The position numbers and the translations under genes were made by a program. From Cyclobacterium plantarum (GTDB taxonomy: Bacteria > Bacteroidota > Bacteroidia > Cytophagales > Cyclobacteriaceae): 64,000 bases of DNA. The notes beneath the pieces were generated by a model. That model did not search any database, was not told where the DNA came from, and was given only the letters and a program-made list of their open reading frames with translations. Below are positions 1 to 64,000 of the stretch, piece after piece; within the stretch, counting starts at the first letter, position 1, and each line of letters starts with the position of its first letter. The stretch covers positions 675,347 through 739,346 of the forward strand of contig NZ_JAANYN010000002.1 in NCBI RefSeq assembly GCF_011290685.1. Reading direction: 5' to 3'.

Positions 1-1
1 A

Positions 2-566
2 TATGGTGAAACAAAATTACCAACCACAAATTTCTCCAATTAACAAAAATAAAATCTACTCTTGTCCCTCTTTTATGCTCTTCTATTCCTTATATGGTTT
101 CCCATTTTTTTAAAACCATAGAAGGCATATAAGGAATTTTAAGCATTTGCTAGACCATAAAAAAAATCTCTGCTCTTCTATGGTGAAACAAAATTACCAA
201 CCACAAATTTCTCCAATTAACAAAAATAAAATCTACTCTTGTCCCTCTTTTATGCTCTTCTATTCCTTATATGGTTTCCCATTTTTTTAAAACCATAGAA
301 GGCATATAAGGGATGATAAGGATTTGGTTGGACCCATGAAAAAATCCCTGAAAACCTATACCCTGCTGTGGTGAGACAAAGTGGCCAACCAAAATCTTCG
401 CCTGTTAACCAAAATAAGATCAAGCCTTACCCCTCTTATATGTTCTTCTATTCCTTATATGGTTCTCCTTTTTTTATAACCATAGCAGCCATATAAGGGA
501 TGATAAGGTTTCGTTTAGACCCATGAAAAAAACCTAAAAATATATACCCTTCTGTGGTTAAACCAT
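2..566. repeat. Tandem array of about 180-bp structured repeats
   Basis: Units start at about 2, 179, 367 and 553, so the period is 177, 188 and 186 bp. The first two copies are nearly identical, the third is diverged and the fourth is cut off after about 14 bp. Each full unit carries a conserved inverted repeat: CCTTATATG at 88-96 pairs with CATATAAGG at 126-134, the same pair recurs at 265-273/303-311, and it is extended to 10 bp at 453-462/489-498. A second overlapping stem (ATGGTTT/AAACCAT, 94-100/113-119) lies inside it. The third copy keeps both stems although its loop sequence differs, which suggests that the structure matters. No convincing coding potential was seen. The array ends about 40 bp before the first sulfatase gene. 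It may continue to the left of the window. Confidence 0.85.
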
Positions 567-606
567 TGCCAACTTTACAATTCTTATGTAATTTGAATGT
601 TCATTA

Positions 607-1983
607 ATGAATAAACCCAAGATGATTTTCTTTAAATTCCTTTTTATCCACATTTTCCCCATTCTGGCAGCTGCCTTGATTTGGTCTGAACGAGGCTTTG
701 AAAAGAAGGCAAGCCCTCCTGGCAAACCCAATATCCTGTTCATCTTACCCGATGACCTGGGTTGGGCTGATGTGGGTTACCATGGCTCTGATATCAAAAC
801 ACCAAATATTGATAGGCTGGCCAGGTCAGGGAAGATTTTGAGCCAGCATTATGTCATGCCAACCTGTACGCCCACCCGTGTCAGCCTGATGACGGGTAAG
901 TATCCCAGCCGGTATGGTGTTCTGGCCCCGGCTTATGGAGAGGTCATTGATCTGGGTGATCCTACCCTTGCTTCCTTATTGGCCGAAAATGGGTATTATA
1001 CCGCTATTGCCGGAAAGTGGCACATGGGTTCCCCGCCGTACACCCCCTTAAAATACGGGTTTCAATCTTCATATGGCTACTTTGATGGACAAATAGATCC
1101 CTATACCCATGAATACAAAACCGAAACCGAACTGACAGAACGCAGGTCATGGCACCGAAATGATGAATACCTGGATGAAAGTGGCAGCCATGTGACCGAT
1201 CTGCTCACCGCGGAGGCCATCCGTATTATCGAGGAGGACAGGGACCAACCCTTTTTCCTTTATGTAACCCACCATGTTCCCCATTCTCCCCTATCCGAGC
1301 CTGAAAAATACCATAAGCTGTACAAGGACGATGTGCTGATGCATCCCTCCCGCCGGTTGTTTGCGGCAGCGGTCAGCCACCTGGATGAAAGCATAGGCCA
1401 GATCATCGATGCCCTGGAACGTACAGGCAAAAGAGAAAATACGCTGATTGTATTTGTCAGTGACAATGGCGCCCAGCAAAGCTGGCAAAGTAAGACCGAA
1501 TATGAAGGCCGGTATGCAGATGATCCTCATCTGGTTTTGGGCAATAATTATCCGCTAAGGGGATGGAAAGGAAGTTTATACGAGGGAGGCATAAGGGTGC
1601 CTGGTTTTATCAATTGGCCGGGGCATTTGGAACCGGGCATCGTTGATTTTCCCATCCACGTTTCCGATTGGTTGCCCACGCTTTGCAAACTCACAGGTTT
1701 TGAAAATGGAATACCCCAGGATGTGGACGGCAAGGACATTTGGCAAAATATTGTCATTGAGGGGAAAGAGCAGGTAAAGGCGTCGCCCATGTATTGGAAA
1801 ATCAGGGGGACTCATGCAGTCAGACAGGGTGATTGGAAATTACTCCTTCATGGGAAAAATAAAATAGAACTTTACAACCTGAAAGAAGATTTCAGAGAGA
1901 GCCATAACCTGAGTGAAGGGCATCCGGAAAAGGTGGAAGAAATGATGCTATTGCTGGAGGAATTTAAAAAAGATGACCGGTAA
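607..1983 (+). CDS. Secreted S1-family arylsulfatase
   Basis: Hydrolyses sulfate esters, probably on a sulfated glycan, in the periplasm or outside the cell. The N-terminus has a hydrophobic export segment (residues 6-25), followed by the metal-binding start of the alkaline-phosphatase-like fold (PNILFILPDDLGWADVG). The formylglycine motif C-T-P-T-R is complete with Cys87, followed by VSLMTGKYPSRYG. Downstream motifs GKWHMG and FVSDNGA (second metal site) are present. The length of 458 residues is usual for S1. The start chosen is the first ATG giving a signal peptide. It is on the plus strand, 43 bp upstream of the CPBP protease gene, and is not joined to the minus-strand loci. The family is clear. 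The substrate and S1 subfamily cannot be told from sequence alone. Confidence 0.9.
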   Translation: MNKPKMIFFKFLFIHIFPILAAALIWSERGFEKKASPPGKPNILFILPDDLGWADVGYHGSDIKTPNIDRLARSGKILSQHYVMPTCTPTRVSLMTGKYPSRYGVLAPAYGEVIDLGDPTLASLLAENGYYTAIAGKWHMGSPPYTPLKYGFQSSYGYFDGQIDPYTHEYKTETELTERRSWHRNDEYLDESGSHVTDLLTAEAIRIIEEDRDQPFFLYVTHHVPHSPLSEPEKYHKLYKDDVLMHPSRRLFAAAVSHLDESIGQIIDALERTGKRENTLIVFVSDNGAQQSWQSKTEYEGRYADDPHLVLGNNYPLRGWKGSLYEGGIRVPGFINWPGHLEPGIVDFPIHVSDWLPTLCKLTGFENGIPQDVDGKDIWQNIVIEGKEQVKASPMYWKIRGTHAVRQGDWKLLLHGKNKIELYNLKEDFRESHNLSEGHPEKVEEMMLLLEEFKKDDR

Positions 1984-2026
1984 AAATCCTACTGCAACCA
2001 CAAAAAAAAATCACTGATAAAAAGCT

Positions 2027-2866
2027 ATGAATCATTTAAAGGAAACCCGGCACCTTGTTATTTTTTGTATACTGGCTCTTTTGGTTGGCTGGGTTGGACT
2101 AGGTGTAGACAGGCTTATACCTGATCAGAACGAAGAAGAGACCCTCGGTATGGCCATTTGGCTGGCCGGTCCATTACTTGTGGTGATTTTTCTGAGAACT
2201 TTTGCAGGTGATGGGTGGAAAGATGCAGGATTATATCCTAACCTGAAACATAACTTACGCTGGTATGGCATGGCCATGTTGATATTTCCTCTTGTAACCA
2301 TAATTACTTTAATCATCGGAAAACTAACGGGATGGATTGATTTCTCCGGTTTCAATGTAAAGGCATATTTCTCCATCTTCACAGAACTATTTTTCATTAA
2401 TATCATTAAAAATTTTTTTGAGGAGTCGGTCTGGAGGGGTTATCTCACCGCTAAACTTGTCAAAATCAGGCTTACCGACTTTTATATTTACGGAATTGCC
2501 GGACTGGTATGGGGTCTATGGCATGCCCCGTACTACCTTCATTTTCTATCGGACGAAACCATCTATGCGGTTTTGCCCGTGAACCGCTACCTTTTTATGG
2601 TTATTGCAGTGTTGAACATGGTGGTATGGACGGTAATGTTCACGGAAATATTCAGACTGACCCGGTCCATTTGGTCTGTTATATTACTTCATGCCATGGA
2701 GGATGCTTTGATCAACCACCTGATAATCGACGGCCATATACAGATCGCTGCACATAAGGAAATCTGGCTTTCACCGATATGCGGCGTTTTGCCAATGACA
2801 CTTTATTTGATTATTGGATTATGGCTTAGGAAACAACGGTCAAAAAAAACCGTTTTCTTGAATTGA
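2027..2866 (+). CDS. CPBP-family intramembrane metalloprotease
   Basis: A polytopic membrane protein of 279 residues with the signature of the CPBP (CaaX protease/bacteriocin-processing, Abi) family: EESVWR at residues 132-137 (EExxxR motif), a conserved His in WHAPYY near residue 166, and HAMEDALINH near 223. About seven hydrophobic segments are visible, including 10-26, 45-57, 80-98 and a C-terminal one. Family members cleave within membranes or act as membrane scaffolds, and no substrate can be named here. The gene follows the plus-strand sulfatase by 43 bp and is probably cotranscribed with it, but no functional link to sulfatase action is apparent. It converges on the minus-strand sulfatase of locus A, with only 37 bp between the stop codons. 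Confidence 0.85.
   Translation: MNHLKETRHLVIFCILALLVGWVGLGVDRLIPDQNEEETLGMAIWLAGPLLVVIFLRTFAGDGWKDAGLYPNLKHNLRWYGMAMLIFPLVTIITLIIGKLTGWIDFSGFNVKAYFSIFTELFFINIIKNFFEESVWRGYLTAKLVKIRLTDFYIYGIAGLVWGLWHAPYYLHFLSDETIYAVLPVNRYLFMVIAVLNMVVWTVMFTEIFRLTRSIWSVILLHAMEDALINHLIIDGHIQIAAHKEIWLSPICGVLPMTLYLIIGLWLRKQRSKKTVFLN
2835..2858 (+). terminator. Weak hairpin with T-run at the end of the CPBP gene
   Basis: AACGGT (2835-2840) pairs with ACCGTT (2849-2854) across an A-rich loop and runs into TTTTCTT, inside the last codons of the CPBP gene. A 12-bp palindrome, TTTGGATCCAAA, follows at 2874-2885 in the convergent gap. The stem is short, so this is only a candidate terminator for the plus-strand pair. 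Confidence 0.3.
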
Positions 2867-2903
2867 GGAAGTATTTGGATCCAAACTGGCAAGTCACTGA
2901 TGC

Positions 2904-4310
2904 TTATTTACCGAATTTGGCATTAAGCTGCTTTTTCAAATTATTTTGAATTTCCTGATATTCAGGGTGCCCTGCCAGGTTGTTGTACTCTCTGGGATCA
3001 TGGTCATGGTCGTATAGCTGTGCGCCTTTCTCACCCCCATCCCATTCAATGTACCGCCAGCGCTCAGTCCTTACCGCTCTTCCCATATAGGGTCCTGAAT
3101 TTCTCCTAACCTGTGTGTATCCACCATGGTCCCAGGCTTTATCCGGATTTTTCAATAGCGCTGAAATATCACGACCCTGTAAATATTCAGGGGATTCTAA
3201 GCCACACAAAGCTGCCAAAGTCGGATAAAGGTCTACTAATTCTACCACCCGCTCACAAACTTTGCCATTTCCCTCCTTACCCGGTGCCGCAATCAGCAGG
3301 GGAACCCGCGCAGATTCCTCAAAAAGGCTTTGCTTTTTCCATTGACCATGCTCCGAAAGGTGGTACCCGTGATCACTCCAAAACACCACAATGGTATTTT
3401 CTACAAGCCCCAAATCTTCCAGGGCATCCAAAAGCTTTCCTACCTGAGCGTCCATAAAGGTGGCTGAAGCATAATAGGCCCTGATCACTTGTTTTCGCTG
3501 ATGCTCATCCAGCCCCCAATACAGGGGATTGGTCCAGAAGGCTGCCTGCGGAATATCATTAAAATGATCCTCTGGTTCGTCCGGAAGGACAATACTATCC
3601 AAAGGATACATATCAAAGTACTTCTTCGGGGCGATATATGGGCAATGAGGACGATAAAATCCTACTCCGATAAAAAAAGGCTTGTCTTTATTTTCTACCA
3701 TTAACCTGATGGCCTCATCGGCGACCATCCCGTCTGTTTGTTCTGCATCAGTTCCTTCTGCTGCCAGCCAACTTAAAGAACTTCCCAACCCTCTGTTTGG
3801 GGTGAGGTTGATAAGTTTGTCTTCTTCCCATTTATCCCTGCCAATTGGATTGATGACCTGATTCCAGGATTTTGCATCATCCAAACCATTCGTGCCAATG
3901 TCCCCGGGCACCCCATAATGATAAATTTTCCCCACCCTTGCAGAAAAATATCCATTTTCCATGAAAAGTTCGGGTAATGTCGTGACAGTGGGAATAATGT
4001 CTCTAAAATCTGTTTTAAGATCAAAAACCTGAGTAGTGTCTGGTCGGAGTCCCGTCATTATCGACACCCTACTTTGGCTGCATTGAGGGTATTGGCAATA
4101 AGCTTTATTGAACTGCATTCCCATTTTTGCCAACCGATCCAGGTTGGGAGTTTTTACCAAATCATGCCCATAGCCGCTGATACCATTGTTGAGATCATCC
4201 GAAGCGATAAACAATACATTCATTTTTTTGGTCTCCCTGATTTCCTGAGCTTTCAAGGGGCCCAAAAATCCAATTAAAACCAATAGCTGAAAGCCTGCTT
4301 TTAAAGTCAT
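2904..4310 (-). CDS. S1 sulfatase, iduronate-2-sulfatase-like, with C-S-Q-S-R active-site motif
   Basis: Last gene of locus A. A signal peptide (residues 1-21) is followed by NVLFIASDDLNNGISGYG, typical of the iduronate-2-sulfatase-like branch of S1. Further family landmarks are GKIYHYG, FYRPHCPYIAPKKY and FWSDHGYHLSEHGQW. The catalytic signature is C-S-Q-S-R at Cys77-Arg81, confirmed in the DNA at 4068-4082; the third position is Gln where the consensus has Pro or Ala. Catalysis needs this Cys to be converted to formylglycine, so maturation of this variant is less certain. A second Cys (Cys72) lies five residues upstream. The length of 468 residues is normal. The gene starts 86 bp after the oxidoreductase gene and is probably in the same transcript. 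The substrate is unknown, probably a 2-O-sulfated sugar if the branch assignment holds. Confidence 0.88.
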   Translation of the reverse strand: MTLKAGFQLLVLIGFLGPLKAQEIRETKKMNVLFIASDDLNNGISGYGHDLVKTPNLDRLAKMGMQFNKAYCQYPQCSQSRVSIMTGLRPDTTQVFDLKTDFRDIIPTVTTLPELFMENGYFSARVGKIYHYGVPGDIGTNGLDDAKSWNQVINPIGRDKWEEDKLINLTPNRGLGSSLSWLAAEGTDAEQTDGMVADEAIRLMVENKDKPFFIGVGFYRPHCPYIAPKKYFDMYPLDSIVLPDEPEDHFNDIPQAAFWTNPLYWGLDEHQRKQVIRAYYASATFMDAQVGKLLDALEDLGLVENTIVVFWSDHGYHLSEHGQWKKQSLFEESARVPLLIAAPGKEGNGKVCERVVELVDLYPTLAALCGLESPEYLQGRDISALLKNPDKAWDHGGYTQVRRNSGPYMGRAVRTERWRYIEWDGGEKGAQLYDHDHDPREYNNLAGHPEYQEIQNNLKKQLNAKFGK

Positions 4311-4396
4311 AAGGCAATTTATTCACTATAATCAATAACCGCCATGGATAATTGGGGAAAAACCAAGAGTCCCCCAGGCATTAATTGTTCCATTGT

Positions 4397-5761
4397 CTAA
4401 ACTTTCAGTTCCCAGCCATTTCTGTATTCCCTGGACAAATATTGGTTGGCAGCATCATGATTCAGGATTTTCAAATTGCTGGTATCCCATTCCAAAACTT
4501 CATTGGGTTGCCTGATGGCTACGGTACCCAAAATCACCGTTTCAGACATGGGGCCGGAAATGCCAAAATGACTTTCTGTATTGGTTTTTCCCAAACAGGC
4601 ATCCACAAAATGATGGTAATGATCTCTTTCCTCCAGATTTGGTGGAGAAATCTGCTTAAATTTCTCTGCGGGAAGCAAAACAGGCATCTTGGTGTGCGGA
4701 ATCAAAAGAGCGCCCTCAGTTCCAACGAGCATGGCAGATTCAGCAGGATAGTCTTCCACAGAAAACAATGCCCTGACCTCCTCGGGGGGATAAAATTCTC
4801 CATCGTACCAGTGAACCTTAAATTCGTTTGCTGCAGTCAGCTTATTTCCGGGAAATACCCAGGTGATGTGATTGCTTTGGGGCCAGGTATCCGCTCTTCG
4901 TGCAGGGGAATTCTCCCAGGAATCCTGCACTTTGGCCACCACCGATTTCGGAGCTTTCAAATCCAAACCTTTCCAAACCGCATCCAGGATATGGCATCCT
5001 ATATCTCCGGACCATCCGGTACCAAAGTCCTGCCAGGCCCTCCATTTGGAAGGATGATAAATGGTTGGTGCATAAGGCCTCATCGGAGCTGTTCCAATAA
5101 ACAAATCCCAATGAAGGTGCATGGGGGGATTCTCACCTCCTTCAGGCCTGGGCCCTTCAAAACGATAGGCCTCAGTTGCTCCAGGTCTGTTGGAGCAGAG
5201 GTAAACCTCCTTTATTTTACCGATATGGCCCTCTTTGATCCATTGAACGGCTGTCCGGTCACCCTTTCCGGAAGCATGCTGGGTACCCAACTGACTTACT
5301 ATTCCAGCTTTTTGTGCTGCTTGTGTAAGTTTTCTGATTTCTGCCACATCATGGCACATGGGTTTCTGGCAATATACATGCTTGCCCATTTGAATGGATT
5401 GCATGGCAATGGAAAAATGGTTGTGGTCTGGGACACTCACATTGATGGCATCAAAATTCTCAGCCTCTTTTTCCAGCAATTCTCTCCAATCCGTATATTT
5501 TTTGGCATTAGGGATCGCATCTGCGGCCTTGTTCAAGTGGTTTTCATCCACATCACAAATGGCTACAATGTCCACATTCGGATGAGCTTTGAAACGGTTC
5601 AAATCATGCCAGCCCATACCTCCTACACCCACACAAACATGTCTTACCTTTTCTTGTTTTTTTGTGAACCCTGAATATTGGGATAGCAAGGGTGGGGTGA
5701 GTACAAAGAGCACAGACCGGTTTAAAAATTTTCTTCTGTTAATTTTTGATAATTGACTCAT
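4397..5761 (-). CDS. Gfo/Idh/MocA-family NAD(P)-dependent oxidoreductase with Tat-like signal
   Basis: A sugar or inositol-type dehydrogenase family member of 454 residues. The N-terminus has a twin-arginine-like leader (NRRKFLN, residues 8-14, then a hydrophobic stretch), so the enzyme is probably exported folded with its cofactor. The Rossmann dinucleotide motif GVGGMG is at 45-50, followed by an acidic strand end (AICDVDENH). The family lysine motif is QKPM (usually EKP) near residue 132. The C-terminal half is the alpha/beta substrate domain. The gene lies 102 bp after susD of locus A and before a sulfatase. Exported Gfo/Idh/MocA proteins of this type are frequent near SusCD and sulfatase genes, but the reaction is rarely known. 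A long plus-strand open frame over the same bases is a shadow. Confidence 0.88.
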   Translation of the reverse strand: MSQLSKINRRKFLNRSVLFVLTPPLLSQYSGFTKKQEKVRHVCVGVGGMGWHDLNRFKAHPNVDIVAICDVDENHLNKAADAIPNAKKYTDWRELLEKEAENFDAINVSVPDHNHFSIAMQSIQMGKHVYCQKPMCHDVAEIRKLTQAAQKAGIVSQLGTQHASGKGDRTAVQWIKEGHIGKIKEVYLCSNRPGATEAYRFEGPRPEGGENPPMHLHWDLFIGTAPMRPYAPTIYHPSKWRAWQDFGTGWSGDIGCHILDAVWKGLDLKAPKSVVAKVQDSWENSPARRADTWPQSNHITWVFPGNKLTAANEFKVHWYDGEFYPPEEVRALFSVEDYPAESAMLVGTEGALLIPHTKMPVLLPAEKFKQISPPNLEERDHYHHFVDACLGKTNTESHFGISGPMSETVILGTVAIRQPNEVLEWDTSNLKILNHDAANQYLSREYRNGWELKV

Positions 5762-5863
5762 TTCAAAGGGTATTTTGGGTTAGATATTCAATATACAGTA
5801 AACTTCCCGATAAACCATTGTTTTTCGGGAAGTTTACATGTACTCTAGTTTATGATCAAAGAA

Positions 5864-7426
5864 TTAAGGAAACCCCGGATTTTGAGGTTGAAGATTGGGG
5901 TTATTTTGCATTTCAGGCAAAGGATAAGGCATCAATAAATGCATGCTTTGCAATGTTTGATTGGAACTCAGGTTTTCATGTCCTACGAAATCATCAAAAC
6001 CATTGGTAATTTCATTGTAGACTTTGCGGAGCCGTAACATATCAAACCAGGTTATTTGCTCATAGCACAACTCATGCCAACGCTCCCTCCAAACAGCTTC
6101 ACGGAAGCTTGCGGTTGTAAATTCTCCCAGTGAAGGTGTCTCCAGTTGGGCACGGTCCCTGATCCTTTTCAAGCCTTCGTGTGCCAGGGCGTTTGGACCT
6201 CCCGCCTCGTTCTGGGCTTCTGCATGAATTAACAATACTTCGGCAAATCGAATCAGAGGTACATTTAAATTATTGGCTCTGTTTCCAGGATTTCCTTCAG
6301 ATCCCAAAGCCCTTTGATTGAAATGTTTGAAAATATATGGTGCGCCCAAATCAAAGGGTTCTCCACTTCCATTGGTAAAATAACTGGTGTAGAAAAAACC
6401 TTCCTGATTGACAGCCCTCAGGTCACCTTCCTCATAAGAATTGTAAAACTCATTGGTAGGTACCGTGCTACCCGTACCGGATGGTCCCTGAAACGTAACC
6501 GGCTTGAAATTGGGAAACATGTTATTCATGGGATTACCGGCCACTACAATATTGTATTGCAACATAAATATATGCTCCAACAAGTTATCATTGGTTTCAT
6601 CATGAAGATCTCCATAGCTGGGAAATAAATTGATTTGATTGGGATTGGCATTGGCATAATCTATGACTTCAGCTGATTTTTGTGCCGCCAACTGATAGTA
6701 TTCGCTACCCATACTCAAGGGAAATCCAGCCATAGTCAGGTAAACTTTTGCCAATTGACTTTTTACAGCCGCAAGTGAGGCCCTTCCACTTGCATCCATC
6801 CAGGGAAGACCTGCTGCCTCTGCCGCTTTCAAATCATCCACAATCAGTTGATAAACCTGTGCTTGTGGAGACGGTGAAGGCCTGAAATTTTCTGAACTTG
6901 CTGTTTGTGGAGCAGTGATCAGGGGAATATCGCCCCAGAGTCGAACTGCATAGAAATAGGCCCATGCCCTCAAAAACTTTGCTTCACCAAGAATTTTTGT
7001 TTTTTGCGCTTCATCCATAGGGGTAATGGCAGGCACCTTGTCCAATACCAAATTCGCCTGTGCGATTACTTTGTACAAGCCATTCCACCAATTGATCACA
7101 TGTTGGGTCCGCCCATCATAGATCAAACCATACAGATTATTTAAATCGGAATTTTGGGCGGTCTCAGTAGTTGAAGTTCCGGTGGGTGCCTCCAAAAGTT
7201 GCCATGTAGAGGAAAAAATTCCTCCGTCTCCTCCTATAAATCTGGTATCCGCATATACTGCGGCCAGAGCTGCTTCCGCATGATCCGGAATGGTATAAAA
7301 ACTTTCCGGGGTAAGGTTAGAAGGATCTTCTTCACTCAGAAAATCCTGACAACCCGTCAAAACAGCCATGCCAAACAAACTTAGGCCTATATGGATCCAA
7401 AATCTTTTCTTTAATATATTTTTCAT
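5864..7426 (-). CDS. susD-like: SusD/RagB-family outer-membrane nutrient-binding lipoprotein (locus A)
   Basis: The surface lipoprotein partner of the SusC porin just upstream. The lipobox AVLTGC places the lipidated Cys at residue 26, followed by QDFLSEEDPSNLTPESFY, a classic SusD N-terminus. TPR-like helical segments (AKFLRAWAYFYAVRLWGDIPL near residue 150, split here only in part) and the C-terminal RagB/SusD region (RFAEVLLIHAEAQNE, RERWHELCYE, ending in LQPQNPGFP) are all present. The length of 520 residues is standard. The gene begins 28 bp after susC, so the two are surely cotranscribed. The ligand cannot be read from the sequence, and no glycoside hydrolase lies in this locus to help. 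Confidence 0.95.
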   Translation of the reverse strand: MKNILKKRFWIHIGLSLFGMAVLTGCQDFLSEEDPSNLTPESFYTIPDHAEAALAAVYADTRFIGGDGGIFSSTWQLLEAPTGTSTTETAQNSDLNNLYGLIYDGRTQHVINWWNGLYKVIAQANLVLDKVPAITPMDEAQKTKILGEAKFLRAWAYFYAVRLWGDIPLITAPQTASSENFRPSPSPQAQVYQLIVDDLKAAEAAGLPWMDASGRASLAAVKSQLAKVYLTMAGFPLSMGSEYYQLAAQKSAEVIDYANANPNQINLFPSYGDLHDETNDNLLEHIFMLQYNIVVAGNPMNNMFPNFKPVTFQGPSGTGSTVPTNEFYNSYEEGDLRAVNQEGFFYTSYFTNGSGEPFDLGAPYIFKHFNQRALGSEGNPGNRANNLNVPLIRFAEVLLIHAEAQNEAGGPNALAHEGLKRIRDRAQLETPSLGEFTTASFREAVWRERWHELCYEQITWFDMLRLRKVYNEITNGFDDFVGHENLSSNQTLQSMHLLMPYPLPEMQNNPNLQPQNPGFP

Positions 7427-7454
7427 TTCTAGTTTCGTTAATGATCAGCTTAAT

Positions 7455-10400
7455 TTACAATGCAACCTGAAGACCCAATAAATAGGTGGTTGGCTTAGGA
7501 TAACTGTGCCAATTCATGCCCTGAGAAAACACATTGTTTCCGTCGCCTCCCCTGATCGGGGTCACTTCAGGGTCACCAATGATTTCATCTCCTGTGATCA
7601 GGAAGAAATTTTGGGTCGAAGTATACACCCTTAGCCTACTCAAACGAAGTCTATTTGCCACTTCAACGGGAAAGGTGTACCCTAATAGCAGGTTTCTACC
7701 ACGTAAAAATGACGCATCTTTAACCCATCTGGAATCCACATTGGTTACATAACCTGCACGGGTGTCTCTGATTTCCGCCACCATGGAATTCTGGTTGTCC
7801 GGGGTCCAGGCATCCAGCACCGTGCGGTAGCTATTGGCAAGAGCTTGCCGGTCCTCGCTTGGGTGCAGGTTCATATCCAAAAGGTCGTTGCCATACATGT
7901 ATTGCAGATCAATGGCAAGATCCCAGTTTCTAAACCTGATATTATTGGTCAATGCACCCCAGAATTTTGGGTTTCCATTTCCGATAATCATCCTGTCCGA
8001 ATCATTGATGGCCTTATCTCCATTTACATCCAGGTACTTAATGTCTCCCGGAAGAATAGTCAATCCATTTCTATAACTTACGTACTCTGCGGCTTCACTT
8101 CTTTCGGATTCATTCCAGGTTCCAAGCCTTACCAAACCCCAGAAAGATCCTACGGGCTCTCCAACCCTGATAATATTGGTTTGGTTTGTGAAATTAGGCC
8201 CGCCTACACCGAAAATATCAGCAGGTGTAGCCAATGACAATACCTTATTCCGATTGGCAGAAAAATTAAAGCTACTATTCCAGGTGAAATCCGCTTTTTC
8301 AACAACCACTGCACTTAATGTGAGTTCAACCCCTTTGTTTTCCATTGAACCCACATTTCTTCTAATCGTGGCATACCCACTTGTTCTTGGAACCGGAGAA
8401 TCCAATAACATGTCTGTCGTTTTTCTGTTATAGTAATCAAATTCCACGGTAAGCCGGTTTTGAAACAGACCAAGTTCTAAACCGATATCGGCCTGAGCCG
8501 TTTTTTCCCATCTAAGATCAGGATTAGCCAGTCGGTTGATACCTGTTCCTCCGACCTGGGTCTCATTCCAAATGGCCGAATAATTGGAGCTCAATAGGGA
8601 AAGTGAAGAATAGGGCGGGATCTCTGAGTTACCGGTAAGCCCATAACTGGTCCTCAATTTCAAATTGGAAATGGTACTGTTTCCCTTAAGAAAAGCTTCT
8701 TCGGACAACCTCCAGGCCAAAGCGGCAGAAGGGAAAATGGCGTATTTGTTGTTCTCACCGAATTTGGATGCCCCATCTGCCCTACCGGTTGCTGTAAATA
8801 GATATTTATCGTCCAGAATATAATTTATCCTCGCAAAATAGGAATTTAAAGCATGCCTTGAAGCATTGGAGCCAACCCGGGGAAGTTGTGAACCGGCTCC
8901 CAAGTTATTATACGTAAAGAAGTCCGTTGCAAAATTCTGGATACTGGCACTCATGCTGGAGTAAGTGTTTTCCTGCCAGGAAATACCCAATAAACCGGTA
9001 AAAGCATGTCTTTCTCCAAATACTTTATTATAGGTAAGGTAATTTTCCAAGGACCAGAAACTGTCCCTTTCCAAACTTTTAGATGCCGTGCCTGACTGGG
9101 CAATGGCTAAGGTCCGCGTGCTGGATTGGTTATTTTCCTGGGTTAAAATATTCACACCCAAAACGGTCCGCATTTCCAATCCTTCTGCAAATTTTATATT
9201 TGAATAAGCACTTCCCAAAGTCGTTTGGGTATTCAGAATATACTTTCTGCCATATAAGCGGTGCATGGAACTCATTGTGCCTTCCGCAAAAGGATAATCC
9301 CTGTTGTTTGCAAAAGTACCATCCTCATACCTTACGGGTAAAAACGGAAAATCCTCCACAATTTGTCTAGGTACTGCATCACTGACATCTACCAGATTTT
9401 CTGATTGGTTATTATAACTGATAGTACCCCCTACTTTCAACCATGGTTTAACCTGATCATCAATGGTGAAGCGGGTGGAATACCGGGTAAGGTAGGATGT
9501 TTTTAACAAGCCCTGATCATCCCGATAACCCAAAGACAAAGAATAGGTCGTCCTTTCGTTTCCTCCTGTAAATCCCAATTGGTGGTTTTGGGACAATTTA
9601 TTTTGGGTCGTTTCATTCAACCAATTGGTATCGAACAAGGGGTTTCCCTGGCTGTCAAATACCCTGGGATCAGTTCGTCTAAGTGCAGGGTTCAGATAGG
9701 CCCATCTTCCGGCATTCCAACCCTCCGGGTCGTACTTTTCCATATTTCTCCAGGCAAGATCTTCCACAGCCATGTATTCTGCAGCATTCAATACCTCAGG
9801 TCTGTTTGGACCTATGGTATTCACGCTGAAATCTACATTATACGTCAGCGTTCCTTCACCAGATTTACCTTTTTTGGTGGTGATTAGGATTACTCCATTA
9901 GCACCTCTTGATCCATAAATGGCAGTAGAGGACGCATCTTTCAATACCTCAACAGACACGATGTCGTTAGGATTAATATAATCAATGGCATTACTGGCCT
10001 GAGCCTGGTTACTCATAGGAAGCTGGACACCATCCACCACATATAGCGGGTTATTTGAAGAGTTAATTGAACTGAATCCACGAATTCGGACATTGGTTCT
10101 ACCACCGGGCCGTCCCGAATTCACGTTTACCTGAACACCCGCAACCCTGCCAGCCAGTGCCTGATTCAGAGATGGGGAAGGACGCTCGTTTAATTCCGCT
10201 TCTCCTACTGAACCCACCGAACCTGTCAGATCTGACTTTTTCTGTGTTCCATAACCAATCACCACAACCTCTTCCAGTGCGGAAGAATCCTGATTTAACC
10301 GAATGGTCAATTCTGTCTGATTGGTTATTTTAATGGTTTGGGACTGATAACCGATGTAAGAAATCACCAAAGTGGCTTCTTCAGGCACGGTGATGGAAAA

Positions 10401-10664
10401 CTTGCCATCTAAATCTGTGACTGTTCCTCTACTCGTTCCTTGGATAGATATAGTAGCACCGGGCATAGGAAGCCCATTTTCATCCAAAACTGTTCCTGTT
10501 ATGGAAACGTCCTCTTCAAGTTGCCCGGATTTAAGTTCCTTGTTTATCACCTCTGAAGCCTGGACCGATTGGCCCCATAACAACAGGATGATTAAGGGCA
10601 AATACAGGACATAAACTGCCCTGTGCAGCAGGTTTCTTCCTGCTTTTGGTAATTTGTTTTTCAT
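7455..10664 (-). CDS. susC-like: SusC/RagA-family TonB-dependent outer-membrane transporter without STN domain (locus A)
   Basis: A TonB-dependent importer forming the lidded pore with the SusD that follows. I chose the ATG at 10664 (1069 residues, starting MKNKLPKAGRN) because it gives a signal peptide; an in-frame ATG at 10715 would add an unlikely 17-residue leader. Order: signal peptide to about residue 36, CarboxypepD_reg-like domain about 55-130, the EEVVVIGYG TonB-box-like stretch near 135, plug with NVRIRGFSS and YVVDGV, then the 22-strand barrel ending in LLGLQVAL. Unlike the other three SusC proteins here it has no STN signalling domain, and no FecR/ECF pair lies beside it. Its control must therefore differ; no regulator is in the window. 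Confidence 0.95.
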   Translation of the reverse strand: MKNKLPKAGRNLLHRAVYVLYLPLIILLLWGQSVQASEVINKELKSGQLEEDVSITGTVLDENGLPMPGATISIQGTSRGTVTDLDGKFSITVPEEATLVISYIGYQSQTIKITNQTELTIRLNQDSSALEEVVVIGYGTQKKSDLTGSVGSVGEAELNERPSPSLNQALAGRVAGVQVNVNSGRPGGRTNVRIRGFSSINSSNNPLYVVDGVQLPMSNQAQASNAIDYINPNDIVSVEVLKDASSTAIYGSRGANGVILITTKKGKSGEGTLTYNVDFSVNTIGPNRPEVLNAAEYMAVEDLAWRNMEKYDPEGWNAGRWAYLNPALRRTDPRVFDSQGNPLFDTNWLNETTQNKLSQNHQLGFTGGNERTTYSLSLGYRDDQGLLKTSYLTRYSTRFTIDDQVKPWLKVGGTISYNNQSENLVDVSDAVPRQIVEDFPFLPVRYEDGTFANNRDYPFAEGTMSSMHRLYGRKYILNTQTTLGSAYSNIKFAEGLEMRTVLGVNILTQENNQSSTRTLAIAQSGTASKSLERDSFWSLENYLTYNKVFGERHAFTGLLGISWQENTYSSMSASIQNFATDFFTYNNLGAGSQLPRVGSNASRHALNSYFARINYILDDKYLFTATGRADGASKFGENNKYAIFPSAALAWRLSEEAFLKGNSTISNLKLRTSYGLTGNSEIPPYSSLSLLSSNYSAIWNETQVGGTGINRLANPDLRWEKTAQADIGLELGLFQNRLTVEFDYYNRKTTDMLLDSPVPRTSGYATIRRNVGSMENKGVELTLSAVVVEKADFTWNSSFNFSANRNKVLSLATPADIFGVGGPNFTNQTNIIRVGEPVGSFWGLVRLGTWNESERSEAAEYVSYRNGLTILPGDIKYLDVNGDKAINDSDRMIIGNGNPKFWGALTNNIRFRNWDLAIDLQYMYGNDLLDMNLHPSEDRQALANSYRTVLDAWTPDNQNSMVAEIRDTRAGYVTNVDSRWVKDASFLRGRNLLLGYTFPVEVANRLRLSRLRVYTSTQNFFLITGDEIIGDPEVTPIRGGDGNNVFSQGMNWHSYPKPTTYLLGLQVAL

Positions 10665-11248
10665 TTTAGATTGGGTTTTTGATGATTGATTAATTGCTAC
10701 AGTGCCCATTCTCAAAGAAATTGGGAGTCACTGTTAATGGAAAAGACTTTGAAAATCTTTCACCTTGAATGGATTCAGGAACTGTTCGCTATTTTCATCT
10801 GGATAAATTGGATTATGGTTAATAAATAAAAATCAAAACATCCCCGATCCGGTTGAAAACCTGCCCAGGGCAAAATTAAACCACTCTTTAACCGCCAAAC
10901 CTTTAAGGTTTCATTTTAATCTTCCTGGTGTTAAGACCTTTCTTCTGAAACCCAAAAAGATTTTTACTAATGATCAATTGATTAACAGAATATACTATGG
11001 ATTCATTGTCCCTGATCAAACTTTTAGCAATACTACTGCTATCGGAGTTTTAGGGTGGAACAGGTTGCTGGTTGTCAGTTGGTCAGGAGGTTAAATAATT
11101 AAAATTGCAAGTAAAATTCAAACCTGTATATGCGCATTTTACAAACTTTATATTTCACAACAATTTTGATATGTAAAATATAAGTTTTTAAAAATAAAAA
11201 ATAACAAAACAAATTCCAATACTAAACGGCTTAAATATTTTTTTTAAT
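10665..11248. other. Leader and intergenic DNA upstream of locus A susC
   Basis: AT-rich DNA between the locus A susC start and the small ORF at 11249. Its most visible structure is an imperfect hairpin at about 10697-10734 (ACAGTG with CACTGT, plus CCCA/TGGG), which is not followed by a T-run on either strand. It therefore does not match the terminator-like hairpins in front of the other three susC genes. The locus A promoter should lie here; no exact TTTG/TAnnTTTG pair could be fixed with confidence. Confidence 0.5.
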
Positions 11249-11491
11249 GTGAAAAATAAAGACCTGGAATGTTTGTTCCAATTAGATGAATTTCCCATCA
11301 ATACCAATAAGGACCAGTGGCCTTTATTCGGCTTTTCCTGGGAAAGTTTTGAACTGGTGGATAATTTTTTGGAAAGAAAAAATCCCCAATTGGGGATTTT
11401 ATATTCATCGGGATTTAAATCCAGTTACCTGATTGGGTACAATTTTAGGCCCGGTCAAATTTATAGTATCAATCCCAAAACCTCAGCATGA
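11249..11491 (+). CDS. Possible small hypothetical protein (80 residues)
   Basis: A GTG-started open frame on the plus strand with plausible codon use and normal composition (contains WPLFGFSWESFELVDNF and YLIGYNFRPGQIYSIN). It has no signal peptide, membrane segment or recognised domain. It lies alone between two minus-strand loci, and a 22-bp perfect palindrome runs through its middle, which argues against it. It may be a remnant or a chance frame. No function can be proposed. Confidence 0.25.
   Translation: MKNKDLECLFQLDEFPINTNKDQWPLFGFSWESFELVDNFLERKNPQLGILYSSGFKSSYLIGYNFRPGQIYSINPKTSA
11379..11400. terminator. 22-bp perfect palindrome with T-runs
   Basis: AAAATCCCCAA joined to TTGGGGATTTT with no asymmetry. 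Read on the minus strand, the GGGG arm runs into ATTTTTTC, so it could stop minus-strand transcription leaving locus B before the locus A promoter. On the plus strand it is followed by the weaker ATTTTATA. Confidence 0.45.
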
Positions 11492-11520
11492 GTAATTCCC
11501 TGTATTCTTTAAAAAAGGGA

Positions 11521-11579
11521 TTTGCCTGGATTTCATTTTCTAAATCCTAAGCAGGATAGGAATCCCCAGTCCAGGCAAA
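11521..11579 (-). terminator. Terminator-like hairpin at the end of locus B
   Basis: TTTGCCTGGA (11521-11530) pairs perfectly with TCCAGGCAAA (11570-11579). A second small stem, ATCCT/AGGAT (11544-11548/11553-11557), lies in the loop. On the minus strand the structure comes 42 bp after the stop of the last gene of locus B and is followed by TCCCTTTTTT, so it probably ends that operon. Confidence 0.55.
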
Positions 11580-11620
11580 GCTTAACCAGCAGGTAATAGT
11601 TTAAAGAAGGTCTGAGGTAA

Positions 11621-13948
11621 TTAGGTCTTCGTTATGGCCTCTTCCAGGTTGTACAAGGCAATGAGTACCTGCATCAATGCTGCAGATTGTTTAGCTTGCT
11701 GTTCCTTTAACATAGGAAATTCCCCGACTTCCACTGCCACCTGTGCGACCTTGGGTTCAGCACTAAACCTGGCCAGTTCTTCTTCATAAAAGGCCAGCAT
11801 CATTTCTTTTTCTTCCTTTTTAGGGATTCGGGATAAAATTCTGATAAAGGCTTCTTCTATGGCCGGTCCGGGGTTTTCATGGGTCTTGTTCAATCTTTCT
11901 GCCAGTACCCTTGAAGCCTCCAATACCATGGGGTCATTGAGCATGGCCAACGCCTGTAAGGGGGTATTGGTCCTGTTTCTTTCTACCTGACAAATGTCCC
12001 GGTTACTACCGTCAAAAATCAACAGGGATGGCGGGGGTAAGGTCAGCTTGATAAAGGTATAAATCCCTCTCCGGTACAATTTATCGCCCTTATCCTGACG
12101 GTAAACGTTCAATTCTCCTCTTCCAGAACTGGAAGCCTCCCACAAACCGGCAGGTTGGTAGGGTTTTACACTGGGTCCTCCAATCTCGGGAACCAATAAA
12201 CCACTACTGGACAGCACAAAATCCCGAATAAGTTCGGCATGCAGACGAAGCCTGGGAAAGCGGGCCAAGTATACGTTTTCGGGGTCCAACTCCATGTGTT
12301 TGGGTTCCACCTGAGCAGATTGCCTGTAGGTAGCCGAACTGACAATCAGTCGAATAAGTCTTTTGATATCCCAGCCATGCTCCCTGAAATCCACTGCCAG
12401 CCAGTCCAAAAGTTCCGGATGGGTGGGTAATTTCCCCTGCATGCCAAAATCAGCTGATGAAGGCACCAAACCCTTTCCAAAGATCTCCTGCCAGATCAGA
12501 TTGACAAATACCCGGGAAGTAAGCGGATGGTCATCTGCAAATGCCCATTTCGCCAAACCCAATCGATTCCTCGGTAATTCAGGGTCAAATGCCTTGATAA
12601 CTCCCGGTGTGCCAGCCACTAAAGGCTCTCCAGTAGGCGCATCATAAACCCCCCTGTCCAAAACATAAGTTGGCCGGATAGAATCTTGCAAGTCCGCCAT
12701 GATAGAAACAGCCACCCTGCTGGTATCCGGATGATTGACAAATGACAAAATATTTTTAGTGTCTTCTTCCTCTACCCAAATCAGTGGGGTTTTTGCCCTT
12801 ACAGGAGATCCCGCTCCTCCTTCAAACCCCTTCTCCGGGGTATTGTTAAAAAAAGCATAAAGACTGAAATAATCCTTTTGCGAAACAGGATCATATTTAT
12901 GATCATGGCATTGGGCACATTCCATGGTTATACCAAGGCTTACCTTGCTGAATGTGTTGGTTTTGTCCAGGGCATATTCTACCCTGTATTCTTCATGAAT
13001 GACGCCTTCCTCCTCTGTAATTTTATGATTGCGATTAAATGCGGTGGCCAACAACTGCTCTTTACTGGGATTTGGAAGCAAGTCTCCTGCAAGTTGCCAT
13101 GTCAAAAATTGGTCATAGGGCATGTTTTGGTTAAAAGCATGAATCACCCAGTCCCTATAGGGCCATTGCGTCCGAATATTGTCATTCTGATAGCCGAATG
13201 AATCAGCATATCTCGATATATCCAACCAAAGTAAAGCCATCCTCTCCCCAAAAGCCGGCTTCGCCAAATAATGGTCGATCATCTCCTCCCAGCTTTGCTC
13301 ATTGTTCAAAAACCCCTTTACCTCTTCCACCTGCGGAGGAAGGCCTGTGAGATCCAAACTCAATCGCTTCAGCAGATAAGACTTCTCTGCTTCGGGGCTG
13401 GGCGAAAGACCGTTGGCTTTCATTCTAGCGAAAATAAAAGGATCAATTGGATTTTCAGACCAGCCTTCTTTGTCATTCTCAGGAAGATCCTGTTTTTCAG
13501 GAGGAACAAAGGCCCAGTGTTTTTCATATTTCCCTCCCTGATCGATCCACTTTTTGATCAGGTTTTTGTCATGCTCCGTTATTTTAAGATTGGATTCCGG
13601 AGGAGGCATCATTTGACCGGGATCTGTTGAAAAAATTCGTTGGATCAACATGGATTCTCTGGGATCTCCAGGAATGACTGCGTGTTTGCCGGGGTTCTCT
13701 TTCAGTGCTGCATAGGCGCCCTCTTCCGTATCCAGGCGTAATCCTGCCTCTCTCTTATTGGCATCCGGACCATGGCAGGCAAAACAATTATCAGATAAAA
13801 TGGGTCTGATATGAAAATTGTAACTGATTACATCCGGAATTTCAGGATTGATTTTGGCTCCACCTTCCTGACAACCGTAAAGTAAAATACTGGCCAGTAA
13901 TGGGGCAATCAAGCCCGCCAGCAAATATTGATACACTTTTAAATGCAT
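11621..13948 (-). CDS. Planctomycete-type cytochrome c lipoprotein (PSCyt1-DUF1549-DUF1553)
   Basis: An exported lipoprotein (lipobox LLYGC, Cys26) of 775 residues. A PSCyt1 domain with the haem-binding motif CFACH at 55-59 (then GPDANKREAGLRLD) is followed by DUF1549 (WSENPIDPFIFARM, LSLDLTGLPP, ITMECAQCHDHKYDP with a second CxxCH) and by DUF1553 (RVFVNLIWQEIFGKGLV, RRGIYTFIKLTLPPP, ERNRTNTPLQALAMLNDP). Such proteins abound in sulfatase-rich Planctomycetes and marine Bacteroidota; their biochemical role is not established. There they are often followed by a DUF1501 gene, which is absent here. It is the last gene of locus B, 143 bp after a sulfatase gene, and is probably coexpressed with PhoD, SusCD and the sulfatase. 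Confidence 0.92.
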   Translation of the reverse strand: MHLKVYQYLLAGLIAPLLASILLYGCQEGGAKINPEIPDVISYNFHIRPILSDNCFACHGPDANKREAGLRLDTEEGAYAALKENPGKHAVIPGDPRESMLIQRIFSTDPGQMMPPPESNLKITEHDKNLIKKWIDQGGKYEKHWAFVPPEKQDLPENDKEGWSENPIDPFIFARMKANGLSPSPEAEKSYLLKRLSLDLTGLPPQVEEVKGFLNNEQSWEEMIDHYLAKPAFGERMALLWLDISRYADSFGYQNDNIRTQWPYRDWVIHAFNQNMPYDQFLTWQLAGDLLPNPSKEQLLATAFNRNHKITEEEGVIHEEYRVEYALDKTNTFSKVSLGITMECAQCHDHKYDPVSQKDYFSLYAFFNNTPEKGFEGGAGSPVRAKTPLIWVEEEDTKNILSFVNHPDTSRVAVSIMADLQDSIRPTYVLDRGVYDAPTGEPLVAGTPGVIKAFDPELPRNRLGLAKWAFADDHPLTSRVFVNLIWQEIFGKGLVPSSADFGMQGKLPTHPELLDWLAVDFREHGWDIKRLIRLIVSSATYRQSAQVEPKHMELDPENVYLARFPRLRLHAELIRDFVLSSSGLLVPEIGGPSVKPYQPAGLWEASSSGRGELNVYRQDKGDKLYRRGIYTFIKLTLPPPSLLIFDGSNRDICQVERNRTNTPLQALAMLNDPMVLEASRVLAERLNKTHENPGPAIEEAFIRILSRIPKKEEKEMMLAFYEEELARFSAEPKVAQVAVEVGEFPMLKEQQAKQSAALMQVLIALYNLEEAITKT

Positions 13949-14091
13949 GAGGACATTTGGTTAATAAGCAGCATAAGGTACCAAATATCCGTTAAATTCC
14001 CAATACAGAAATGGATTAGCGGGGCAATCCATAAAAAAATAAAATATTCCGGTGAAAAATTCCCTTAATCCAGAGCTTGTCCAGTTTGCTT

Positions 14092-15630
14092 TTACTTTGG
14101 TTCTTCTCCTAATGCTGCATACCTCCAGCGGGGATTGGTGGCCGGCACATGTGCTTCAGCAACAATAGCTTCCACTTTCCTGATAATCTCAGGATGATCG
14201 GCAGCCAGGTCATTGCTTTCCAAAAGATCATTACTCAGGTCAAATAGTTGCCATTCCGATTCCCCATCGTGTATATTTAGCCTCAGGGCTTTCCAATTTC
14301 CTATCCTGACAGCCATCTGACCGCCATAGGAAGGGAATTCCCAATACAAGTATTCGTGCTCTTTTTGATCCTCTCCAATTAAGGTTGGTAGAAAGCTGAC
14401 ACCATCTGAATCGTAGGTTTCCTCTGCTCCGGCAATTTCAGCCAAAGTAGGCATTACGTCATAAAATACAGAAGCATGGTCACTTTGGGTTCCTTTCTTG
14501 ATTTTTGCCGGCCAGGAAGCAATCATGGGTACCCTGATTCCTCCTTCATAAAGGTAACCTTTACCATAACCACTTTCCTCTCTGAAAATCCCTGCGCTAT
14601 TAAACCAGGGTGAATCCGTACCCCCATTGAAGGTGGGGCCATTGTCTGAGGTGAAAATAATCAGGGTATTGTCGTATATCCCCTGGTCTTTAAGCTGTTG
14701 TACCAAATTACCTACCTGCTCATCCAGGTAGCTGACCATGGCCGCATAAGTCGCCCTTGGATGTCGGGCCGGAAAATAAGACCTTTCACCCAGGTAGGGA
14801 TCCTCCTCACCAAATTTGTTCACATAATAATCGATCCATTTTTCTGGGGCCTGCAGGGGAACATGCGGAATAGGTGTAGCCCAATAGAGGAAAAACGGAG
14901 AATCAGTCTCTTCCTTTACAAATTCCTGAATGCGTTTAAACATCTCTTCTGGTGCATAATCGGTAAGAAAGTAATCAGCATAGCTTTCTTCGGAATAGGG
15001 ATCCGCCCCTTCAGGCAAGCGGGTATTTGGTGGAATGGTATCATTGTTCAAATATACCCGCCGGTCATTTTCCCAAAGGTGTACAGGGTATAAGGTGTGC
15101 GCCTGCCTTTGGCAATTGTAGCCGAAAAAATAATCAAAGCCCTGCTTATTGGGTACCCCAACCGTATGTGGGGCTCCCAGGCCCCACTTTCCTACGATTG
15201 CCGTAGTATATCCCGCTCCCTGCAGGAGAGAACCCAAAGTAGTGGTTCCCTCCTTTATGGGGCGCTGCCCTTCCAGGGTAGAATCGGCAAGCATGGCCAT
15301 GTAATTCCATACGTCACCCCTATCTCCCCATTCGTCATTTCCCCTCACCTGCGCCCTGCCACTGTGCTGGCCTGTAAGTAGTACCGCCCTGGCAGGTGCG
15401 CATACTGGAGCGCCAGAATAATGTTGGGTAAACAACATCCCGCTGGCAGCCAGGGCATCGATGTGAGGCGTCTCAATCTTTTCCTGCCCATAACAGCCCA
15501 AATCCCCGTAACCCAAATCATCAGCCAAAATGTAAATGATATTGGGTGGGCTTTGGGGCCGATCCTTTTCCGGTGAACAGGCGAAGAAAAGGACAGCAGT
15601 CAAGGGTAGGAAGATCAATCGGAATGTCAT
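14092..15630 (-). CDS. S1-family arylsulfatase lipoprotein (locus B)
   Basis: The lipobox FFAC (Cys18) predicts a membrane-anchored lipoprotein. The S1 fold begins with PNIIYILADDLGYGDLGCYG. The formylglycine motif is C-A-P-A-R with Cys77, followed by AVLLTGQHSGRAQVRGN. Other motifs are GKWGLGAPH, FFLYWATPIPHVPLQAPE and IFTSDNGPTFNGG. At 512 residues it is complete, with a C-terminal subdomain (WKALRLNIHDGESEWQLFDL). The gene is 23 bp downstream of the PhoD-like phosphatase gene and clearly in the same operon. It may remove sulfate from the polymer imported by the locus B SusCD. The C-A-P-A-R signature is compatible with formylglycine-generating enzyme; that maturase is not in the window. Confidence 0.92.
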   Translation of the reverse strand: MTFRLIFLPLTAVLFFACSPEKDRPQSPPNIIYILADDLGYGDLGCYGQEKIETPHIDALAASGMLFTQHYSGAPVCAPARAVLLTGQHSGRAQVRGNDEWGDRGDVWNYMAMLADSTLEGQRPIKEGTTTLGSLLQGAGYTTAIVGKWGLGAPHTVGVPNKQGFDYFFGYNCQRQAHTLYPVHLWENDRRVYLNNDTIPPNTRLPEGADPYSEESYADYFLTDYAPEEMFKRIQEFVKEETDSPFFLYWATPIPHVPLQAPEKWIDYYVNKFGEEDPYLGERSYFPARHPRATYAAMVSYLDEQVGNLVQQLKDQGIYDNTLIIFTSDNGPTFNGGTDSPWFNSAGIFREESGYGKGYLYEGGIRVPMIASWPAKIKKGTQSDHASVFYDVMPTLAEIAGAEETYDSDGVSFLPTLIGEDQKEHEYLYWEFPSYGGQMAVRIGNWKALRLNIHDGESEWQLFDLSNDLLESNDLAADHPEIIRKVEAIVAEAHVPATNPRWRYAALGEEPK

Positions 15631-15653
15631 GGAATATTTAAATTTGGCAATAA

Positions 15654-18260
15654 TTAAACCTGATAATTTACAAATAAGGTGTCTTTCTGATTCAGATCCA
15701 AAGCCAATCCCTGGAATAATTGTGCCCTATCCTGTCCATCTTCCCATACCTTTACCTGGTATTTGCTATCTTTAAATACTTTGGGCCGGAAAGTTTTTTC
15801 CCTTACCCTGAGCGCATAAACCAGTTCACCGCTTTCTTCATCCACCACCTCGATTATGGGATTGTGGCAATTTTTAAGGTCCAGGGCAGGCAGGGTACCT
15901 GCGCTTGCTTTGGCAAAATTATCCTCCTGGGCAATAGTAACAGGCCAACCTTCGAATTGACCATCGGGTTGTTTTTCAGGATCTACATACCTTGGCCAGC
16001 ACTCCAGGTTAATCTTCTTTTGGGCTTTATCAAAAGTGACCAGGCCATATCCTGTGGACCGGTCATGAATCAAAGCCGGCTCCTGACCTGTTTTTCTGGG
16101 ATTGGCCACCGCATGCACCGTCATTTTATTTCCGAAGCCATCATGAAAATTGCCCGTATAGGCAGGCTTTCCGGGAAGCCCTTCATGTTGATCACCGACA
16201 GGCGGCCACCAACGCCTGGGAAAGAGGTTATTTAACGCCGGACCGGCAAAGGCGTAACCTGCATCTCCAAATTCATCCACCCCATAATGAACTACAGAAG
16301 CAAGGTGTTGGTCGCCCGCCACGTGGAGTGCAAAGGCTTTCCGAATTATCCGCAAAGCTTCATCCCGGCCTTTTTGGGGCCAGCCATTGGAGTCCATGTC
16401 CGTGGTAGGAGCATCGCCAGTTACATAAACTCCGGGTTCGGGAATAGGAAGCCGGGGAACGATACTGTCAATGATGCTGCCTTCCGGTAGTGTGGCAACC
16501 GTGCAAAAATTTGTTTGAGACAGTACTGCCTTCATTTCAGCACCTTTGCTCCAATCGGTGGACCAGTGTTCTAAAAATTTCAGCTGTCTTTCACCCAAAA
16601 GCTGGGCATCCACATCGTAATGGGCTTTGATATCAAATTCACGATTCTGAATAAACCCATTCGTCACCATGGCCTCCTCAGGCAAAACATTCTTGGGTGC
16701 GGATTTGAATTTCCGATCCTCCAAAATGGCAAAACTCACGCCCCCATATACCCAATCTGTGTAATAGGTACCTATGCCCTGTTTGACCGGAGTAGGGTCA
16801 AAAGGATCTGGCAAATGACCGGTCTGAGTCAACTGCACCATGTTTACCCATTCAGGGGGCATTTTGTACCCACCCTGGTCCTGGGCCACATAGCCCCATC
16901 CCTCATCGGTGGGGGCATTTTTGCCGGCTTCTCCCCAAACATTGCCATGGTACACATCATGGTCGTCTGGAATAAAGGCACTGGGAATGTGGCGGAAAAT
17001 TTCCCGGTATGACCAGCCAAACATGTACCATTTGCGCAGGTAATCGAGGCTGGATTTTTCCAGGGGAGCGGTCTGAATGCCGAATCCACCAGTACTTTCA
17101 TAAAACTGATCGCCCAGAAAAACAGCCAGGTCGGGCTGGTGTTTCAGGGAATGGATGCTGACCTCCTGATCCGGAAACCCATAATCTGCATTACAGCTGA
17201 AAACGGCCATCTTGACCTGATCCATATCGGTTGGCTCTTTGGCAATGGTTCCGGTATAATAATAGGAACTGTTGCCTGTTTTCAAAGGCAGGTCCAGTTT
17301 GACCCGGTATGGGGTAGCCTTTTCGGCTTGCCAGTGTTCCTGTCTGAAATGGGCCACTCTGCCCAAAGGATCTGGCATGGCTTCCTGCAAGGTCTCCCAC
17401 TGACCATTTTGCCAGACCTGAAGACTGAGCTGAAGCCCGCTGATTCCGTCTACCGGCGTCAGCTGAGCTGCCAATTTAAGTGTTCCGTCATGCAGGGTAT
17501 ACTGGGCAAAACAGATTGGTCCAAAGGCCTGAGCTCCGTCAGCTGAAATTTTGTCTCCGGATATTTGCCAGCCGGAAAAAGCCACCGATGGGGAGCCTGT
17601 GTTTTCCAAAGGAAAATGAGACACCAGAGCCAGATTCCCTTCCCATGTAGCCTTGGGTTGCGTATAGGTCAACATGGCCAGCAATTTACCATTTTCTGAA
17701 TGCTGGGCTTTCAATTGGAGTTCATTACCGACTCCTTCCAGTTTGAGGGTGATTTCAGCATCAAGGGAGAGCTGTTGGCTGCCTGTTTTTTCTCCAATAA
17801 AAAGATAGCCCTGTCCGTTGATCCCCGCATCGAGTCCCTGGCCAAAAACTGCTGCAGAGCGGTAATCTTCAAATTTGCCTTTGGCTGCCAGCCGAAAACC
17901 GGCATAGGCTTCCTGGATTCCTTTGCCTGCTGCATTCAGCCATTCCATGCTGACCTGCAGGGAAAAATTTCCGGAACCGGAACCCATTTGATGGGTAAGG
18001 CAATGGAGCGAGCGATTTTTATCGGAGATGACACAAACGGCACGTCCCTGACGGATTTCCCAATCCTGCAATCTGTTGCCCCAATATTCCGGCCCTACCC
18101 AGGGCATATCCGGCCATTGCTGCCATTGACTGGCAAAATTGGAGGAGGCTATATTGCTTTTTACTTTTGGTGCTGGCACGAAACCTGCTGTGCTGCCCAA
18201 CAGCAAGTGGGGTGTAACAGATCCCAGGGCGATTGCTTTTACTGCATGTCTTCTTTTCAT
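15654..18260 (-). CDS. phoD-like: PhoD-like metallophosphatase with large N-terminal region
   Basis: A secreted alkaline phosphatase D-type enzyme, a phosphomonoesterase or phosphodiesterase using Ca/Fe-type metals in characterised members. The leader is Tat-like (MKRRHAVKAI, then a hydrophobic segment). Residues of about 40-330 form an all-beta-looking N-terminal region of unknown role, larger than in typical PhoD. The phosphatase core starts at MAVFSCNADYG (351-361), with metal-ligand motifs FLGDQFY (381-387), IPDDHDVYHGN (430-440) and HVAGDQHLAS near 655. The length is 868 residues. It starts 5 bp after the susD stop, so it is in the core operon of locus B. Its company suggests a phosphorylated or sulfated polymer, or phosphate scavenging from one. 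This is inference. Confidence 0.88.
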   Translation of the reverse strand: MKRRHAVKAIALGSVTPHLLLGSTAGFVPAPKVKSNIASSNFASQWQQWPDMPWVGPEYWGNRLQDWEIRQGRAVCVISDKNRSLHCLTHQMGSGSGNFSLQVSMEWLNAAGKGIQEAYAGFRLAAKGKFEDYRSAAVFGQGLDAGINGQGYLFIGEKTGSQQLSLDAEITLKLEGVGNELQLKAQHSENGKLLAMLTYTQPKATWEGNLALVSHFPLENTGSPSVAFSGWQISGDKISADGAQAFGPICFAQYTLHDGTLKLAAQLTPVDGISGLQLSLQVWQNGQWETLQEAMPDPLGRVAHFRQEHWQAEKATPYRVKLDLPLKTGNSSYYYTGTIAKEPTDMDQVKMAVFSCNADYGFPDQEVSIHSLKHQPDLAVFLGDQFYESTGGFGIQTAPLEKSSLDYLRKWYMFGWSYREIFRHIPSAFIPDDHDVYHGNVWGEAGKNAPTDEGWGYVAQDQGGYKMPPEWVNMVQLTQTGHLPDPFDPTPVKQGIGTYYTDWVYGGVSFAILEDRKFKSAPKNVLPEEAMVTNGFIQNREFDIKAHYDVDAQLLGERQLKFLEHWSTDWSKGAEMKAVLSQTNFCTVATLPEGSIIDSIVPRLPIPEPGVYVTGDAPTTDMDSNGWPQKGRDEALRIIRKAFALHVAGDQHLASVVHYGVDEFGDAGYAFAGPALNNLFPRRWWPPVGDQHEGLPGKPAYTGNFHDGFGNKMTVHAVANPRKTGQEPALIHDRSTGYGLVTFDKAQKKINLECWPRYVDPEKQPDGQFEGWPVTIAQEDNFAKASAGTLPALDLKNCHNPIIEVVDEESGELVYALRVREKTFRPKVFKDSKYQVKVWEDGQDRAQLFQGLALDLNQKDTLFVNYQV

Positions 18261-18265
18261 GATAT

Positions 18266-19900
18266 CTATTCTGCCAATTTTGGGTTAATGTTGGTTTCTG
18301 ACTCAGGAATAGGCCATTGGTAATCGCCTGGCCTGAAATTTTTGGTAGTAACATACCACCTGGATTGAGGGTCCAATTTAATGGAAGTAGTTGGATATCT
18401 CACTGAATTGGGAAAAGGTGCCCCCCAAAAATCACCATTTAACACTTCCTCCCCTATTTCCCAACGGAAAATATCCCATAAGCGGGTACCTTCAAATGCC
18501 AATTCAATTCTGCGCTCCCTTCTAAGCATATCCCGAAGAAGATCCGGGTTAGTTTCTGTAATAGGGGGCAAATTTACTGATTCTCTTCCTCTGACCAGAT
18601 TAATGGTTTGATCCAGTAAGTCTTGGGTAATGGGATTTCCGGCTTCAAGCTCTGCCTCCAGGTAACTCAACAAAACCTCGGCATACCGGATAACCGGGAT
18701 ATTTCCACCATAGTCATTTCTTAAATTCCCACTAAAAGTCTCATCAAAATATTTTCTAAACCCAAATCCTGTGCGGGTAGCTTGTTTGGAATAGGTCAGT
18801 TGATCAACGGATTGGGTAGAATCGGGATGACACACATATCTTCTTCCTTGGAAAGTTGATTCATTCCAAATAAATGTATCCCTAAATCTCTGATCCCTGT
18901 TGGCTCCCATATCCTCCTGAACAAACTTTGGGTCATCATAGGAAAAGGGGGTTCCATCATCAAAGCCATATTCCTCTGCCAGGCTTCCCAATGGATTGAT
19001 GATATGCCAACCGCTGGACGCAGCAGGAAATGCATGCTGGGGCATGGCATTTGGGGCAAGGCCAGAAACAAATTGCACGCTGAAAATATTTTCTGCACTG
19101 TTTTCGTTTTCTGTGGTAAAGAGCGGCCCGTATTCCGAATCGATAATATTATCCCCATAATTGATGATTTGTTGGTATACTTCAGAGGCCTCATCAAATC
19201 TTTTCTCAGCCAGGTATAATCTGCCTAAAAAGGCCAGAGCCGCTTGTTTGCTTGCTCTACCAATTTCGGAATCAGGAATTTCGGAAAATCTGGGAAGTCC
19301 ATTTACTGCTTCCGATAATTCCTGAATCACAAAGTCCACAATAACCGTCTTGCTTGATTTTTCAACGTTATTGGCTTCATCCGGTGTGAGTGTATTGGTA
19401 ACCAAAGGAACATCTCCCCAAAACTGAGACAAATAAAAATACTGAGTTGCCCTAATAAACTTTGCTTCGCTTTTCATCCGCTGCAATTTTACTTCCGGCA
19501 TATTGACATTATCAATATTTTCCAGAAAATCATTGGCAATGGCTATTCGCCTGTAGGAACCCTGCCAATAACCATTCACTACATTATTGTTTGGAAGCAG
19601 TGTTCCATCCGTCAACCGGTTATAGGTAGAATTGTCTCCGCGCCTGTCATAGGAATTATCTGTGGCAAATTCCAAAAAAACGATTCCACAGTAAGTCCAC
19701 CAGTCTGAGGGTACTACCTGCGTTCCGTAATTTATATTTCCTCTGTACATTCCTGTTAAAGCTATCAAAGCATTGGATTCCGAAGTCCAGAATGTCCCAC
19801 TGGCAAAGGCATCGGTGGGAAATTGCTCTAGTTTATCATCGCAGGAAATACCCGAAAGCAACAAGAGCGCGACGAACAATGGCTTATATATCGTTTTCAT
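18266..19900 (-). CDS. susD-like: SusD/RagB-family lipoprotein (locus B)
   Basis: The start is placed at the ATG at 19900 (544 residues, MKTIYKPLFVALLLL), because the longer frame from 19930 would put ten polar residues ahead of the signal peptide. The lipidated Cys is residue 20 (SGISC). The N-terminal SusD motifs (DKLEQFPTDAFASGTFW), TPR-like middle (AKFIRATQYFYLSQFWGDVPL region) and C-terminal RagB domain (IRYAEVLLSYLEAELEAG, RRERRIELAFEG, LWDIFRWE) are complete. The gene starts 36 bp after susC and ends 5 bp before the PhoD gene. The ligand is unknown and may not be an ordinary glycan, as the locus has no recognised glycosidase. Confidence 0.95.
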   Translation of the reverse strand: MKTIYKPLFVALLLLSGISCDDKLEQFPTDAFASGTFWTSESNALIALTGMYRGNINYGTQVVPSDWWTYCGIVFLEFATDNSYDRRGDNSTYNRLTDGTLLPNNNVVNGYWQGSYRRIAIANDFLENIDNVNMPEVKLQRMKSEAKFIRATQYFYLSQFWGDVPLVTNTLTPDEANNVEKSSKTVIVDFVIQELSEAVNGLPRFSEIPDSEIGRASKQAALAFLGRLYLAEKRFDEASEVYQQIINYGDNIIDSEYGPLFTTENENSAENIFSVQFVSGLAPNAMPQHAFPAASSGWHIINPLGSLAEEYGFDDGTPFSYDDPKFVQEDMGANRDQRFRDTFIWNESTFQGRRYVCHPDSTQSVDQLTYSKQATRTGFGFRKYFDETFSGNLRNDYGGNIPVIRYAEVLLSYLEAELEAGNPITQDLLDQTINLVRGRESVNLPPITETNPDLLRDMLRRERRIELAFEGTRLWDIFRWEIGEEVLNGDFWGAPFPNSVRYPTTSIKLDPQSRWYVTTKNFRPGDYQWPIPESETNINPKLAE

Positions 19901-19936
19901 AAGATCAGTCCTTAAAATATTTGTATTCATTTTTTC

Positions 19937-22900
19937 TTAAAATCTAGCATTAATACCCAAAGTATAGGTTGCCAAAATGGGGTAATAGGCTCCTCCCGTG
20001 TTGATTTCAGGATCCCAACCTTCCATGTAAGAAGTAAAAGAAAGCACATTCTCTCCACTTAGGTAAAGCCTTAGGTTTTGAAGGCCAATTCTTTCCAGCA
20101 ATTGTGGATTTAAGGTATATCCCAGCTGAAGGTTTTTAACCCTGAGGTAAGATGCATTGGTCACCCAAAAATCAGAAATGACAGTATTTGGTGTCCCACT
20201 GTTGGTAATTACTTCCAAACGGGGATAATCCGGATACCTTTCCGGACTCTCCGGATTAAATCTGCCATCCATTTGCCATTTTTGGATGTTACCAAGATTG
20301 AAAAAGGCCCATCCCGCATAATTATTTAAAAACCCGTCTACTCCTGAAACACCCTGCAAAAATATAGATATGTCAAAATTCTTGTATTTTGATCCAAAAT
20401 TGAGGCCATAGGTATATTTAGGAATTCTACTACCTAAGAAGGTCCTGTCGTAGGTCGGGTCTACCCTACCATCAGGCACTCCATCAGGTCCGCTAATATC
20501 TTTGTATCGGATATCTCCGGGCATTGGGTTGGGGGTGACGGCAGATTGAGTGGGCCAACCGGCGATATCTTCCTCACTTAAAAAAACTCCATCAGATTCA
20601 TATCCATAATACATTTCCATGGGGAAGCCTACAAACAGGCTGGAACCATTTCCGACCAGACCGTTTGGCTGTTCTACATTTCCAAGTCCCAGAGAAACCA
20701 CTTCATTATTGATAATGGAAAAATTTCCGGAAACAGAATATTGAAAATCATTAATTTGGTTTCGATATCCAAAATCAAATTCCCAGCCTTTGTTTCTGGC
20801 TGCACCGGTATTGATTTCTCCGATCCCCACTCCCAAAATGGACGAAACACTTGCCGTAGGTTGAAAAAGAATGTCAGTGGTATTCCGGTTAAAATAGGTG
20901 AAGTTAAAGGACAATTTCCCCTCCAAAAAACTTGTTTCTGCTCCAAAGTCCAAAGTTTCGGTAGACTCCCAGCGAATATTGGCATCCCTGTAGTCCGAAT
21001 AAGCTGCCCCGGTGGAAATACTTCCCCCAAAAGGATAATTCATGCCTGAATTAAGCACAGTCTGATAGGGGTAATTGCCTATGTTTTGATTTCCCAGAAT
21101 CCCCCAGGATGCTTTCAATTTTAAGTCCGAAAGCCAGTTCCAGTTTTCCAGGAATACCTCATCGGAAAGTCTCCAACCGAGAGCCATTGATGGAAAAAGA
21201 GCATACTTGTAGTTTTCTGGAAACCGGGAAGAGCCATCATACCTCAAGGTCGTTTCAAACAAATATTTTTCGGCATGATTAAATTTTACCCTTGAAATGA
21301 GGGATTGAATCGCCCATTCCTCATCAAAACCGCCTACTCTTTGGTTATCAGCCCCTCCCATACCAATTACCGTGTAATCATTACTGGGAAAGTCTTGTCT
21401 GTATCCATTGAAATAGGTATTGATTTGGTTTTCAAAAGTGTAACCCACCAAAAAATCCAAATTGTTATTATCGAAGCTTTTCGAATATTCTCCGATTAAC
21501 TGGGCTGTCTTGAAAATTTCTTTATTGCTGAATTGGTTCAGGTAGGATTGAGCGTGAAAAACATCATCATTTAACCTTTGTGAGGCCAGGTAGGACCGTT
21601 GTTCCAGTAAAAAGGAATTATAGCCTCCGATAGCTGAAAAGACCAACCCTTGTACCGGTGTCCAATCCAGTTTCATGTTTATTCCGGTTCTTGTTCTGGG
21701 ATTGGTCAGGTAGGAATCTGATTGTAGCCAGGAAACAGGTGTACCCCCACTCTCCGGTCCTATCCCAAAATCACCATTTGAAGCCTGGCCCAGGTAAACT
21801 GCGGGATACCTGATGGCATTTTGTATCAACTGATCATTGAGTTCTCCCCCTTTATTGGCAGTTGCCTGAGGCTCGTTCCGCTCCTCAATAGATCCAAATA
21901 GCCTCGTGGTTAATTTGAATTGTTCACCTAGCTTATTTTCCAGATTCAGTCTCAAATTATACCGGTTGTAATTGTTTTTTGGAACAATTCCTTCCTGACT
22001 TAATATTCCACCGGAAAGAAAATATTTGTTGTTTTCATCTCCACCATTCAAAGTGAGGGTATGGCCGGTCTGTACGCCATCTCCTGCAAACACATGGTCC
22101 AAAAACCGGGTATTCGGATAATTGTCCGGATCAGATTGTGACCTGTATTTTTCTATGTCTTCCTCTGTATAACTATTGCTTCCTGAGGCAATATTATACA
22201 TGGCTGCATAATCCCAGGAGTCCACAAATTGCGGCAACTGAGTTGGCTGATTGAAACCAACATAGCCATTGTAACTCACCGTCATTTTTTTATCGGATCC
22301 ATTTTTGGTAGTTACCAAAATGACCCCATTTGCCGCCCTGGCACCATAAATCGCAGCTGATGAGGCATCCTTAAGTACTGAAATGGACTTCACATCATCA
22401 GGGTTGATATCATTCATATTTCCCGGAATACCATCAATAAGGATCAAGGCATTCGGTGTGGCACCAAAAGAACCCACTCCCCTGATTCTTATATTACCTC
22501 CGCTTTGACCAGGCCGTCCGGATCTTTGAATTACGGTTACTCCGGGCATCTGACCTGTTATGGCTTGAGAGAGTTGCTGAACAGGTCGGTTTTCAATGTT
22601 CTCAGCGCTAATTTGTGAAACCGAACCAATTACATTTACTTTCTTCTGGGTACCATACCCCACTACCACAACTTCTTCCAATGAGGACTGGTCTTCGGAT
22701 AAGGTAATGGTCAGGCTCGTTTGGTTACCTACCGTGATGCGTTGAGATTGATAGCCAATAAAAGAGAAAAGCAGTACAGCACCCTCGGCTGCTTCAATGG
22801 AAAAATTACCATCAATGTCGGTAGCTGTGCCCGTGTTTGTACCTTCTACCAGGACCGTCGCTCCCGGGATGGGTTGCCCATTCTGATCTACAACTGTTCC

Positions 22901-23317
22901 GCTGATTTCTATAAAATCCAATGAAATGGTTACTTCCTGACTTTGGTTTGTGCTTTGAGAACCTCCCACATAAATGGAGTTATTGACCTGCCTGAACTTC
23001 AATCTGGAAGATTGGGCTACCTGTACCAGAATATCATTGACGGATTGTTTTCCCGGCTTTAATGTTACCGGCCCCCTGTCCTTAAGCAGGTCATCCGGAA
23101 AAATAAAAACATAGTCTGTTTTGGATTCAAGGTTTTGAAAAACTTCTTGTATACTCCAGTCCTTATCGGCCATGCGGAGAAATGTTTCGTCGATCGGTTT
23201 GATCTGGGCTTTGGAATCATTGGCCAGCAAGGTAGTCAAAAACAAACATTGCAGTACACAGCCATATAACAGGTTTTTGGATACCATTTTGATTAGGTAT
23301 AGTATTTTTCTTTTCAT
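19937..23317 (-). CDS. susC-like: SusC/RagA-family TonB-dependent transporter with STN signalling domain (locus B)
   Basis: A TonB-dependent importer of 1126 residues. Order: signal peptide to about 38, STN (secretin/TonB short N-terminal) domain about 50-117, CarboxypepD_reg-like domain 137-210, EEVVVVGYG at 214-222, plug (NIRIRGVGSFG, ILIDGIPG, SVLKDASSAAIYGARAANG), then the barrel ending in LGINARF. The STN domain is the part that contacts FecR in trans-envelope signalling, and a FecR gene lies 107 bp upstream. Its CarboxypepD_reg segment is close to those of the locus C and D SusC proteins, while the barrels differ. The gap before it holds a terminator-like hairpin on the opposite strand. 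Confidence 0.95.
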   Translation of the reverse strand: MKRKILYLIKMVSKNLLYGCVLQCLFLTTLLANDSKAQIKPIDETFLRMADKDWSIQEVFQNLESKTDYVFIFPDDLLKDRGPVTLKPGKQSVNDILVQVAQSSRLKFRQVNNSIYVGGSQSTNQSQEVTISLDFIEISGTVVDQNGQPIPGATVLVEGTNTGTATDIDGNFSIEAAEGAVLLFSFIGYQSQRITVGNQTSLTITLSEDQSSLEEVVVVGYGTQKKVNVIGSVSQISAENIENRPVQQLSQAITGQMPGVTVIQRSGRPGQSGGNIRIRGVGSFGATPNALILIDGIPGNMNDINPDDVKSISVLKDASSAAIYGARAANGVILVTTKNGSDKKMTVSYNGYVGFNQPTQLPQFVDSWDYAAMYNIASGSNSYTEEDIEKYRSQSDPDNYPNTRFLDHVFAGDGVQTGHTLTLNGGDENNKYFLSGGILSQEGIVPKNNYNRYNLRLNLENKLGEQFKLTTRLFGSIEERNEPQATANKGGELNDQLIQNAIRYPAVYLGQASNGDFGIGPESGGTPVSWLQSDSYLTNPRTRTGINMKLDWTPVQGLVFSAIGGYNSFLLEQRSYLASQRLNDDVFHAQSYLNQFSNKEIFKTAQLIGEYSKSFDNNNLDFLVGYTFENQINTYFNGYRQDFPSNDYTVIGMGGADNQRVGGFDEEWAIQSLISRVKFNHAEKYLFETTLRYDGSSRFPENYKYALFPSMALGWRLSDEVFLENWNWLSDLKLKASWGILGNQNIGNYPYQTVLNSGMNYPFGGSISTGAAYSDYRDANIRWESTETLDFGAETSFLEGKLSFNFTYFNRNTTDILFQPTASVSSILGVGIGEINTGAARNKGWEFDFGYRNQINDFQYSVSGNFSIINNEVVSLGLGNVEQPNGLVGNGSSLFVGFPMEMYYGYESDGVFLSEEDIAGWPTQSAVTPNPMPGDIRYKDISGPDGVPDGRVDPTYDRTFLGSRIPKYTYGLNFGSKYKNFDISIFLQGVSGVDGFLNNYAGWAFFNLGNIQKWQMDGRFNPESPERYPDYPRLEVITNSGTPNTVISDFWVTNASYLRVKNLQLGYTLNPQLLERIGLQNLRLYLSGENVLSFTSYMEGWDPEINTGGAYYPILATYTLGINARF

Positions 23318-23356
23318 AATTTTAGGTGTTTTATTGAATTGATTTCTTTAAAGCAG

Positions 23357-23410
23357 GCAGGGTAAAATGTTTCATTTGGCGATGGGAATTTTATCCTGCT
23401 TTTTGTTTTT
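23357..23410 (+). terminator. Antisense-strand terminator-like hairpin in the fecR-susC gap (locus B)
   Basis: On the plus strand GCAGGGTAAAA (23357-23367) pairs with TTTTATCCTGC (23389-23399), one G-T pair included, and is followed directly by TTTTTTGTTTTT. The genes on both sides run on the minus strand, where the structure has A-runs in front and no T-run behind. It therefore looks like a terminator for RNA running antisense to the susC leader, not for the operon itself. The 21-nt loop makes it weaker than the counterparts in loci C and D. Confidence 0.5.
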
Positions 23411-23423
23411 ATTTCATAGGCAA

Positions 23424-24404
23424 TCAGAATTTTATGACTACATTTTTTTGATCGATCTGGTATTCGAACCCCAGGGAGAAACTCAAGCCTGTCAGTATGT
23501 CTTCCAGGCTTTCATTGTTGAAAAGGCCCGTAACTTTTCTGTTTTCAAATACTTTCGTTTCAAAACGAACCCCGTACCAGGTCTCTAACGATTGAAGAAT
23601 TTCCCTGAGGGGTTTGCTTTGAAACCGGATCTTCCCTTCCTTCCATAGGGTCGTTACCAACGGATCAAATTTTTCTTTCGTTAAAGCATTAACACTGCCT
23701 TTCACAACAGAAGCCATCTCTCCAGGCACAAGAGAAAGAACCTGCTTTTCTTTGACTACATTGACGTTGCCCTCAGTAAGCGAAATTTTAACCTCTTCTT
23801 CTCTGGCATAGGCATTGAAAGCAGTACCCAAGGCGGTAGTCACCACAGCGCCTGTTTTTACCTTAAAAGGCTTGTATTTGTCGGGAGCAACCGAGAAAAA
23901 AGCTTCCCCTTCCAGTTCTATTTCCCTATTACTGCTGCCAAAATCTGAATAAAAAGTAATCGTAGAAAGCGAGTTCACGATAATCTCTGACTTATCCGGT
24001 AGCAGCAACCTTAATTTTTCTCCTGGTGCAGTGCTTTTCTGGATTTTAATTGGTGCGGACTCAGCGACTGTGGAAGGATCGTCATTTGAAAGCCCCAATT
24101 CATATAGAAAATAGCCGGAAAACAGCAGCAATAAAAAACTGGCAGCTATCCTGGCAAGCTTCCCAACTGAATGAGAAACCTGATTTACCCTGTCTTGTTT
24201 CAAGGTAGCCTTGTGGATTTGACCAAGGATCTCTTGCTGTCTTGAACGACTTACCTCTTCTGCCTTCTGGGAATCCCAATCCTCCTTAAGCATCCTGAAA
24301 AACTGTTTTTCTGAACCTGCCTGATCTAACCAATCTCTGATCTCCCTGTTTTCCCCGGGTGTGGTCTGGTTATTTAGAAATCTCTTGAGCTTTTCCTGAT
24401 TCAA
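23424..24404 (-). CDS. fecR-like: FecR-family anti-sigma factor (locus B)
   Basis: An inner-membrane regulator that holds the cognate ECF sigma factor until signalled by the STN domain of SusC. The cytoplasmic N-terminal part (residues 1-100, with REIRDWLDQAGSEKQFF) is followed by one membrane segment (IAASFLLLLFSGYFLYELGL, about 108-127), the periplasmic FecR domain (STAPGEKLRLLLPDKS, ELEGEAFFSVAPDKYKPF, TTALGTAFNAYA) and a C-terminal DUF4974/STN-like domain (SLETWYGVRF to the end). The length of 326 residues is normal. Its sigma factor is probably the one at 26176-26766, with a sulfatase gene oddly placed between them. SusC follows after 107 bp. Confidence 0.93.
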   Translation of the reverse strand: MNQEKLKRFLNNQTTPGENREIRDWLDQAGSEKQFFRMLKEDWDSQKAEEVSRSRQQEILGQIHKATLKQDRVNQVSHSVGKLARIAASFLLLLFSGYFLYELGLSNDDPSTVAESAPIKIQKSTAPGEKLRLLLPDKSEIIVNSLSTITFYSDFGSSNREIELEGEAFFSVAPDKYKPFKVKTGAVVTTALGTAFNAYAREEEVKISLTEGNVNVVKEKQVLSLVPGEMASVVKGSVNALTKEKFDPLVTTLWKEGKIRFQSKPLREILQSLETWYGVRFETKVFENRKVTGLFNNESLEDILTGLSFSLGFEYQIDQKNVVIKF

Positions 24405-24695
24405 AATATTTTCTTGTTTTAAGCATTACACCTTGCCCGGACTTTTTACTTAAAAAAATGAAAAAAAAATGAAAAAAATTTTATTCTTACAGACCCTGGC
24501 AATTATTATTTGTGGCTTGCAGGCCTTATGGCAAGATTTCATATGGTTTTCCAAAAATGAGCATGTACCCTGTGTCACGTATTGATATATCCAACAATAA
24601 GGACAAAAAAATACAGAAGGCTGAATTTCAAATGTTTCAAATCGAAACCAAAAAGCGAACTCGTTTTCCCGAATTGGGTTAATACCGGTTCGATA

Positions 24696-26060
24696 CTATT
24701 CAGGCTTTTGCCAGGGAGTCTTGCCTCCCTCCTGAATATGGGACCTCAACAAGGCATTTAGCTGTTGGTAAACTTCCCTATTTTTTTCGATTACATTACT
24801 TTCCTCTTTGGGATCCTCCCTGAGATTATAAAGCTCCATCGGCTGGTAAGGGTTGTTTTGGAGTAATTTCCAATCACCCAGTCTAAGGGCATGGTAAGCT
24901 TTTCCGCCATATCGGGTTCCTCCTTCTCTTCTGACAAAATAAAGTGGTCTTTCTTTTTCCTCCATTATTTGACCCATTAGGGTCGGTAAAAAACTTCTGC
25001 CATTAACCTCATGTTCCACCTTAACACCTGCTATATCCGCAAGGGTAGGAAAAATGTCCATGGACAGATTAACCTGTTCCGAAACAGACCCAGGCTCAAT
25101 TACTCCAGGCCAGGAAATGACTGTGGGAACCCTTAGCCCTCCTTCATACATGCTCTGCTTTCCGTCCCTTATGGGGCCATTATTGGCAAGAGAGGGTAGG
25201 TGTCCTCCATTGTCGCTGGTAAAAATGATGAGGGTATTGTCATACTGGCCTGTTTCTTTCAGCGCCTCAACTACTTTTCCTATCCCATGGTCCATGTGTT
25301 CAATAAAGGCAACCAATTCGGCTCTAGTATCGTGAATGCCTGATTCTCTATCTTTTACTTTTTTTAACCACTCTTCCGGAGGCTGAACAGGAAAATGAGG
25401 GGCATTATAGGCCAAATAAAGAAAAAATGGATCTTTACTTTCCTTGCGTGACTTGATGTATTCCACAGACCATTGAGTAAACAGATCAGTTGCATGTCCC
25501 TCCGGATCAATAATTTCATCGTTGAGGCGCATGTAATTTCTCCCATGGCGGCTATGGGTCCAGTAATCGTCCATCATGTCCTCCAACCAGCCATGAAAAT
25601 AGTCAAATCCATGTTCATTGGGAAGGTTGGGGCTTTCAAAACCTAAATTCCATTTCCCAATATGCGCCGTATGGTAACGGGCTCTTTTTAGCAAAGCTGG
25701 CATCAGCAGGGTGGCTGGATCCAAATATCCCCAGTTGTTATTTGGAATAGATCGAATCAATCCCGGCACCCCTACCTGGTCCGGATATCTGCCGGACATT
25801 AGCGCAGCTCTGGTCGGCGCACATACAGGGGAGTTGGCGTAGAAATAATCCATGCGCATGCCTTCGTCTCGGATAGCGTCTATATTAGGGGTACGGATGT
25901 CCTTTGTTCCATAATAGGATACATCGTGGTACCCTTGATCATCTGTGAATATGAGTAAAATATTTGGTTTATCTCTTTTAATGGCCACTTGGGCAAAAAG
26001 CCCCAAAGCGTTCAACAAAAGACAAGAAAACAAAAAGACAAAAAGGGTTAGGTGCTTCAT
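24696..26060 (-). CDS. S1-family sulfatase lying between sigma factor and anti-sigma genes (locus B)
   Basis: A secreted sulfatase of 454 residues (signal peptide 1-24). Motifs: PNILLIFTDDQGYHDVSYYG at the first metal site, the formylglycine signature C-A-P-T-R at Cys80, then AALMSGRYPDQVG, GKWNLGFESP, FFLYLAYNAPHFPVQPPEEW and IFTSDNGGH. The C-terminal subdomain is complete (WKLLQNNPYQPMELYNLRED). It lies 115 bp after the ECF sigma gene and about 290 bp before fecR, splitting the usual sigma/anti-sigma pair. It may be transcribed with the sigma factor and so be expressed before the rest of the locus. The gap that follows also holds a 38-codon plus-strand frame (24469-24585) with a signal-like start, which I do not believe is a gene. 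Confidence 0.92.
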   Translation of the reverse strand: MKHLTLFVFLFSCLLLNALGLFAQVAIKRDKPNILLIFTDDQGYHDVSYYGTKDIRTPNIDAIRDEGMRMDYFYANSPVCAPTRAALMSGRYPDQVGVPGLIRSIPNNNWGYLDPATLLMPALLKRARYHTAHIGKWNLGFESPNLPNEHGFDYFHGWLEDMMDDYWTHSRHGRNYMRLNDEIIDPEGHATDLFTQWSVEYIKSRKESKDPFFLYLAYNAPHFPVQPPEEWLKKVKDRESGIHDTRAELVAFIEHMDHGIGKVVEALKETGQYDNTLIIFTSDNGGHLPSLANNGPIRDGKQSMYEGGLRVPTVISWPGVIEPGSVSEQVNLSMDIFPTLADIAGVKVEHEVNGRSFLPTLMGQIMEEKERPLYFVRREGGTRYGGKAYHALRLGDWKLLQNNPYQPMELYNLREDPKEESNVIEKNREVYQQLNALLRSHIQEGGKTPWQKPE

Positions 26061-26175
26061 TACTAATTTTTTACGACACTTAACTTATTGTTCCGCCAAG
26101 GAAAATTCTCACCAATCAGTGGCTTCCATTACAAGTTCATTGTGCAATTCCACCATTTTCCAATTCAATCAATAT

Positions 26176-26766
26176 TTAACCCGCAAACAAAACTAAGATC
26201 AGTGGTCCACACAAGGAAGCCTTTTGCGTCAACTCTCCCTTTAAAAACTTGGTAGCCAGATAAATATGGTGTTCCACGGTTCTTTTGGAAAGACACAATT
26301 GGGCAGCGATTTCATCATGGGTCAATCCTTCGATTTTGCTTAAAATAAAAACTTTTTGCTGGGTTTTGGGAAGGTTATTGATAAGTGCCGTGGCAGTGTT
26401 TTCCAGTTCCTTATAAGTCAGTTTCTCAAATACATTTTCTGAACTGACGAAATAGCTCTCTGGCATTTCCTCTATGGTACAGTTTTTCTTTTGATTCCTA
26501 AGCTTATTGAGCAATTGATTTTTTACCGATTGAAACAAATAAGATTTGAAATTTTGGTTTTCGTTCAGGCTCTTTCTTTTTTCCCAAATTTTGATGAATA
26601 TCACCTGCACTGTTTCTTCTGCCTCCATATCATCACTAAGGTACTTGTAGGCAAATCCGAGTAGCTTGGGCAGGTAGCGGTAATATAATTCATCAAAGGC
26701 CTTCATATCCCCTTGCCTCAGGGAACATACCAACTCCTTCTCACTTTTGTTAATCAGCAGTCTCAA
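26176..26766 (-). CDS. ECF RNA polymerase sigma factor with hydrophobic C-terminus (locus B)
   Basis: A sigma-70 ECF protein of 196 residues. Region 2 is seen in DELYYRYLPKLLGFAY and AEETVQVIFIKIWEKR (about 25-64). Region 4 has the helix-turn-helix in LPKTQQKVFILSKIEG and LTHDEIAAQLCLSKRTVEHH (about 125-168). After region 4 the chain ends in a hydrophobic tail (LCGPLILVLFAG), a feature also seen in the locus C sigma factor. It should direct RNA polymerase to the locus B promoters when released by the FecR at 23424-24404. The upstream gap to 26908 is AT-rich, and no clear -33/-7 pair could be fixed. Confidence 0.92.
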   Translation of the reverse strand: MRLLINKSEKELVCSLRQGDMKAFDELYYRYLPKLLGFAYKYLSDDMEAEETVQVIFIKIWEKRKSLNENQNFKSYLFQSVKNQLLNKLRNQKKNCTIEEMPESYFVSSENVFEKLTYKELENTATALINNLPKTQQKVFILSKIEGLTHDEIAAQLCLSKRTVEHHIYLATKFLKGELTQKASLCGPLILVLFAG

Positions 26767-26907
26767 AATCCGGGTTTAAGTTAATTGATGGCAAACACTT
26801 CAAATAAGCTAGATTTGAAAGATAGTTATTTTACCCAAGTCGGTTGTATAGGATTCAATTACAATAATCCAATTTATAAAAAATAAATGAATAAAATAAT
26901 AACACGG

Positions 26908-27027
26908 CTAAAATCTACCGGCGGCAATTCCTGTTTTTTTAGGCGAGTCGGGTGCTGATGCAGAGCCCTTGATGCTCAGGATTGCCAAAAACACCCCTAC
27001 TGACCCCATAAAATATATGTTCTTCAT
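26908..27027 (-). CDS. Possible 39-residue exported peptide coupled to the sulfatase stop
   Basis: An ATG overlaps the stop of the preceding sulfatase frame (TAATG, sharing one base), which favours translational coupling. The 39 residues begin MKNIYFMGSVGVFLAILSIK and continue with a small-residue cleavage-like site (GSASA) and a short polar tail ending GIAAGRF. It reads like a signal peptide with almost no mature protein. It may be a truncated remnant of an exported protein gene such as another sulfatase, or a real micro-protein. No homologue is recognised. Confidence 0.3.
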   Translation of the reverse strand: MKNIYFMGSVGVFLAILSIKGSASAPDSPKKTGIAAGRF

Positions 27028-28618
27028 TATCGAAGTGATTTAAATCCATGATCATGGTCTGTAGCAGCTTTCCGCTCTTCAGTTTTTGCTGACAGGGTTG
27101 CTATTACCTCTTGGTATTCCTCCTCATCGATGACATTCCTGGTTTCTCCCGGATCAGACTGATGGTCATAAAGTTCTTTTTCTAAAACCTCACCAGTATT
27201 TAGTTTTACCCATTCCACATAGTTGAAGCGGCCATCTTTTACAGCATATCCCATGATGGTCTTATCGTAATTCCAACGATTTTGTGGCCAAATGGTAAAC
27301 GCATACTCCTTTGATTCTGCTCGGTGTTCAGGATTATTCAAAATAGGAATTAAACTTTTTCCTTCAAGGTGGGATGGTTCTTCCATGCCGCACAATGCTG
27401 TCAGGGTAGGATAGATATCCAAAGCTTCTACCGGTATATCAACAACCTCTCCTTTTCTTCCACCCGGGACACTGAATATTAACGGAATTCGGGTGTCAAT
27501 ATCCATATTCGACCATTTGCACCAGTTGCCGTAATCACCCAATTTATAGCCATGGTCCCCCCATAGCACCACAATAGTATTTTCCCGCAAACCCAATTTA
27601 TCAAGTTGGTCCAACAAATATCCTACCTGGGCATCTGCGTAAGAAACGCAAGCATAATAAGCCCTTCTCAAAATAAGTGTAGTCTCGTCGTCAATATCTT
27701 CGTACCTACTGGGCATACCATAGTAATTGCCCAGTTCACCAGCTAACCGCATGGTATATTTACCGGAGTTCCCGGGCATTTCTCTGATTTCAGGCATCGC
27801 AATGGATGCCTCAGGATACATATCCCAATATTTCGTGGGAGCAACAAAAGGCAGGTGAGGCTTGGAAAGGCCCACCGCCAAAAAGAATGGTTTGTCGGAC
27901 TTTTCCAATTCTTCCAGCTTTCTCACTGCATTAAGGGTATTAATACCATCCTTATAAATGGTATCGCCCTTTCATAGGCAGGACCACGATGATGTGTCGT
28001 ATTAAGGGATATTTGATTGATCGCTTCCTTGGTCACATAGCCCCTTCCTGTCCAGGATTTTTTGGGAATCATATAATCGGTTCCAAATTGCTTTTCATGG
28101 TCAATACCATGATGATAAATTTTTCCTGCTGCCGCGATATTATATCCGTTTTCTTTAAAAAACATATTCATGGTCAGTACATCGGGCATTAAATCCGCTA
28201 CAGATTCCCCTGTATAAATACCCTGTTTCTCAGGTCTGATCCCTGACAGGATGGAGGCACGTGAAGCCATACATATGGCTTGTTGGACATGAGCCTCCGT
28301 AAACCGAACTCCCTCAGCAGCAAGTCTATCTATATTCGGTGACTTTATATGGCTGGCACCATAACAGTTCAGCTCTGTACGCAAGTCGTCAACTGATATA
28401 AAAAGCACATTGTACTTCTGCTTCCCTTCCTCCGCTTGCCTCTCGTTTGGACTACAGGAAAACAGCACGCCAATCGTCATTAAAATGCCAATGAAATACC
28501 TGGATCCAGATAGGGATGCTTCCACACCTTCGATAGCATTAGCCCGGGCTGCTAAATGTCTGGCAGAGGGGGTAAGATTTAAAATTCTCCTTATAAATCT
28601 GTGCATAATTCCTTTCAT
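27027..28618 (-). pseudogene. S1-family sulfatase broken by a frameshift (locus C)
   Basis: Two frames together make one iduronate-2-sulfatase-like protein of about 530 residues. The 28618-27923 part carries a lipobox-like signal (IGVLFSC), YNVLFISVDDLRTELNCYG, the formylglycine motif C-M-A-S-R (Cys116) and AAGKIYHHG. The 27926-27027 part carries FFLAVGLSKPHLPFVAPTKY, VVLWGDHGYKLGDYGNW and the C-terminal subdomain. The break is at about 27966-27972, in a run AAAGGGCG; adding one base there restores the frame through a D-T-I-Y-K-D-G-I-N-T-L-N linker. The GTG at 27926 is unlikely to be a true start. Loss of a single G could be a real mutation or a sequencing error. Apart from this the gene looks intact. 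The first 46 residues before the lipobox are unusual for a signal peptide. Confidence 0.85.
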
Positions 28619-28641
28619 CGTTTGAACAATTTATGGACAGT

Positions 28642-31467
28642 TTATTTTAAAACAAAATACCGGTACCCCCGCTCCGGGATGGTGACTTTGAGTGGCAGGC
28701 TAAAATCCCGGCTTACAGCTACCGCCTGTGATTTTCCCCATTGGTCTTCCAAAACTACCTCATCATGCAAGCCCGTATAGTATACCGGAACCCGAATGGT
28801 CCGGGTAATCTCCTCGTTCAGGGGGTTGTAGAGCATGAGCAAGCCCTTTTGCTTTCCGGTTGGGTTTACATGCAATAACCCGTCCCAATCCCTGCCGTCC
28901 GGACGCCTTAGGTGGATGATGTCCGCATCCAACACTTCCCGGTGTTTTTTGTAAAAGCCTACCCACTTTTCGACCAGTGCTTTGGTTTCAGGCGCATCGT
29001 ACAATTGCGGCCCCCGGTAGCAGGCTTGTACGCCCGCACCAAATAGGTTGGCCAGTCGCTGCTCGTAATGGGGCAGGTGTGCTTTTAGTGGTTCTATTGT
29101 GGCGGCTTCCCCTCCCCCATGGTATTGTACCAGGGGCACAAACATCCAGCCCATGGACGGTGTCTTGGTCCAGGTGCCATCGTATATATTTTGACGTTCG
29201 ATAATTTCCTGCTGGGCCCTGGGCAGCGACCAATTCGTCTCCCGGTACCCCATCCCGGTTTTGTTGCTCCCTGCCAGAAAATAATAATCCGGTACATTCA
29301 GGTAAATCCCTTTGGAACGGGCCCACTGGTAAAATTCAGTAATCCGCCGGTATTGGTTCCATTGCGAATCGGCCAGTCCTTTGTGTCCAGGGTGATCAGT
29401 TGCCGCACACACATCGCCCGGATAAGAGCCGTCATGCTCCAGGATATCGAGTCCGGTTGTGCTGTATAGATGATAAAGGGTTTCAAAATAATCGTGTCCC
29501 CATTCACTTTCCAAACAGGGCGAATTGCCAAACCGGGGTGTCATTCCCTCTGGCATCACCACGTCACTACCACCGCCCACTTTACGACTGGCCAGCAGGG
29601 AATAACCGCCCAGGGCGATTCCCTTTGAATGGGCGTAGTCAGCCAGGCCCTTCATGCGGTCCAGGTTTTCCTTGCTGGTGTCTTCTGCATTAAACCCGCT
29701 TCCAAAGGTCATGATCACCATCTCAAATCCCACCTCGGCACTCTGTTCAATGGCTTTTTTCACCGCTTCTGTCTCGGCAGAACGAACATGCATCAGGATG
29801 GGGTTTTCGGTCACCCAGGGTGCCAGGGAACGCATCATTCGCCGGTGCTCAAGCCCTTTTCGTTCCCGATCCCAACTATCGTGCAGCAATTCCCATACCC
29901 GATATGAAGAAAAGGAAGCTCCCGGCTGCAGCTGCTGCTCCGGACCGTATTTGGGAGAAACTTCCAGCAAAACAGGCATGGTACGCTCGTAGTTCACTTG
30001 CGTTTTGTACAGGGGATCCGGTTTCCAGTCAATACTGGAACGCAAGACATTCTCGGAAGTCATGCCACCAAAATTATAATCGGTCTCAATTGTCATATTG
30101 GGAAGCATCCACTGCTCCCGGCTGTCGACGGTGCTTTCGGGTTCGGTGACCGCTAAAATTTCACTTGTAAACGAATTGACGGTTACCGGCTTTTCAGCGT
30201 TGTTTTCAAGGGTAATCCATTTGCTGAATACAGGTAGCCCATCGTACAATTCGTAATGAACGTTCACTGTAATATCCAAAAGGTAACGGTAGGATGCCAG
30301 GCCGGCAGCTTTTGCCGATGGAGAAATTTTTCCCAGCATGAAAAACGCTTCGACTTTGCTGCGCCCTAATCCTCCCTTTTCACTGTGGTCGCCGTTGTTG
30401 CCTGTTTCATCCATCTTGCCAATCCGGACTCCTTGTGGGGCTTCTTGCAGCGGTGTATCACCAATCAGCTGCCAGTTGCTTTTGTCATAGGACCAGGAGG
30501 CCAGCAGCCGGCCCTCTCTCAATTCCATCCGTAGCCAGACCGATTTCCCGCTTTCCAGGCCGGGCACGCGTTGTTCCTGCTGACCGTTGTAAAACCCGAT
30601 CGCGTTATCGCCGGGACGAACGTTGAGTTTTATGACTTTGTCGGGAAACACCAGTCCAAGCCCGGGCCCCCAACTGCTACTCCGATCCGTACCCGGATCA
30701 AATTTCGCCAGAAAAACCCTGGCTTCCGAAGGTACCGGCCGCTCGGCATACACCGCCGTATTGGCCAAGGCCATGATTTCACCGGCTTTTCCTTCGTTGA
30801 TAAAGGAATTTCGTTCATGGGCAGGTGATTCCACACGTTTCCAGTTTTCGTGCATGGTAGCGAAGGCGTCTCCGAACAGGGTTTCACGGCTTTCGTCTGC
30901 GATTGATCGTTCCGAGAGCACCTGTATTGCCTCCTCGTCCAATTGGTAGCTAAAAACAAGCTCCTTTCCCGGTGCGGGCCAGGGCATGTCTTTCGGCATC
31001 CATTCGGCTCGTTTTTTCCAGGCAAAACGGGCTTTGGTATTTTCCACAGTATGGCCCACCAGTTTGAAGGACCCCGGATTTGCCTGCATGGATGTGATCC
31101 ATTCCGGCAGCAAATAATTGTGAATGGGTTGGCCGGTAAGTCCACCTACTTCGAACCGAATTCCGTCCAACTGAATTTCGGCTTCAGGGCGCACCGAGCG
31201 CAAAAAGGACTCCCCGGTTTGCAGGTGTTCCAGTCCGATGGTCGCCCCGTTGGGAGTAGTTGCAAAGTTGCGGCTCACCAGGCCGTTGCTCAGTACCAGG
31301 TGTCCTTTGTCGTTGGCCTGCACCCTGGCGGGCTGGTTGGACCGGTAGAGCAGCCAGTCATTGCCAGGAGACAATTGGTCATTTCTTACACCGGCGACGC
31401 CACTCTGTGCCAGGGTATTCAAGTGAATGGTAAGGAAAATGCAAATCAGAAGGTATACTTGTCTCAT
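28642..31467 (-). CDS. Large secreted glycoside-hydrolase-like protein, clan GH-D (alpha-galactosidase-like) barrel
   Basis: A signal peptide (1-20) is followed by about 500 residues of beta-rich domains (VLSNGLVSRNFATTPNGAT; FYNGQQEQRVPG resembles a laminin-G-like module) and then a TIM-barrel region: MRSLAPWVTENPILMHV, VGFEMVIMTFGSGFNAED, HSKGIALGGYSLLASR, LDILEHDGSYPGDVCAATDH, then a C-terminal beta domain (GLLHVNPTGKQKGLLMLYNP). The ILEHDGSYPGD strand resembles the nucleophile strand of GH27/GH36-type enzymes, so cleavage of alpha-galactosides or similar is plausible but unproven. The 941-residue gene is visibly richer in G+C than its neighbours (58-60% in two lines counted, against 38-47% in two lines elsewhere), suggesting recent acquisition. 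It lies 103 bp after a sulfatase gene and 23 bp before the broken sulfatase. Confidence 0.75.
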   Translation of the reverse strand: MRQVYLLICIFLTIHLNTLAQSGVAGVRNDQLSPGNDWLLYRSNQPARVQANDKGHLVLSNGLVSRNFATTPNGATIGLEHLQTGESFLRSVRPEAEIQLDGIRFEVGGLTGQPIHNYLLPEWITSMQANPGSFKLVGHTVENTKARFAWKKRAEWMPKDMPWPAPGKELVFSYQLDEEAIQVLSERSIADESRETLFGDAFATMHENWKRVESPAHERNSFINEGKAGEIMALANTAVYAERPVPSEARVFLAKFDPGTDRSSSWGPGLGLVFPDKVIKLNVRPGDNAIGFYNGQQEQRVPGLESGKSVWLRMELREGRLLASWSYDKSNWQLIGDTPLQEAPQGVRIGKMDETGNNGDHSEKGGLGRSKVEAFFMLGKISPSAKAAGLASYRYLLDITVNVHYELYDGLPVFSKWITLENNAEKPVTVNSFTSEILAVTEPESTVDSREQWMLPNMTIETDYNFGGMTSENVLRSSIDWKPDPLYKTQVNYERTMPVLLEVSPKYGPEQQLQPGASFSSYRVWELLHDSWDRERKGLEHRRMMRSLAPWVTENPILMHVRSAETEAVKKAIEQSAEVGFEMVIMTFGSGFNAEDTSKENLDRMKGLADYAHSKGIALGGYSLLASRKVGGGSDVVMPEGMTPRFGNSPCLESEWGHDYFETLYHLYSTTGLDILEHDGSYPGDVCAATDHPGHKGLADSQWNQYRRITEFYQWARSKGIYLNVPDYYFLAGSNKTGMGYRETNWSLPRAQQEIIERQNIYDGTWTKTPSMGWMFVPLVQYHGGGEAATIEPLKAHLPHYEQRLANLFGAGVQACYRGPQLYDAPETKALVEKWVGFYKKHREVLDADIIHLRRPDGRDWDGLLHVNPTGKQKGLLMLYNPLNEEITRTIRVPVYYTGLHDEVVLEDQWGKSQAVAVSRDFSLPLKVTIPERGYRYFVLK

Positions 31468-31570
31468 CGATAAGCGGTTAAATGCGTTTAAGCGTTCTTT
31501 CAGTTAAAATAGTTTCCCGGGCAAACCATCTCACGCTGACTACCTATCCTGATGTATCCCAATCCCACAC

Positions 31571-32992
31571 TTAAAAGCTAATCGGTCCCAGTGGATCATC
31601 CAACGCCTGCTGCTGCATCGCCAGCAAGGTCAGTAACTGCTGCTTTATCCCCTGATACATCGGATCGGCCGAACGGTCCCTTAGTTCTGCCGGGTCTTTT
31701 TTCAGGTCAAATAACAAAATTTTATTCAATTTCGGGTAAAAAATCAATTTATATTGGTCTGTCCTTACCATGCGTTGAAGGTTGAGGTAGCAACTGTAGA
31801 TGCTCGGATAGGCACTGGGCGCATCCTCCTGAATATAAGGCATCAGGCTGTTAAATACCGTGCTTTCCGGCTTGTCCACTCCTGCCAGATCCATTATGGT
31901 GGCACTTACATCCTGCAGGTAGACCTGTTGGTGAAATTGCTTGTTTTCTGGTATACCCGGTCCGGCAATGACCAAAGGAACCCTTACACTGTGATCGAAC
32001 ATGTTTTGCTTGCCCATCAAGCCATGATGGCCCACAGCCAATCCGTGATCTGAGGTAAAGATGATATAGGTGTTATCCATTTTTCCGCTTGCTTCCAGGG
32101 CCCCCAGTATTTTGCCGATCTGTGCATCCATATGGCTCACTATGGCATAATATTCCTGAATGTTTTTTCGCACCGAATAAGCAGTCCTCGGAAAGGGTGC
32201 CAGGGCTTCGTCCCGCAGGGATTCGCTCAAGCCTATGCTGTCTTTGAACGGGTACATGTCCATATGGCTGGGGGGCAAGGCAATGCTTTCCACCGGATAC
32301 ATATCAACGAATTCTTTTGGAGCCTGCCTGGGGTCATGGGGGGCATTGAAGGCCAGGTACATCATAAACGGGGATTCGCTTTTGGCAGCCTGATCCAAAT
32401 AGCCCTGCGCATCATCTGCCAGCACTTCAGACCAATGTTTTCCTCCTTTCCAAAATCCTTCAAAGCTTTTGTCCCAGGGTTGCCAGGTGGTATCCGCCTT
32501 GCTTTTGGGACGATCGTAGCCTTCGGGGGTCTGATTGGGCATGCCCGGTCGTACATGCACCACGTTTTGAAAAATGCTTTCTGCATCGGCTTTTACATGC
32601 CATCTGCCCGTCATATAGGTTTCATAGCCGGCTTTTTCCAGCAATTGGGGCCAAAACCGGCCCTCATCAGCCATTTGCTGAAATTCACTTTCCTGCTCCC
32701 GGGCATCCCAGACCGAAAGGCCGCTGATCATCATGGCCCTGCTGGCTACGCAGACGGCCCCATTCCATGCCCCCATATTGTAGGCATGTGTAAAGGTGGA
32801 TCCGGATTTGACCAGCCTGTCCAGATTGGGGGTTTGCACCTGCGGATTACCCAGGGCATGTACCAGGTTGTATCGCTGGTCATCCGAAAAGATAAAAAGG
32901 AAATTCGGTTTTTCATCACCGGCTTGTTGGGATCGAAGATGTCCGGAAAATAAAAGGGTAAGCCCCAGAAAGAGTATTTTGAGTTTTATCAT
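31571..32992 (-). CDS. S1-family sulfatase with C-V-A-S-R motif (locus C)
   Basis: An exported sulfatase of 473 residues (signal 1-22). PNFLFIFSDDQRYNLVHALG opens the fold. The formylglycine motif is C-V-A-S-R at Cys81, with Ala in the third position, an accepted variant. Further motifs are TGRWHVKAD, FMMYLAFNAPHDPRQAPKEF and IFTSDHGLAVGHHGLMGKQN; this His-rich second metal site resembles choline-sulfatase-like and related S1 branches. A long insert (residues about 125-190, HVRPGMPNQTPEGYDR) is visible. The gene starts 20 bp after another sulfatase gene, so the two are probably used together, for example on different sulfate positions of the same glycan. Confidence 0.92.
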   Translation of the reverse strand: MIKLKILFLGLTLLFSGHLRSQQAGDEKPNFLFIFSDDQRYNLVHALGNPQVQTPNLDRLVKSGSTFTHAYNMGAWNGAVCVASRAMMISGLSVWDAREQESEFQQMADEGRFWPQLLEKAGYETYMTGRWHVKADAESIFQNVVHVRPGMPNQTPEGYDRPKSKADTTWQPWDKSFEGFWKGGKHWSEVLADDAQGYLDQAAKSESPFMMYLAFNAPHDPRQAPKEFVDMYPVESIALPPSHMDMYPFKDSIGLSESLRDEALAPFPRTAYSVRKNIQEYYAIVSHMDAQIGKILGALEASGKMDNTYIIFTSDHGLAVGHHGLMGKQNMFDHSVRVPLVIAGPGIPENKQFHQQVYLQDVSATIMDLAGVDKPESTVFNSLMPYIQEDAPSAYPSIYSCYLNLQRMVRTDQYKLIFYPKLNKILLFDLKKDPAELRDRSADPMYQGIKQQLLTLLAMQQQALDDPLGPISF

Positions 32993-33012
32993 TGGGTTAT
33001 TTTTTAGAAGTT

Positions 33013-34431
33013 CTATTGGTAATCCTTTCCCTGGTTGCTTTCCTCACAGGAATTCAGCCATACGGCCAACTCCCTGGCCAAGCGGCTGGTAACTTGGGGA
33101 TGAGCTTTGGAAACATCCTTCTTTTCCCCCGGATCATTGAACAAATCATATAAGGCGAAATTTTCTCCATTGTCAGCAGAGTACAATTTAAATTGGTTGT
33201 CCATAATGGCCTGCTGCTGCTGAAAATTAAAGGCGATATATCCTTCCCTTTTTTCAATGCTTCCCTGAATTAATGGAAAAATATTGATACCATCCAGCGG
33301 TTGCACCCCTTTTTTCACATCCTGCTCCAATATACCCAATAGGGTGGGAAATATATCGCTGGTGGAAACGGGTAAATTGGTTTTTTGCCCTTTCTCTATT
33401 TTTGCCGGCCACTCGATCAGGGCAGGCACCCGGATGCCTCCTTCGTACAGGCTTCGCTTTCTGCCCCGAAAGGGGCCTGCTGAGCCCTGGGTCCGGTTGA
33501 TCTGTTCCGGACCTTCGGGTCCATTGTCGCTGCAAAAAAGAATAATGGTATTCTCTGCCAGTCCTTTCTCCAGAAGGAAATTCCTCAACCTACCGATTTG
33601 TTCGTCCATGGCGGTGATGCTGCCATAATAGTGTTGCTTGTCTTCAGAAAAATCAGCATACAAGCTACGGTAAGCGGACCCTGCCAACACGGGCAGGTGG
33701 GGTGTATGAAACCATATGACAGATAGAAAGGGTTTATTGGCGCCTGCCGCCTGGTCGATAAAAGGGATTACCCGGTCCATGATGACCCGGGAATCATCTC
33801 CTTCGAGGTTATCCGTAACCTTTTCATCTTCGCCAGACCAGTAATAGGTGCCGAAATGCTCTCCCGGTACCCGCTTTCCGATATCTCCCGCACTAGATAC
33901 AGGCGTAACCATCGGGTCCCAGGTGGGGACTTTAGATTCGGTCGAAAAACAAACGTCAAAACCATTTTCCCAAGGCGGGGAATAATGGGCTGCTCCCCGG
34001 GGTCCTCCCCGATTAGCATCTTTTTCCGTCACTGTCAGGGTTCCTAAATGCCACTTGCCAAAATGTCCGGTGGTGTATCCCCTTCTTTTCACTACTTCGG
34101 CAATGGTCAGTTCCTCTGGTTTCATATGTCCGGTATTGGCATGGGTGATGCCGTACCTTTCCGGATGCCTGCCGGTAAGGAAACTTCCCCGGGTGGGTGA
34201 GCAAACGGCGGACGCAGCATAAAAACGGTTTAATACCAGACCATTCCGCGCTATTTTGTCCAGTTCCGGTGTCTGTATAAAGATATTTCCGTTGAAGCCC
34301 ACATCTCCCCAACCCAGGTCATCAGCCATAATCAGGATGATGTTGGGGGGATCTGGGTTTTGGCCCAAAGAATAGGTGCCCATGAAACAAAAAAGCATGA
34401 AAGTAAAACTCATTATTCTTTTATTCATCAC
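33013..34431 (-). CDS. S1-family sulfatase with C-S-P-T-R motif (locus C)
   Basis: An exported sulfatase of 472 residues with signal peptide 1-24; the second Met (34428) is an equally good start. Motifs: PNIILIMADDLGWGDVGFNG, formylglycine C-S-P-T-R at Cys77, GSFLTGRHPERYG, GKWHLGTLT, VIWFHTPHLPVLAG and LFCSDNGPEGPEQINR. The C-terminal subdomain is complete (NQFKLYSADNGENFALYDL). The region EGDDSRVIMDRVIPFID is typical of this arylsulfatase branch. It lies between the beta-helix protein gene and another sulfatase gene in the same direction, with 20 bp to the latter. The exact substrate is unknown. Confidence 0.93.
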   Translation of the reverse strand: MMNKRIMSFTFMLFCFMGTYSLGQNPDPPNIILIMADDLGWGDVGFNGNIFIQTPELDKIARNGLVLNRFYAASAVCSPTRGSFLTGRHPERYGITHANTGHMKPEELTIAEVVKRRGYTTGHFGKWHLGTLTVTEKDANRGGPRGAAHYSPPWENGFDVCFSTESKVPTWDPMVTPVSSAGDIGKRVPGEHFGTYYWSGEDEKVTDNLEGDDSRVIMDRVIPFIDQAAGANKPFLSVIWFHTPHLPVLAGSAYRSLYADFSEDKQHYYGSITAMDEQIGRLRNFLLEKGLAENTIILFCSDNGPEGPEQINRTQGSAGPFRGRKRSLYEGGIRVPALIEWPAKIEKGQKTNLPVSTSDIFPTLLGILEQDVKKGVQPLDGINIFPLIQGSIEKREGYIAFNFQQQQAIMDNQFKLYSADNGENFALYDLFNDPGEKKDVSKAHPQVTSRLARELAVWLNSCEESNQGKDYQ

Positions 34432-34582
34432 GTAATGGTTTTTTAAGCTTAGTCCATCGGAATTTATTCATTTTTAACATCAACGCTTTTTTTTTGCAAC
34501 TATAAAAAACGAACATTCCATGCGGAATGCAAGTCCCTCAAATGCCTGAAGCCCAATTTTTCGCAACGTTAGCGGATGGAGA

Positions 34583-36712
34583 TCATTTTTCGATTTCTGT
34601 TACAATATCCGCAAACTTCTTCGCCCGTTCACTTTCCATCCTGGCACATTTTTTCCATTCATCCGACCCATACACACCTGCCTTTGAATAGTCAAAGGGC
34701 TTGAAGCCAATTCTACGGACTACGGATTGGGATTTCAGCCGGTAATCGTGGTTCTCCGCGTCAACAAACCCCGGTTCGGCCAGCAGGGAATTTTTGTCTT
34801 TTTGTTTTTCCCAGTCAGCAAAGGACATGTTCTGGAAAAGTGGCTCCGATGTCCGGGTATCCCAATAGCAGTTATTATCCATCTTTACGTTGGCCTCCTT
34901 GAAATTTCCCAGCAACATCTCACCGCTATTGGTGTACACAATATTATGGGTGAATTCAAAAGATTGATGTTCCTCTACCCGGGTAAATTGCACCTGCCCC
35001 TTCAGGTTATAAGCGAAGATATTGTTCCGGATGATATTCTCTTTTCCATAGTGCTGATGAAAACCGGAATTTTTGCAGGCATATACCAGGTTGTTTTCCA
35101 TGAGCACCTGGGTGGCACCCTCGTCGGTATATAGGCCCCAACCACCGTAGGTGTCTGAATAGATGTGGTGAATCACATTGTGGTGGACCCGGGTGCCGAT
35201 GGCTTCGGACAGCACATAGACGCCCCCCATATCGGACAGCTCCCCCCAGCCCAAATGATGGATGTGATTGTAAGCAATTTCATTACCTGTGGCAGGGCTC
35301 TTAAAATTTCCTTCCGTCCACTCCGGATGGCCATTTTCATCAGGAATCTGAGTCACCACCCCGGTAGCAGCATAGCCCCACATCCACCCAACTGAAACGC
35401 CGGAATATCTAAAATCCGCAATCTCGTTATGGGAAACCTCATTGTTGCGGGAGTGAAAAATAATTACGCCCACTGCACTTGGAAACAAATGCCCTCCGTC
35501 CCTAATGATGCTGTTATGGACCAGATTATTTGCCGTGACATACCCTTCCTCTTTACGGAAAAGAAAATCGCCGATCTTCACACCGCCGGCCCCCAGGTCG
35601 TGCAAGTAACTATGCGTGATGCGGCTATTGGTACATCGCCGCCGAAACCAGATGCCATACAATCCGGTATGCGCCACTTCACAGTGGTCGAAAAAAATAT
35701 TGTCTGCGTAATCCACCATGATGGTGGCATCCACCGTGGCCGCGGCCTGTAAGGGATCGTGCCCCTGCCTGGGCATACGGTAGCCCGCTACTTTGAAGTG
35801 GATGTTTTTAAAAGCTTTGTTTCTGACTGGATCCGATGGGTCTCCCTTGATGGTGATAAATTTATCCGTAAGAGGCACATGGGCAGAAATGGATGCAATC
35901 GACTCTCCTTCTCTGGGAATGTAATACACAAACCCATCCTCCTTCCAAAGCCATTCCCCGGGAGCATCCAACGCCGACTTTACGTTTTCAATTTTGAATT
36001 TGGTAACGGCATCCAGCTGATTCCAGGGCTGCATGCCCTTCCCCCTGATGAAAACCATGGAGGAATCTGCATCGAAATGGTCGATGAATTTGCGGGTGAC
36101 GTCCCACTTATGGTAAAAGGAAATCACGGCCTGCTTTATGTCTTCAGGGCTTTCGTTCTTTAGCAAAGCTACGTCAGTGGGGTTTAGCCGCACCTTTTGT
36201 ATGGCAAATTCCGGCAAACGACCATTGCCTTTGTCCAATACCGTTTCTTCAACGGCTTTTACCTGGAAAAAACCGGTGTTTGGCATCCTTGCCCGGGTGG
36301 CTCTTTTACCGTTAATAAAAAGCTGTTCTACGGGAATATTTCCCGAATAAGGCGGGGGAACGGCCGCTCGCCAAAGGTGATCATTCACCTTTTCCCAGTT
36401 CCTTACCGGAACGCCCCCATAAAAGGAGACCTGGTCCCCCATCCCCTCAAAAACAATCGGTGCAGCATCAGCAGAGGTCAGTTCCAGGGGAGCGTTCATG
36501 TAATAATCCCCCGGTGCAATTTTAACCCATACGGAATCCTTTGTACCCAACTTCCGGATAAAATCCCTGGCTCCGGTCAGGGAGGCCAGCGGTCTTTCCA
36601 GTGTGCCGGGATTGGTGTCCGCACCATGTGGTGCAACGTAAATTGTCCTCACTTCTGGTACTTCAGAGACCCAAAGTGTAAGGAGCAATGAAAATAGCCC
36701 GATCAAATTCAT
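34583..36712 (-). CDS. Secreted right-handed beta-helix protein, GH141-like
   Basis: A short signal peptide is followed by the start typical of parallel beta-helix carbohydrate enzymes (TIYVAPHGADTNPGTLERPL, residues about 24-43, then LTGARDFIRKL). Repeated short turns with His, Asn and Gly (VHNSIIRDGG, NNEVSHNEIADFRYSGVSVG, IAYNHIHHLGWGELSDMGG, VHHNVIHHIYSDTYGGWG) build the helix between about 330 and 600. This pattern resembles CAZy family GH141, whose characterised member is an alpha-L-fucosidase acting on pectin; other beta-helix families (GH120, polysaccharide lyases) remain possible. The length is 709 residues. It lies 151 bp before a sulfatase gene and just after the decayed esterase. 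A fucosidase role would fit the sulfatase-rich setting but is inference. Confidence 0.78.
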   Translation of the reverse strand: MNLIGLFSLLLTLWVSEVPEVRTIYVAPHGADTNPGTLERPLASLTGARDFIRKLGTKDSVWVKIAPGDYYMNAPLELTSADAAPIVFEGMGDQVSFYGGVPVRNWEKVNDHLWRAAVPPPYSGNIPVEQLFINGKRATRARMPNTGFFQVKAVEETVLDKGNGRLPEFAIQKVRLNPTDVALLKNESPEDIKQAVISFYHKWDVTRKFIDHFDADSSMVFIRGKGMQPWNQLDAVTKFKIENVKSALDAPGEWLWKEDGFVYYIPREGESIASISAHVPLTDKFITIKGDPSDPVRNKAFKNIHFKVAGYRMPRQGHDPLQAAATVDATIMVDYADNIFFDHCEVAHTGLYGIWFRRRCTNSRITHSYLHDLGAGGVKIGDFLFRKEEGYVTANNLVHNSIIRDGGHLFPSAVGVIIFHSRNNEVSHNEIADFRYSGVSVGWMWGYAATGVVTQIPDENGHPEWTEGNFKSPATGNEIAYNHIHHLGWGELSDMGGVYVLSEAIGTRVHHNVIHHIYSDTYGGWGLYTDEGATQVLMENNLVYACKNSGFHQHYGKENIIRNNIFAYNLKGQVQFTRVEEHQSFEFTHNIVYTNSGEMLLGNFKEANVKMDNNCYWDTRTSEPLFQNMSFADWEKQKDKNSLLAEPGFVDAENHDYRLKSQSVVRRIGFKPFDYSKAGVYGSDEWKKCARMESERAKKFADIVTEIEK

Positions 36713-36822
36713 TTTTTCGACTCGTTTAGGTTTGTTTGAAAATCTAAATTTTACCCCATATTACCTAATTTTTAATCCATTTAAACCAAATCAGACGGCT
36801 CGAAGGTCCGCACCTTCAGACG

Positions 36823-37456
36823 CTAGCTTACCGCTTGCTCCAGCCATTCGACCATCACATCCTCCTGATTTTTCTGAAACAGGCATACATCGCCCAGGAC
36901 CATGAATGCAAAGCCACCCTGCCTTCCCCAAGCCGTTTGCGCTTCGTTCTTTCCCTGCGGAGGTCCTCTGGATCGGCAAACTGATCGCATAGGGACGTAT
37001 AGACCAGCACCTCGCGTGGGGCACTCAGGCGTATAAGATCCGGGTAGTCGTAAGGAATTTCTGATTCTCTTCCCTGATACAGCCCCAGCTTGGGCAACAC
37101 CTGGTGCCATTGCCACAAATGCCGGATTCCTCCCGTTGACTTTTCGCCGGTATCGGTTCGCATGGGCGTAAAACCGCTAAACGAAGCCCCCCGGCAATTC
37201 GTTTGTCGAAGGACGTGGCATACAAACCAACCATTCCTCAGTAGGCAAACCTACAGATAAAAACCTTTGCAGGATCTGTTGCCGGAATTTTCTCCGTTGC
37301 CATCCCTTTGCCCGCTAATAGATCATCGACCACATCGCTGACATTCGATAATGCTGTCTCCCCCTCCCAAAAATGCGTGATTTTTTTTGCTTGTACGTAA
37401 TCCCGTTCTACCCCAAAAGTTGGATCGCTGCCAACTTTATACCCCGTGTGTAGCAT
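36823..37456 (-). pseudogene. Decayed alpha/beta-hydrolase (acetylxylan-esterase/dienelactone-hydrolase-like) gene
   Basis: Pieces of one protein lie in three frames. 37456-37241 reads KKITHFWEGETALSNVSDVV to KVFIC-RFAY and stops at a TGA (37238-37240), where the family has the Gly-rich nucleophile turn. The same frame resumes as MVGLYATSFDKRIAGG. At a run of six Gs (37187-37192) one base is missing and the frame shifts to ASFSGFTPMRTDTGEKSTGG, LPKLGLYQGRESEIPYDYPD and APREVLVYTSLCDQFADPED. A third shift near 36941-36970 leads to the C-terminus (GRQGGFAFMVLGDVC to LEQAVS). The N-terminal part of the family is missing. With one nonsense codon and at least two indels this is a true pseudogene, not a sequencing error. 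The ancestral enzyme would have removed ester groups from a glycan. Confidence 0.75.
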
Positions 37457-37793
37457 CAGATTCCGAAGGCCAACTATATTTATGCATTGGAATTGGACCA
37501 GACAAAAGCCCAGGCATATTCCAGAAAAAAGTTATTTACATTTTTTGGGGGATACTAAATTAAGTTCCTTTCTTCTTTAAATGTAGATTCTTCAGGGAAA
37601 TTTACAATACGAAACCCTTTGTATATTTTGCAACAGTACCGGTTCTTTTTATTTCGCATGTAATAATTTTCAAAAAGCTGAAAATTCAGCTAGTACATGG
37701 AAAACCTGAATTTCTATAGAGACCCGTAACTTAAAATCGGAAAATCTATCTTTCTTTAATTTGGAATTGATTCAATATCCCTAGATTAAAGCC
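37457..37793. other. Intergenic DNA upstream of the decayed esterase
   Basis: No intact gene. Next to the pseudogene, short minus-strand open stretches persist (for example LEYAWAFVWSNSNA just before a TAA, and YSWPSESDATHGV in another frame), probably further gene debris. They are too short to identify. The rest is AT-rich and featureless up to the terminator after susD. Confidence 0.4.
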
Positions 37794-37835
37794 CAAAAAA
37801 GCTGAGTATGATGGCATTCCCACCATACTCAGCTT
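37794..37835 (-). terminator. Rho-independent terminator after susD (locus C)
   Basis: AAGCTGAGTATG (37799-37810) pairs with CATACTCAGCTT (37824-37835), with TGG/CCA extending the stem past one mismatch and a five-base loop. On the minus strand it follows the susD stop by about 28 bp and is followed by TTTTTT. It should stop or reduce transcription between susCD and the enzyme genes downstream. Confidence 0.8.
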
Positions 37836-37863
37836 TTGCTTCAAAAATTTCCAAGAATCCTAT

Positions 37864-39330
37864 TTAATACCCGTCATTTTGAACCAAACTAGTATTGTTA
37901 TCAATCTCTCTTTGCGGAATTGGAAATAAAACATTATGGGATTTAAATACCCCTGAACCACTATCATAGCCTATCAAGTCTCCGCTGATAGAGGAATCAG
38001 TCCTTAACATGTCAAAATAACGGTTACCTTCATAAGCCAATTCCCAAGATCGTTCCTGAATAATGGCATTTCTAAAATATTCTTTAGTGGATTGATAGTT
38101 TTCTGTATTTTCCAGGTTAGGGAGCAGGGCCCGATTCCGCACCTGGTTGATGGCATTCAGTGCTTTTGAATTGGGTCCATTTACTTCATTTTCAGCTTCG
38201 GCTAGGATCAAAAGTGTTTCCGCAAACCTTATTTTAGGATAATTCATACTGGAACCCCCGACTATATCTACAGTAGGATCAAAATATTTGAAAATATGGG
38301 GTTCGAATTCCACGATTCCGGAACCATCAGCTGCCGGGTAACTTGTGTAGAAATTGGCTGTTTTCCGGTAATCATCATCGCTATAGGAATTATAAAACTC
38401 GATGTTGGGTAAAATCGCACCAAACTCCTCTGTATTGGCCTGAATACCCCGGTACCTGGGCAGAAACCATGCATGGAAGTTGCTTGAAATAATTGTTCTT
38501 TCAAATTGAATGGAAAAAATATGCTCGATTCCATTTTTACTTTCCACATCAAAGGCATCGGCGTAGTCATCAAATAACTGATAGGCCCCTGAATTTACAA
38601 CTTCTTCTGCTTTGTTGGAGGCATCTTCCCAACGCTCTAAAGTCAGGTAAACTTTCGCCAATAAGGTAGATGCTGCCCCCTTTGTAGCCCTACCATTCTC
38701 AACTGCGATGGATCCCGCAACGGGAAGATGGGATTCTGCATTGATGAGGTCCTGGATAATCTGGTCATAGATGACAGAAACATCATTCCTGGTCAGGTTG
38801 ACATTGCTAATATTTAATGTAGGTTCAAGGGTCAAGGGAACCGCTCCAAATAGACGCACCAAATCAAAATAGAAATAGGCCCTTAGGTAATAAGCCTCAC
38901 TTAATATTCTTTTTTTGGCATTTTCATTCATTTCTATTTCTGGTACGTAGTGGAGTACAGAGTTGGCTGCATTAATTCCTTGATAGGAATATTGCCACCA
39001 TAATCTTAAGTGTCTGATTGCCGGATCGTAAATATAGGCATCCAATCTGTCCTGATCCACTACGGATACGCCCGTGCCAGAATCAGCTTGATCAGAAGGC
39101 ATCTCCAAGGTGAAAAACACACTTTCCCCGTAGGCTATACCCTGGTAAAACCTTGGCAAAATGGCATAAACAGCGTTGATGGCACTCAGCGCATCCTCCG
39201 CATTTCGATAATAGGCATTCGGACTGATAAATGTTTCCGGGTTTTCCTCAAGGAATTCCTGACAACCAACAAATATCTGGGTTAAGATCAGGAATAAAGT
39301 GATATATTTCAGGCTATAGTTTTTCATCAT
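37864..39330 (-). CDS. susD-like: SusD/RagB-family lipoprotein (locus C)
   Basis: Start placed at the ATG pair at 39330/39327 (MMKNYSLKYITLFLIL), giving about 488 residues; the longer frame to 39369 would overlap the susC end. Lipobox FVGC with Cys23, then QEFLEENPETFISPNAYY. TPR-like helices (AYYLRAYFYFDLVRLFGAVPL region) and the RagB domain (IRFAETLLILAEAENEVNG, ERSWELAYEGNRYFDMLR, ending IDNNTSLVQNDGY) are complete. It begins 25 bp after susC and is followed by a strong terminator, so susC and susD can be expressed at a higher level than the genes beyond. The ligand is unknown, perhaps the sulfated glycan attacked by the downstream enzymes. Confidence 0.95.
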   Translation of the reverse strand: MMKNYSLKYITLFLILTQIFVGCQEFLEENPETFISPNAYYRNAEDALSAINAVYAILPRFYQGIAYGESVFFTLEMPSDQADSGTGVSVVDQDRLDAYIYDPAIRHLRLWWQYSYQGINAANSVLHYVPEIEMNENAKKRILSEAYYLRAYFYFDLVRLFGAVPLTLEPTLNISNVNLTRNDVSVIYDQIIQDLINAESHLPVAGSIAVENGRATKGAASTLLAKVYLTLERWEDASNKAEEVVNSGAYQLFDDYADAFDVESKNGIEHIFSIQFERTIISSNFHAWFLPRYRGIQANTEEFGAILPNIEFYNSYSDDDYRKTANFYTSYPAADGSGIVEFEPHIFKYFDPTVDIVGGSSMNYPKIRFAETLLILAEAENEVNGPNSKALNAINQVRNRALLPNLENTENYQSTKEYFRNAIIQERSWELAYEGNRYFDMLRTDSSISGDLIGYDSGSGVFKSHNVLFPIPQREIDNNTSLVQNDGY

Positions 39331-39355
39331 TTTAAATTTAATAGTGGATACCAGA

Positions 39356-42300
39356 TTAAAGGCCAACACTTAAACCCAATGTAAATGTTCGGGGTGTGGG
39401 ATAACTGCTGAATTCAATACCTTGCCCAAAATTCCCTCCATAGGTACTCACTTCAGGATCGTATCCACCGTAGTCACTGATTAAAAAGAAATTCTGGGCA
39501 CTGGCGAATACCTTTAAAGTATTGATCCAATCCTTTCTTTGTAGGTTAAAATTGTATCCTAAAGAAATATTCCTGCCTCGGATAAATGACCCATCTTCCA
39601 CATGGCGGGTCGAGAGCCTTAAATCACTGTTTTTTCTTACTCTGGCAATAGAGTTGCTAGGATTTTCAGGGGTCCACCGGTCCAATAAGGTGGCGTAACT
39701 ATTTGCTTGAGTTTGTCGGTCCTCCAATACTATAGGGTTTAAATTCATGACATTATTGCCCTGAACTCCCTGGATTTCAATAATCAAATCAAAATTCTTG
39801 TAAATAAAAGAATTGATAAAACCAAAATTGTATTTAGGTGCAGTATTGCCGATAATAGATTGGTCTTGTGAGTCAATTACACCATCCTCATTTAGATCCA
39901 GATATTTGATGTCGCCGGGACGGGCATTGGGCTGGGCGCCATGTGTTAAGACTTCCTCCTCATTTTGAAAAATCCCCAACCTTGTCCAGCCCCATAATGA
40001 TCCAATTGGCTGACCGACGCGGAGAATATTGGTTTGGGTTACAAACCCAGGACCTGGGAAAATATCATCTCCTTCAGGACCCAATTCCAATACCTTGTTG
40101 TCATTGAAAGAAATGTTGGCATCAGTAGTCCATTGAAAATCCCCATCAACATTTACCGAACTTATCATAAATTCAATACCTCTGTTTTCCACCCGGCCAA
40201 TATTTCTAAATATCGATTCATACCCAGTTGTATAAGGTAAAGGAGCATTCAAAAGTAAATCATTCGTTTGCTTGTAATAAGCATCAATAGTCAGTGATAA
40301 CCTATTGTTGACCAGCCCAATATCCAGCCCCACATTGCCCTGAGAAGTTTTTTCCCACCTCAAATCGGGATTGGGTATCCTTCCAGGACCTAATCCAATC
40401 GTACGCTGGCCGTCGATGATGTAAGTATAAGTAGCCAAACTTGAAATAGAATTAAAAACTCCAATTTCCTGATTTCCTGTAACCCCATAACTTGTCCTTA
40501 ATTTGAGATCGGAAATGATTTCCTGCCCGTCCATAAAACCTTCATCTGAAATTCTCCATGCAAAAGCGCCGGAAGGAAAAAACCCATATTTATTACTTTC
40601 GCCGAATTTTGAGGACCCATCCACTCTTGCAGATATTGTAAACAGGTATTTCTTGTCCAAAATATAATTGATTCTCCCCAGATAAGAATTTAGAGCCCAA
40701 TCAAAGGTATTGGAAGTAGGAGGCTGGGGAGTATCGCCAATCCCCAGGTTATTGAATTTAAAAAAATCATCATTTAATCCTCTAGTGGATGCTCCGAAAT
40801 TTTCATGCCTGAACTGCTGCCAGGTGATACCCACCATGGCATTGATGTCATGCCTTCCACTTAATAATTTCTGATAACTGATAGTATTTTCGTTCTGCCA
40901 GGAAAGTTCCCTGACATTGGACCTTAAAGCCAGTCCCCGGGTATTTCTAGTCCGTCTTAAAGTTCTGGGGCTAAAATAATTCCTAGACTCATAATTGATG
41001 TCCGCACCTCCACTGATCCTAACTTTAAGGTCTTTGATCACTTCATATTCTAGAAAAAGGTTCCCCAAAGTCCTGGTGATGGTGAAATAATCCTCAATTT
41101 CGTTCAATATGGCAACTGGATTGTCAGTTCCTTCTCCTCCTGGATGGTCAGCACTGTTCGAATAAGTGCCGTCTTCGTATTTTACCGGAAGAAATGGAAA
41201 CATTTCCAACATGGCCCTACTCGCATTTAACCCGCCGTTATCTGTGTCTATCCGTCTGTCCTTGGAATGATTGATCGTCAGACTTGTACCCAGAACCAAT
41301 TTATCGGAAAGGTTATTGTCCAGATTAATCCGGATATTGGCTCTCTCCAGTTTAGAATTAAGCATGATTCCCTCTTCATCCAAATACCCAATTGAAATAC
41401 CATATTTACTCTGTTCTGAGCCTCCGTAAGCACCTATTTGATGATTTTGACGAAAAGCGGTTCTGGTAGCTTCGTCTTGCCAATCGGTATCAAATTCCGG
41501 ATTCTGGATCTGTTCCTGCGAAAACTGGGGGGTTAAGCCCGAATACAGGTAGGCTTCATTTTCCATCTGCATATATTGAGAGGCGTTCAGCATGGGGATT
41601 TTGCGGGCCATATTGGAAAATCCAAATTGACTATCATAGGTAATTTGGGGTTTTCCCGCCTTCCCTCTTTTTGTGCTGATCAACACCACCCCATTTGCAC
41701 CCCTTGCACCATAGATAGATGTTGCTGAGGCGTCTTTTAGCACCTCAATGGATGCAATATCATTAGGATTGATAAACTGTAGACCCTCCACCCCGATTAT
41801 GCCATCTACCACGTAAAGCGGTTCATTAGTGGCACTGATAGAGTTACTTCCCCTTATTCTAATCGAAAAATTTCCTCCTGGTGCGGCTGAATTATTCATA
41901 ACCTGTACACCTGGAATCCTTCCCTGAAGCGCATCCGCCGCATTGGTCAACGGCCTGCTGTGAATCATTTCAGAATCTACTGAACCTACAGATCCTGTTA
42001 AATCAGATTTTTTAACTGTACCGTATCCAATAACCACCACTTCTTCCAGCGACGACTGATCCTCCAGTAGCGTGATGGAAAAGTCCGTTTGATTCCCAAC
42101 CGTAATGCGTTGGGACTGGTACCCGATAAAGGAAATCAACAAAACCGAACCTTCCTCAGCATCCAGGCTGAATTTTCCATCGATGTCTGTAGCTGTACCT
42201 GTTGTGGTGCCTTCTACCAATACCGTGGCCCCAGGAATGGGATCCCCATTTTCATCAGTTACGGTTCCCCTTATTTGTACCGCTACTTTAGAAACCGACA

Positions 42301-42685
42301 CGATCGGTTTCTCCTGGCCTTTCCGGTGCGCCTGTACATGGATATTATGGTTGATTTGCTTGAAATCCAATCCGGACTGCCGGGCGATCTCCACCAATAC
42401 CTCATAGAGGCTTTGGTCCTTGTCCTCAACGGAAACAGGAGGCAAATTCCTTACTTCCCTTGTTAGATAAACAAAGGTGAAATCGGATACTCCTTCGATT
42501 CTCTTGAATGCATCCTTAACCGAGACTCCTTCCAGAGGCAGCCTGACCACCACCTCTTCTATGCTTTTTATCTGGGCATTGCCATTCGAGGCTGCTAAAA
42601 AGCCCATGGTCAAACACTGAAAGAGAAAAGCATAGGTAAATAATTTGCTCATGCGTATAACATGCCTAAGTATAAGATTTTTCAT
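39356..42685 (-). CDS. susC-like: SusC/RagA-family TonB-dependent transporter with STN domain (locus C)
   Basis: An importer of 1109 residues. Signal peptide to about 37, STN domain about 42-118 (GVSVKDAFKRIEGVSDFTFV), CarboxypepD_reg-like domain 138-210, EEVVVIGYG at 214-222, plug with SIRIRGSNSISATNEPLYVV and SIEVLKDASATSIYGARGAN, then the barrel ending TLGLSVGL. The STN domain pairs it with the FecR encoded 174 bp upstream. About 200 bp encoding the CarboxypepD_reg domain (around 42040-42240) are about 88% identical by eye to the same part of the locus D susC, although the rest of the two genes is much more diverged. This suggests conversion or domain exchange. Confidence 0.95.
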   Translation of the reverse strand: MKNLILRHVIRMSKLFTYAFLFQCLTMGFLAASNGNAQIKSIEEVVVRLPLEGVSVKDAFKRIEGVSDFTFVYLTREVRNLPPVSVEDKDQSLYEVLVEIARQSGLDFKQINHNIHVQAHRKGQEKPIVSVSKVAVQIRGTVTDENGDPIPGATVLVEGTTTGTATDIDGKFSLDAEEGSVLLISFIGYQSQRITVGNQTDFSITLLEDQSSLEEVVVIGYGTVKKSDLTGSVGSVDSEMIHSRPLTNAADALQGRIPGVQVMNNSAAPGGNFSIRIRGSNSISATNEPLYVVDGIIGVEGLQFINPNDIASIEVLKDASATSIYGARGANGVVLISTKRGKAGKPQITYDSQFGFSNMARKIPMLNASQYMQMENEAYLYSGLTPQFSQEQIQNPEFDTDWQDEATRTAFRQNHQIGAYGGSEQSKYGISIGYLDEEGIMLNSKLERANIRINLDNNLSDKLVLGTSLTINHSKDRRIDTDNGGLNASRAMLEMFPFLPVKYEDGTYSNSADHPGGEGTDNPVAILNEIEDYFTITRTLGNLFLEYEVIKDLKVRISGGADINYESRNYFSPRTLRRTRNTRGLALRSNVRELSWQNENTISYQKLLSGRHDINAMVGITWQQFRHENFGASTRGLNDDFFKFNNLGIGDTPQPPTSNTFDWALNSYLGRINYILDKKYLFTISARVDGSSKFGESNKYGFFPSGAFAWRISDEGFMDGQEIISDLKLRTSYGVTGNQEIGVFNSISSLATYTYIIDGQRTIGLGPGRIPNPDLRWEKTSQGNVGLDIGLVNNRLSLTIDAYYKQTNDLLLNAPLPYTTGYESIFRNIGRVENRGIEFMISSVNVDGDFQWTTDANISFNDNKVLELGPEGDDIFPGPGFVTQTNILRVGQPIGSLWGWTRLGIFQNEEEVLTHGAQPNARPGDIKYLDLNEDGVIDSQDQSIIGNTAPKYNFGFINSFIYKNFDLIIEIQGVQGNNVMNLNPIVLEDRQTQANSYATLLDRWTPENPSNSIARVRKNSDLRLSTRHVEDGSFIRGRNISLGYNFNLQRKDWINTLKVFASAQNFFLISDYGGYDPEVSTYGGNFGQGIEFSSYPTPRTFTLGLSVGL

Positions 42686-42699
42686 ATCTTTACATGGTT

Positions 42700-42813
42700 T
42701 ATTTTGGCTATTGTGTAAATGGTTGAATAAACGGGCATCGGGTACTGATTGGCGTCAAATGCCCCGATGTTTTACTACTTCCGAAGGTGTTACAGCACCT
42801 TCGGCTTTTTTTT
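42700..42813 (+). ncRNA. Candidate cis-antisense small RNA in the fecR-susC gap (locus C)
   Basis: The plus strand, opposite to the flanking genes, holds two consecutive stem-loops: CATCGGG (42736-42742) with CCCGATG (42763-42769), also able to pair as GGGCAT/ATGCCC, and then a strong terminator (42781-42813). A -7-like element, TATTTTG, lies near 42700, one base short of the TAnnTTTG consensus. An RNA from there would be about 100 nt and complementary to the susC leader. The model is DonS-type antisense RNA of Bacteroides fragilis. Start and existence are inferred; the hairpins are directly visible. Confidence 0.4.
42781..42813 (+). terminator. Strong terminator on the strand opposite to susC (locus C)
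   Basis: CCGAAGGTG (42781-42789) pairs perfectly with CACCTTCGG (42796-42804) over a six-base loop, and is followed by C and eight Ts (42806-42813). On the gene strand the A-run comes first and no T-run follows, so it is oriented to stop plus-strand (antisense) RNA running from the susC start towards fecR. Confidence 0.8.
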
Positions 42814-42859
42814 ATGTTAATCTGAATCAGTTTTCCATAGGCAGTGCGGTTTTGAGTTT

Positions 42860-43948
42860 CTATTTGAATGTTATGCTGACCTGGTCCTTTTCGATCCTGA
42901 AATCAAGCCCTGCCGTATAGCTCAGGCCTTCCAGGACATTTTCCAGCGTCTCATTATGGAACTTCCCGGAAAGGTGCATTCCGGGATTAGGCTGGTTTTG
43001 AAAGTGAAACCTGACCCCGTACCAGTTTTCCAGGGCCCTAATGGCTTCCGCCAAATTCGTATCGTCAAACAGGATGGTTTTTCTGGTCCAGGCCAGGATG
43101 GCATCCTCATCAAATTTAGTCCTGGAAACCACCTTTCTGTCGGGACTGATACTTATGGCCTCTTTTGGGGCCAACAAAATTTCTTCATTTTTTAAATTTG
43201 GCAGTGCAATGGATACCTTTCCAGTTACCAGGGAAATCAGTTGTTTTTCATCCTTATAGGCCATGATATTAAAGGAAGTACCCAAGGCAGTGGTATTGAC
43301 CCCTCCTGCATTTACCGTAAAGGGCCGATCCGGGTCATGTGCAACTTCAAAAAAAGCTTCCCCCTGCAAAAAGACATCCCTAACCTCTTTGAATCTGTTC
43401 TCCTCATAGGATAAACTACTTCCGGCATTGAGCATAACCCTTGTACCATCGGCCAGGGAAATACTGGACTTTACACCGGGAGGGTTATTGAAAACAACCA
43501 TTTTCACGGGTTGGGGCATCTCCACTGTTGGTTCAGGTAGCATATAACGGCTCCCAATAAAACCTAAACCCAGTGCTATCAGCAATATGGAGGCAATTCG
43601 CCAAAAATACCCAAACTGAAAAGAATTCTGAGCGCTACTGGGCTTCTCTTTTACAATCCCTTGCCTGATAGGCACTACTTTTGCGAATTGCTTTTGTTGG
43701 TCTTCTTTAGAAGTTTTAGTCTCTATTTTGTCCCAAATCTCCTTATATTCCTGATCCTGAAGTGGGTATTGGTTTGAAAACAACTCCAGAATAAGTTCTC
43801 TCGCCAGCTCCACATCCTTCACAGATGTGGGGTTATTGGACAAATATTGCTTCCAGGTCTTATTAAGTTCCGGATTTGAGTTTAATACCCATTTCCGGAA
43901 CTCCGGGTTTAGCACAAGGCCTTTGACTGTATCATTGTAAATATCCAT
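42860..43948 (-). CDS. fecR-like: FecR-family anti-sigma factor (locus C)
   Basis: An inner-membrane anti-sigma factor of 362 residues. The N-terminal cytoplasmic part (1-120) is followed by one membrane segment (WRIASILLIALGLGFIGSRY, about 130-149), the FecR domain (NPPGVKSSISLADGTRVMLN, LQGEAFFEVAHDPDRPFTV, TTALGTSFNIMAYKDE) and a C-terminal DUF4974/STN-like domain (ALENWYGVRFHFQNQ to the end). It should receive the signal from the SusC STN domain and control the sigma factor encoded at 45125-45730. The two regulators are separated by 1.2 kb of repeats, much more than in locus D. SusC follows after 174 bp. Confidence 0.93.
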   Translation of the reverse strand: MDIYNDTVKGLVLNPEFRKWVLNSNPELNKTWKQYLSNNPTSVKDVELARELILELFSNQYPLQDQEYKEIWDKIETKTSKEDQQKQFAKVVPIRQGIVKEKPSSAQNSFQFGYFWRIASILLIALGLGFIGSRYMLPEPTVEMPQPVKMVVFNNPPGVKSSISLADGTRVMLNAGSSLSYEENRFKEVRDVFLQGEAFFEVAHDPDRPFTVNAGGVNTTALGTSFNIMAYKDEKQLISLVTGKVSIALPNLKNEEILLAPKEAISISPDRKVVSRTKFDEDAILAWTRKTILFDDTNLAEAIRALENWYGVRFHFQNQPNPGMHLSGKFHNETLENVLEGLSYTAGLDFRIEKDQVSITFK

Positions 43949-44261
43949 TTAGGCATGGTTTCATAGATAGGTGTCGGACAAACCAAAAATCTATCCTTTA
44001 TTTTTTGATTATTTTCGAAAAAAACAATCTGCAACTGCTTTACACGCGTGGGAGTTCGATTTAAGAGCGTTCTTACGTTTAAATCGTCGTTAAAAGAACT
44101 AACTTTTAAAAAAAAGGCAGATACCAAGATGACAGTTGTTTTTATTTAAGGCATTTAAATTTTACCACATAGTGCAGATAGAAAACATGGTCTTTTAGGT
44201 TATTTAAAAATAAATACCAATTAACGAATTGATATTTTAAGATGTTACCGAAAAGATCCCC

Positions 44262-44307
44262 CCCTGACTCTGGTCAGGGCAGGCTCTGTCCTCCGCCGCG
44301 GCGGAGG
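44262..44307. repeat. Pair of G+C-rich palindromes
   Basis: CCCTGAC (44262-44268) pairs with GTCAGGG (44273-44279) over a TCTG loop. Ten bases later comes an 18-bp perfect palindrome, CCTCCGCCGCGGCGGAGG (44290-44307). Both stand out from AT-rich surroundings and look like REP-type elements. There is no gene next to them whose end they would mark. Confidence 0.6.
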
Positions 44308-44390
44308 GATTTGCCTATTTACCCATGAAGGATCTAAAACTGATTTATATATGGTATTACTTGTGAAAAAATTTAAAAAAAAGAAGAACT

Positions 44391-44690
44391 ATATTTTAAA
44401 TACGCAAAGCGTGCTGGCCCGACAAAAAACCGAGTCTGTCCAGACGGTAGTCAGTGGCCTGTCCCGATTTTTTTCGGGAGGGTGCGGGAGGAAGGATTTT
44501 TTTGTTCCCGATGAAAAATCTAGACCAAAAGTACAATAAAAATAGGTTAAAATACCAAATACAACCTTTAACTCATATTTATCCATTAATCAATGAGATG
44601 TTTATTTTCCCATATAATGCAAAAAACCTATCGTCATCCCGATTTCTGCGTTTTTTAAAATGTTAGGTCTACCGATGACGTGTTTATTAA
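44391..44690. repeat. Non-coding direct repeat, copy 1 (about 300 bp)
   Basis: Shares a head (GTGCTGGCCCGACAAAAAAC), a middle (ACCTTTAACTCAT, ATCCATTAA) and a tail (ATCGTCATCCCGATTTCTGC) with copy 2 at 44832-45107. It contains a TCCCGA/TCGGGA hairpin (44462-44467/44474-44479) and a CGTCATC/GATGACG pair (44632-44638/44674-44680). A degenerate piece of the tail recurs at about 44725-44780. Small minus-strand open frames here are products of the repeat, not genes. Confidence 0.75.
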
Positions 44691-44831
44691 ATCACTGCAA
44701 TTCAATGTGTTGAAAAAAACAATATCTTCCTGATTTGTGTAATTTCTAAATGCTAAGCCTACCTGTGACGTAATTGAATCAGTTCTTTTGATAAAGAAGA
44801 GACCTAAAAAACCTGTTAAATAAAGAAGAGA

Positions 44832-45107
44832 TAAATTTTAATACGAAAAGAGCGCTGGCCCGACAAAAAACCGGGGGTGCGGGAGGATTGCGGGGGGAAG
44901 GATTTTTTTGTCTTGATTTTTTGGTACTTTTTTATCAAGAAAAAAGTACAATAGAAACAAGCTAAAATACAAAAAATAACCTTTAACTCATAATTATCCA
45001 TTAAACAATGAGATGTTAATTTTCCCAGATAGTGCAAAAATCTATCGTCATCCCGATTTCTGCGTTTAAAAAAATGTTACGTCTACCGATGAAAGTTTTA
45101 TTATTTA
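44832..45107. repeat. Non-coding direct repeat, copy 2 (about 275 bp)
   Basis: Second copy of the element at 44391-44690, in the same orientation. GACAAAAAA (44862-44870) pairs with TTTTTTGTC (44904-44912) around a G-rich loop. It ends just before the stop of the ECF sigma gene, so the array fills the gap between fecR and the sigma gene of locus C. Confidence 0.75.
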
Positions 45108-45124
45108 ATTAGGTCGAATTCGCA

Positions 45125-45730
45125 TTACAAGGAAAAACAAAGTAAGATAAGGAGGAAGTACAGTTTCTTTAAATTACATATGGCCTTCCAGCTCAGTGTA
45201 TATACGGACTGAACATTGATCCCCATCAGCTTGGCTACCTGTTCATTAGGAAGGTTTTCGAAAAACACGTAGCGAATTACTTCCATCTGTCTGGGTGGAA
45301 GTTTGGAAAGGGCTTCTGACAATCTCCGGTTATTGGCTTCTTCCGGATGGATGTGGATGATCCCAGACTCCGCTTCATTTTGATAATAAAGCGAATTTGC
45401 ACCCAGTTCCTGATCGTTGGCATGTCGCTTTTTTTCCCTGGCCAATTCCTTTTTGATTTTATTGGAAAGGGCCTTAAAAACATAAACTTTCACATTTTTG
45501 ACGACTGCGCCGTTTCTCCTGTACCGCCAGACCTCGATGAAAAGTTCCTGTATACAATCCTTTACAAGGTTCCGGTCAGGGACGATGGAAAGACCAAAAG
45601 CCATCATTTCGCCGGCAAACAGGGCGTAAAGACCCTCTAAACCCGATTTATCATCCTGCTGAATCCGCCTCCAGCAATCCTTGCTTTCAGCAATAGTGCT
45701 ATCATCAATATGCGAATGAGGTTGGCTCAA
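45125..45730 (-). CDS. ECF RNA polymerase sigma factor with hydrophobic C-terminus (locus C)
   Basis: A sigma-70 ECF protein of 201 residues. Region 2 is seen in GLEGLYALFAGEMMAFGLSI and VKDCIQELFIEVWRYR (about 34-76). Region 4 is in LSKLPPRQMEVIRYVFFEN and LPNEQVAKLMGINVQSVYTL (about 140-180). It ends in a strongly hydrophobic tail (LKKLYFLLILLCFSL), like the locus B factor and unlike that of locus D. It is the presumed partner of the FecR at 42860-43948 and activator of the locus C susC promoter. A 13-bp palindrome, CCAATATTATTGG, lies 55 bp upstream of its start (45785-45797) and could be an operator or part of the promoter region. Confidence 0.92.
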   Translation of the reverse strand: MSQPHSHIDDSTIAESKDCWRRIQQDDKSGLEGLYALFAGEMMAFGLSIVPDRNLVKDCIQELFIEVWRYRRNGAVVKNVKVYVFKALSNKIKKELAREKKRHANDQELGANSLYYQNEAESGIIHIHPEEANNRRLSEALSKLPPRQMEVIRYVFFENLPNEQVAKLMGINVQSVYTLSWKAICNLKKLYFLLILLCFSL

Positions 45731-46158
45731 TTTTGAGTTAATTTGGGTTTAGTATTCAATAATAAAAAAAAATTTCGCAAGAAGCCAATATTATTGGTGT
45801 TAAAGTTGTTAATCTAAAGAAGTGAACTACTTTTAATTAATTCTATGGAAAATAGAGACGATCGCCTGTAGTTCAAAATTGCTTAAACCTGAAAACATAA
45901 TTTTTCTAGGAAGGGCAGCGACAGAAAAGGTGATCGTCTATCTGCACCGCTACCCTCCCTATCATTTCATTTTATGGTTATTCATCTGTTTATAATTTGT
46001 TTTAAGCAGTCAGATGCCCGCCCGGATGATGCCAGTCGGACGGGGTATCTCGCACCCTTTATAATTATCCTACTGTTTGAAGTCCCCGTCATGTTCGATT
46101 TCCTAAAAATTACCCTTTTTTCAATATTTTAAAAGCTTTAATCTCCGGTAATTCTAAT
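45731..46158. other. Intergenic region between loci C and D
   Basis: No gene seen. It holds an 11-bp inverted repeat with one G-T pair, AGACGATCGCC (45856-45866) and GGTGATCGTCT (45929-45939), and a G+C-rich hairpin at 46017-46044. Neither has a good T-run. They lie between the end of the locus D sulfatase and the promoter region of the locus C sigma gene, and could mark the end of one transcript and the start of the next. Confidence 0.4.
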
Positions 46159-47784
46159 TTACTGTTTTTCAGGATAACGGATCACTTCAACATCATTTTC
46201 CTGAATTGACCCGGGGGTACTTCTTCCATCGGTGATAAGTTTTTCCAGCAGTTCCTTCATCTGTTTTATCCGATCGGGTTCCTGGCTGGCCAGGTTTTGA
46301 GTTTCACTGGGGTCAGCAGCCAGGTTGTAGAGTTGCACGGGCAATTCGCTTTCTCCGGGTGTCCAGCCACCTGAGCCGGGACCTGCGATGTATTTCCAGT
46401 TCCCCTGGCGCAAGCCGGGTAGGCCAGTTATCGAAGTGCTCACTGCATTTTGACGTACCGCCTGATTGCCACCCTTTAGCAAAGGAAGCAGGCTGAAGCT
46501 ATCTTCCCCTGCATTGTCAGGGATCTCGGCTCCTATGATCTCAGCAATAGTCGCCATTAGGTCTGCCTGATGAACCAACTGGTCACAGGAACTCCCGGCT
46601 TGCGCTTTTCCAGGCCACCTGACTATAAACGGGACACGGTGCCCGCCTTCCCAAACGTCCGATTTATATCCGCGAAAAGGTCCGCTGGGATAGTGGCCTT
46701 TCTCCTCCATGGCAGCAACAGGAGGGTGATTGCGATCCCATGGCCATCCTTTCATGCTCAGGTCATTGGCTTCATCCTGGCTGGTATTGCCCACATAGGG
46801 CGCACAACCGTTATCACTGGTGAAGACCAGCAGGGTATTTTCCAGTGCCCCGCTTTTCTCCAGGGCTTCGATTACCCTTCCGACAAGCGCATCGGTCTCC
46901 ATCACCATATCCGCATAAAGTGACAGGTTGCTTTTGCCCAACCATTCATCATTTACGGAAAGTGGTGTATGAGGTGAGGTTAGCGACAAATAAAGCAAAA
47001 AGGGATGAGCAGATTTTGCCTCGCGCTCAATATAGGCCGTCGATCTGGCAGCCAAAGTAGGCAGAATATCTTCCAGTGCCCAAAGCTCCCTCGCCGGACC
47101 CTGAAGACTGGCCTGATTCCGCCCAAATAGCCGGGGTGCTCCGAACTCAGTGGGAATACCCACCGTCCTGTCATTTTCTATAAAACTAAAAGGGGGATGG
47201 TTGGGGACATCCGTGCCAAAGTATTCATCGAAACCGACAGCTGTCGGCCCACCTGGAATGGGTAGGGAAAAGACCTCTTGCCAGGCTTTGCGTTGATCCT
47301 CAGAGGCCTTAACATCTTTCTTCTCCGATCGGAATAAATGCATCTGATCATCCGGAATGGGCCAGTCCCAGCCCAAATGCCATTTACCAATACAGGCCGT
47401 TTGGTATTCATGCTGTTTTAGCAGGCTGGCTAAGGTTAGCCTTTCCTGGGTGATCAGTGGTTTTCCGTACAGCCCTACAATTCCCTTTTGCAGCCTACTG
47501 CGCCAGTGATACCGGCCAGTGAGCAGGGTATACCGCGAAGGCGAACAAACCCCTGATGAAGAATGAGCATCTGTAAAAGACATTCCCTCTGAAGCCAGTC
47601 GGTCTATATGTGGGGTGGGAATTTTCCCCCTCTCCGGATTATAGGATTGAACATCCCCATAACCCAGGTCATCGGCATAAATTATTACAATATTGGGGTA
47701 TTGCTGTTGACTTAGGCTAACCCCAGTTACCCAGAAAAATGAAATGACACCTGTAATAAAACGTAAAGCAAATGGTCTATTCAT
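46159..47784 (-). CDS. S1-family arylsulfatase (locus D)
   Basis: An exported sulfatase of 541 residues (signal 1-26). Motifs: PNIVIIYADDLGYGDVQSYN, formylglycine C-S-P-S-R at Cys80 (the most canonical signature in the window), YTLLTGRYHWRSRL, GKWHLGWDWP, LLYLSLTSPHTPLSVNDEW and VFTSDNGCAPYVG. The C-terminal subdomain has WKYIAGPGSGGW and VQLYNLAADPSETQNL. Its start overlaps the stop of the DUF5703 gene by four bases (ATGA), implying translational coupling. It is the last gene of locus D and probably works on the same substrate as the GH95 and DUF5703 proteins. Confidence 0.94.
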   Translation of the reverse strand: MNRPFALRFITGVISFFWVTGVSLSQQQYPNIVIIYADDLGYGDVQSYNPERGKIPTPHIDRLASEGMSFTDAHSSSGVCSPSRYTLLTGRYHWRSRLQKGIVGLYGKPLITQERLTLASLLKQHEYQTACIGKWHLGWDWPIPDDQMHLFRSEKKDVKASEDQRKAWQEVFSLPIPGGPTAVGFDEYFGTDVPNHPPFSFIENDRTVGIPTEFGAPRLFGRNQASLQGPARELWALEDILPTLAARSTAYIEREAKSAHPFLLYLSLTSPHTPLSVNDEWLGKSNLSLYADMVMETDALVGRVIEALEKSGALENTLLVFTSDNGCAPYVGNTSQDEANDLSMKGWPWDRNHPPVAAMEEKGHYPSGPFRGYKSDVWEGGHRVPFIVRWPGKAQAGSSCDQLVHQADLMATIAEIIGAEIPDNAGEDSFSLLPLLKGGNQAVRQNAVSTSITGLPGLRQGNWKYIAGPGSGGWTPGESELPVQLYNLAADPSETQNLASQEPDRIKQMKELLEKLITDGRSTPGSIQENDVEVIRYPEKQ

Positions 47785-50276
47785 AAAGCTGATTTATTTT
47801 CAAAGTAATTTAAAACATCCTTTTTTCTCGATTCAGGAGTAACCTCCAACCGGGCAATTTCTCCTCCTTTCAGACTGCATTCGATTAAGGTATTACCAGG
47901 GGCGTGCAATTTAAAATCTACATCCCAATCCTTGGGCCAGGCCGGGAACAATACAATCCGATCACCGATGGTCTGCATTAGCATTTCCTGTAGGCCAATC
48001 ATACCACTGCCACCCCAGTTGTGATCTGGTACCCAGTCGTGACCAGGTCCCCAGAAAGTTGGGAACCGGCGGGGACTGTCCTGCAATTTACGGGTATTGT
48101 AGTCTGCAGACTCTTCGGTCATTCCCATTCGTGCAAATTGTATCCCGTCCTGATGCCAGCTTTGAATAGTGCCCTTGCGAAAATCAGGTGCCTCCTTATA
48201 AGCATTTTTAAAAAGTTGAATCTCATCATCTCCCAACTGAAACTGGTTGAAAGGAAAAAGGGGATAAAACTGGGGTAATTCCTGGTTGGATTCCCTGATC
48301 CAGCTTTCAGCAGGTTTAATGACAGAATGACCATCGATTTCACCGAAAGCATAGCCGGGAACCCGGTCCAGAAATTCACGATAGTACTTCTTTTTTTCGG
48401 AGGAGAAATATTTTTCTTCCAGTTCAAGAATGCTTTTTAAACATGCCTGAATTCCCGCAAGTAGATCGGTAGGATTTTTAGCCCCGCGGTACGATTCACA
48501 GGCAGTTGACGGATAAATCACCAGTTTTCCATTTTCATCTACCTGATTTCCGTTGCGCATTTTTTGACGAGCCTGGTAATGTTCGTCAAAAAAGATCAGC
48601 GATTGTTCAATAAATGGCAGGTATCTCCTGATGTCGGCACCTGTAAAACGGCTATACTCCAGGATCATATACGCGTGTTCAATTTGGGATTCCCAGTGAT
48701 ACGCAATCGAACCATTTGCCATTACGCCCTTCTCAACCGGATCATTGTAGGCGGTAGCCCCGTTTGCCTTGGGATCACCAAAGGGAATTTCTTCACCCCG
48801 AATGCGATAATTCTCGTCATTGTGCCATCCCCAGCCGTCACCAAAGGCCATTCCCGGAACACTTGTATATTCGCAATAAACAGCACCTTCATGACCAAAA
48901 TGTTCTTTAACTCTCGCCCGCGCACCGGGTAATCCTTTCCGATACAACTCAAATTGGGATAAGATAGCATCAAAATCACCGGATTTAAGCATAGGCCAAT
49001 ACAACAGCCGCTGATTTTGCGCTGTAAAAACGGCACCGCCCCACTGTCGCCAGTCCGGATCGTAGGTTTTTTGTTCATCAACTAGGACCGGATCAAACGT
49101 CAAATTTCCGCCGTTAAATTTGGTTGGATATTCGCCAAATGCATTTCCGCCTAGCTGGTAGCGAAAGAGTTGGTAGTTTCTCCCCATTTGCCAGGCAGGA
49201 TTTTCAGGGTCCGGGTTATCAGGTTGAATGAAAATAAAACTCCGGCCCCAGAAATTTCTCCACCAGAACGTCGTCTTTTCAAACGCAGTTTCCTGTTCAT
49301 TTTTTGACCGGTCAACCGTTTTTTGAAGATTATCTTGCCAGACTTCAATCTCTTCAGCCTGTTCGATATGGGTTGCAATACAAATTTTATGTGTATTTTG
49401 AGCGGATTCGCTTTTAAGCTTCCACGAAGTGTAAGGTGTGCCTTGATAAACTCCCTCATTTTTCCCATTGAAAATTAAACCCTTGCCAAATAAAAATCCG
49501 CCAAAAGTCCGATTTTTCAGGTCATCATTTATTTCATTTGCATGAGCTTCAAGCTCCTGCATCTCGATATAAACCTCTGGAATATGCTTTAACGTAGGAT
49601 TCCGGTGATAAAATAAAATACCGGTTTCCGATTCTTCAATGGTGTCTTTTACACGAATTACCTTTCCAGGAAAACCTTCAAGACCAAATGCCCCAAAACG
49701 TGCTTTCCCAAATTCCAGCTCCTTATCTTCTGTTCTCCAGCTTTCATAGGCAATATTAACTTCCGTTTTCTCTACCGATTCTATATCTACATGGACAACC
49801 GGGCTAAATACATCCACCCAAAGCTTAATTTTAATACCTTCCTTTTCCTTGTGTTTGGAATTTATTTCAATGTATCCATCTTCCAGTCGCAGGGTTTGCA
49901 TAAAAGTATGCTCTTCAGAAAATGGATTCGGATTTAGCTGAATTCGAAATCGTCCTATTTTGAGGTATTCACCATTTTCACTCAGGCTGCCACTTCGTTG
50001 GACATAACACAGTAGGTCACCATTTTCAACCCATACGTTGCAGCCGATATCGCCCCCCACCAGCGGCATGGATTCAGAAGCGTTTTTGCTTTGTGTATTC
50101 CAGGTAATATTGAAATCATTCAATTTGGGAGAATTCAACACCCCTAAATCCTTGCGATGTGATTTTCCATAGGCTAGAACCGACGATGAAAGGCCGGAAT
50201 AAGCCAAGCCTACTCCCACCATCCCCTTTGTGGAATGTTTTACAAATTCCCTGCGGTTTAACAGGTGTTTTTTCAT
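47781..50276 (-). CDS. DUF5703-type glycoside-hydrolase-like protein with Tat-like signal
   Basis: An exported protein of 831 residues with a twin-arginine-like leader (NRREFVKH, then a hydrophobic stretch). The N-terminal beta domain reads FNITWNTQSKNASESMPLVG, GGDIGCNVWVENGDLLCYV and YLKIGRFRIQLNPNPF, the pattern of DUF5703. The rest is an alpha/alpha-barrel-like region (MGRNYQLFRYQLGGNAFGEY, AVFTAQNQRLLYWPMLKSGD, YHWESQIEHAYMILEYSRFT, YPSTACESYRG) resembling GH95-related clans. The architecture predicts a glycosidase, but its specificity is not known. It follows the GH95 gene by 44 bp and overlaps the sulfatase gene by four bases, so the three probably act in one pathway. Confidence 0.82.
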   Translation of the reverse strand: MKKHLLNRREFVKHSTKGMVGVGLAYSGLSSSVLAYGKSHRKDLGVLNSPKLNDFNITWNTQSKNASESMPLVGGDIGCNVWVENGDLLCYVQRSGSLSENGEYLKIGRFRIQLNPNPFSEEHTFMQTLRLEDGYIEINSKHKEKEGIKIKLWVDVFSPVVHVDIESVEKTEVNIAYESWRTEDKELEFGKARFGAFGLEGFPGKVIRVKDTIEESETGILFYHRNPTLKHIPEVYIEMQELEAHANEINDDLKNRTFGGFLFGKGLIFNGKNEGVYQGTPYTSWKLKSESAQNTHKICIATHIEQAEEIEVWQDNLQKTVDRSKNEQETAFEKTTFWWRNFWGRSFIFIQPDNPDPENPAWQMGRNYQLFRYQLGGNAFGEYPTKFNGGNLTFDPVLVDEQKTYDPDWRQWGGAVFTAQNQRLLYWPMLKSGDFDAILSQFELYRKGLPGARARVKEHFGHEGAVYCEYTSVPGMAFGDGWGWHNDENYRIRGEEIPFGDPKANGATAYNDPVEKGVMANGSIAYHWESQIEHAYMILEYSRFTGADIRRYLPFIEQSLIFFDEHYQARQKMRNGNQVDENGKLVIYPSTACESYRGAKNPTDLLAGIQACLKSILELEEKYFSSEKKKYYREFLDRVPGYAFGEIDGHSVIKPAESWIRESNQELPQFYPLFPFNQFQLGDDEIQLFKNAYKEAPDFRKGTIQSWHQDGIQFARMGMTEESADYNTRKLQDSPRRFPTFWGPGHDWVPDHNWGGSGMIGLQEMLMQTIGDRIVLFPAWPKDWDVDFKLHAPGNTLIECSLKGGEIARLEVTPESRKKDVLNYFENKSAL

Positions 50277-50320
50277 GATGATGAATCAATAATTTACAAT
50301 AAATGAAACATGGATGTATG

Positions 50321-52945
50321 TCAGCCAGTAATTACATATTTGCTGCCCTTTTCGGATTCAAAATCAACCACATGATCCGTTTCAACGGATGTATCCATAA
50401 CTTTGGACTTATCTTTAATAATGGGAGAACCCGGATCTATAAAACGGAAAAGTGGATTGGGGTTGACGCCCGATGCCGGGAGTGGCTCAACTCCTTGAAT
50501 TGTGACAGGCTGGTTGGTCCGAATCCTACAATAACCACCTAGTAGAGAATAAATCACCGCTTTTTTTACCTTTCCATCTTCCCATTCCAAATCCAATTCA
50601 AAGCCTCCACGGGTTTTTAACCCTTTTATTTTTCCTGATTGCCAGCTATCCGGCAAAGCTGGAAGCAAATGAATTTCACCATCATGACTTTGCACCAACA
50701 TTTCGGCAATTCCTGCCGTAGCACCAAAATTTCCATCAATTTGGAACGGTGGATGGGCATCAAATAGATTGGGGTAGGATCCACTACCAGCGAAATCAGG
50801 ATCATCTTCTTTGACCAAATGCAACAGGTTCGTAAGTAACTTCAATGCCTGATTTCCATTTCCAAGCCGGGCCCAGACATTTACCTTCCAGCCCATAGAC
50901 CAGCCGGTGGCTTTGTCACCGCGAATTTCCATGACTTTTTTTACCGCAGCAACTAACTCAGGAGTGGTCCGTTCATTGATTTGGTTTCCGGGATGAATAC
51001 CATATAAATGGGAAATATGTCTGTGCTGTGGATCCTGATCTTCAAAATCAAACTGCCATTCCTGAAGCTGCCCATACTTTCCAATTTGGTAGGGAAGCAG
51101 GTTTTCTAACTTATCCCCAATTTCATCCATCAGTGGCTCTTTTATCCCCAGTATAGAACATGCTTCAAGATACCTGGAAAATGATTCCCTGATAATCGCC
51201 ATATCCATCGTTGGACCCGGACTTTGGGTAGACCTTTCACCATTCCCATATTTAAACGCCTGTTCCGGGGAATGCCCTACAGGCGTCACCCAGTAGCCGT
51301 CCTCATTACGTACCAGCCAATCTTTATAAAATAAAACCGTACCTCGAATGAGCGGAAATGCCTCTGTTTCTAAAAAACCTTTATCGCCCTGAAACAGGTA
51401 TCTTTCCCAAAAATGGCTGGTTAACCAACCTCCTGCCATCGGCCAGAACGAGCAGGGACAGCTATCAACTGGTTCGGCCTGACGCCAAATGGACATATTG
51501 TGGTTGGCCAACCACCCTTGGTTTCCAAACATGGTCCTTGATGTGGATTCACCATTTATTGCCAGTTCCTTTATGGCGTCAAAAAACGGTTCGTGGCATT
51601 CTGAAAGGTTGGTCAGCTCTGCAGGCCAATAATTCATTTCGGCATTGATGTTCATCGTATAGGCACTCGCCCAGGGAGGAATTACCTTATCATTCCAAAT
51701 TCCCTGCAGGTTCAACGGCTGGCCACCTGGCCGGGATCCGGCGATCATTAAATACCTGCCAAATTGAAAGTAGAGAGCAACTAATGAAGGGTCTTTCCCA
51801 TTGGAAAACAGCCGGACCCGTTCGTCCGTTGTCATTTTAGATTGTTTGGACATTCTCCCAAGACTAAACTGTACCCGATCAAAAAGTGCTCTGTAATCCG
51901 ATACATGGTCATCGTATAAATCAGTAAACCCTTTGTCTCCTAAGGATTTAAAATTCCCAAGAACCTGTTGAGTAGGGTCTTTCCCCTCAAGGGCCGGACT
52001 TTTATCAAATCCATTGTAACTGGTTCCTGTTGACAAGATGAAGAAAACCTCATCCGCATTATTTACCTGTATCTTTCCATTCTCGTAGCTGACCGTCCCC
52101 CCTTGGTGAATGGCTTGGACCCGGCTGTCAAAGGTCATGCCCAAACCATTGACGGCATCGCCGTACAGGATGGTTTCTGCACCGTTTAATAGATTACCGT
52201 TCTTATCAAAAATTTCAGGATACTTATACTGGTCCCCTATATTAACAACCTGCTCTATACTTCTTCTAAGGGCTATTCCTGGCACCTTGCCTTGCATTAC
52301 CAAAAATTCATTATCTGTGAAATGCTTTTCTGTGGGCTGATGGGGGGTCGAAAAATGTAACTGGCAATTTACCTGTCCGGGCTGGCTTGCACTTATCTTG
52401 ACTACAATTACCTTGTCGGGATAACTGGCAAAATATTCCCTGGTAAAGTGGGTTTTTCCAACATTATACGTTACCTGTGCGGTCCCTTTTGATAAATCCA
52501 GGCTACGTTGATAGTTAATTACTTCTGATTCCTCATGGGCGACTTCAATCCATAAATCGCCGAGAGGTTGATAACATTCCTGAGCCCTTCCCAACCAATT
52601 TTTTTGAATCAATTCCTGGGCTTCACTGTATTTCTCCTCCTCCATAAGTTGGCTGATTTCAGGAAAATCTTTGCGCACGTTGATGGCGTTAAAGGTGGCA
52701 TGAGGATCTCCGGAATACAGGGTAGTTTCATTGAGTTGAAGGCGCTCCCGAAAGGGGTTACCAAAAATCATCGCTCCCATATATGCATTCCCAATAGGTA
52801 TTGCCTCTGTCCAGGCTTTGGCTGGCGCATCATACCAAATGGACAGGTCCTGGTTTTCATCTATTGCTATTTCTTGGGCAAAGGAAGCTTGAACGAAGAA
52901 GAAACCAATTATCCAAACCACAAAAAAAGAGATGATTTTCATCAT
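50321..52945 (-). CDS. GH95 family alpha-L-fucosidase (or alpha-L-galactosidase)
   Basis: A secreted glycosidase of 874 residues; the signal peptide ends near SFAQ (about residue 23). The N-terminal beta domain starts with [20 protein letters not shown] and [19 protein letters not shown]. The alpha/alpha-barrel has [20 protein letters not shown] and then the Asn-x-Asn pair N432-I-N434 characteristic of the inverting GH95 site, and [16 protein letters not shown]. Later come [35 protein letters not shown] and [20 protein letters not shown], where the catalytic acid region is expected. GH95 includes alpha-1,2-L-fucosidases and alpha-L-galactosidases, which cannot be separated by eye. It lies 124 bp after susD, across a hairpin, and begins the enzyme part of locus D. 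Confidence 0.93.
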
Positions 52946-52991
52946 TTCATTTAATTAACTTTGTCCAAAATTCATCAATTAATAAAAATAA

Positions 52992-53047
52992 TGATCAATG
53001 CACCCAGGAAAACTTACTTTTCAGCGATCCCGAAAATGCATTGATCA
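52992..53047 (-). terminator. Attenuator-like inverted repeat between susD and GH95
   Basis: TGATCAATGCA (52992-53002) pairs perfectly with TGCATTGATCA (53037-53047) over a 34-base loop. On the minus strand the stem is followed by TTATTTTTATTAATT. It lies 22 bp after the susD stop. The long loop makes it a weak terminator or a processing and stability element that could lower expression of the downstream enzyme genes relative to susCD. Confidence 0.55.
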
Positions 53048-53069
53048 CGTTGCCCTAACTTTTATTCCC

Positions 53070-54725
53070 CTAGAAATACCCTGGATTTTGAGTCAGTTCA
53101 GCCTCAGTATTCGTTTCAATTTCTCTAAAAGGAATTGGCCATAGATTTTGATGATCCAGAATATTATCACCGGTCATGCTATTATAGGTTTTGACTCTAT
53201 CCACTAACAGATTCAATCTCATTAGCGTAAGCAACCTCAATTCTTCCCAGGCCAATTCCCTGGCCCGTTCGTCAAGAATGTAATCAATTGTCACCTCTGC
53301 AGGGGAAATGGGGTTGGCACTAGCCCGCTCCCTTACTGTATTGATATCAGCAGCCGCGCTTACCCCATCTCCCTTTCCCAGATAGGCTTCTGCCCGCAAA
53401 AGATAGGTTTCCGATAACCGAAATATATAATTATCTGTCATCATTCCATTTGATTGGTTATTTAGTAGCCCTGTTTCCGCGTCCAAGACAAATTCATCTG
53501 GGAAATTATTGATCGGAGCCACCTTGGCAAAAATAAGGTTCCACCATCTGTCGTAGGTATTGGGGAAATTGGCAATGGCTCCGCTTTCGATAATGTATTG
53601 CCCAAAATATTCGGAATTTGGATTGGTGGCCTTGATATCACGGATAATGTTATGGGATGAATTACGGATATCATTGTCAAAATCACTTTCCCAAACGGTT
53701 TGTCGCATATATTCTGTTGGTGCAAACCATCCGATTCCCCGTCCTCCGTACTGATCCATAGGTCCTGAAAAAAGACTTACTTCATTGGGATCAGTTAACT
53801 GCCAGTAAAGTGGAATAAGAAACCTTGGCCAGGTAGGGCTACTTCCTCCTCCCTCCACCAGGTATTCAAACTGGCTAACCCAGATACCTTCCTGGTTTCC
53901 ACTGGATCTGTTTTGATTATCTCTTCTGAACAAATCCCAATATACGTCTCCTGGCTCGTCCATCCGTGATCCAAACCTTTCGGTCATCAGGGCAAAATTG
54001 GGGTTATCAATCACCCGGGAAGCTGCAGCTATGGCCTCATCCCAATTTTCCAAAATAATATATACTTCACTGAGCAAATGGTCTGCTACCGCATTGGAAA
54101 TCCGGCCTTCCTCTGGGACTGCCGTTATTCCCGGAAGATTCTCAGCGGCAAATGTTAAATCAGCGATGCATTGCTGTAAAACTTCATCTCGGGTGGCCCT
54201 GGTAAAATCTCTTTTTGGTTCTTGCGTTTCTTCCAAAATGATCGGTACACCACCATACACAATACCTAAAACACGGTAAGCAAAGGCCCTGAAGAACATT
54301 GCTTCAGCTTTGTAGGCATTTCGTTGCTGAGCAGAGTTAAAAACCACATTTTCATCCTCTATCCTACCAATGATTACATTGGCATTAAATACAATTTCAT
54401 AAAGGGAACTCCATAAGCCTTGTACTTGCGGAGTAACCGGGTTCAACTTATCACTGTAAGCATTAAGATCATGGGAGATATCGATCGCATCGTAAGCCAT
54501 GTCGGTGGGATAAAACAAAGACCTGGAGTCACCATTATTTACCTGATAGAGTGAATTATGTACATTTTCATATAATCGGGCAATGGCTGAATTAAAATCA
54601 CCCGGAGTGGAAAATGAATTCTCTGGGGAATAAAAATCCAATGGTTTCTCTTCCAACCACTCATTGCTACACGATGAGAAAATAAAGGTCAGGGCAGTTA
54701 ATAGGATTATATAATTAATTTTCAT
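53070..54725 (-). CDS. susD-like: SusD/RagB-family lipoprotein (locus D)
   Basis: A lipoprotein of 551 residues with lipobox IFSSC (Cys19), then SNEWLEEKPLDFYSPENSF. The TPR-like part includes AYKAEAMFFRAFAYRVLGIV and YGGVPIILEETQEPKRDF. The C-terminal domain has FRLSETYLLRAEAYLGKGDG, RARELAWEELRLLTLMRLN and ends in EAELTQNPGYF. It lies 11 bp after susC and is its certain partner. The C-terminal RagB end matches the other SusD proteins of the window, while the ligand-binding middle differs. The substrate is presumably the fucose- or rhamnose-containing sulfated glycan handled by GH95, GH78 and the sulfatase (inference). Confidence 0.95.
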   Translation of the reverse strand: MKINYIILLTALTFIFSSCSNEWLEEKPLDFYSPENSFSTPGDFNSAIARLYENVHNSLYQVNNGDSRSLFYPTDMAYDAIDISHDLNAYSDKLNPVTPQVQGLWSSLYEIVFNANVIIGRIEDENVVFNSAQQRNAYKAEAMFFRAFAYRVLGIVYGGVPIILEETQEPKRDFTRATRDEVLQQCIADLTFAAENLPGITAVPEEGRISNAVADHLLSEVYIILENWDEAIAAASRVIDNPNFALMTERFGSRMDEPGDVYWDLFRRDNQNRSSGNQEGIWVSQFEYLVEGGGSSPTWPRFLIPLYWQLTDPNEVSLFSGPMDQYGGRGIGWFAPTEYMRQTVWESDFDNDIRNSSHNIIRDIKATNPNSEYFGQYIIESGAIANFPNTYDRWWNLIFAKVAPINNFPDEFVLDAETGLLNNQSNGMMTDNYIFRLSETYLLRAEAYLGKGDGVSAAADINTVRERASANPISPAEVTIDYILDERARELAWEELRLLTLMRLNLLVDRVKTYNSMTGDNILDHQNLWPIPFREIETNTEAELTQNPGYF

Positions 54726-54736
54726 AGCCGTTAAAA

Positions 54737-57700
54737 TTAAAATTGAACATTTAAACCCAGCGTAAACGCTTTCATCACTGGCAATCCTGCCACCAGTCCA
54801 ATCCCGGTTTCAGGATCCCAACCTTCCCATTTGGTTAAGGTTACCAGATTCTTTGCGCTTAAGTTTACCTTCAAATTGCTGATTTTCCATTTTTCCAGGA
54901 TTCCTGGATCAAAATTATACGCCAATGAAATATCCTGAAGCCTGACAAAATTTCTTTGATCATAGGGCCTGCCAACAAAACTGGAGGGAAGATCCAACCT
55001 TCTATATTTGGCATTAGGATTCTCCGGCATCCAGTAATCAAAGGGCATGGCATTGGAATACGTAAGCTGATCCCGCTTAAACAATGCTCCGGAAGCATAC
55101 GGACTTCCATCCCCATAATAAAAATCACTACCTCCCTGAATGGAGTTTACAAATACATACAAGGACAAATTTTTATAGCGCAAAGTATTGGCAAAACCCA
55201 ACCTATAGGAGGGATCCCTGTATCCTAAAATTTTCCGATCATTAGGTGATATTGAACCATCTTCATCCACATCGTTCAGGCGATAGGTACCTGGGAAAAA
55301 CCCCTGTGGAACTTCATCATCCAACTGCCACATTCCGATTACCTCATAATCGAATACAACATTTTGAGGCTCCCCAATAAAAAGCTGGTTGGTAACAATA
55401 TCATCTTCCATTCCATCATTGTTATTGTCTACTCCCAAAATAGACTTAATTTGGTTTCTGTTTCTGGAGAAATTTAGGGTGGATTGCCAGGAAAAATCTC
55501 CCATTCTAACCAATTCCCCAGTTAGAGAAAATTCGATACCATGATTAAAAACTTCTCCGATATTTGTGGCAATATTTGAAAAACCAGTTGTTTGAGGAAT
55601 CTGGATATTGTAAAGAATATCTTCGGTGTTATTGCTGTAATATTCTATATTTCCAAACAATCTGGAGTTCAACATATCAAAATCTACTCCTATATTAAGT
55701 CCGGTAGTAGTCTCCCAGGCCAAATTTGGATTTGCCATGGTGGTAATCCACTGTCCAATAGTTGCCGATCCCCCGTCGCCAAACACCCTGCTGGGGGCAG
55801 CGTTCATTCTTGCCTGGGTTTCATACCTTCCTACACCCCTCCTGGCAGTCTGCCCGTAAGAGGCCCTGACTTTGAGAAATTCTATCAGGCTGTTATCGAA
55901 AAAACCTTCTTCACTCACTACCCAACCAAATGCAACAGAAGGAAAGATCCCAAATTTATTATTGGCGCCAAAACCTGAAAAACCATCTCTTCTGACAGTT
56001 GCTGTGAAAAGGTATCGGTCCTTGTATCCATACAAAATTCTGCCCATATTATATAAACTCGACTCTTCCTCTCCGCCAGAGGTAATGATATTAAGAGAAG
56101 GGTCTCCGGCCTGTAATCTGTAAAAACCCAAGGTCGGATTGGAGAAATTCTGAGCAGACGCATTAGTAAAACTCGTCTGTATTTTTTCTACTCCATATAA
56201 AAATGTCAAGCTTAACCTATGGTCATCTGCAAAACGTTTCTCATAACTCAAGATATTATCGAGTATATAACTGTAATAATAATTGGAATTTTTGAATCCA
56301 GAACCAGTGAAGTTAGCACCCCAAGGGTTGAATTGATTATTAGTGTTATTCCTATAATTATGACCATAGTTTAAACGGTAATTGAAGCCTGGGAGGAATG
56401 GGAGTTTTACATCAAAATGAAAATTACCGAATAAATTCAACCTTTTATCACTATCATCTATTTGAGTCTGTAGGAACGGATTCAACCCGAGTCCTTCAGG
56501 CTGTAATTCATAATTTCCCTCACTATCGTATATGGGAGCGAATGGCTGTAAATGAAAAACGGTGCCGACCCCTGGAGAAACTCCGGAGTAATCACTAGAG
56601 GTCAAGAACGTTTCCATACCAAAGGTTAACCAATCCGTGATTTTGGTATCAAAATTAGCGGTGATATTGATCCTATTATACAGGTCATTTTTAATAAAAC
56701 CTTTCTGATCCGTTATTCCTGCAGCAATAAAATAACCTGAATTCGCTGTTCGTCCCCGTATGCTTAGATCATGGGTGTGAATATGTCCGTCTCCGGTAAA
56801 TAATCCCCACCAATCGTTATCCCTGTCATTCTGATATCCTTCCGAAATCTGTTGGGTCTTCAAATAAGGAGTCACAACAAAATCAGGATTGGGTTGCAGG
56901 TAATCAGGTGCCATTCTACTTTGCTCCCAGAAAACATCTGGTAAGAAGGCTTTGTTTTCAGCCGTATTTCTGGGTCTGATATTTTTAGTAGGAACCTGAA
57001 GGGTATATTGGCCGGAGTAGTTGATGATGGGTTTTCCTATTTCAACACCTTTTTTTGAGGTTAGGAGGATCACTCCATTTGCTGCTTGAGAACCATAGAT
57101 AGCTGCGGCACTTCCATCTTTCAGCACTTCTACTGACTGGATTTGAGCGGGGTTGATATCGATAATATTACCCCTGTAGATAATGCCGTCGAGCACTATT
57201 AATGGGGCATTGTCTCCCGCACTGCTTGAAAGCGTATTTTGCCCCCTCACTTCAATCCGTGGATCTTGCCCGGATTGGGTGATGGCACCAACATTTAGCC
57301 CTGGGATCCTTCCTTGTAGGGATTGAAGCAAACTGACATTTGGTAGTTCATTTTGTTGTTCAATATCCACACTGGAGATGGCTCCTGTCAGGTCTCTTTT
57401 CCTTACTGCTCCATAGCCTACCACCACTACTTCTTCCAGGGACGATTGATCCTCCAGAAGCGTGATGGAAAAATCCGTTTGATTACCCACCATAATGCGC
57501 TGTGACTGGTACCCGATAAAAGAAATCAACAATACCGCCCCTTCTTCTGCCTCCAGGCTGAATTTGCCATCGATGTCCGTGGCCGTTCCCGTTGTGGTGC
57601 CTTCTACCAATACCGTAGCCCCGGGAATTGGTGCGCCGTTTACATCGGTGACCGTTCCGGTGACTGGTACCCAGTCCCAATCAACCATGGTCTGGACCTC

Positions 57701-58069
57701 AGGTTGCACGTTGGAAACCACATCAATGGTGTGGTTCATCTGCCGAAAACTCAGGCTTAACTGTTGACCGGCATCTTTTAGCCGGTCTTCAACCGTTCCA
57801 GTATCGTTCTTAAATTGGATGATTTGGGATTTATCCAATCCCTGATTCTCGTAGGCAAACTTAAAAGGGGTGTTTCTTTCTACTTCTTTAAAAAATTGCC
57901 GGACACTAAGTGCCTGCGCCGATAAATTGATATTTACCTCTTCTATGCGTTTGTATTGGCCCTTTGCTTGCATGATGCTGGCAAAATTGACCAGCAGCAT
58001 TTGTAAAATTAAGCCATATAGAAAGCCTTTGGACAACATGAGGATTGCCGTTAGTAATTTATTTTTCAT
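54737..58069 (-). CDS. susC-like: SusC/RagA-family TonB-dependent transporter with STN domain (locus D)
   Basis: An importer of 1110 residues. Signal peptide to about 36, STN domain about 42-117 (SVRQFFKEVERNTPFKFAYE), CarboxypepD_reg-like domain about 136-210, EEVVVVGYGAVRKRDLTG at about 213, plug (RIEVRGQNTLSSSAGDNAPL, SVEVLKDGSAAAIYGSQAAN), then the barrel ending FTLGLNVQF. The STN domain pairs it with the FecR encoded 148 bp upstream. The CarboxypepD_reg coding segment (57430-57630) is nearly shared with the locus C gene. The start codon is preceded on its own strand by an A-rich CAAAATT, typical of Bacteroidota leaders. Confidence 0.95.
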   Translation of the reverse strand: MKNKLLTAILMLSKGFLYGLILQMLLVNFASIMQAKGQYKRIEEVNINLSAQALSVRQFFKEVERNTPFKFAYENQGLDKSQIIQFKNDTGTVEDRLKDAGQQLSLSFRQMNHTIDVVSNVQPEVQTMVDWDWVPVTGTVTDVNGAPIPGATVLVEGTTTGTATDIDGKFSLEAEEGAVLLISFIGYQSQRIMVGNQTDFSITLLEDQSSLEEVVVVGYGAVRKRDLTGAISSVDIEQQNELPNVSLLQSLQGRIPGLNVGAITQSGQDPRIEVRGQNTLSSSAGDNAPLIVLDGIIYRGNIIDINPAQIQSVEVLKDGSAAAIYGSQAANGVILLTSKKGVEIGKPIINYSGQYTLQVPTKNIRPRNTAENKAFLPDVFWEQSRMAPDYLQPNPDFVVTPYLKTQQISEGYQNDRDNDWWGLFTGDGHIHTHDLSIRGRTANSGYFIAAGITDQKGFIKNDLYNRINITANFDTKITDWLTFGMETFLTSSDYSGVSPGVGTVFHLQPFAPIYDSEGNYELQPEGLGLNPFLQTQIDDSDKRLNLFGNFHFDVKLPFLPGFNYRLNYGHNYRNNTNNQFNPWGANFTGSGFKNSNYYYSYILDNILSYEKRFADDHRLSLTFLYGVEKIQTSFTNASAQNFSNPTLGFYRLQAGDPSLNIITSGGEEESSLYNMGRILYGYKDRYLFTATVRRDGFSGFGANNKFGIFPSVAFGWVVSEEGFFDNSLIEFLKVRASYGQTARRGVGRYETQARMNAAPSRVFGDGGSATIGQWITTMANPNLAWETTTGLNIGVDFDMLNSRLFGNIEYYSNNTEDILYNIQIPQTTGFSNIATNIGEVFNHGIEFSLTGELVRMGDFSWQSTLNFSRNRNQIKSILGVDNNNDGMEDDIVTNQLFIGEPQNVVFDYEVIGMWQLDDEVPQGFFPGTYRLNDVDEDGSISPNDRKILGYRDPSYRLGFANTLRYKNLSLYVFVNSIQGGSDFYYGDGSPYASGALFKRDQLTYSNAMPFDYWMPENPNAKYRRLDLPSSFVGRPYDQRNFVRLQDISLAYNFDPGILEKWKISNLKVNLSAKNLVTLTKWEGWDPETGIGLVAGLPVMKAFTLGLNVQF

Positions 58070-58191
58070 AATTTTGAGTGTTTATTGGAAATTAATTTCA
58101 ATAGGCCTGGTCTATTGATGGCCCCATTCCCCAATGTGCACCATCTTTAGACCAGCTCAGGGCCGGTTGGTTTTGCCAACCGGCTTTTTTT
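58069..58191 (+). ncRNA. Candidate cis-antisense small RNA in the fecR-susC gap (locus D)
   Basis: On the plus strand, opposite to the genes, an exact Bacteroidota -7 element TAATTTTG (TAnnTTTG, 58069-58076) lies 21 bases after a -33-like ATTG (58044-58047). It is followed by a long hairpin (CTGGTCTA, two mismatches, GATGG at 58107-58121; CCATC and TAGACCAG at 58141-58155) and a strong terminator (58162-58191). A transcript starting near 58083 would be about 110 nt and complementary to the whole susC leader. One caution is that the -7 match overlaps the complement of the susC start codon and its A-rich leader, so part of it is expected by chance. The model is DonS-type RNA of Bacteroides fragilis. 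Confidence 0.45.
58162..58191 (+). terminator. Strong terminator on the strand opposite to susC (locus D)
   Basis: GCCGGTTGG (58162-58170) pairs perfectly with CCAACCGGC (58176-58184) over a TTTTG loop and is followed by seven Ts (58185-58191). The T-run is on the plus strand only. On the gene strand the A-run precedes the stem. It would stop antisense RNA 26 bp before the end of fecR. Confidence 0.85.
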
Positions 58192-58217
58192 ATGGAGCAT
58201 GTATGTATACCATCATT

Positions 58218-59252
58218 CTAAAATTTTAAGTAAACTACTTTTTCTTTTATACTGAATTGAAAGTGCTGTATATAGGCAATACTGCCCAATACCTCTTCGA
58301 GAGTCTGCTCCTTGTACTCTCCCGAAAACTGCCAGGATGCAGGTGTTTCATTTTTTAACATAAACTTTACCCCATACCAGTTTTCCAGAGTATGCAGCAC
58401 CTCTTTTAAATTAGCACTTTCAAATCGAATCCAGCCCTCTTTCCAGGCCAGAACCAGATTTGGATCAAAACTTGCTACTTTTTGCCGTCCGGATGCGACC
58501 TCATGGTGCAGGGATTGACCCGGTTTCAACACTACGGGCTCAGTGGATGCCTTTTTTGACACCTTCACGCTTCCGGATACCAACGAAATATCGATAGTGG
58601 TCTGAAGCTGATTCCGAACATTAAAAGTTGTTCCCAAAACCGTAGTCAGCAATCCATTTGTTTCTACATAAAAGGGCCTCAAGCTATCTTTCTCCACTTC
58701 AAAATAGGCCTCCCCAATCAGTCGAACCCTCCTTTCTGAGGAGTCAAAAGGTTGGGGGAAATATAAACTGCTATTGGCATTAAGCCATATCCGGCTACCG
58801 TCTCCCAATGTCAGCTGCAGTTTTTCTCCGGGCATGGTTGTTTTTTCAATCCATACAGGATCAATTTCTACCAGATTAATTTCTGTTGGTTGTTTGGAAA
58901 GCCACCAACCCAACCCAAAACTAAGCAACAAAATGGCTGCAATCCGCTGAAATTGCCCGGCGCCTTTCCAGATGGGGAATCCCAGCCGGACTGAGCTATT
59001 TTTTTTAATCTTCTTCGGTCTCACCTTCTTATCATGCAATAGCTGCTGTAGGATTTCCTCACGGACTCCTTCAGCGGCCTTGGGTTCCGGGTAGCGGACG
59101 CGAAGCAGAATTTCCCTGGCTTTCTTTAATTCTCCTTTCTGCTCTGGATTGGCAGCCATCCACCTGGACCAATAAGCATCCAATTGCTCATTGGGTTGCT
59201 TCACCCAGGCTACAAATTCCTGGTTGGCTAAAAAATCCTCTTTGGTTTTCAT
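58218..59252 (-). CDS. fecR-like: FecR-family anti-sigma factor (locus D)
   Basis: An inner-membrane anti-sigma factor of 344 residues. Cytoplasmic N-terminal part (1-105, with EFVAWVKQPNEQLDAYWSRW), one membrane segment (FQRIAAILLLSFGLGWWLS, about 100-118), FecR domain (TTMPGEKLQLTLGDGSRIWL, RLIGEAYFEVEKDSLRPFYV, TVLGTTFNVRNQ) and a C-terminal DUF4974/STN-like domain (TLENWYGVKFMLKNE to the end). It acts with the SusC STN domain and the sigma factor at 59761-60369. About 500 bp, including a repeat element, separate it from the sigma gene. Confidence 0.93.
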   Translation of the reverse strand: MKTKEDFLANQEFVAWVKQPNEQLDAYWSRWMAANPEQKGELKKAREILLRVRYPEPKAAEGVREEILQQLLHDKKVRPKKIKKNSSVRLGFPIWKGAGQFQRIAAILLLSFGLGWWLSKQPTEINLVEIDPVWIEKTTMPGEKLQLTLGDGSRIWLNANSSLYFPQPFDSSERRVRLIGEAYFEVEKDSLRPFYVETNGLLTTVLGTTFNVRNQLQTTIDISLVSGSVKVSKKASTEPVVLKPGQSLHHEVASGRQKVASFDPNLVLAWKEGWIRFESANLKEVLHTLENWYGVKFMLKNETPASWQFSGEYKEQTLEEVLGSIAYIQHFQFSIKEKVVYLKF

Positions 59253-59467
59253 GCAGTTTATTCTTCTCCTTTACTGTAAATGCAGCAATCCATCCAAACA
59301 ACACCTAATAAATCTGAATTTTTTAATAAATATTGTTAGTAATTAAAAAATGTCCTGCCGCATTCCAAAAATATTAGACACAAAGACTGAGGAAGATAGT
59401 GACCAAGAGAGGGGACTGAGAGACTTAAGGACGAAAAGATGACGTGATGATTTGATGGGTTGATTTG

Positions 59468-59631
59468 GTCCTCACTGCGAGGGTAAGTATTGAGATAAAA
59501 GGGGATCGCAGGACTCGTCACACCCGCGGTAGTCTGTCGGAATATGTTCTGTACTACCATATTTATTACCATTCCACAAATTTATTGGGTGTCCGATTCG
59601 AATCAGATCGCTTTCTTGCGCTTGCAATGAC
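59468..59631. repeat. MITE-like interspersed repeat, degenerate
   Basis: About 164 bp beginning GTCCTCACTGCGAGG and ending CTTGCAATGAC, with internal GGGGATCGCAGGACTC near the left end and CAGATCGCTTTCTTGCGC near the right. The ends are imperfect inverted repeats resembling the widespread element whose ends read TCATTGCGAG and GATTGCTTCG. No open frame of interest. It lies in the fecR-sigma gap of locus D. The rest of this gap (59253-59760) shows nothing recognisable. Confidence 0.5.
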
Positions 59632-59760
59632 GAAAACGGTAAATTTAAAAACGTAGCCCTCTGAGGTTCTTTTAGGCCTCTGTGAAAAAAAATGTCTTGC
59701 AATGCTAAACGAATTTATCGGTTTTAGAGATGATTTTAATGGACATGAGGTAGAGGACTA

Positions 59761-60369
59761 TTACCGGAGGGTTTTCCGCAAAAAACCAAGTGCTTTATAC
59801 ATCAGGTTACGGGTGGTATGATCACTGTCCATTCCCATTAATTCCCGGATCTCAGCATAGGACAGGCCTTCATAAAAAAAATAATAGATGATCTCTTTTT
59901 TTCTGGGACTCAACCTGGAAATGGCCCGGTTCAGGGCGGTGACTTTTTCCAGATCCAACTGCTGATCGATCAAATGCTGCTCGGGAGACAAAACAAAATC
60001 AAAACCATGCTCACCCGGCAGGGGCTGTCTTCTGCCTTCCCAGCGACTTTGTTGCTGATATAGCTTCCTCTTCAGGCATTTCAGCAAATAAAACTTGATA
60101 TGATCGGTAGAGCTCACTTTTTCCCGAAGCTTCTTGAGCTCAAAAAACACTTCCTGAATGCCATCTTTGGTTAGGGATTCGTCCAAACTGATTCGCATGC
60201 CATAAGCATACAAATGGTCAAAATACTGCTCATAGATCTGTATAAATGCCGCATCACTACCCTTACGGAATTGATCCCATAATACTGAATCCGGGGTTAC
60301 TTTATTTGATGAAAATCCATTTTCAATAACAATGGCTTCCACATTGAGTTTGGAATGAATTGCGGTCAT
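59761..60369 (-). CDS. ECF RNA polymerase sigma factor (locus D)
   Basis: A sigma-70 ECF protein of 202 residues. Region 2 is in DAAFIQIYEQYFDHLYAYGM and TKDGIQEVFFELKKLREKV (about 33-82). Region 4 is in AISRLSPRKKEIIYYFFYEG and LSYAEIRELMGMDSDHTTRN (about 150-190). It ends right after region 4 (GFLRKTLR), without the hydrophobic tail of the other two sigma factors. It is the presumed activator of locus D, controlled by the FecR at 58218-59252. A candidate housekeeping promoter lies 75-107 bp upstream. Confidence 0.93.
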   Translation of the reverse strand: MTAIHSKLNVEAIVIENGFSSNKVTPDSVLWDQFRKGSDAAFIQIYEQYFDHLYAYGMRISLDESLTKDGIQEVFFELKKLREKVSSTDHIKFYLLKCLKRKLYQQQSRWEGRRQPLPGEHGFDFVLSPEQHLIDQQLDLEKVTALNRAISRLSPRKKEIIYYFFYEGLSYAEIRELMGMDSDHTTRNLMYKALGFLRKTLR

Positions 60370-60443
60370 GATAGGGTTTATTGGTGCATTAGCCCTAAAA
60401 ATAATGAAAAATCATGAAAAATCTAAAAAAATCCAAATATTAT

Positions 60444-60476
60444 CAAATCTATTTTTTATCCCCTACTTTTACCAAT
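60444..60476 (-). promoter_or_regulatory. Candidate Bacteroidota-type promoter of the locus D sigma gene
   Basis: Read on the minus strand, a -33-like ATTG (60473-60476) is followed after 21 bases by TAGATTTG (60444-60451), an exact match to the TAnnTTTG -7 consensus of the primary sigma factor of Bacteroidota. The start would be about 65-70 bp before the sigma gene ATG and after the stop of the small ORF at 60557-60685. Confidence 0.45.
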
Positions 60477-60556
60477 GTATACCTATAACTTTTGTCAAAT
60501 ATTCGATCACTTTCAATAAAGTAATGGTCTACTTTTGTCATAGTTTGACTATAAAA

Positions 60557-60685
60557 TTATTCGTCCATTTTTTTTTTGAATTTTTGACGGTTCAGGCAAC
60601 AGAAAAAAAATAATCCCGTAAATAGGGCCCAGTAAAATCCAAACCTTGTAGGGTCCAAAGATCCCAATGGATTAACCATCATCAT
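60557..60685 (-). CDS. Possible small membrane protein (42 residues)
   Basis: A minus-strand frame between GH78 and the sigma gene, starting at the first of three ATGs and reading MMMVNPLGSLDPTRFGFYWA, then a hydrophobic stretch (LFTGLFFFCCL) and a basic tail (NRQKFKKKMDE). The same frame stays open and hydrophobic for 15 codons upstream (QTVSLILGLLGSFT) back to a TAA. It looks like a two-helix membrane protein whose N-terminal start is lost or uses a rare codon. This may be a 5'-truncated remnant. The family is not recognised with certainty. Confidence 0.35.
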   Translation of the reverse strand: MMMVNPLGSLDPTRFGFYWALFTGLFFFCCLNRQKFKKKMDE

Positions 60686-60764
60686 GGTAAACGACCCTAA
60701 CAAACCCAAAATAAGAGATACTGTTTGTTATTTCCATCATTTGTTATGATCGCTTTAAGTCTTC

Positions 60765-63476
60765 TCAAAACTCCAACACATGCCTACCACTACCCACCAG
60801 CAGCCCGGTATAAGATCGGGCAGAATCTGTCCCCCGAACCAGATCGGATGCGCGTATTTGCTTGCCACTAAGCCGCAGGTTACCTGTCATTCCCACCGGC
60901 AAACGTATTTCAGCTTCTGAATTGCCAGGCACTTCTACTTCCCAGCGAATCGTTTCCCCTTGCTTTTTCCAATGTGACCGGATCCAGCCGTAGGGGGATT
61001 GATGCCCGGCCTCCACCCATTCCAAATCATTATCAAAGGAGGGCTGGATCAGTATCTTTTCAAATCCGGGATACTCTTCCATCGGACGTATGCCGGCCAG
61101 CCCCTTATAAAAATAGTCCCCGATGGTGCCAAACATGATGTGGTTGCGGCTTTGGGAACCATCCCAATTTTGATACAAGGTATTGGCATTCAATTCGTCC
61201 ACCCAGTACCCCCAACCAGGAAAAGTACGCTTATTGGCCATTTCATACAATATCCTATCCTGCTTGTAATCCATCAAAACATGGAGAATGGACTTGGTAC
61301 CCACTACTCCTGCATCGATATGCCCATCTTTTGCATCAATGGCTTGTAACAAACCTGCCAGAACAGCCGCTTCCTGATCCTTTTCTACCAGCCCAACAAA
61401 CAAGGGAACAGCCTGAGCGGTCTGCCCACCGTGATCGTAGACACCACTTTGCAAATCGTAGTACTTGGCATGAAACGCCTCCCCGATCCTGTCGGCAAGA
61501 TCGGCATAGGTTTGCTGGTCCTGCAGCTCCCCCGCAATCCCAGCCATTCTGGAAAGCATGACACTGAAATAATAAAAAAAGGAGGTTGCCAAAAAAGGTC
61601 CCTGAGTCTTGTTCTCCAACTGTTTGTGGTCGTCAATCCCGAAGTTCAACAAGTACCCGTCGGCATGTGCCCTGAGGTAATCCACATATTTTTTGAGTGC
61701 CGGATAGTAATTTCTGATTATGATAGAATCGCCTGTAAACCGATACAGCTGCCAAGGGACTTCCAGAAATGCTCCTTCCCACTGCGGCCCATAGCCGCGT
61801 TCCGGATCTTCGCTTCGATTATAGGTATACCCCCAGCCACTTGTGGGGATGATTCCGGGAAGATCTCCATTCGGCCGCTGTTCATCCACAAAGTCATCCA
61901 TCCACTTCAGGTAAGCCCGTGTCAGGTCAAAATTATAGCAACCCGTTTCGGCCACCAATAGGGCATCCCCGGTCCAGCCCATCTTTTCCCGGTGCGGACA
62001 ATCGGTAGGATAACCGTGGTAATTGCCCAAAAAAGACCATTGAAAATTTTCCTGCAGCTGATTGAACATGTCATTCGAACTTCTGAAATAACCCTTTTCG
62101 GCAAGATCCGTGTGGACCACATCGGCTTGTATATCCAATAATTCCACCTCGGGATCACTTCTTGTCACTTCCACATATTGAAATCCCTGGTAGGTAAAGA
62201 TGGGATGCCAGGATTCCTCTCCACCGCCTTTCAGGTAATACCGGTCGGTCTGGGTATCCCCCGTCCAGATAAAGCGGCTGAGTTCTTCCACATCCAAGGT
62301 ACTGTCGGGGTAAATGCGCTCTCCATACCGCATTTTGATACGGGATCCTGCCTGGCCATTGATCCGGATACGTGCCCAGCCGGTAAGGTTCTGACCAAAA
62401 TCCAGCATGAGGGTGCTGTCATTGACCTCCCATTGTTTAATTGTTTTCAGGGATTGGATCATCCTGATGGGTGGCATCACCTGGGCGGATGGTTTGCCTT
62501 CCGGTCCGGAAATTTCTATGGCATGCTGCCAGGAGCCGTCGGCAAATCCAGGAGTTGCCCAACCCGGCATTTCTTTGCGGGCATCATAGCTTTCACCGTT
62601 GTGCACCCCGTCGAAAATGATGGGGCCGGATTGGGTAACCTTCCAGGTGGCATCGGTCTTGACCAGATGTTCCCTACCCTGCTGGTCGACGATTTCCAAT
62701 TGTGCCATGACCGCTGGCGAAGCTCTCCAGGGGGCCTGATCAAAATCCCAGGCCTCACGGGTGTGTTGGTTGTACCAACCGTTTCCCAGGACAATCCCGA
62801 TTGCATTGTCGCCGGACCTCAGCAAATCCGTGACATCGTGTACCAGGTACTTAACGCGCTTATCGTAGCGGGTTAAAGCCGGATCCAATTCATGATCCCC
62901 TACCTTCCGACCATTGAGTTGCACCTGATGATACCCCAACCCGGAAATGTAAAGTCTTGCCTGCTGAATGCCTTCGTTAATTTGAAACGTTTTGCGAAAA
63001 TAGGGAGCAGGTAGTAAGGGTGGAACGCTATCCACCTCCGGTATGGAAGAAATCCAGGAGGCTTTCCAGCTGGAAGATTGGGTCAGTCCCATTTCAAACC
63101 AAGTATCTTTGCTGGAAGCAGGCTGGTTGTTCCGATCCCAAATGATTACCCTCCAGTAAACTCTTTGCCCGTCCTCAGGCATTTCCCCGGGGTAATTTAC
63201 TCCCTGGGACTGGCTCGAAGAGACCTTCCCGGAATCCCAGATATCCGCCTTCCCGGACTCCAAATTATCCGGTTGGGAGGCTAGAAAAAGTTGATAAGCA
63301 CGTTGTTTGAAACCAGCTTCCGCCTGGATTTGCCAGCCAAAAACCGGTCTTTCCTCCAAACCCAATGGCCGATCAATATGGCTGGTTTTGAGTGAAAGGA
63401 CTTCAAATTTTTGTTTTGGATTGCAAGAAAAGCAAAGGGAAATGATAATAAAAAGAAGGGAATAACGGCGCTTCAT
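60765..63476 (-). CDS. GH78 family alpha-L-rhamnosidase
   Basis: A lipoprotein glycosidase of 903 residues (Cys18 in SLCFSC). N-terminal beta domains (LGLEERPVFGWQIQAEAGFK; APYFRKTFQINEGIQQARLY; LYISGLGYHQVQLNGRKVGD) are followed by the alpha/alpha-barrel catalytic domain with TDCPHREKMGWTGDALLVAE (491-510). This is the Bacteroidota form of the DCPxRDExxGW signature, one residue shorter, with Glu497 as the likely general acid. Further conserved parts are PTSGWGYTYNRSEDPERGYG, WVDELNANTLYQNWDGSQSR and HIMFGTIGDYFYKGLAGIRP. A C-terminal beta domain completes it. It should release terminal alpha-L-rhamnose. Its ATG overlaps the TGA of the upstream gene (ATGA), so the two are translationally coupled. 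It lies upstream of the locus D sigma gene. Confidence 0.95.
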   Translation of the reverse strand: MKRRYSLLFIIISLCFSCNPKQKFEVLSLKTSHIDRPLGLEERPVFGWQIQAEAGFKQRAYQLFLASQPDNLESGKADIWDSGKVSSSQSQGVNYPGEMPEDGQRVYWRVIIWDRNNQPASSKDTWFEMGLTQSSSWKASWISSIPEVDSVPPLLPAPYFRKTFQINEGIQQARLYISGLGYHQVQLNGRKVGDHELDPALTRYDKRVKYLVHDVTDLLRSGDNAIGIVLGNGWYNQHTREAWDFDQAPWRASPAVMAQLEIVDQQGREHLVKTDATWKVTQSGPIIFDGVHNGESYDARKEMPGWATPGFADGSWQHAIEISGPEGKPSAQVMPPIRMIQSLKTIKQWEVNDSTLMLDFGQNLTGWARIRINGQAGSRIKMRYGERIYPDSTLDVEELSRFIWTGDTQTDRYYLKGGGEESWHPIFTYQGFQYVEVTRSDPEVELLDIQADVVHTDLAEKGYFRSSNDMFNQLQENFQWSFLGNYHGYPTDCPHREKMGWTGDALLVAETGCYNFDLTRAYLKWMDDFVDEQRPNGDLPGIIPTSGWGYTYNRSEDPERGYGPQWEGAFLEVPWQLYRFTGDSIIIRNYYPALKKYVDYLRAHADGYLLNFGIDDHKQLENKTQGPFLATSFFYYFSVMLSRMAGIAGELQDQQTYADLADRIGEAFHAKYYDLQSGVYDHGGQTAQAVPLFVGLVEKDQEAAVLAGLLQAIDAKDGHIDAGVVGTKSILHVLMDYKQDRILYEMANKRTFPGWGYWVDELNANTLYQNWDGSQSRNHIMFGTIGDYFYKGLAGIRPMEEYPGFEKILIQPSFDNDLEWVEAGHQSPYGWIRSHWKKQGETIRWEVEVPGNSEAEIRLPVGMTGNLRLSGKQIRASDLVRGTDSARSYTGLLVGSGRHVLEF

Positions 63477-64000
63477 TGCTTCGGGTTTTGGGTGGACATG
63501 ATGTACCGGTGCTCTCCGGCAATGTGTACAAAAGGCTCGTATTTATTCATTCGCCACAGGGCTTCATCCGGCATTTTCCTGATTTTACCTCCTGCTACCT
63601 GCGATCCATCCAAATCCGGAATCCATTTCAGATTGGTGAAATAAACACCAAACCCGGGACTGTTTCCATCATTGATGTGCCAGGTACCCAGGTTAACTAC
63701 CAGACGATCCAGCCCCGGTAGATCCAGGCCCAACGCCTGATAATCTTGCATCCAATTGAGTTGGGTACTTCGCCAGCGTTCATCCGGAGCAGGCAAGTGA
63801 TAATGCCGGAGCGGAACGTCCGCACTATCGGAAAAACGGTCCGATAGCTGGCTGTACCCCTTACCCAGCCAATAGGCCATGTTCAAAAGCTTGATACTTC
63901 CCTGAAACCCCTCCAGCCAGACAAAGCCGCCGGTCCATGCATCTTGCAGCTTAACCGAATCTTTATCCAGGCAATAATCAAACTGCAACATTCCTGAATG
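63473..64000 (-). CDS. Unidentified protein, 3' part only (runs off the window)
   Basis: The last 175 or so codons of a gene whose 5' end lies beyond the right edge; the frame is open to base 64000, so the Met at 63991 need not be the start. Visible sequence includes DAWTGGFVWLEGFQGSIKLL, LPAPDERWRSTQLNWMQDYQ, LDRLVVNLGTWHINDGNSPG and ends in IMSTQNPKQ. It is Trp- and Gly-rich and soluble-looking, with no membrane segment. I do not recognise a family. It overlaps GH78 by four bases, so it is in the same operon and probably concerns the same rhamnose-containing substrate. Confidence 0.7.
   Translation of the reverse strand, partial: HSGMLQFDYCLDKDSVKLQDAWTGGFVWLEGFQGSIKLLNMAYWLGKGYSQLSDRFSDSADVPLRHYHLPAPDERWRSTQLNWMQDYQALGLDLPGLDRLVVNLGTWHINDGNSPGFGVYFTNLKWIPDLDGSQVAGGKIRKMPDEALWRMNKYEPFVHIAGEHRYIMSTQNPKQ

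Follow-up and report, generated by a model that had tools for sequence, protein, structure and literature searches.

The question raised by this locus is what, if anything, is encoded in the 148 nt (58070-58217) that separate the genes fecR and susC. The window--that is, the whole stretch of DNA analysed, 64,000 nucleotides in length--lies within a genome of 6.17 Mb, whose nearest named relatives are members of Cyclobacterium (with C. jeungdonense, the first 230 SusC residues share 93% identity). Within the window, locus D comprises genes for an ECF sigma factor, a FecR anti-sigma factor, a SusC/RagA TonB-linked receptor and SusD (Table 1); past susD there follow genes for a GH95 enzyme, a DUF5703 protein and a sulfatase, and a rhamnosidase gene lies on the opposite side. 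A preliminary description of the window proposed that the gap harbors, on the strand opposite to both of its neighbors, a small RNA of the DonS type directed against susC. The comparative analysis reported here leads to the conclusion that the gap very probably does encode a small antisense RNA, judging from sequence patterns that are conserved among related gaps.

DonS is one of a family of cis-antisense RNAs of 78-128 nt that are divergent to susC homologues and affect them negatively (PMC7366714). For B. fragilis, antisense RNAs are cited for 15 such loci (PMC9723704), and in B. thetaiotaomicron the levels of 32 PUL-associated antisense RNAs are described as correlating with those of their own susC both negatively and positively (PMC10994844). 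The ECF sigma factor of such systems is described as being freed once the anti-sigma factor senses glycan via SusC (PMC3878776). For Flavobacterium psychrophilum, 287 antisense regions are reported (PMC9723704). No report of antisense RNAs facing susC beyond Bacteroides was found among the openly licensed papers listed by the literature searches, the F. psychrophilum antisense tables aside.

Table 1. Predicted and annotated features of locus D, with the corresponding gaps of loci B and C (window coordinates).
Feature	Position	Strand	Remarks
Candidate -7 box of antisense promoter, over susC start codon	58069..58076	plus	TAATTTTG; exact TAnnTTTG
TTG, possible -33 element (weak)	58045..58047	plus	spacer 21; within susC codons
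Predicted antisense RNA, ~112 nt	58080..58191	plus	ends predicted from sequence
Hairpin 1, AT-rich	58080..58106	plus	fold prediction
Hairpin 2, long, imperfect	58109..58153	plus	fold prediction; apical CATTCCCCAATG
Intrinsic terminator: 9-bp stem, 5-nt loop, seven Ts	58162..58191	plus	-19.1 kcal/mol (L005)
susD, locus D	53070..54725	minus	PF07980 + PF14322
susC, SusC/RagA TonB-linked receptor, locus D	54737..58069	minus	TIGR04056, 765 bits; Plug + CarbopepD_reg_2
fecR, anti-sigma factor gene, locus D	58218..59252	minus	PF04773 + PF16344
ECF sigma factor gene, locus D	59761..60369	minus	TIGR02937, 61.9 bits (cut-off 42.9)
fecR-susC gap of locus B, same layout	23318..23423	plus	antisense terminator -19.9 kcal/mol (L004); box TAATTTTA
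fecR-susC gap of locus C, same layout	42686..42859	plus	antisense terminator -15.8 kcal/mol (L053); box TATCTTTA

Anatomy of the locus D gap and a proposed mode of action

The exact TAnnTTTG element, the long imperfect hairpin and the textbook terminator that the preliminary description attributed to the plus strand are all found there (Table 1). The box lies directly over the susC start codon, the first T of TAATTTTG being the complement of the A in ATG. The terminator stem is formed by nine perfect pairs between 58162-58170 and 58176-58184, which enclose the loop TTTTG and are followed by seven Ts (58185-58191); its end is 26 nt from the fecR stop and, as had also been pointed out, reading it on the gene strand puts the A-run first. 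Locus D presents a Rho-independent terminator on the antisense strand and a candidate -7 box that is both exact and conserved in position (the possible -33 element is not conserved in the distant set of gaps introduced below). Within hairpin 1, the G-U pairs would become A-C mismatches on the minus strand. A plus-strand element opposite a susC homologue, in a gap adjoining an anti-sigma factor gene, is the siting of a DonS-type RNA, the anti-sigma gene being a characteristic neighbor of DonS.

The 3' end of the RNA was predicted at the final T of the T-run (58191) and its 5' end at a G (58080), which is the fourth base past the box and is followed by a conserved TTT[A/G]; because the sigma-A box TAnnTTTG is placed at -12 to -5 (PMC9723704), the start would be at 58081, and the neighboring G was chosen. 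With ends predicted in this way the RNA is 112 nt long, and under the same assumptions the median for the genus is 111 nt (range 40-125). It would be complementary to the susC mRNA leader, the complementarity setting in about 11 nt ahead of the start codon. A search of the whole window against Rfam at gathering scores returned no match, and an E-value search of the gap returned three sub-threshold matches to unrelated families, the best being RcsR1 with 18.1 bits (gathering score 60). A short open reading frame containing PFPNV was seen, in a rough look, in 6 of 13 listed antisense sequences, with differing ends; none is listed in three sequences of the D group--in part because a stop codon within the gap was required--and the frame is not kept in groups E and E2. 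It is unlikely that the antisense RNA encodes a peptide.

The sequence itself shows the box, hairpins and terminator, together with their conservation and strand, whereas transcription of the locus D RNA, its exact ends, its pairing with the mRNA and its repression of susC are inferred, the last being carried over by analogy from work on Bacteroides. Quite probably, a structured cis-antisense RNA of about 112 nt has a free-standing gene in the gap. The housekeeping RNA polymerase would start at a promoter with its -7 box over the susC start codon, move away from susC through the two hairpins and halt at the intrinsic terminator; by analogy with DonS, the RNA would then pair with the susC leader, beginning some 11 nt ahead of the start codon and extending upstream. 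Alternatively or additionally, antisense transcription may collide with incoming polymerase, a contribution that is suggested by the overlap of the promoter with the start codon. Either way, susC and susD would be kept low until there is enough sense transcription, which would become strong once glycan is sensed and the ECF sigma factor is freed through FecR.

Given a real RNA, its gene might instead act chiefly by polymerase collision or promoter occlusion rather than by pairing, or might even raise susC. This possibility overlaps with the explanation just given and is, on present evidence, somewhat doubtful: a polymerase bound at a box on the start codon would block the path of the sense polymerase, and positive correlations are described for some B. 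thetaiotaomicron pairs (PMC10994844), but the conserved RNA structure and loops described below suggest that the RNA itself matters.

Strand, fold and start-codon box in related gaps

Terminators were called on both strands of a genus set of 63 distinct fecR-susC pairs, drawn from 12 genomes that contain further such pairs, and of a control set made up of 54 ordinary gaps between co-directional genes within 400 kb of the same genome. Further pairs were resolved in successive searches, which yielded 30 new susC genes (29 with fecR), 55 pairs from 69 loci and 24 of 29 loci; after 38 of 168 unique pairs had been dropped for a gap below 70 nt, the pooled set consisted of 130 distinct gaps of at least 70 nt. 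The susC starts in distant relatives were set by homology, and some of them are probably wrong.

Of the 63 genus gaps, 47 have a called antisense terminator and 2 a sense terminator, as compared with 3 and 14, respectively, of the 54 control gaps. In the pooled set the counts are 98/130 antisense and 10/130 sense (with terminators on both strands in 7 of those 10), and for gaps of at least 70 nt outside the genus they are 51/70 and 8/70. When similar gaps are grouped into 87 clusters and each cluster is scored by majority, the antisense strand prevails in 59 and the sense strand in 10 (p = 1.4e-9). The own genome alone gives 12 antisense and 2 sense terminators in 18 gaps of at least 70 nt, versus 3 and 14 in the 48 control gaps of the pooled comparison (Fisher 1.2e-6 for antisense). 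No antisense terminator was called in 32 of the 130 pooled gaps; judged by eye, the T-run threshold causes the caller to miss some cases (e.g., L008 and L021).

A strand bias of this kind would also follow if the terminator were an insulator, stopping stray antisense transcription from inside susC before it reaches fecR and the sigma factor gene, with no dedicated RNA being made; likewise, the distant set conserves no -33 box. Such an insulator would, however, leave unexplained the box that is locked to the start codon, the covarying hairpins upstream of the terminator and the apical loops common to several loci, and it is accordingly considered quite unlikely.

The plus strand of the gap folds at -53.3 kcal/mol (shuffles -32.1, sd 3.7; z -5.7) and the minus strand at -49.6 kcal/mol (z -4.8); because both fold better than shuffles, the folding of a single strand cannot choose between them. 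Covariation was assessed for hand-picked structures. For the N group (11 of 15 sequences; hairpin 1 and terminator, omitting hairpin 2), 96.2% of cells are paired and 9 of 19 pairs are changed on both sides; none of 500 shuffles reaches the observed pairing or number of both-side changes, and sliding the partner columns abolishes the signal. For the D and E groups together (15 sequences; hairpins 1 and 2, omitting the terminator and part of hairpin 2, whose columns were out of register), 98.1% of cells are paired and 5 of 21 pairs are changed on both sides, a number matched by 6 of 500 shuffles; one of the five measures applied (further pair types) is not above shuffles. Hairpin 1 considered alone is paired in 98.9% of cells in the 11 N-group sequences and in 96.0% in the 15 D and E sequences, and the outer helix of hairpin 2 shows both-side change at 4 of its 5 pairs in the latter.

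The strand on which these helices are under selection can be asked by choosing helices with a score that is equal for G-U and A-C, as was done in six groups that together comprise 44 of the 63 genus gaps. On the antisense reading, these strand-neutral helices contain 46 G-U cells versus 11 A-C cells (23 versus 8 columns, p = 0.011), group N1 being nearly even (3 G-U, 2 A-C). A sense-strand leader predicts A-C over G-U, and since the opposite is seen the antisense strand is favored. The preliminary description had named stems that covary only as a sense leader as the comparative outcome that would count against it; the comparison has come out for the antisense strand instead. In each of the four groups that were folded, the sense strand gives the weaker consensus fold (in three of them clearly), but because such folds favor whichever strand is folded, the strand-neutral count is relied on instead. 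That the hairpins belong to the sense susC leader--as an attenuator or as a stability or translation element, the plus-strand signals being by-products--is thus very improbable: the minus strand does fold far above shuffles and a sense element, CCTATG, occurs in many gaps, but no sense terminator is called in 58 of 60 genus gaps, and both the G-U excess and the consensus folds point to the other strand.

The CCTATG element (mostly GCCTATGA) lies on the fecR-proximal side and is found in 33 of 60 genus gaps, with 1.7 expected after shuffling; the control gaps have it in 0 of 54 on the same strand and in 2 on the other. By eye it is seen also in Bacteroides and Echinicola gaps, at a variable distance from the fecR stop, and at locus D it is degenerate (near 58210-58218). 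It could mark an ECF promoter or an mRNA start. A search for a -35 partner found none, and GCCTATGRAA occurs at 82 sites in the genome versus 58 for a reversed control, a mild excess; CCTATG was therefore dropped as a named promoter.

In a register scan covering 155-nt stretches, TAnnTTT[G/A] occurs exactly at the start-codon register in 48 of 60 genus gaps and 35 of 70 distant gaps, and at each other position in a mean of 0.05 (genus) and 0.21 (distant) sequences, with maxima of 2 and 4. Among the distant boxes at this register 26 of 35 are exactly TAnnTTTG; among the genus boxes 14 of 48 have this form and 34 read TAnnTTTA. TTG at a spacer of 21 accompanies 16 of the 48 genus sequences (there possibly as coding sequence) and 1 of the 35 distant ones, and the -33 element forms no conserved peak in the distant set. 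On the other strand the box corresponds to AAAnnT immediately preceding ATG, which is present at 52 of 63 genus fecR-susC starts versus 1 of 195 unambiguous control starts. For susC genes without fecR the corresponding count is 2 of 19, these being the genes without fecR among 30 of 56 susC matches analysed (a set in which terminators were sought upstream of the first ATG). The idea that AAAnnTATG serves this gene class as a signal for the start of translation rather than as a promoter is highly doubtful, for although the motif reaches the start codon and control starts most often have A at many of their leader positions, its rarity at control starts and in susC genes without fecR, and the agreement of most distant boxes with the sigma-A -7 consensus (PMC9723704), stand against it.

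The antisense reading that the preliminary description put forward is thus supported by the strand bias of the terminators, the start-codon box, the covarying stems and the preponderance of G-U over A-C, and an antisense RNA gene is by far the best reading of these comparative data.

Recurrence in other loci and other orders

The preliminary description held that the same layout recurs at loci B and C and is missing from locus A. At loci B and C the layout and the antisense terminators are indeed present (Table 1); their boxes, TAATTTTA and TATCTTTA, are of the TAnnTTTA form and so are not exact copies of TAnnTTTG. At locus A (susC 7455-10715, L121), neither a box nor an antisense terminator was found, and there is no fecR within the 2.5 kb tested. 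Among the fecR-receptor pairs of the own genome, 17 of 18 with a gap of at least 70 nt have a SusC receptor as judged by TIGR04056, versus 0 of 3 with a shorter gap, which indicates that the long leader accompanies SusC-type receptors in this genome. The three pairs with short gaps (C35:90968, C35:255170 and C32:303175), non-SusC by TIGR04056, have no antisense terminator called.

Two further loci deserve mention. L030 (own genome, C22:237951-241029) contains a susC, with its start at C22:239472, that has no adjoining PF04773 match and retains the full antisense module, including box TAATTTTA, the hairpins and a terminator with a T-run; the module can therefore outlast fecR or move without it. 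L049 (G005:C35:66263-66952 and the region upstream) is a near copy of the locus D susC start in which the box and hairpin region are present; its terminator stem appears damaged by eye, its open frame is short (540 aa), and upstream of it no fecR was found. This copy may be in decay.

Outside the genus, 8 of the 10 genomes searched have at least one gap with both a box on the start codon and an antisense terminator, namely those of Bacteroides oleiciplenus, B. cellulosilyticus, Mucilaginibacter sp., Mariniphaga anaerophila, Butyricimonas sp., Seonamhaeicola algicola, Echinicola arenosa and Pleomorphovibrio marinus; going by genus names, we take these genera to represent the orders Cytophagales, Flavobacteriales, Sphingobacteriales and Bacteroidales. 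The 23 gaps of at least 60 nt in this ten-genome set (24 of 29 loci resolved) have an antisense terminator in 20 cases and a sense terminator in 4. Two of the three Butyricimonas gaps have a sense and no antisense terminator, Dysgonomonas alginatilytica has an antisense terminator in both gaps with the box off the start-codon register, and for Flavobacterium zepuense, also part of the set, 0 of 3 loci were resolved. The extension of a DonS-like arrangement past Bacteroides, which the preliminary description had offered as conjecture, is thereby strengthened, with the same anatomy appearing in Mucilaginibacter, Mariniphaga, Butyricimonas, Seonamhaeicola, Echinicola, Pleomorphovibrio and the genus itself.

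Shared loops and relation to known antisense RNAs

Certain apical loops are common to several loci. On the antisense strand, UGUURNNGCA is found in 23 of 130 gaps (sense strand, 1; control gaps, 1 of 85; shuffle expectation, 0.45), CAUUCCCCAAUG in 19 of 130 and UUGGCGAUGG in 11 of 130. Within the own genome, three of the four CATTCCCCAATG sites lie in susC leaders and the fourth in a coding frame, and CATTTGGCGATG has three sites, all in fecR-susC gaps. Such sharing, seen at the level of sequence, would be compatible with cross-talk between loci or with a common protein partner. A broader proposal is that the ECF/FecR-type susC leader represents an ancient switch of the Bacteroidia with two promoters, whose start codon doubles as an antisense -7 box, and that the loops CAUUCCCCAAUG, UUGGCGAUGG and UGUURNNGCA let antisense RNAs touch the leaders of other loci, forming a network that ranks sugars; taken as a whole this is speculative and rather unlikely.

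The predicted locus D RNA is best placed in the DonS-like class. Like DonS and the other PUL antisense RNAs of B. fragilis and B. thetaiotaomicron, it would be antisense and divergent to a susC homologue; its predicted length falls within the 78-128 nt of the DonS family (PMC7366714); and both it and DonS-type RNAs--with DonS known here second-hand, by description--combine an intrinsic terminator with a -7 box of the sigma-A type, a candidate one at locus D. The gaps of two other Bacteroides species share with locus D the anatomy of a box on the start codon. Unlike DonS-type RNAs, the locus D RNA has a host among the Cytophagales, and the boxes of this genus are mostly TAnnTTTA. With FopS and GibS of B. 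thetaiotaomicron, which are bound by RbpB, it shares small size and a terminator at its end. FopS acts at susC translation starts (PMC11697453) and is described as having a single-stranded 5' seed and several target loci, whereas the locus D RNA would be cis-encoded and, by prediction, strongly structured.

What the predicted locus D RNA would add to the DonS-like class is breadth and a promoter located at the start codon. In the literature covered, antisense RNAs against susC have been described so far for gut Bacteroides. If the same anatomy works across four orders, these RNAs would constitute a general layer of control on sugar uptake across a large group of polysaccharide degraders, marine ones included. 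The anatomy also supplies a simple rule for annotating transcriptomes--a box on the start codon and a terminator before fecR--and, with it, the role of susC-facing antisense RNAs becomes testable in culturable marine strains.
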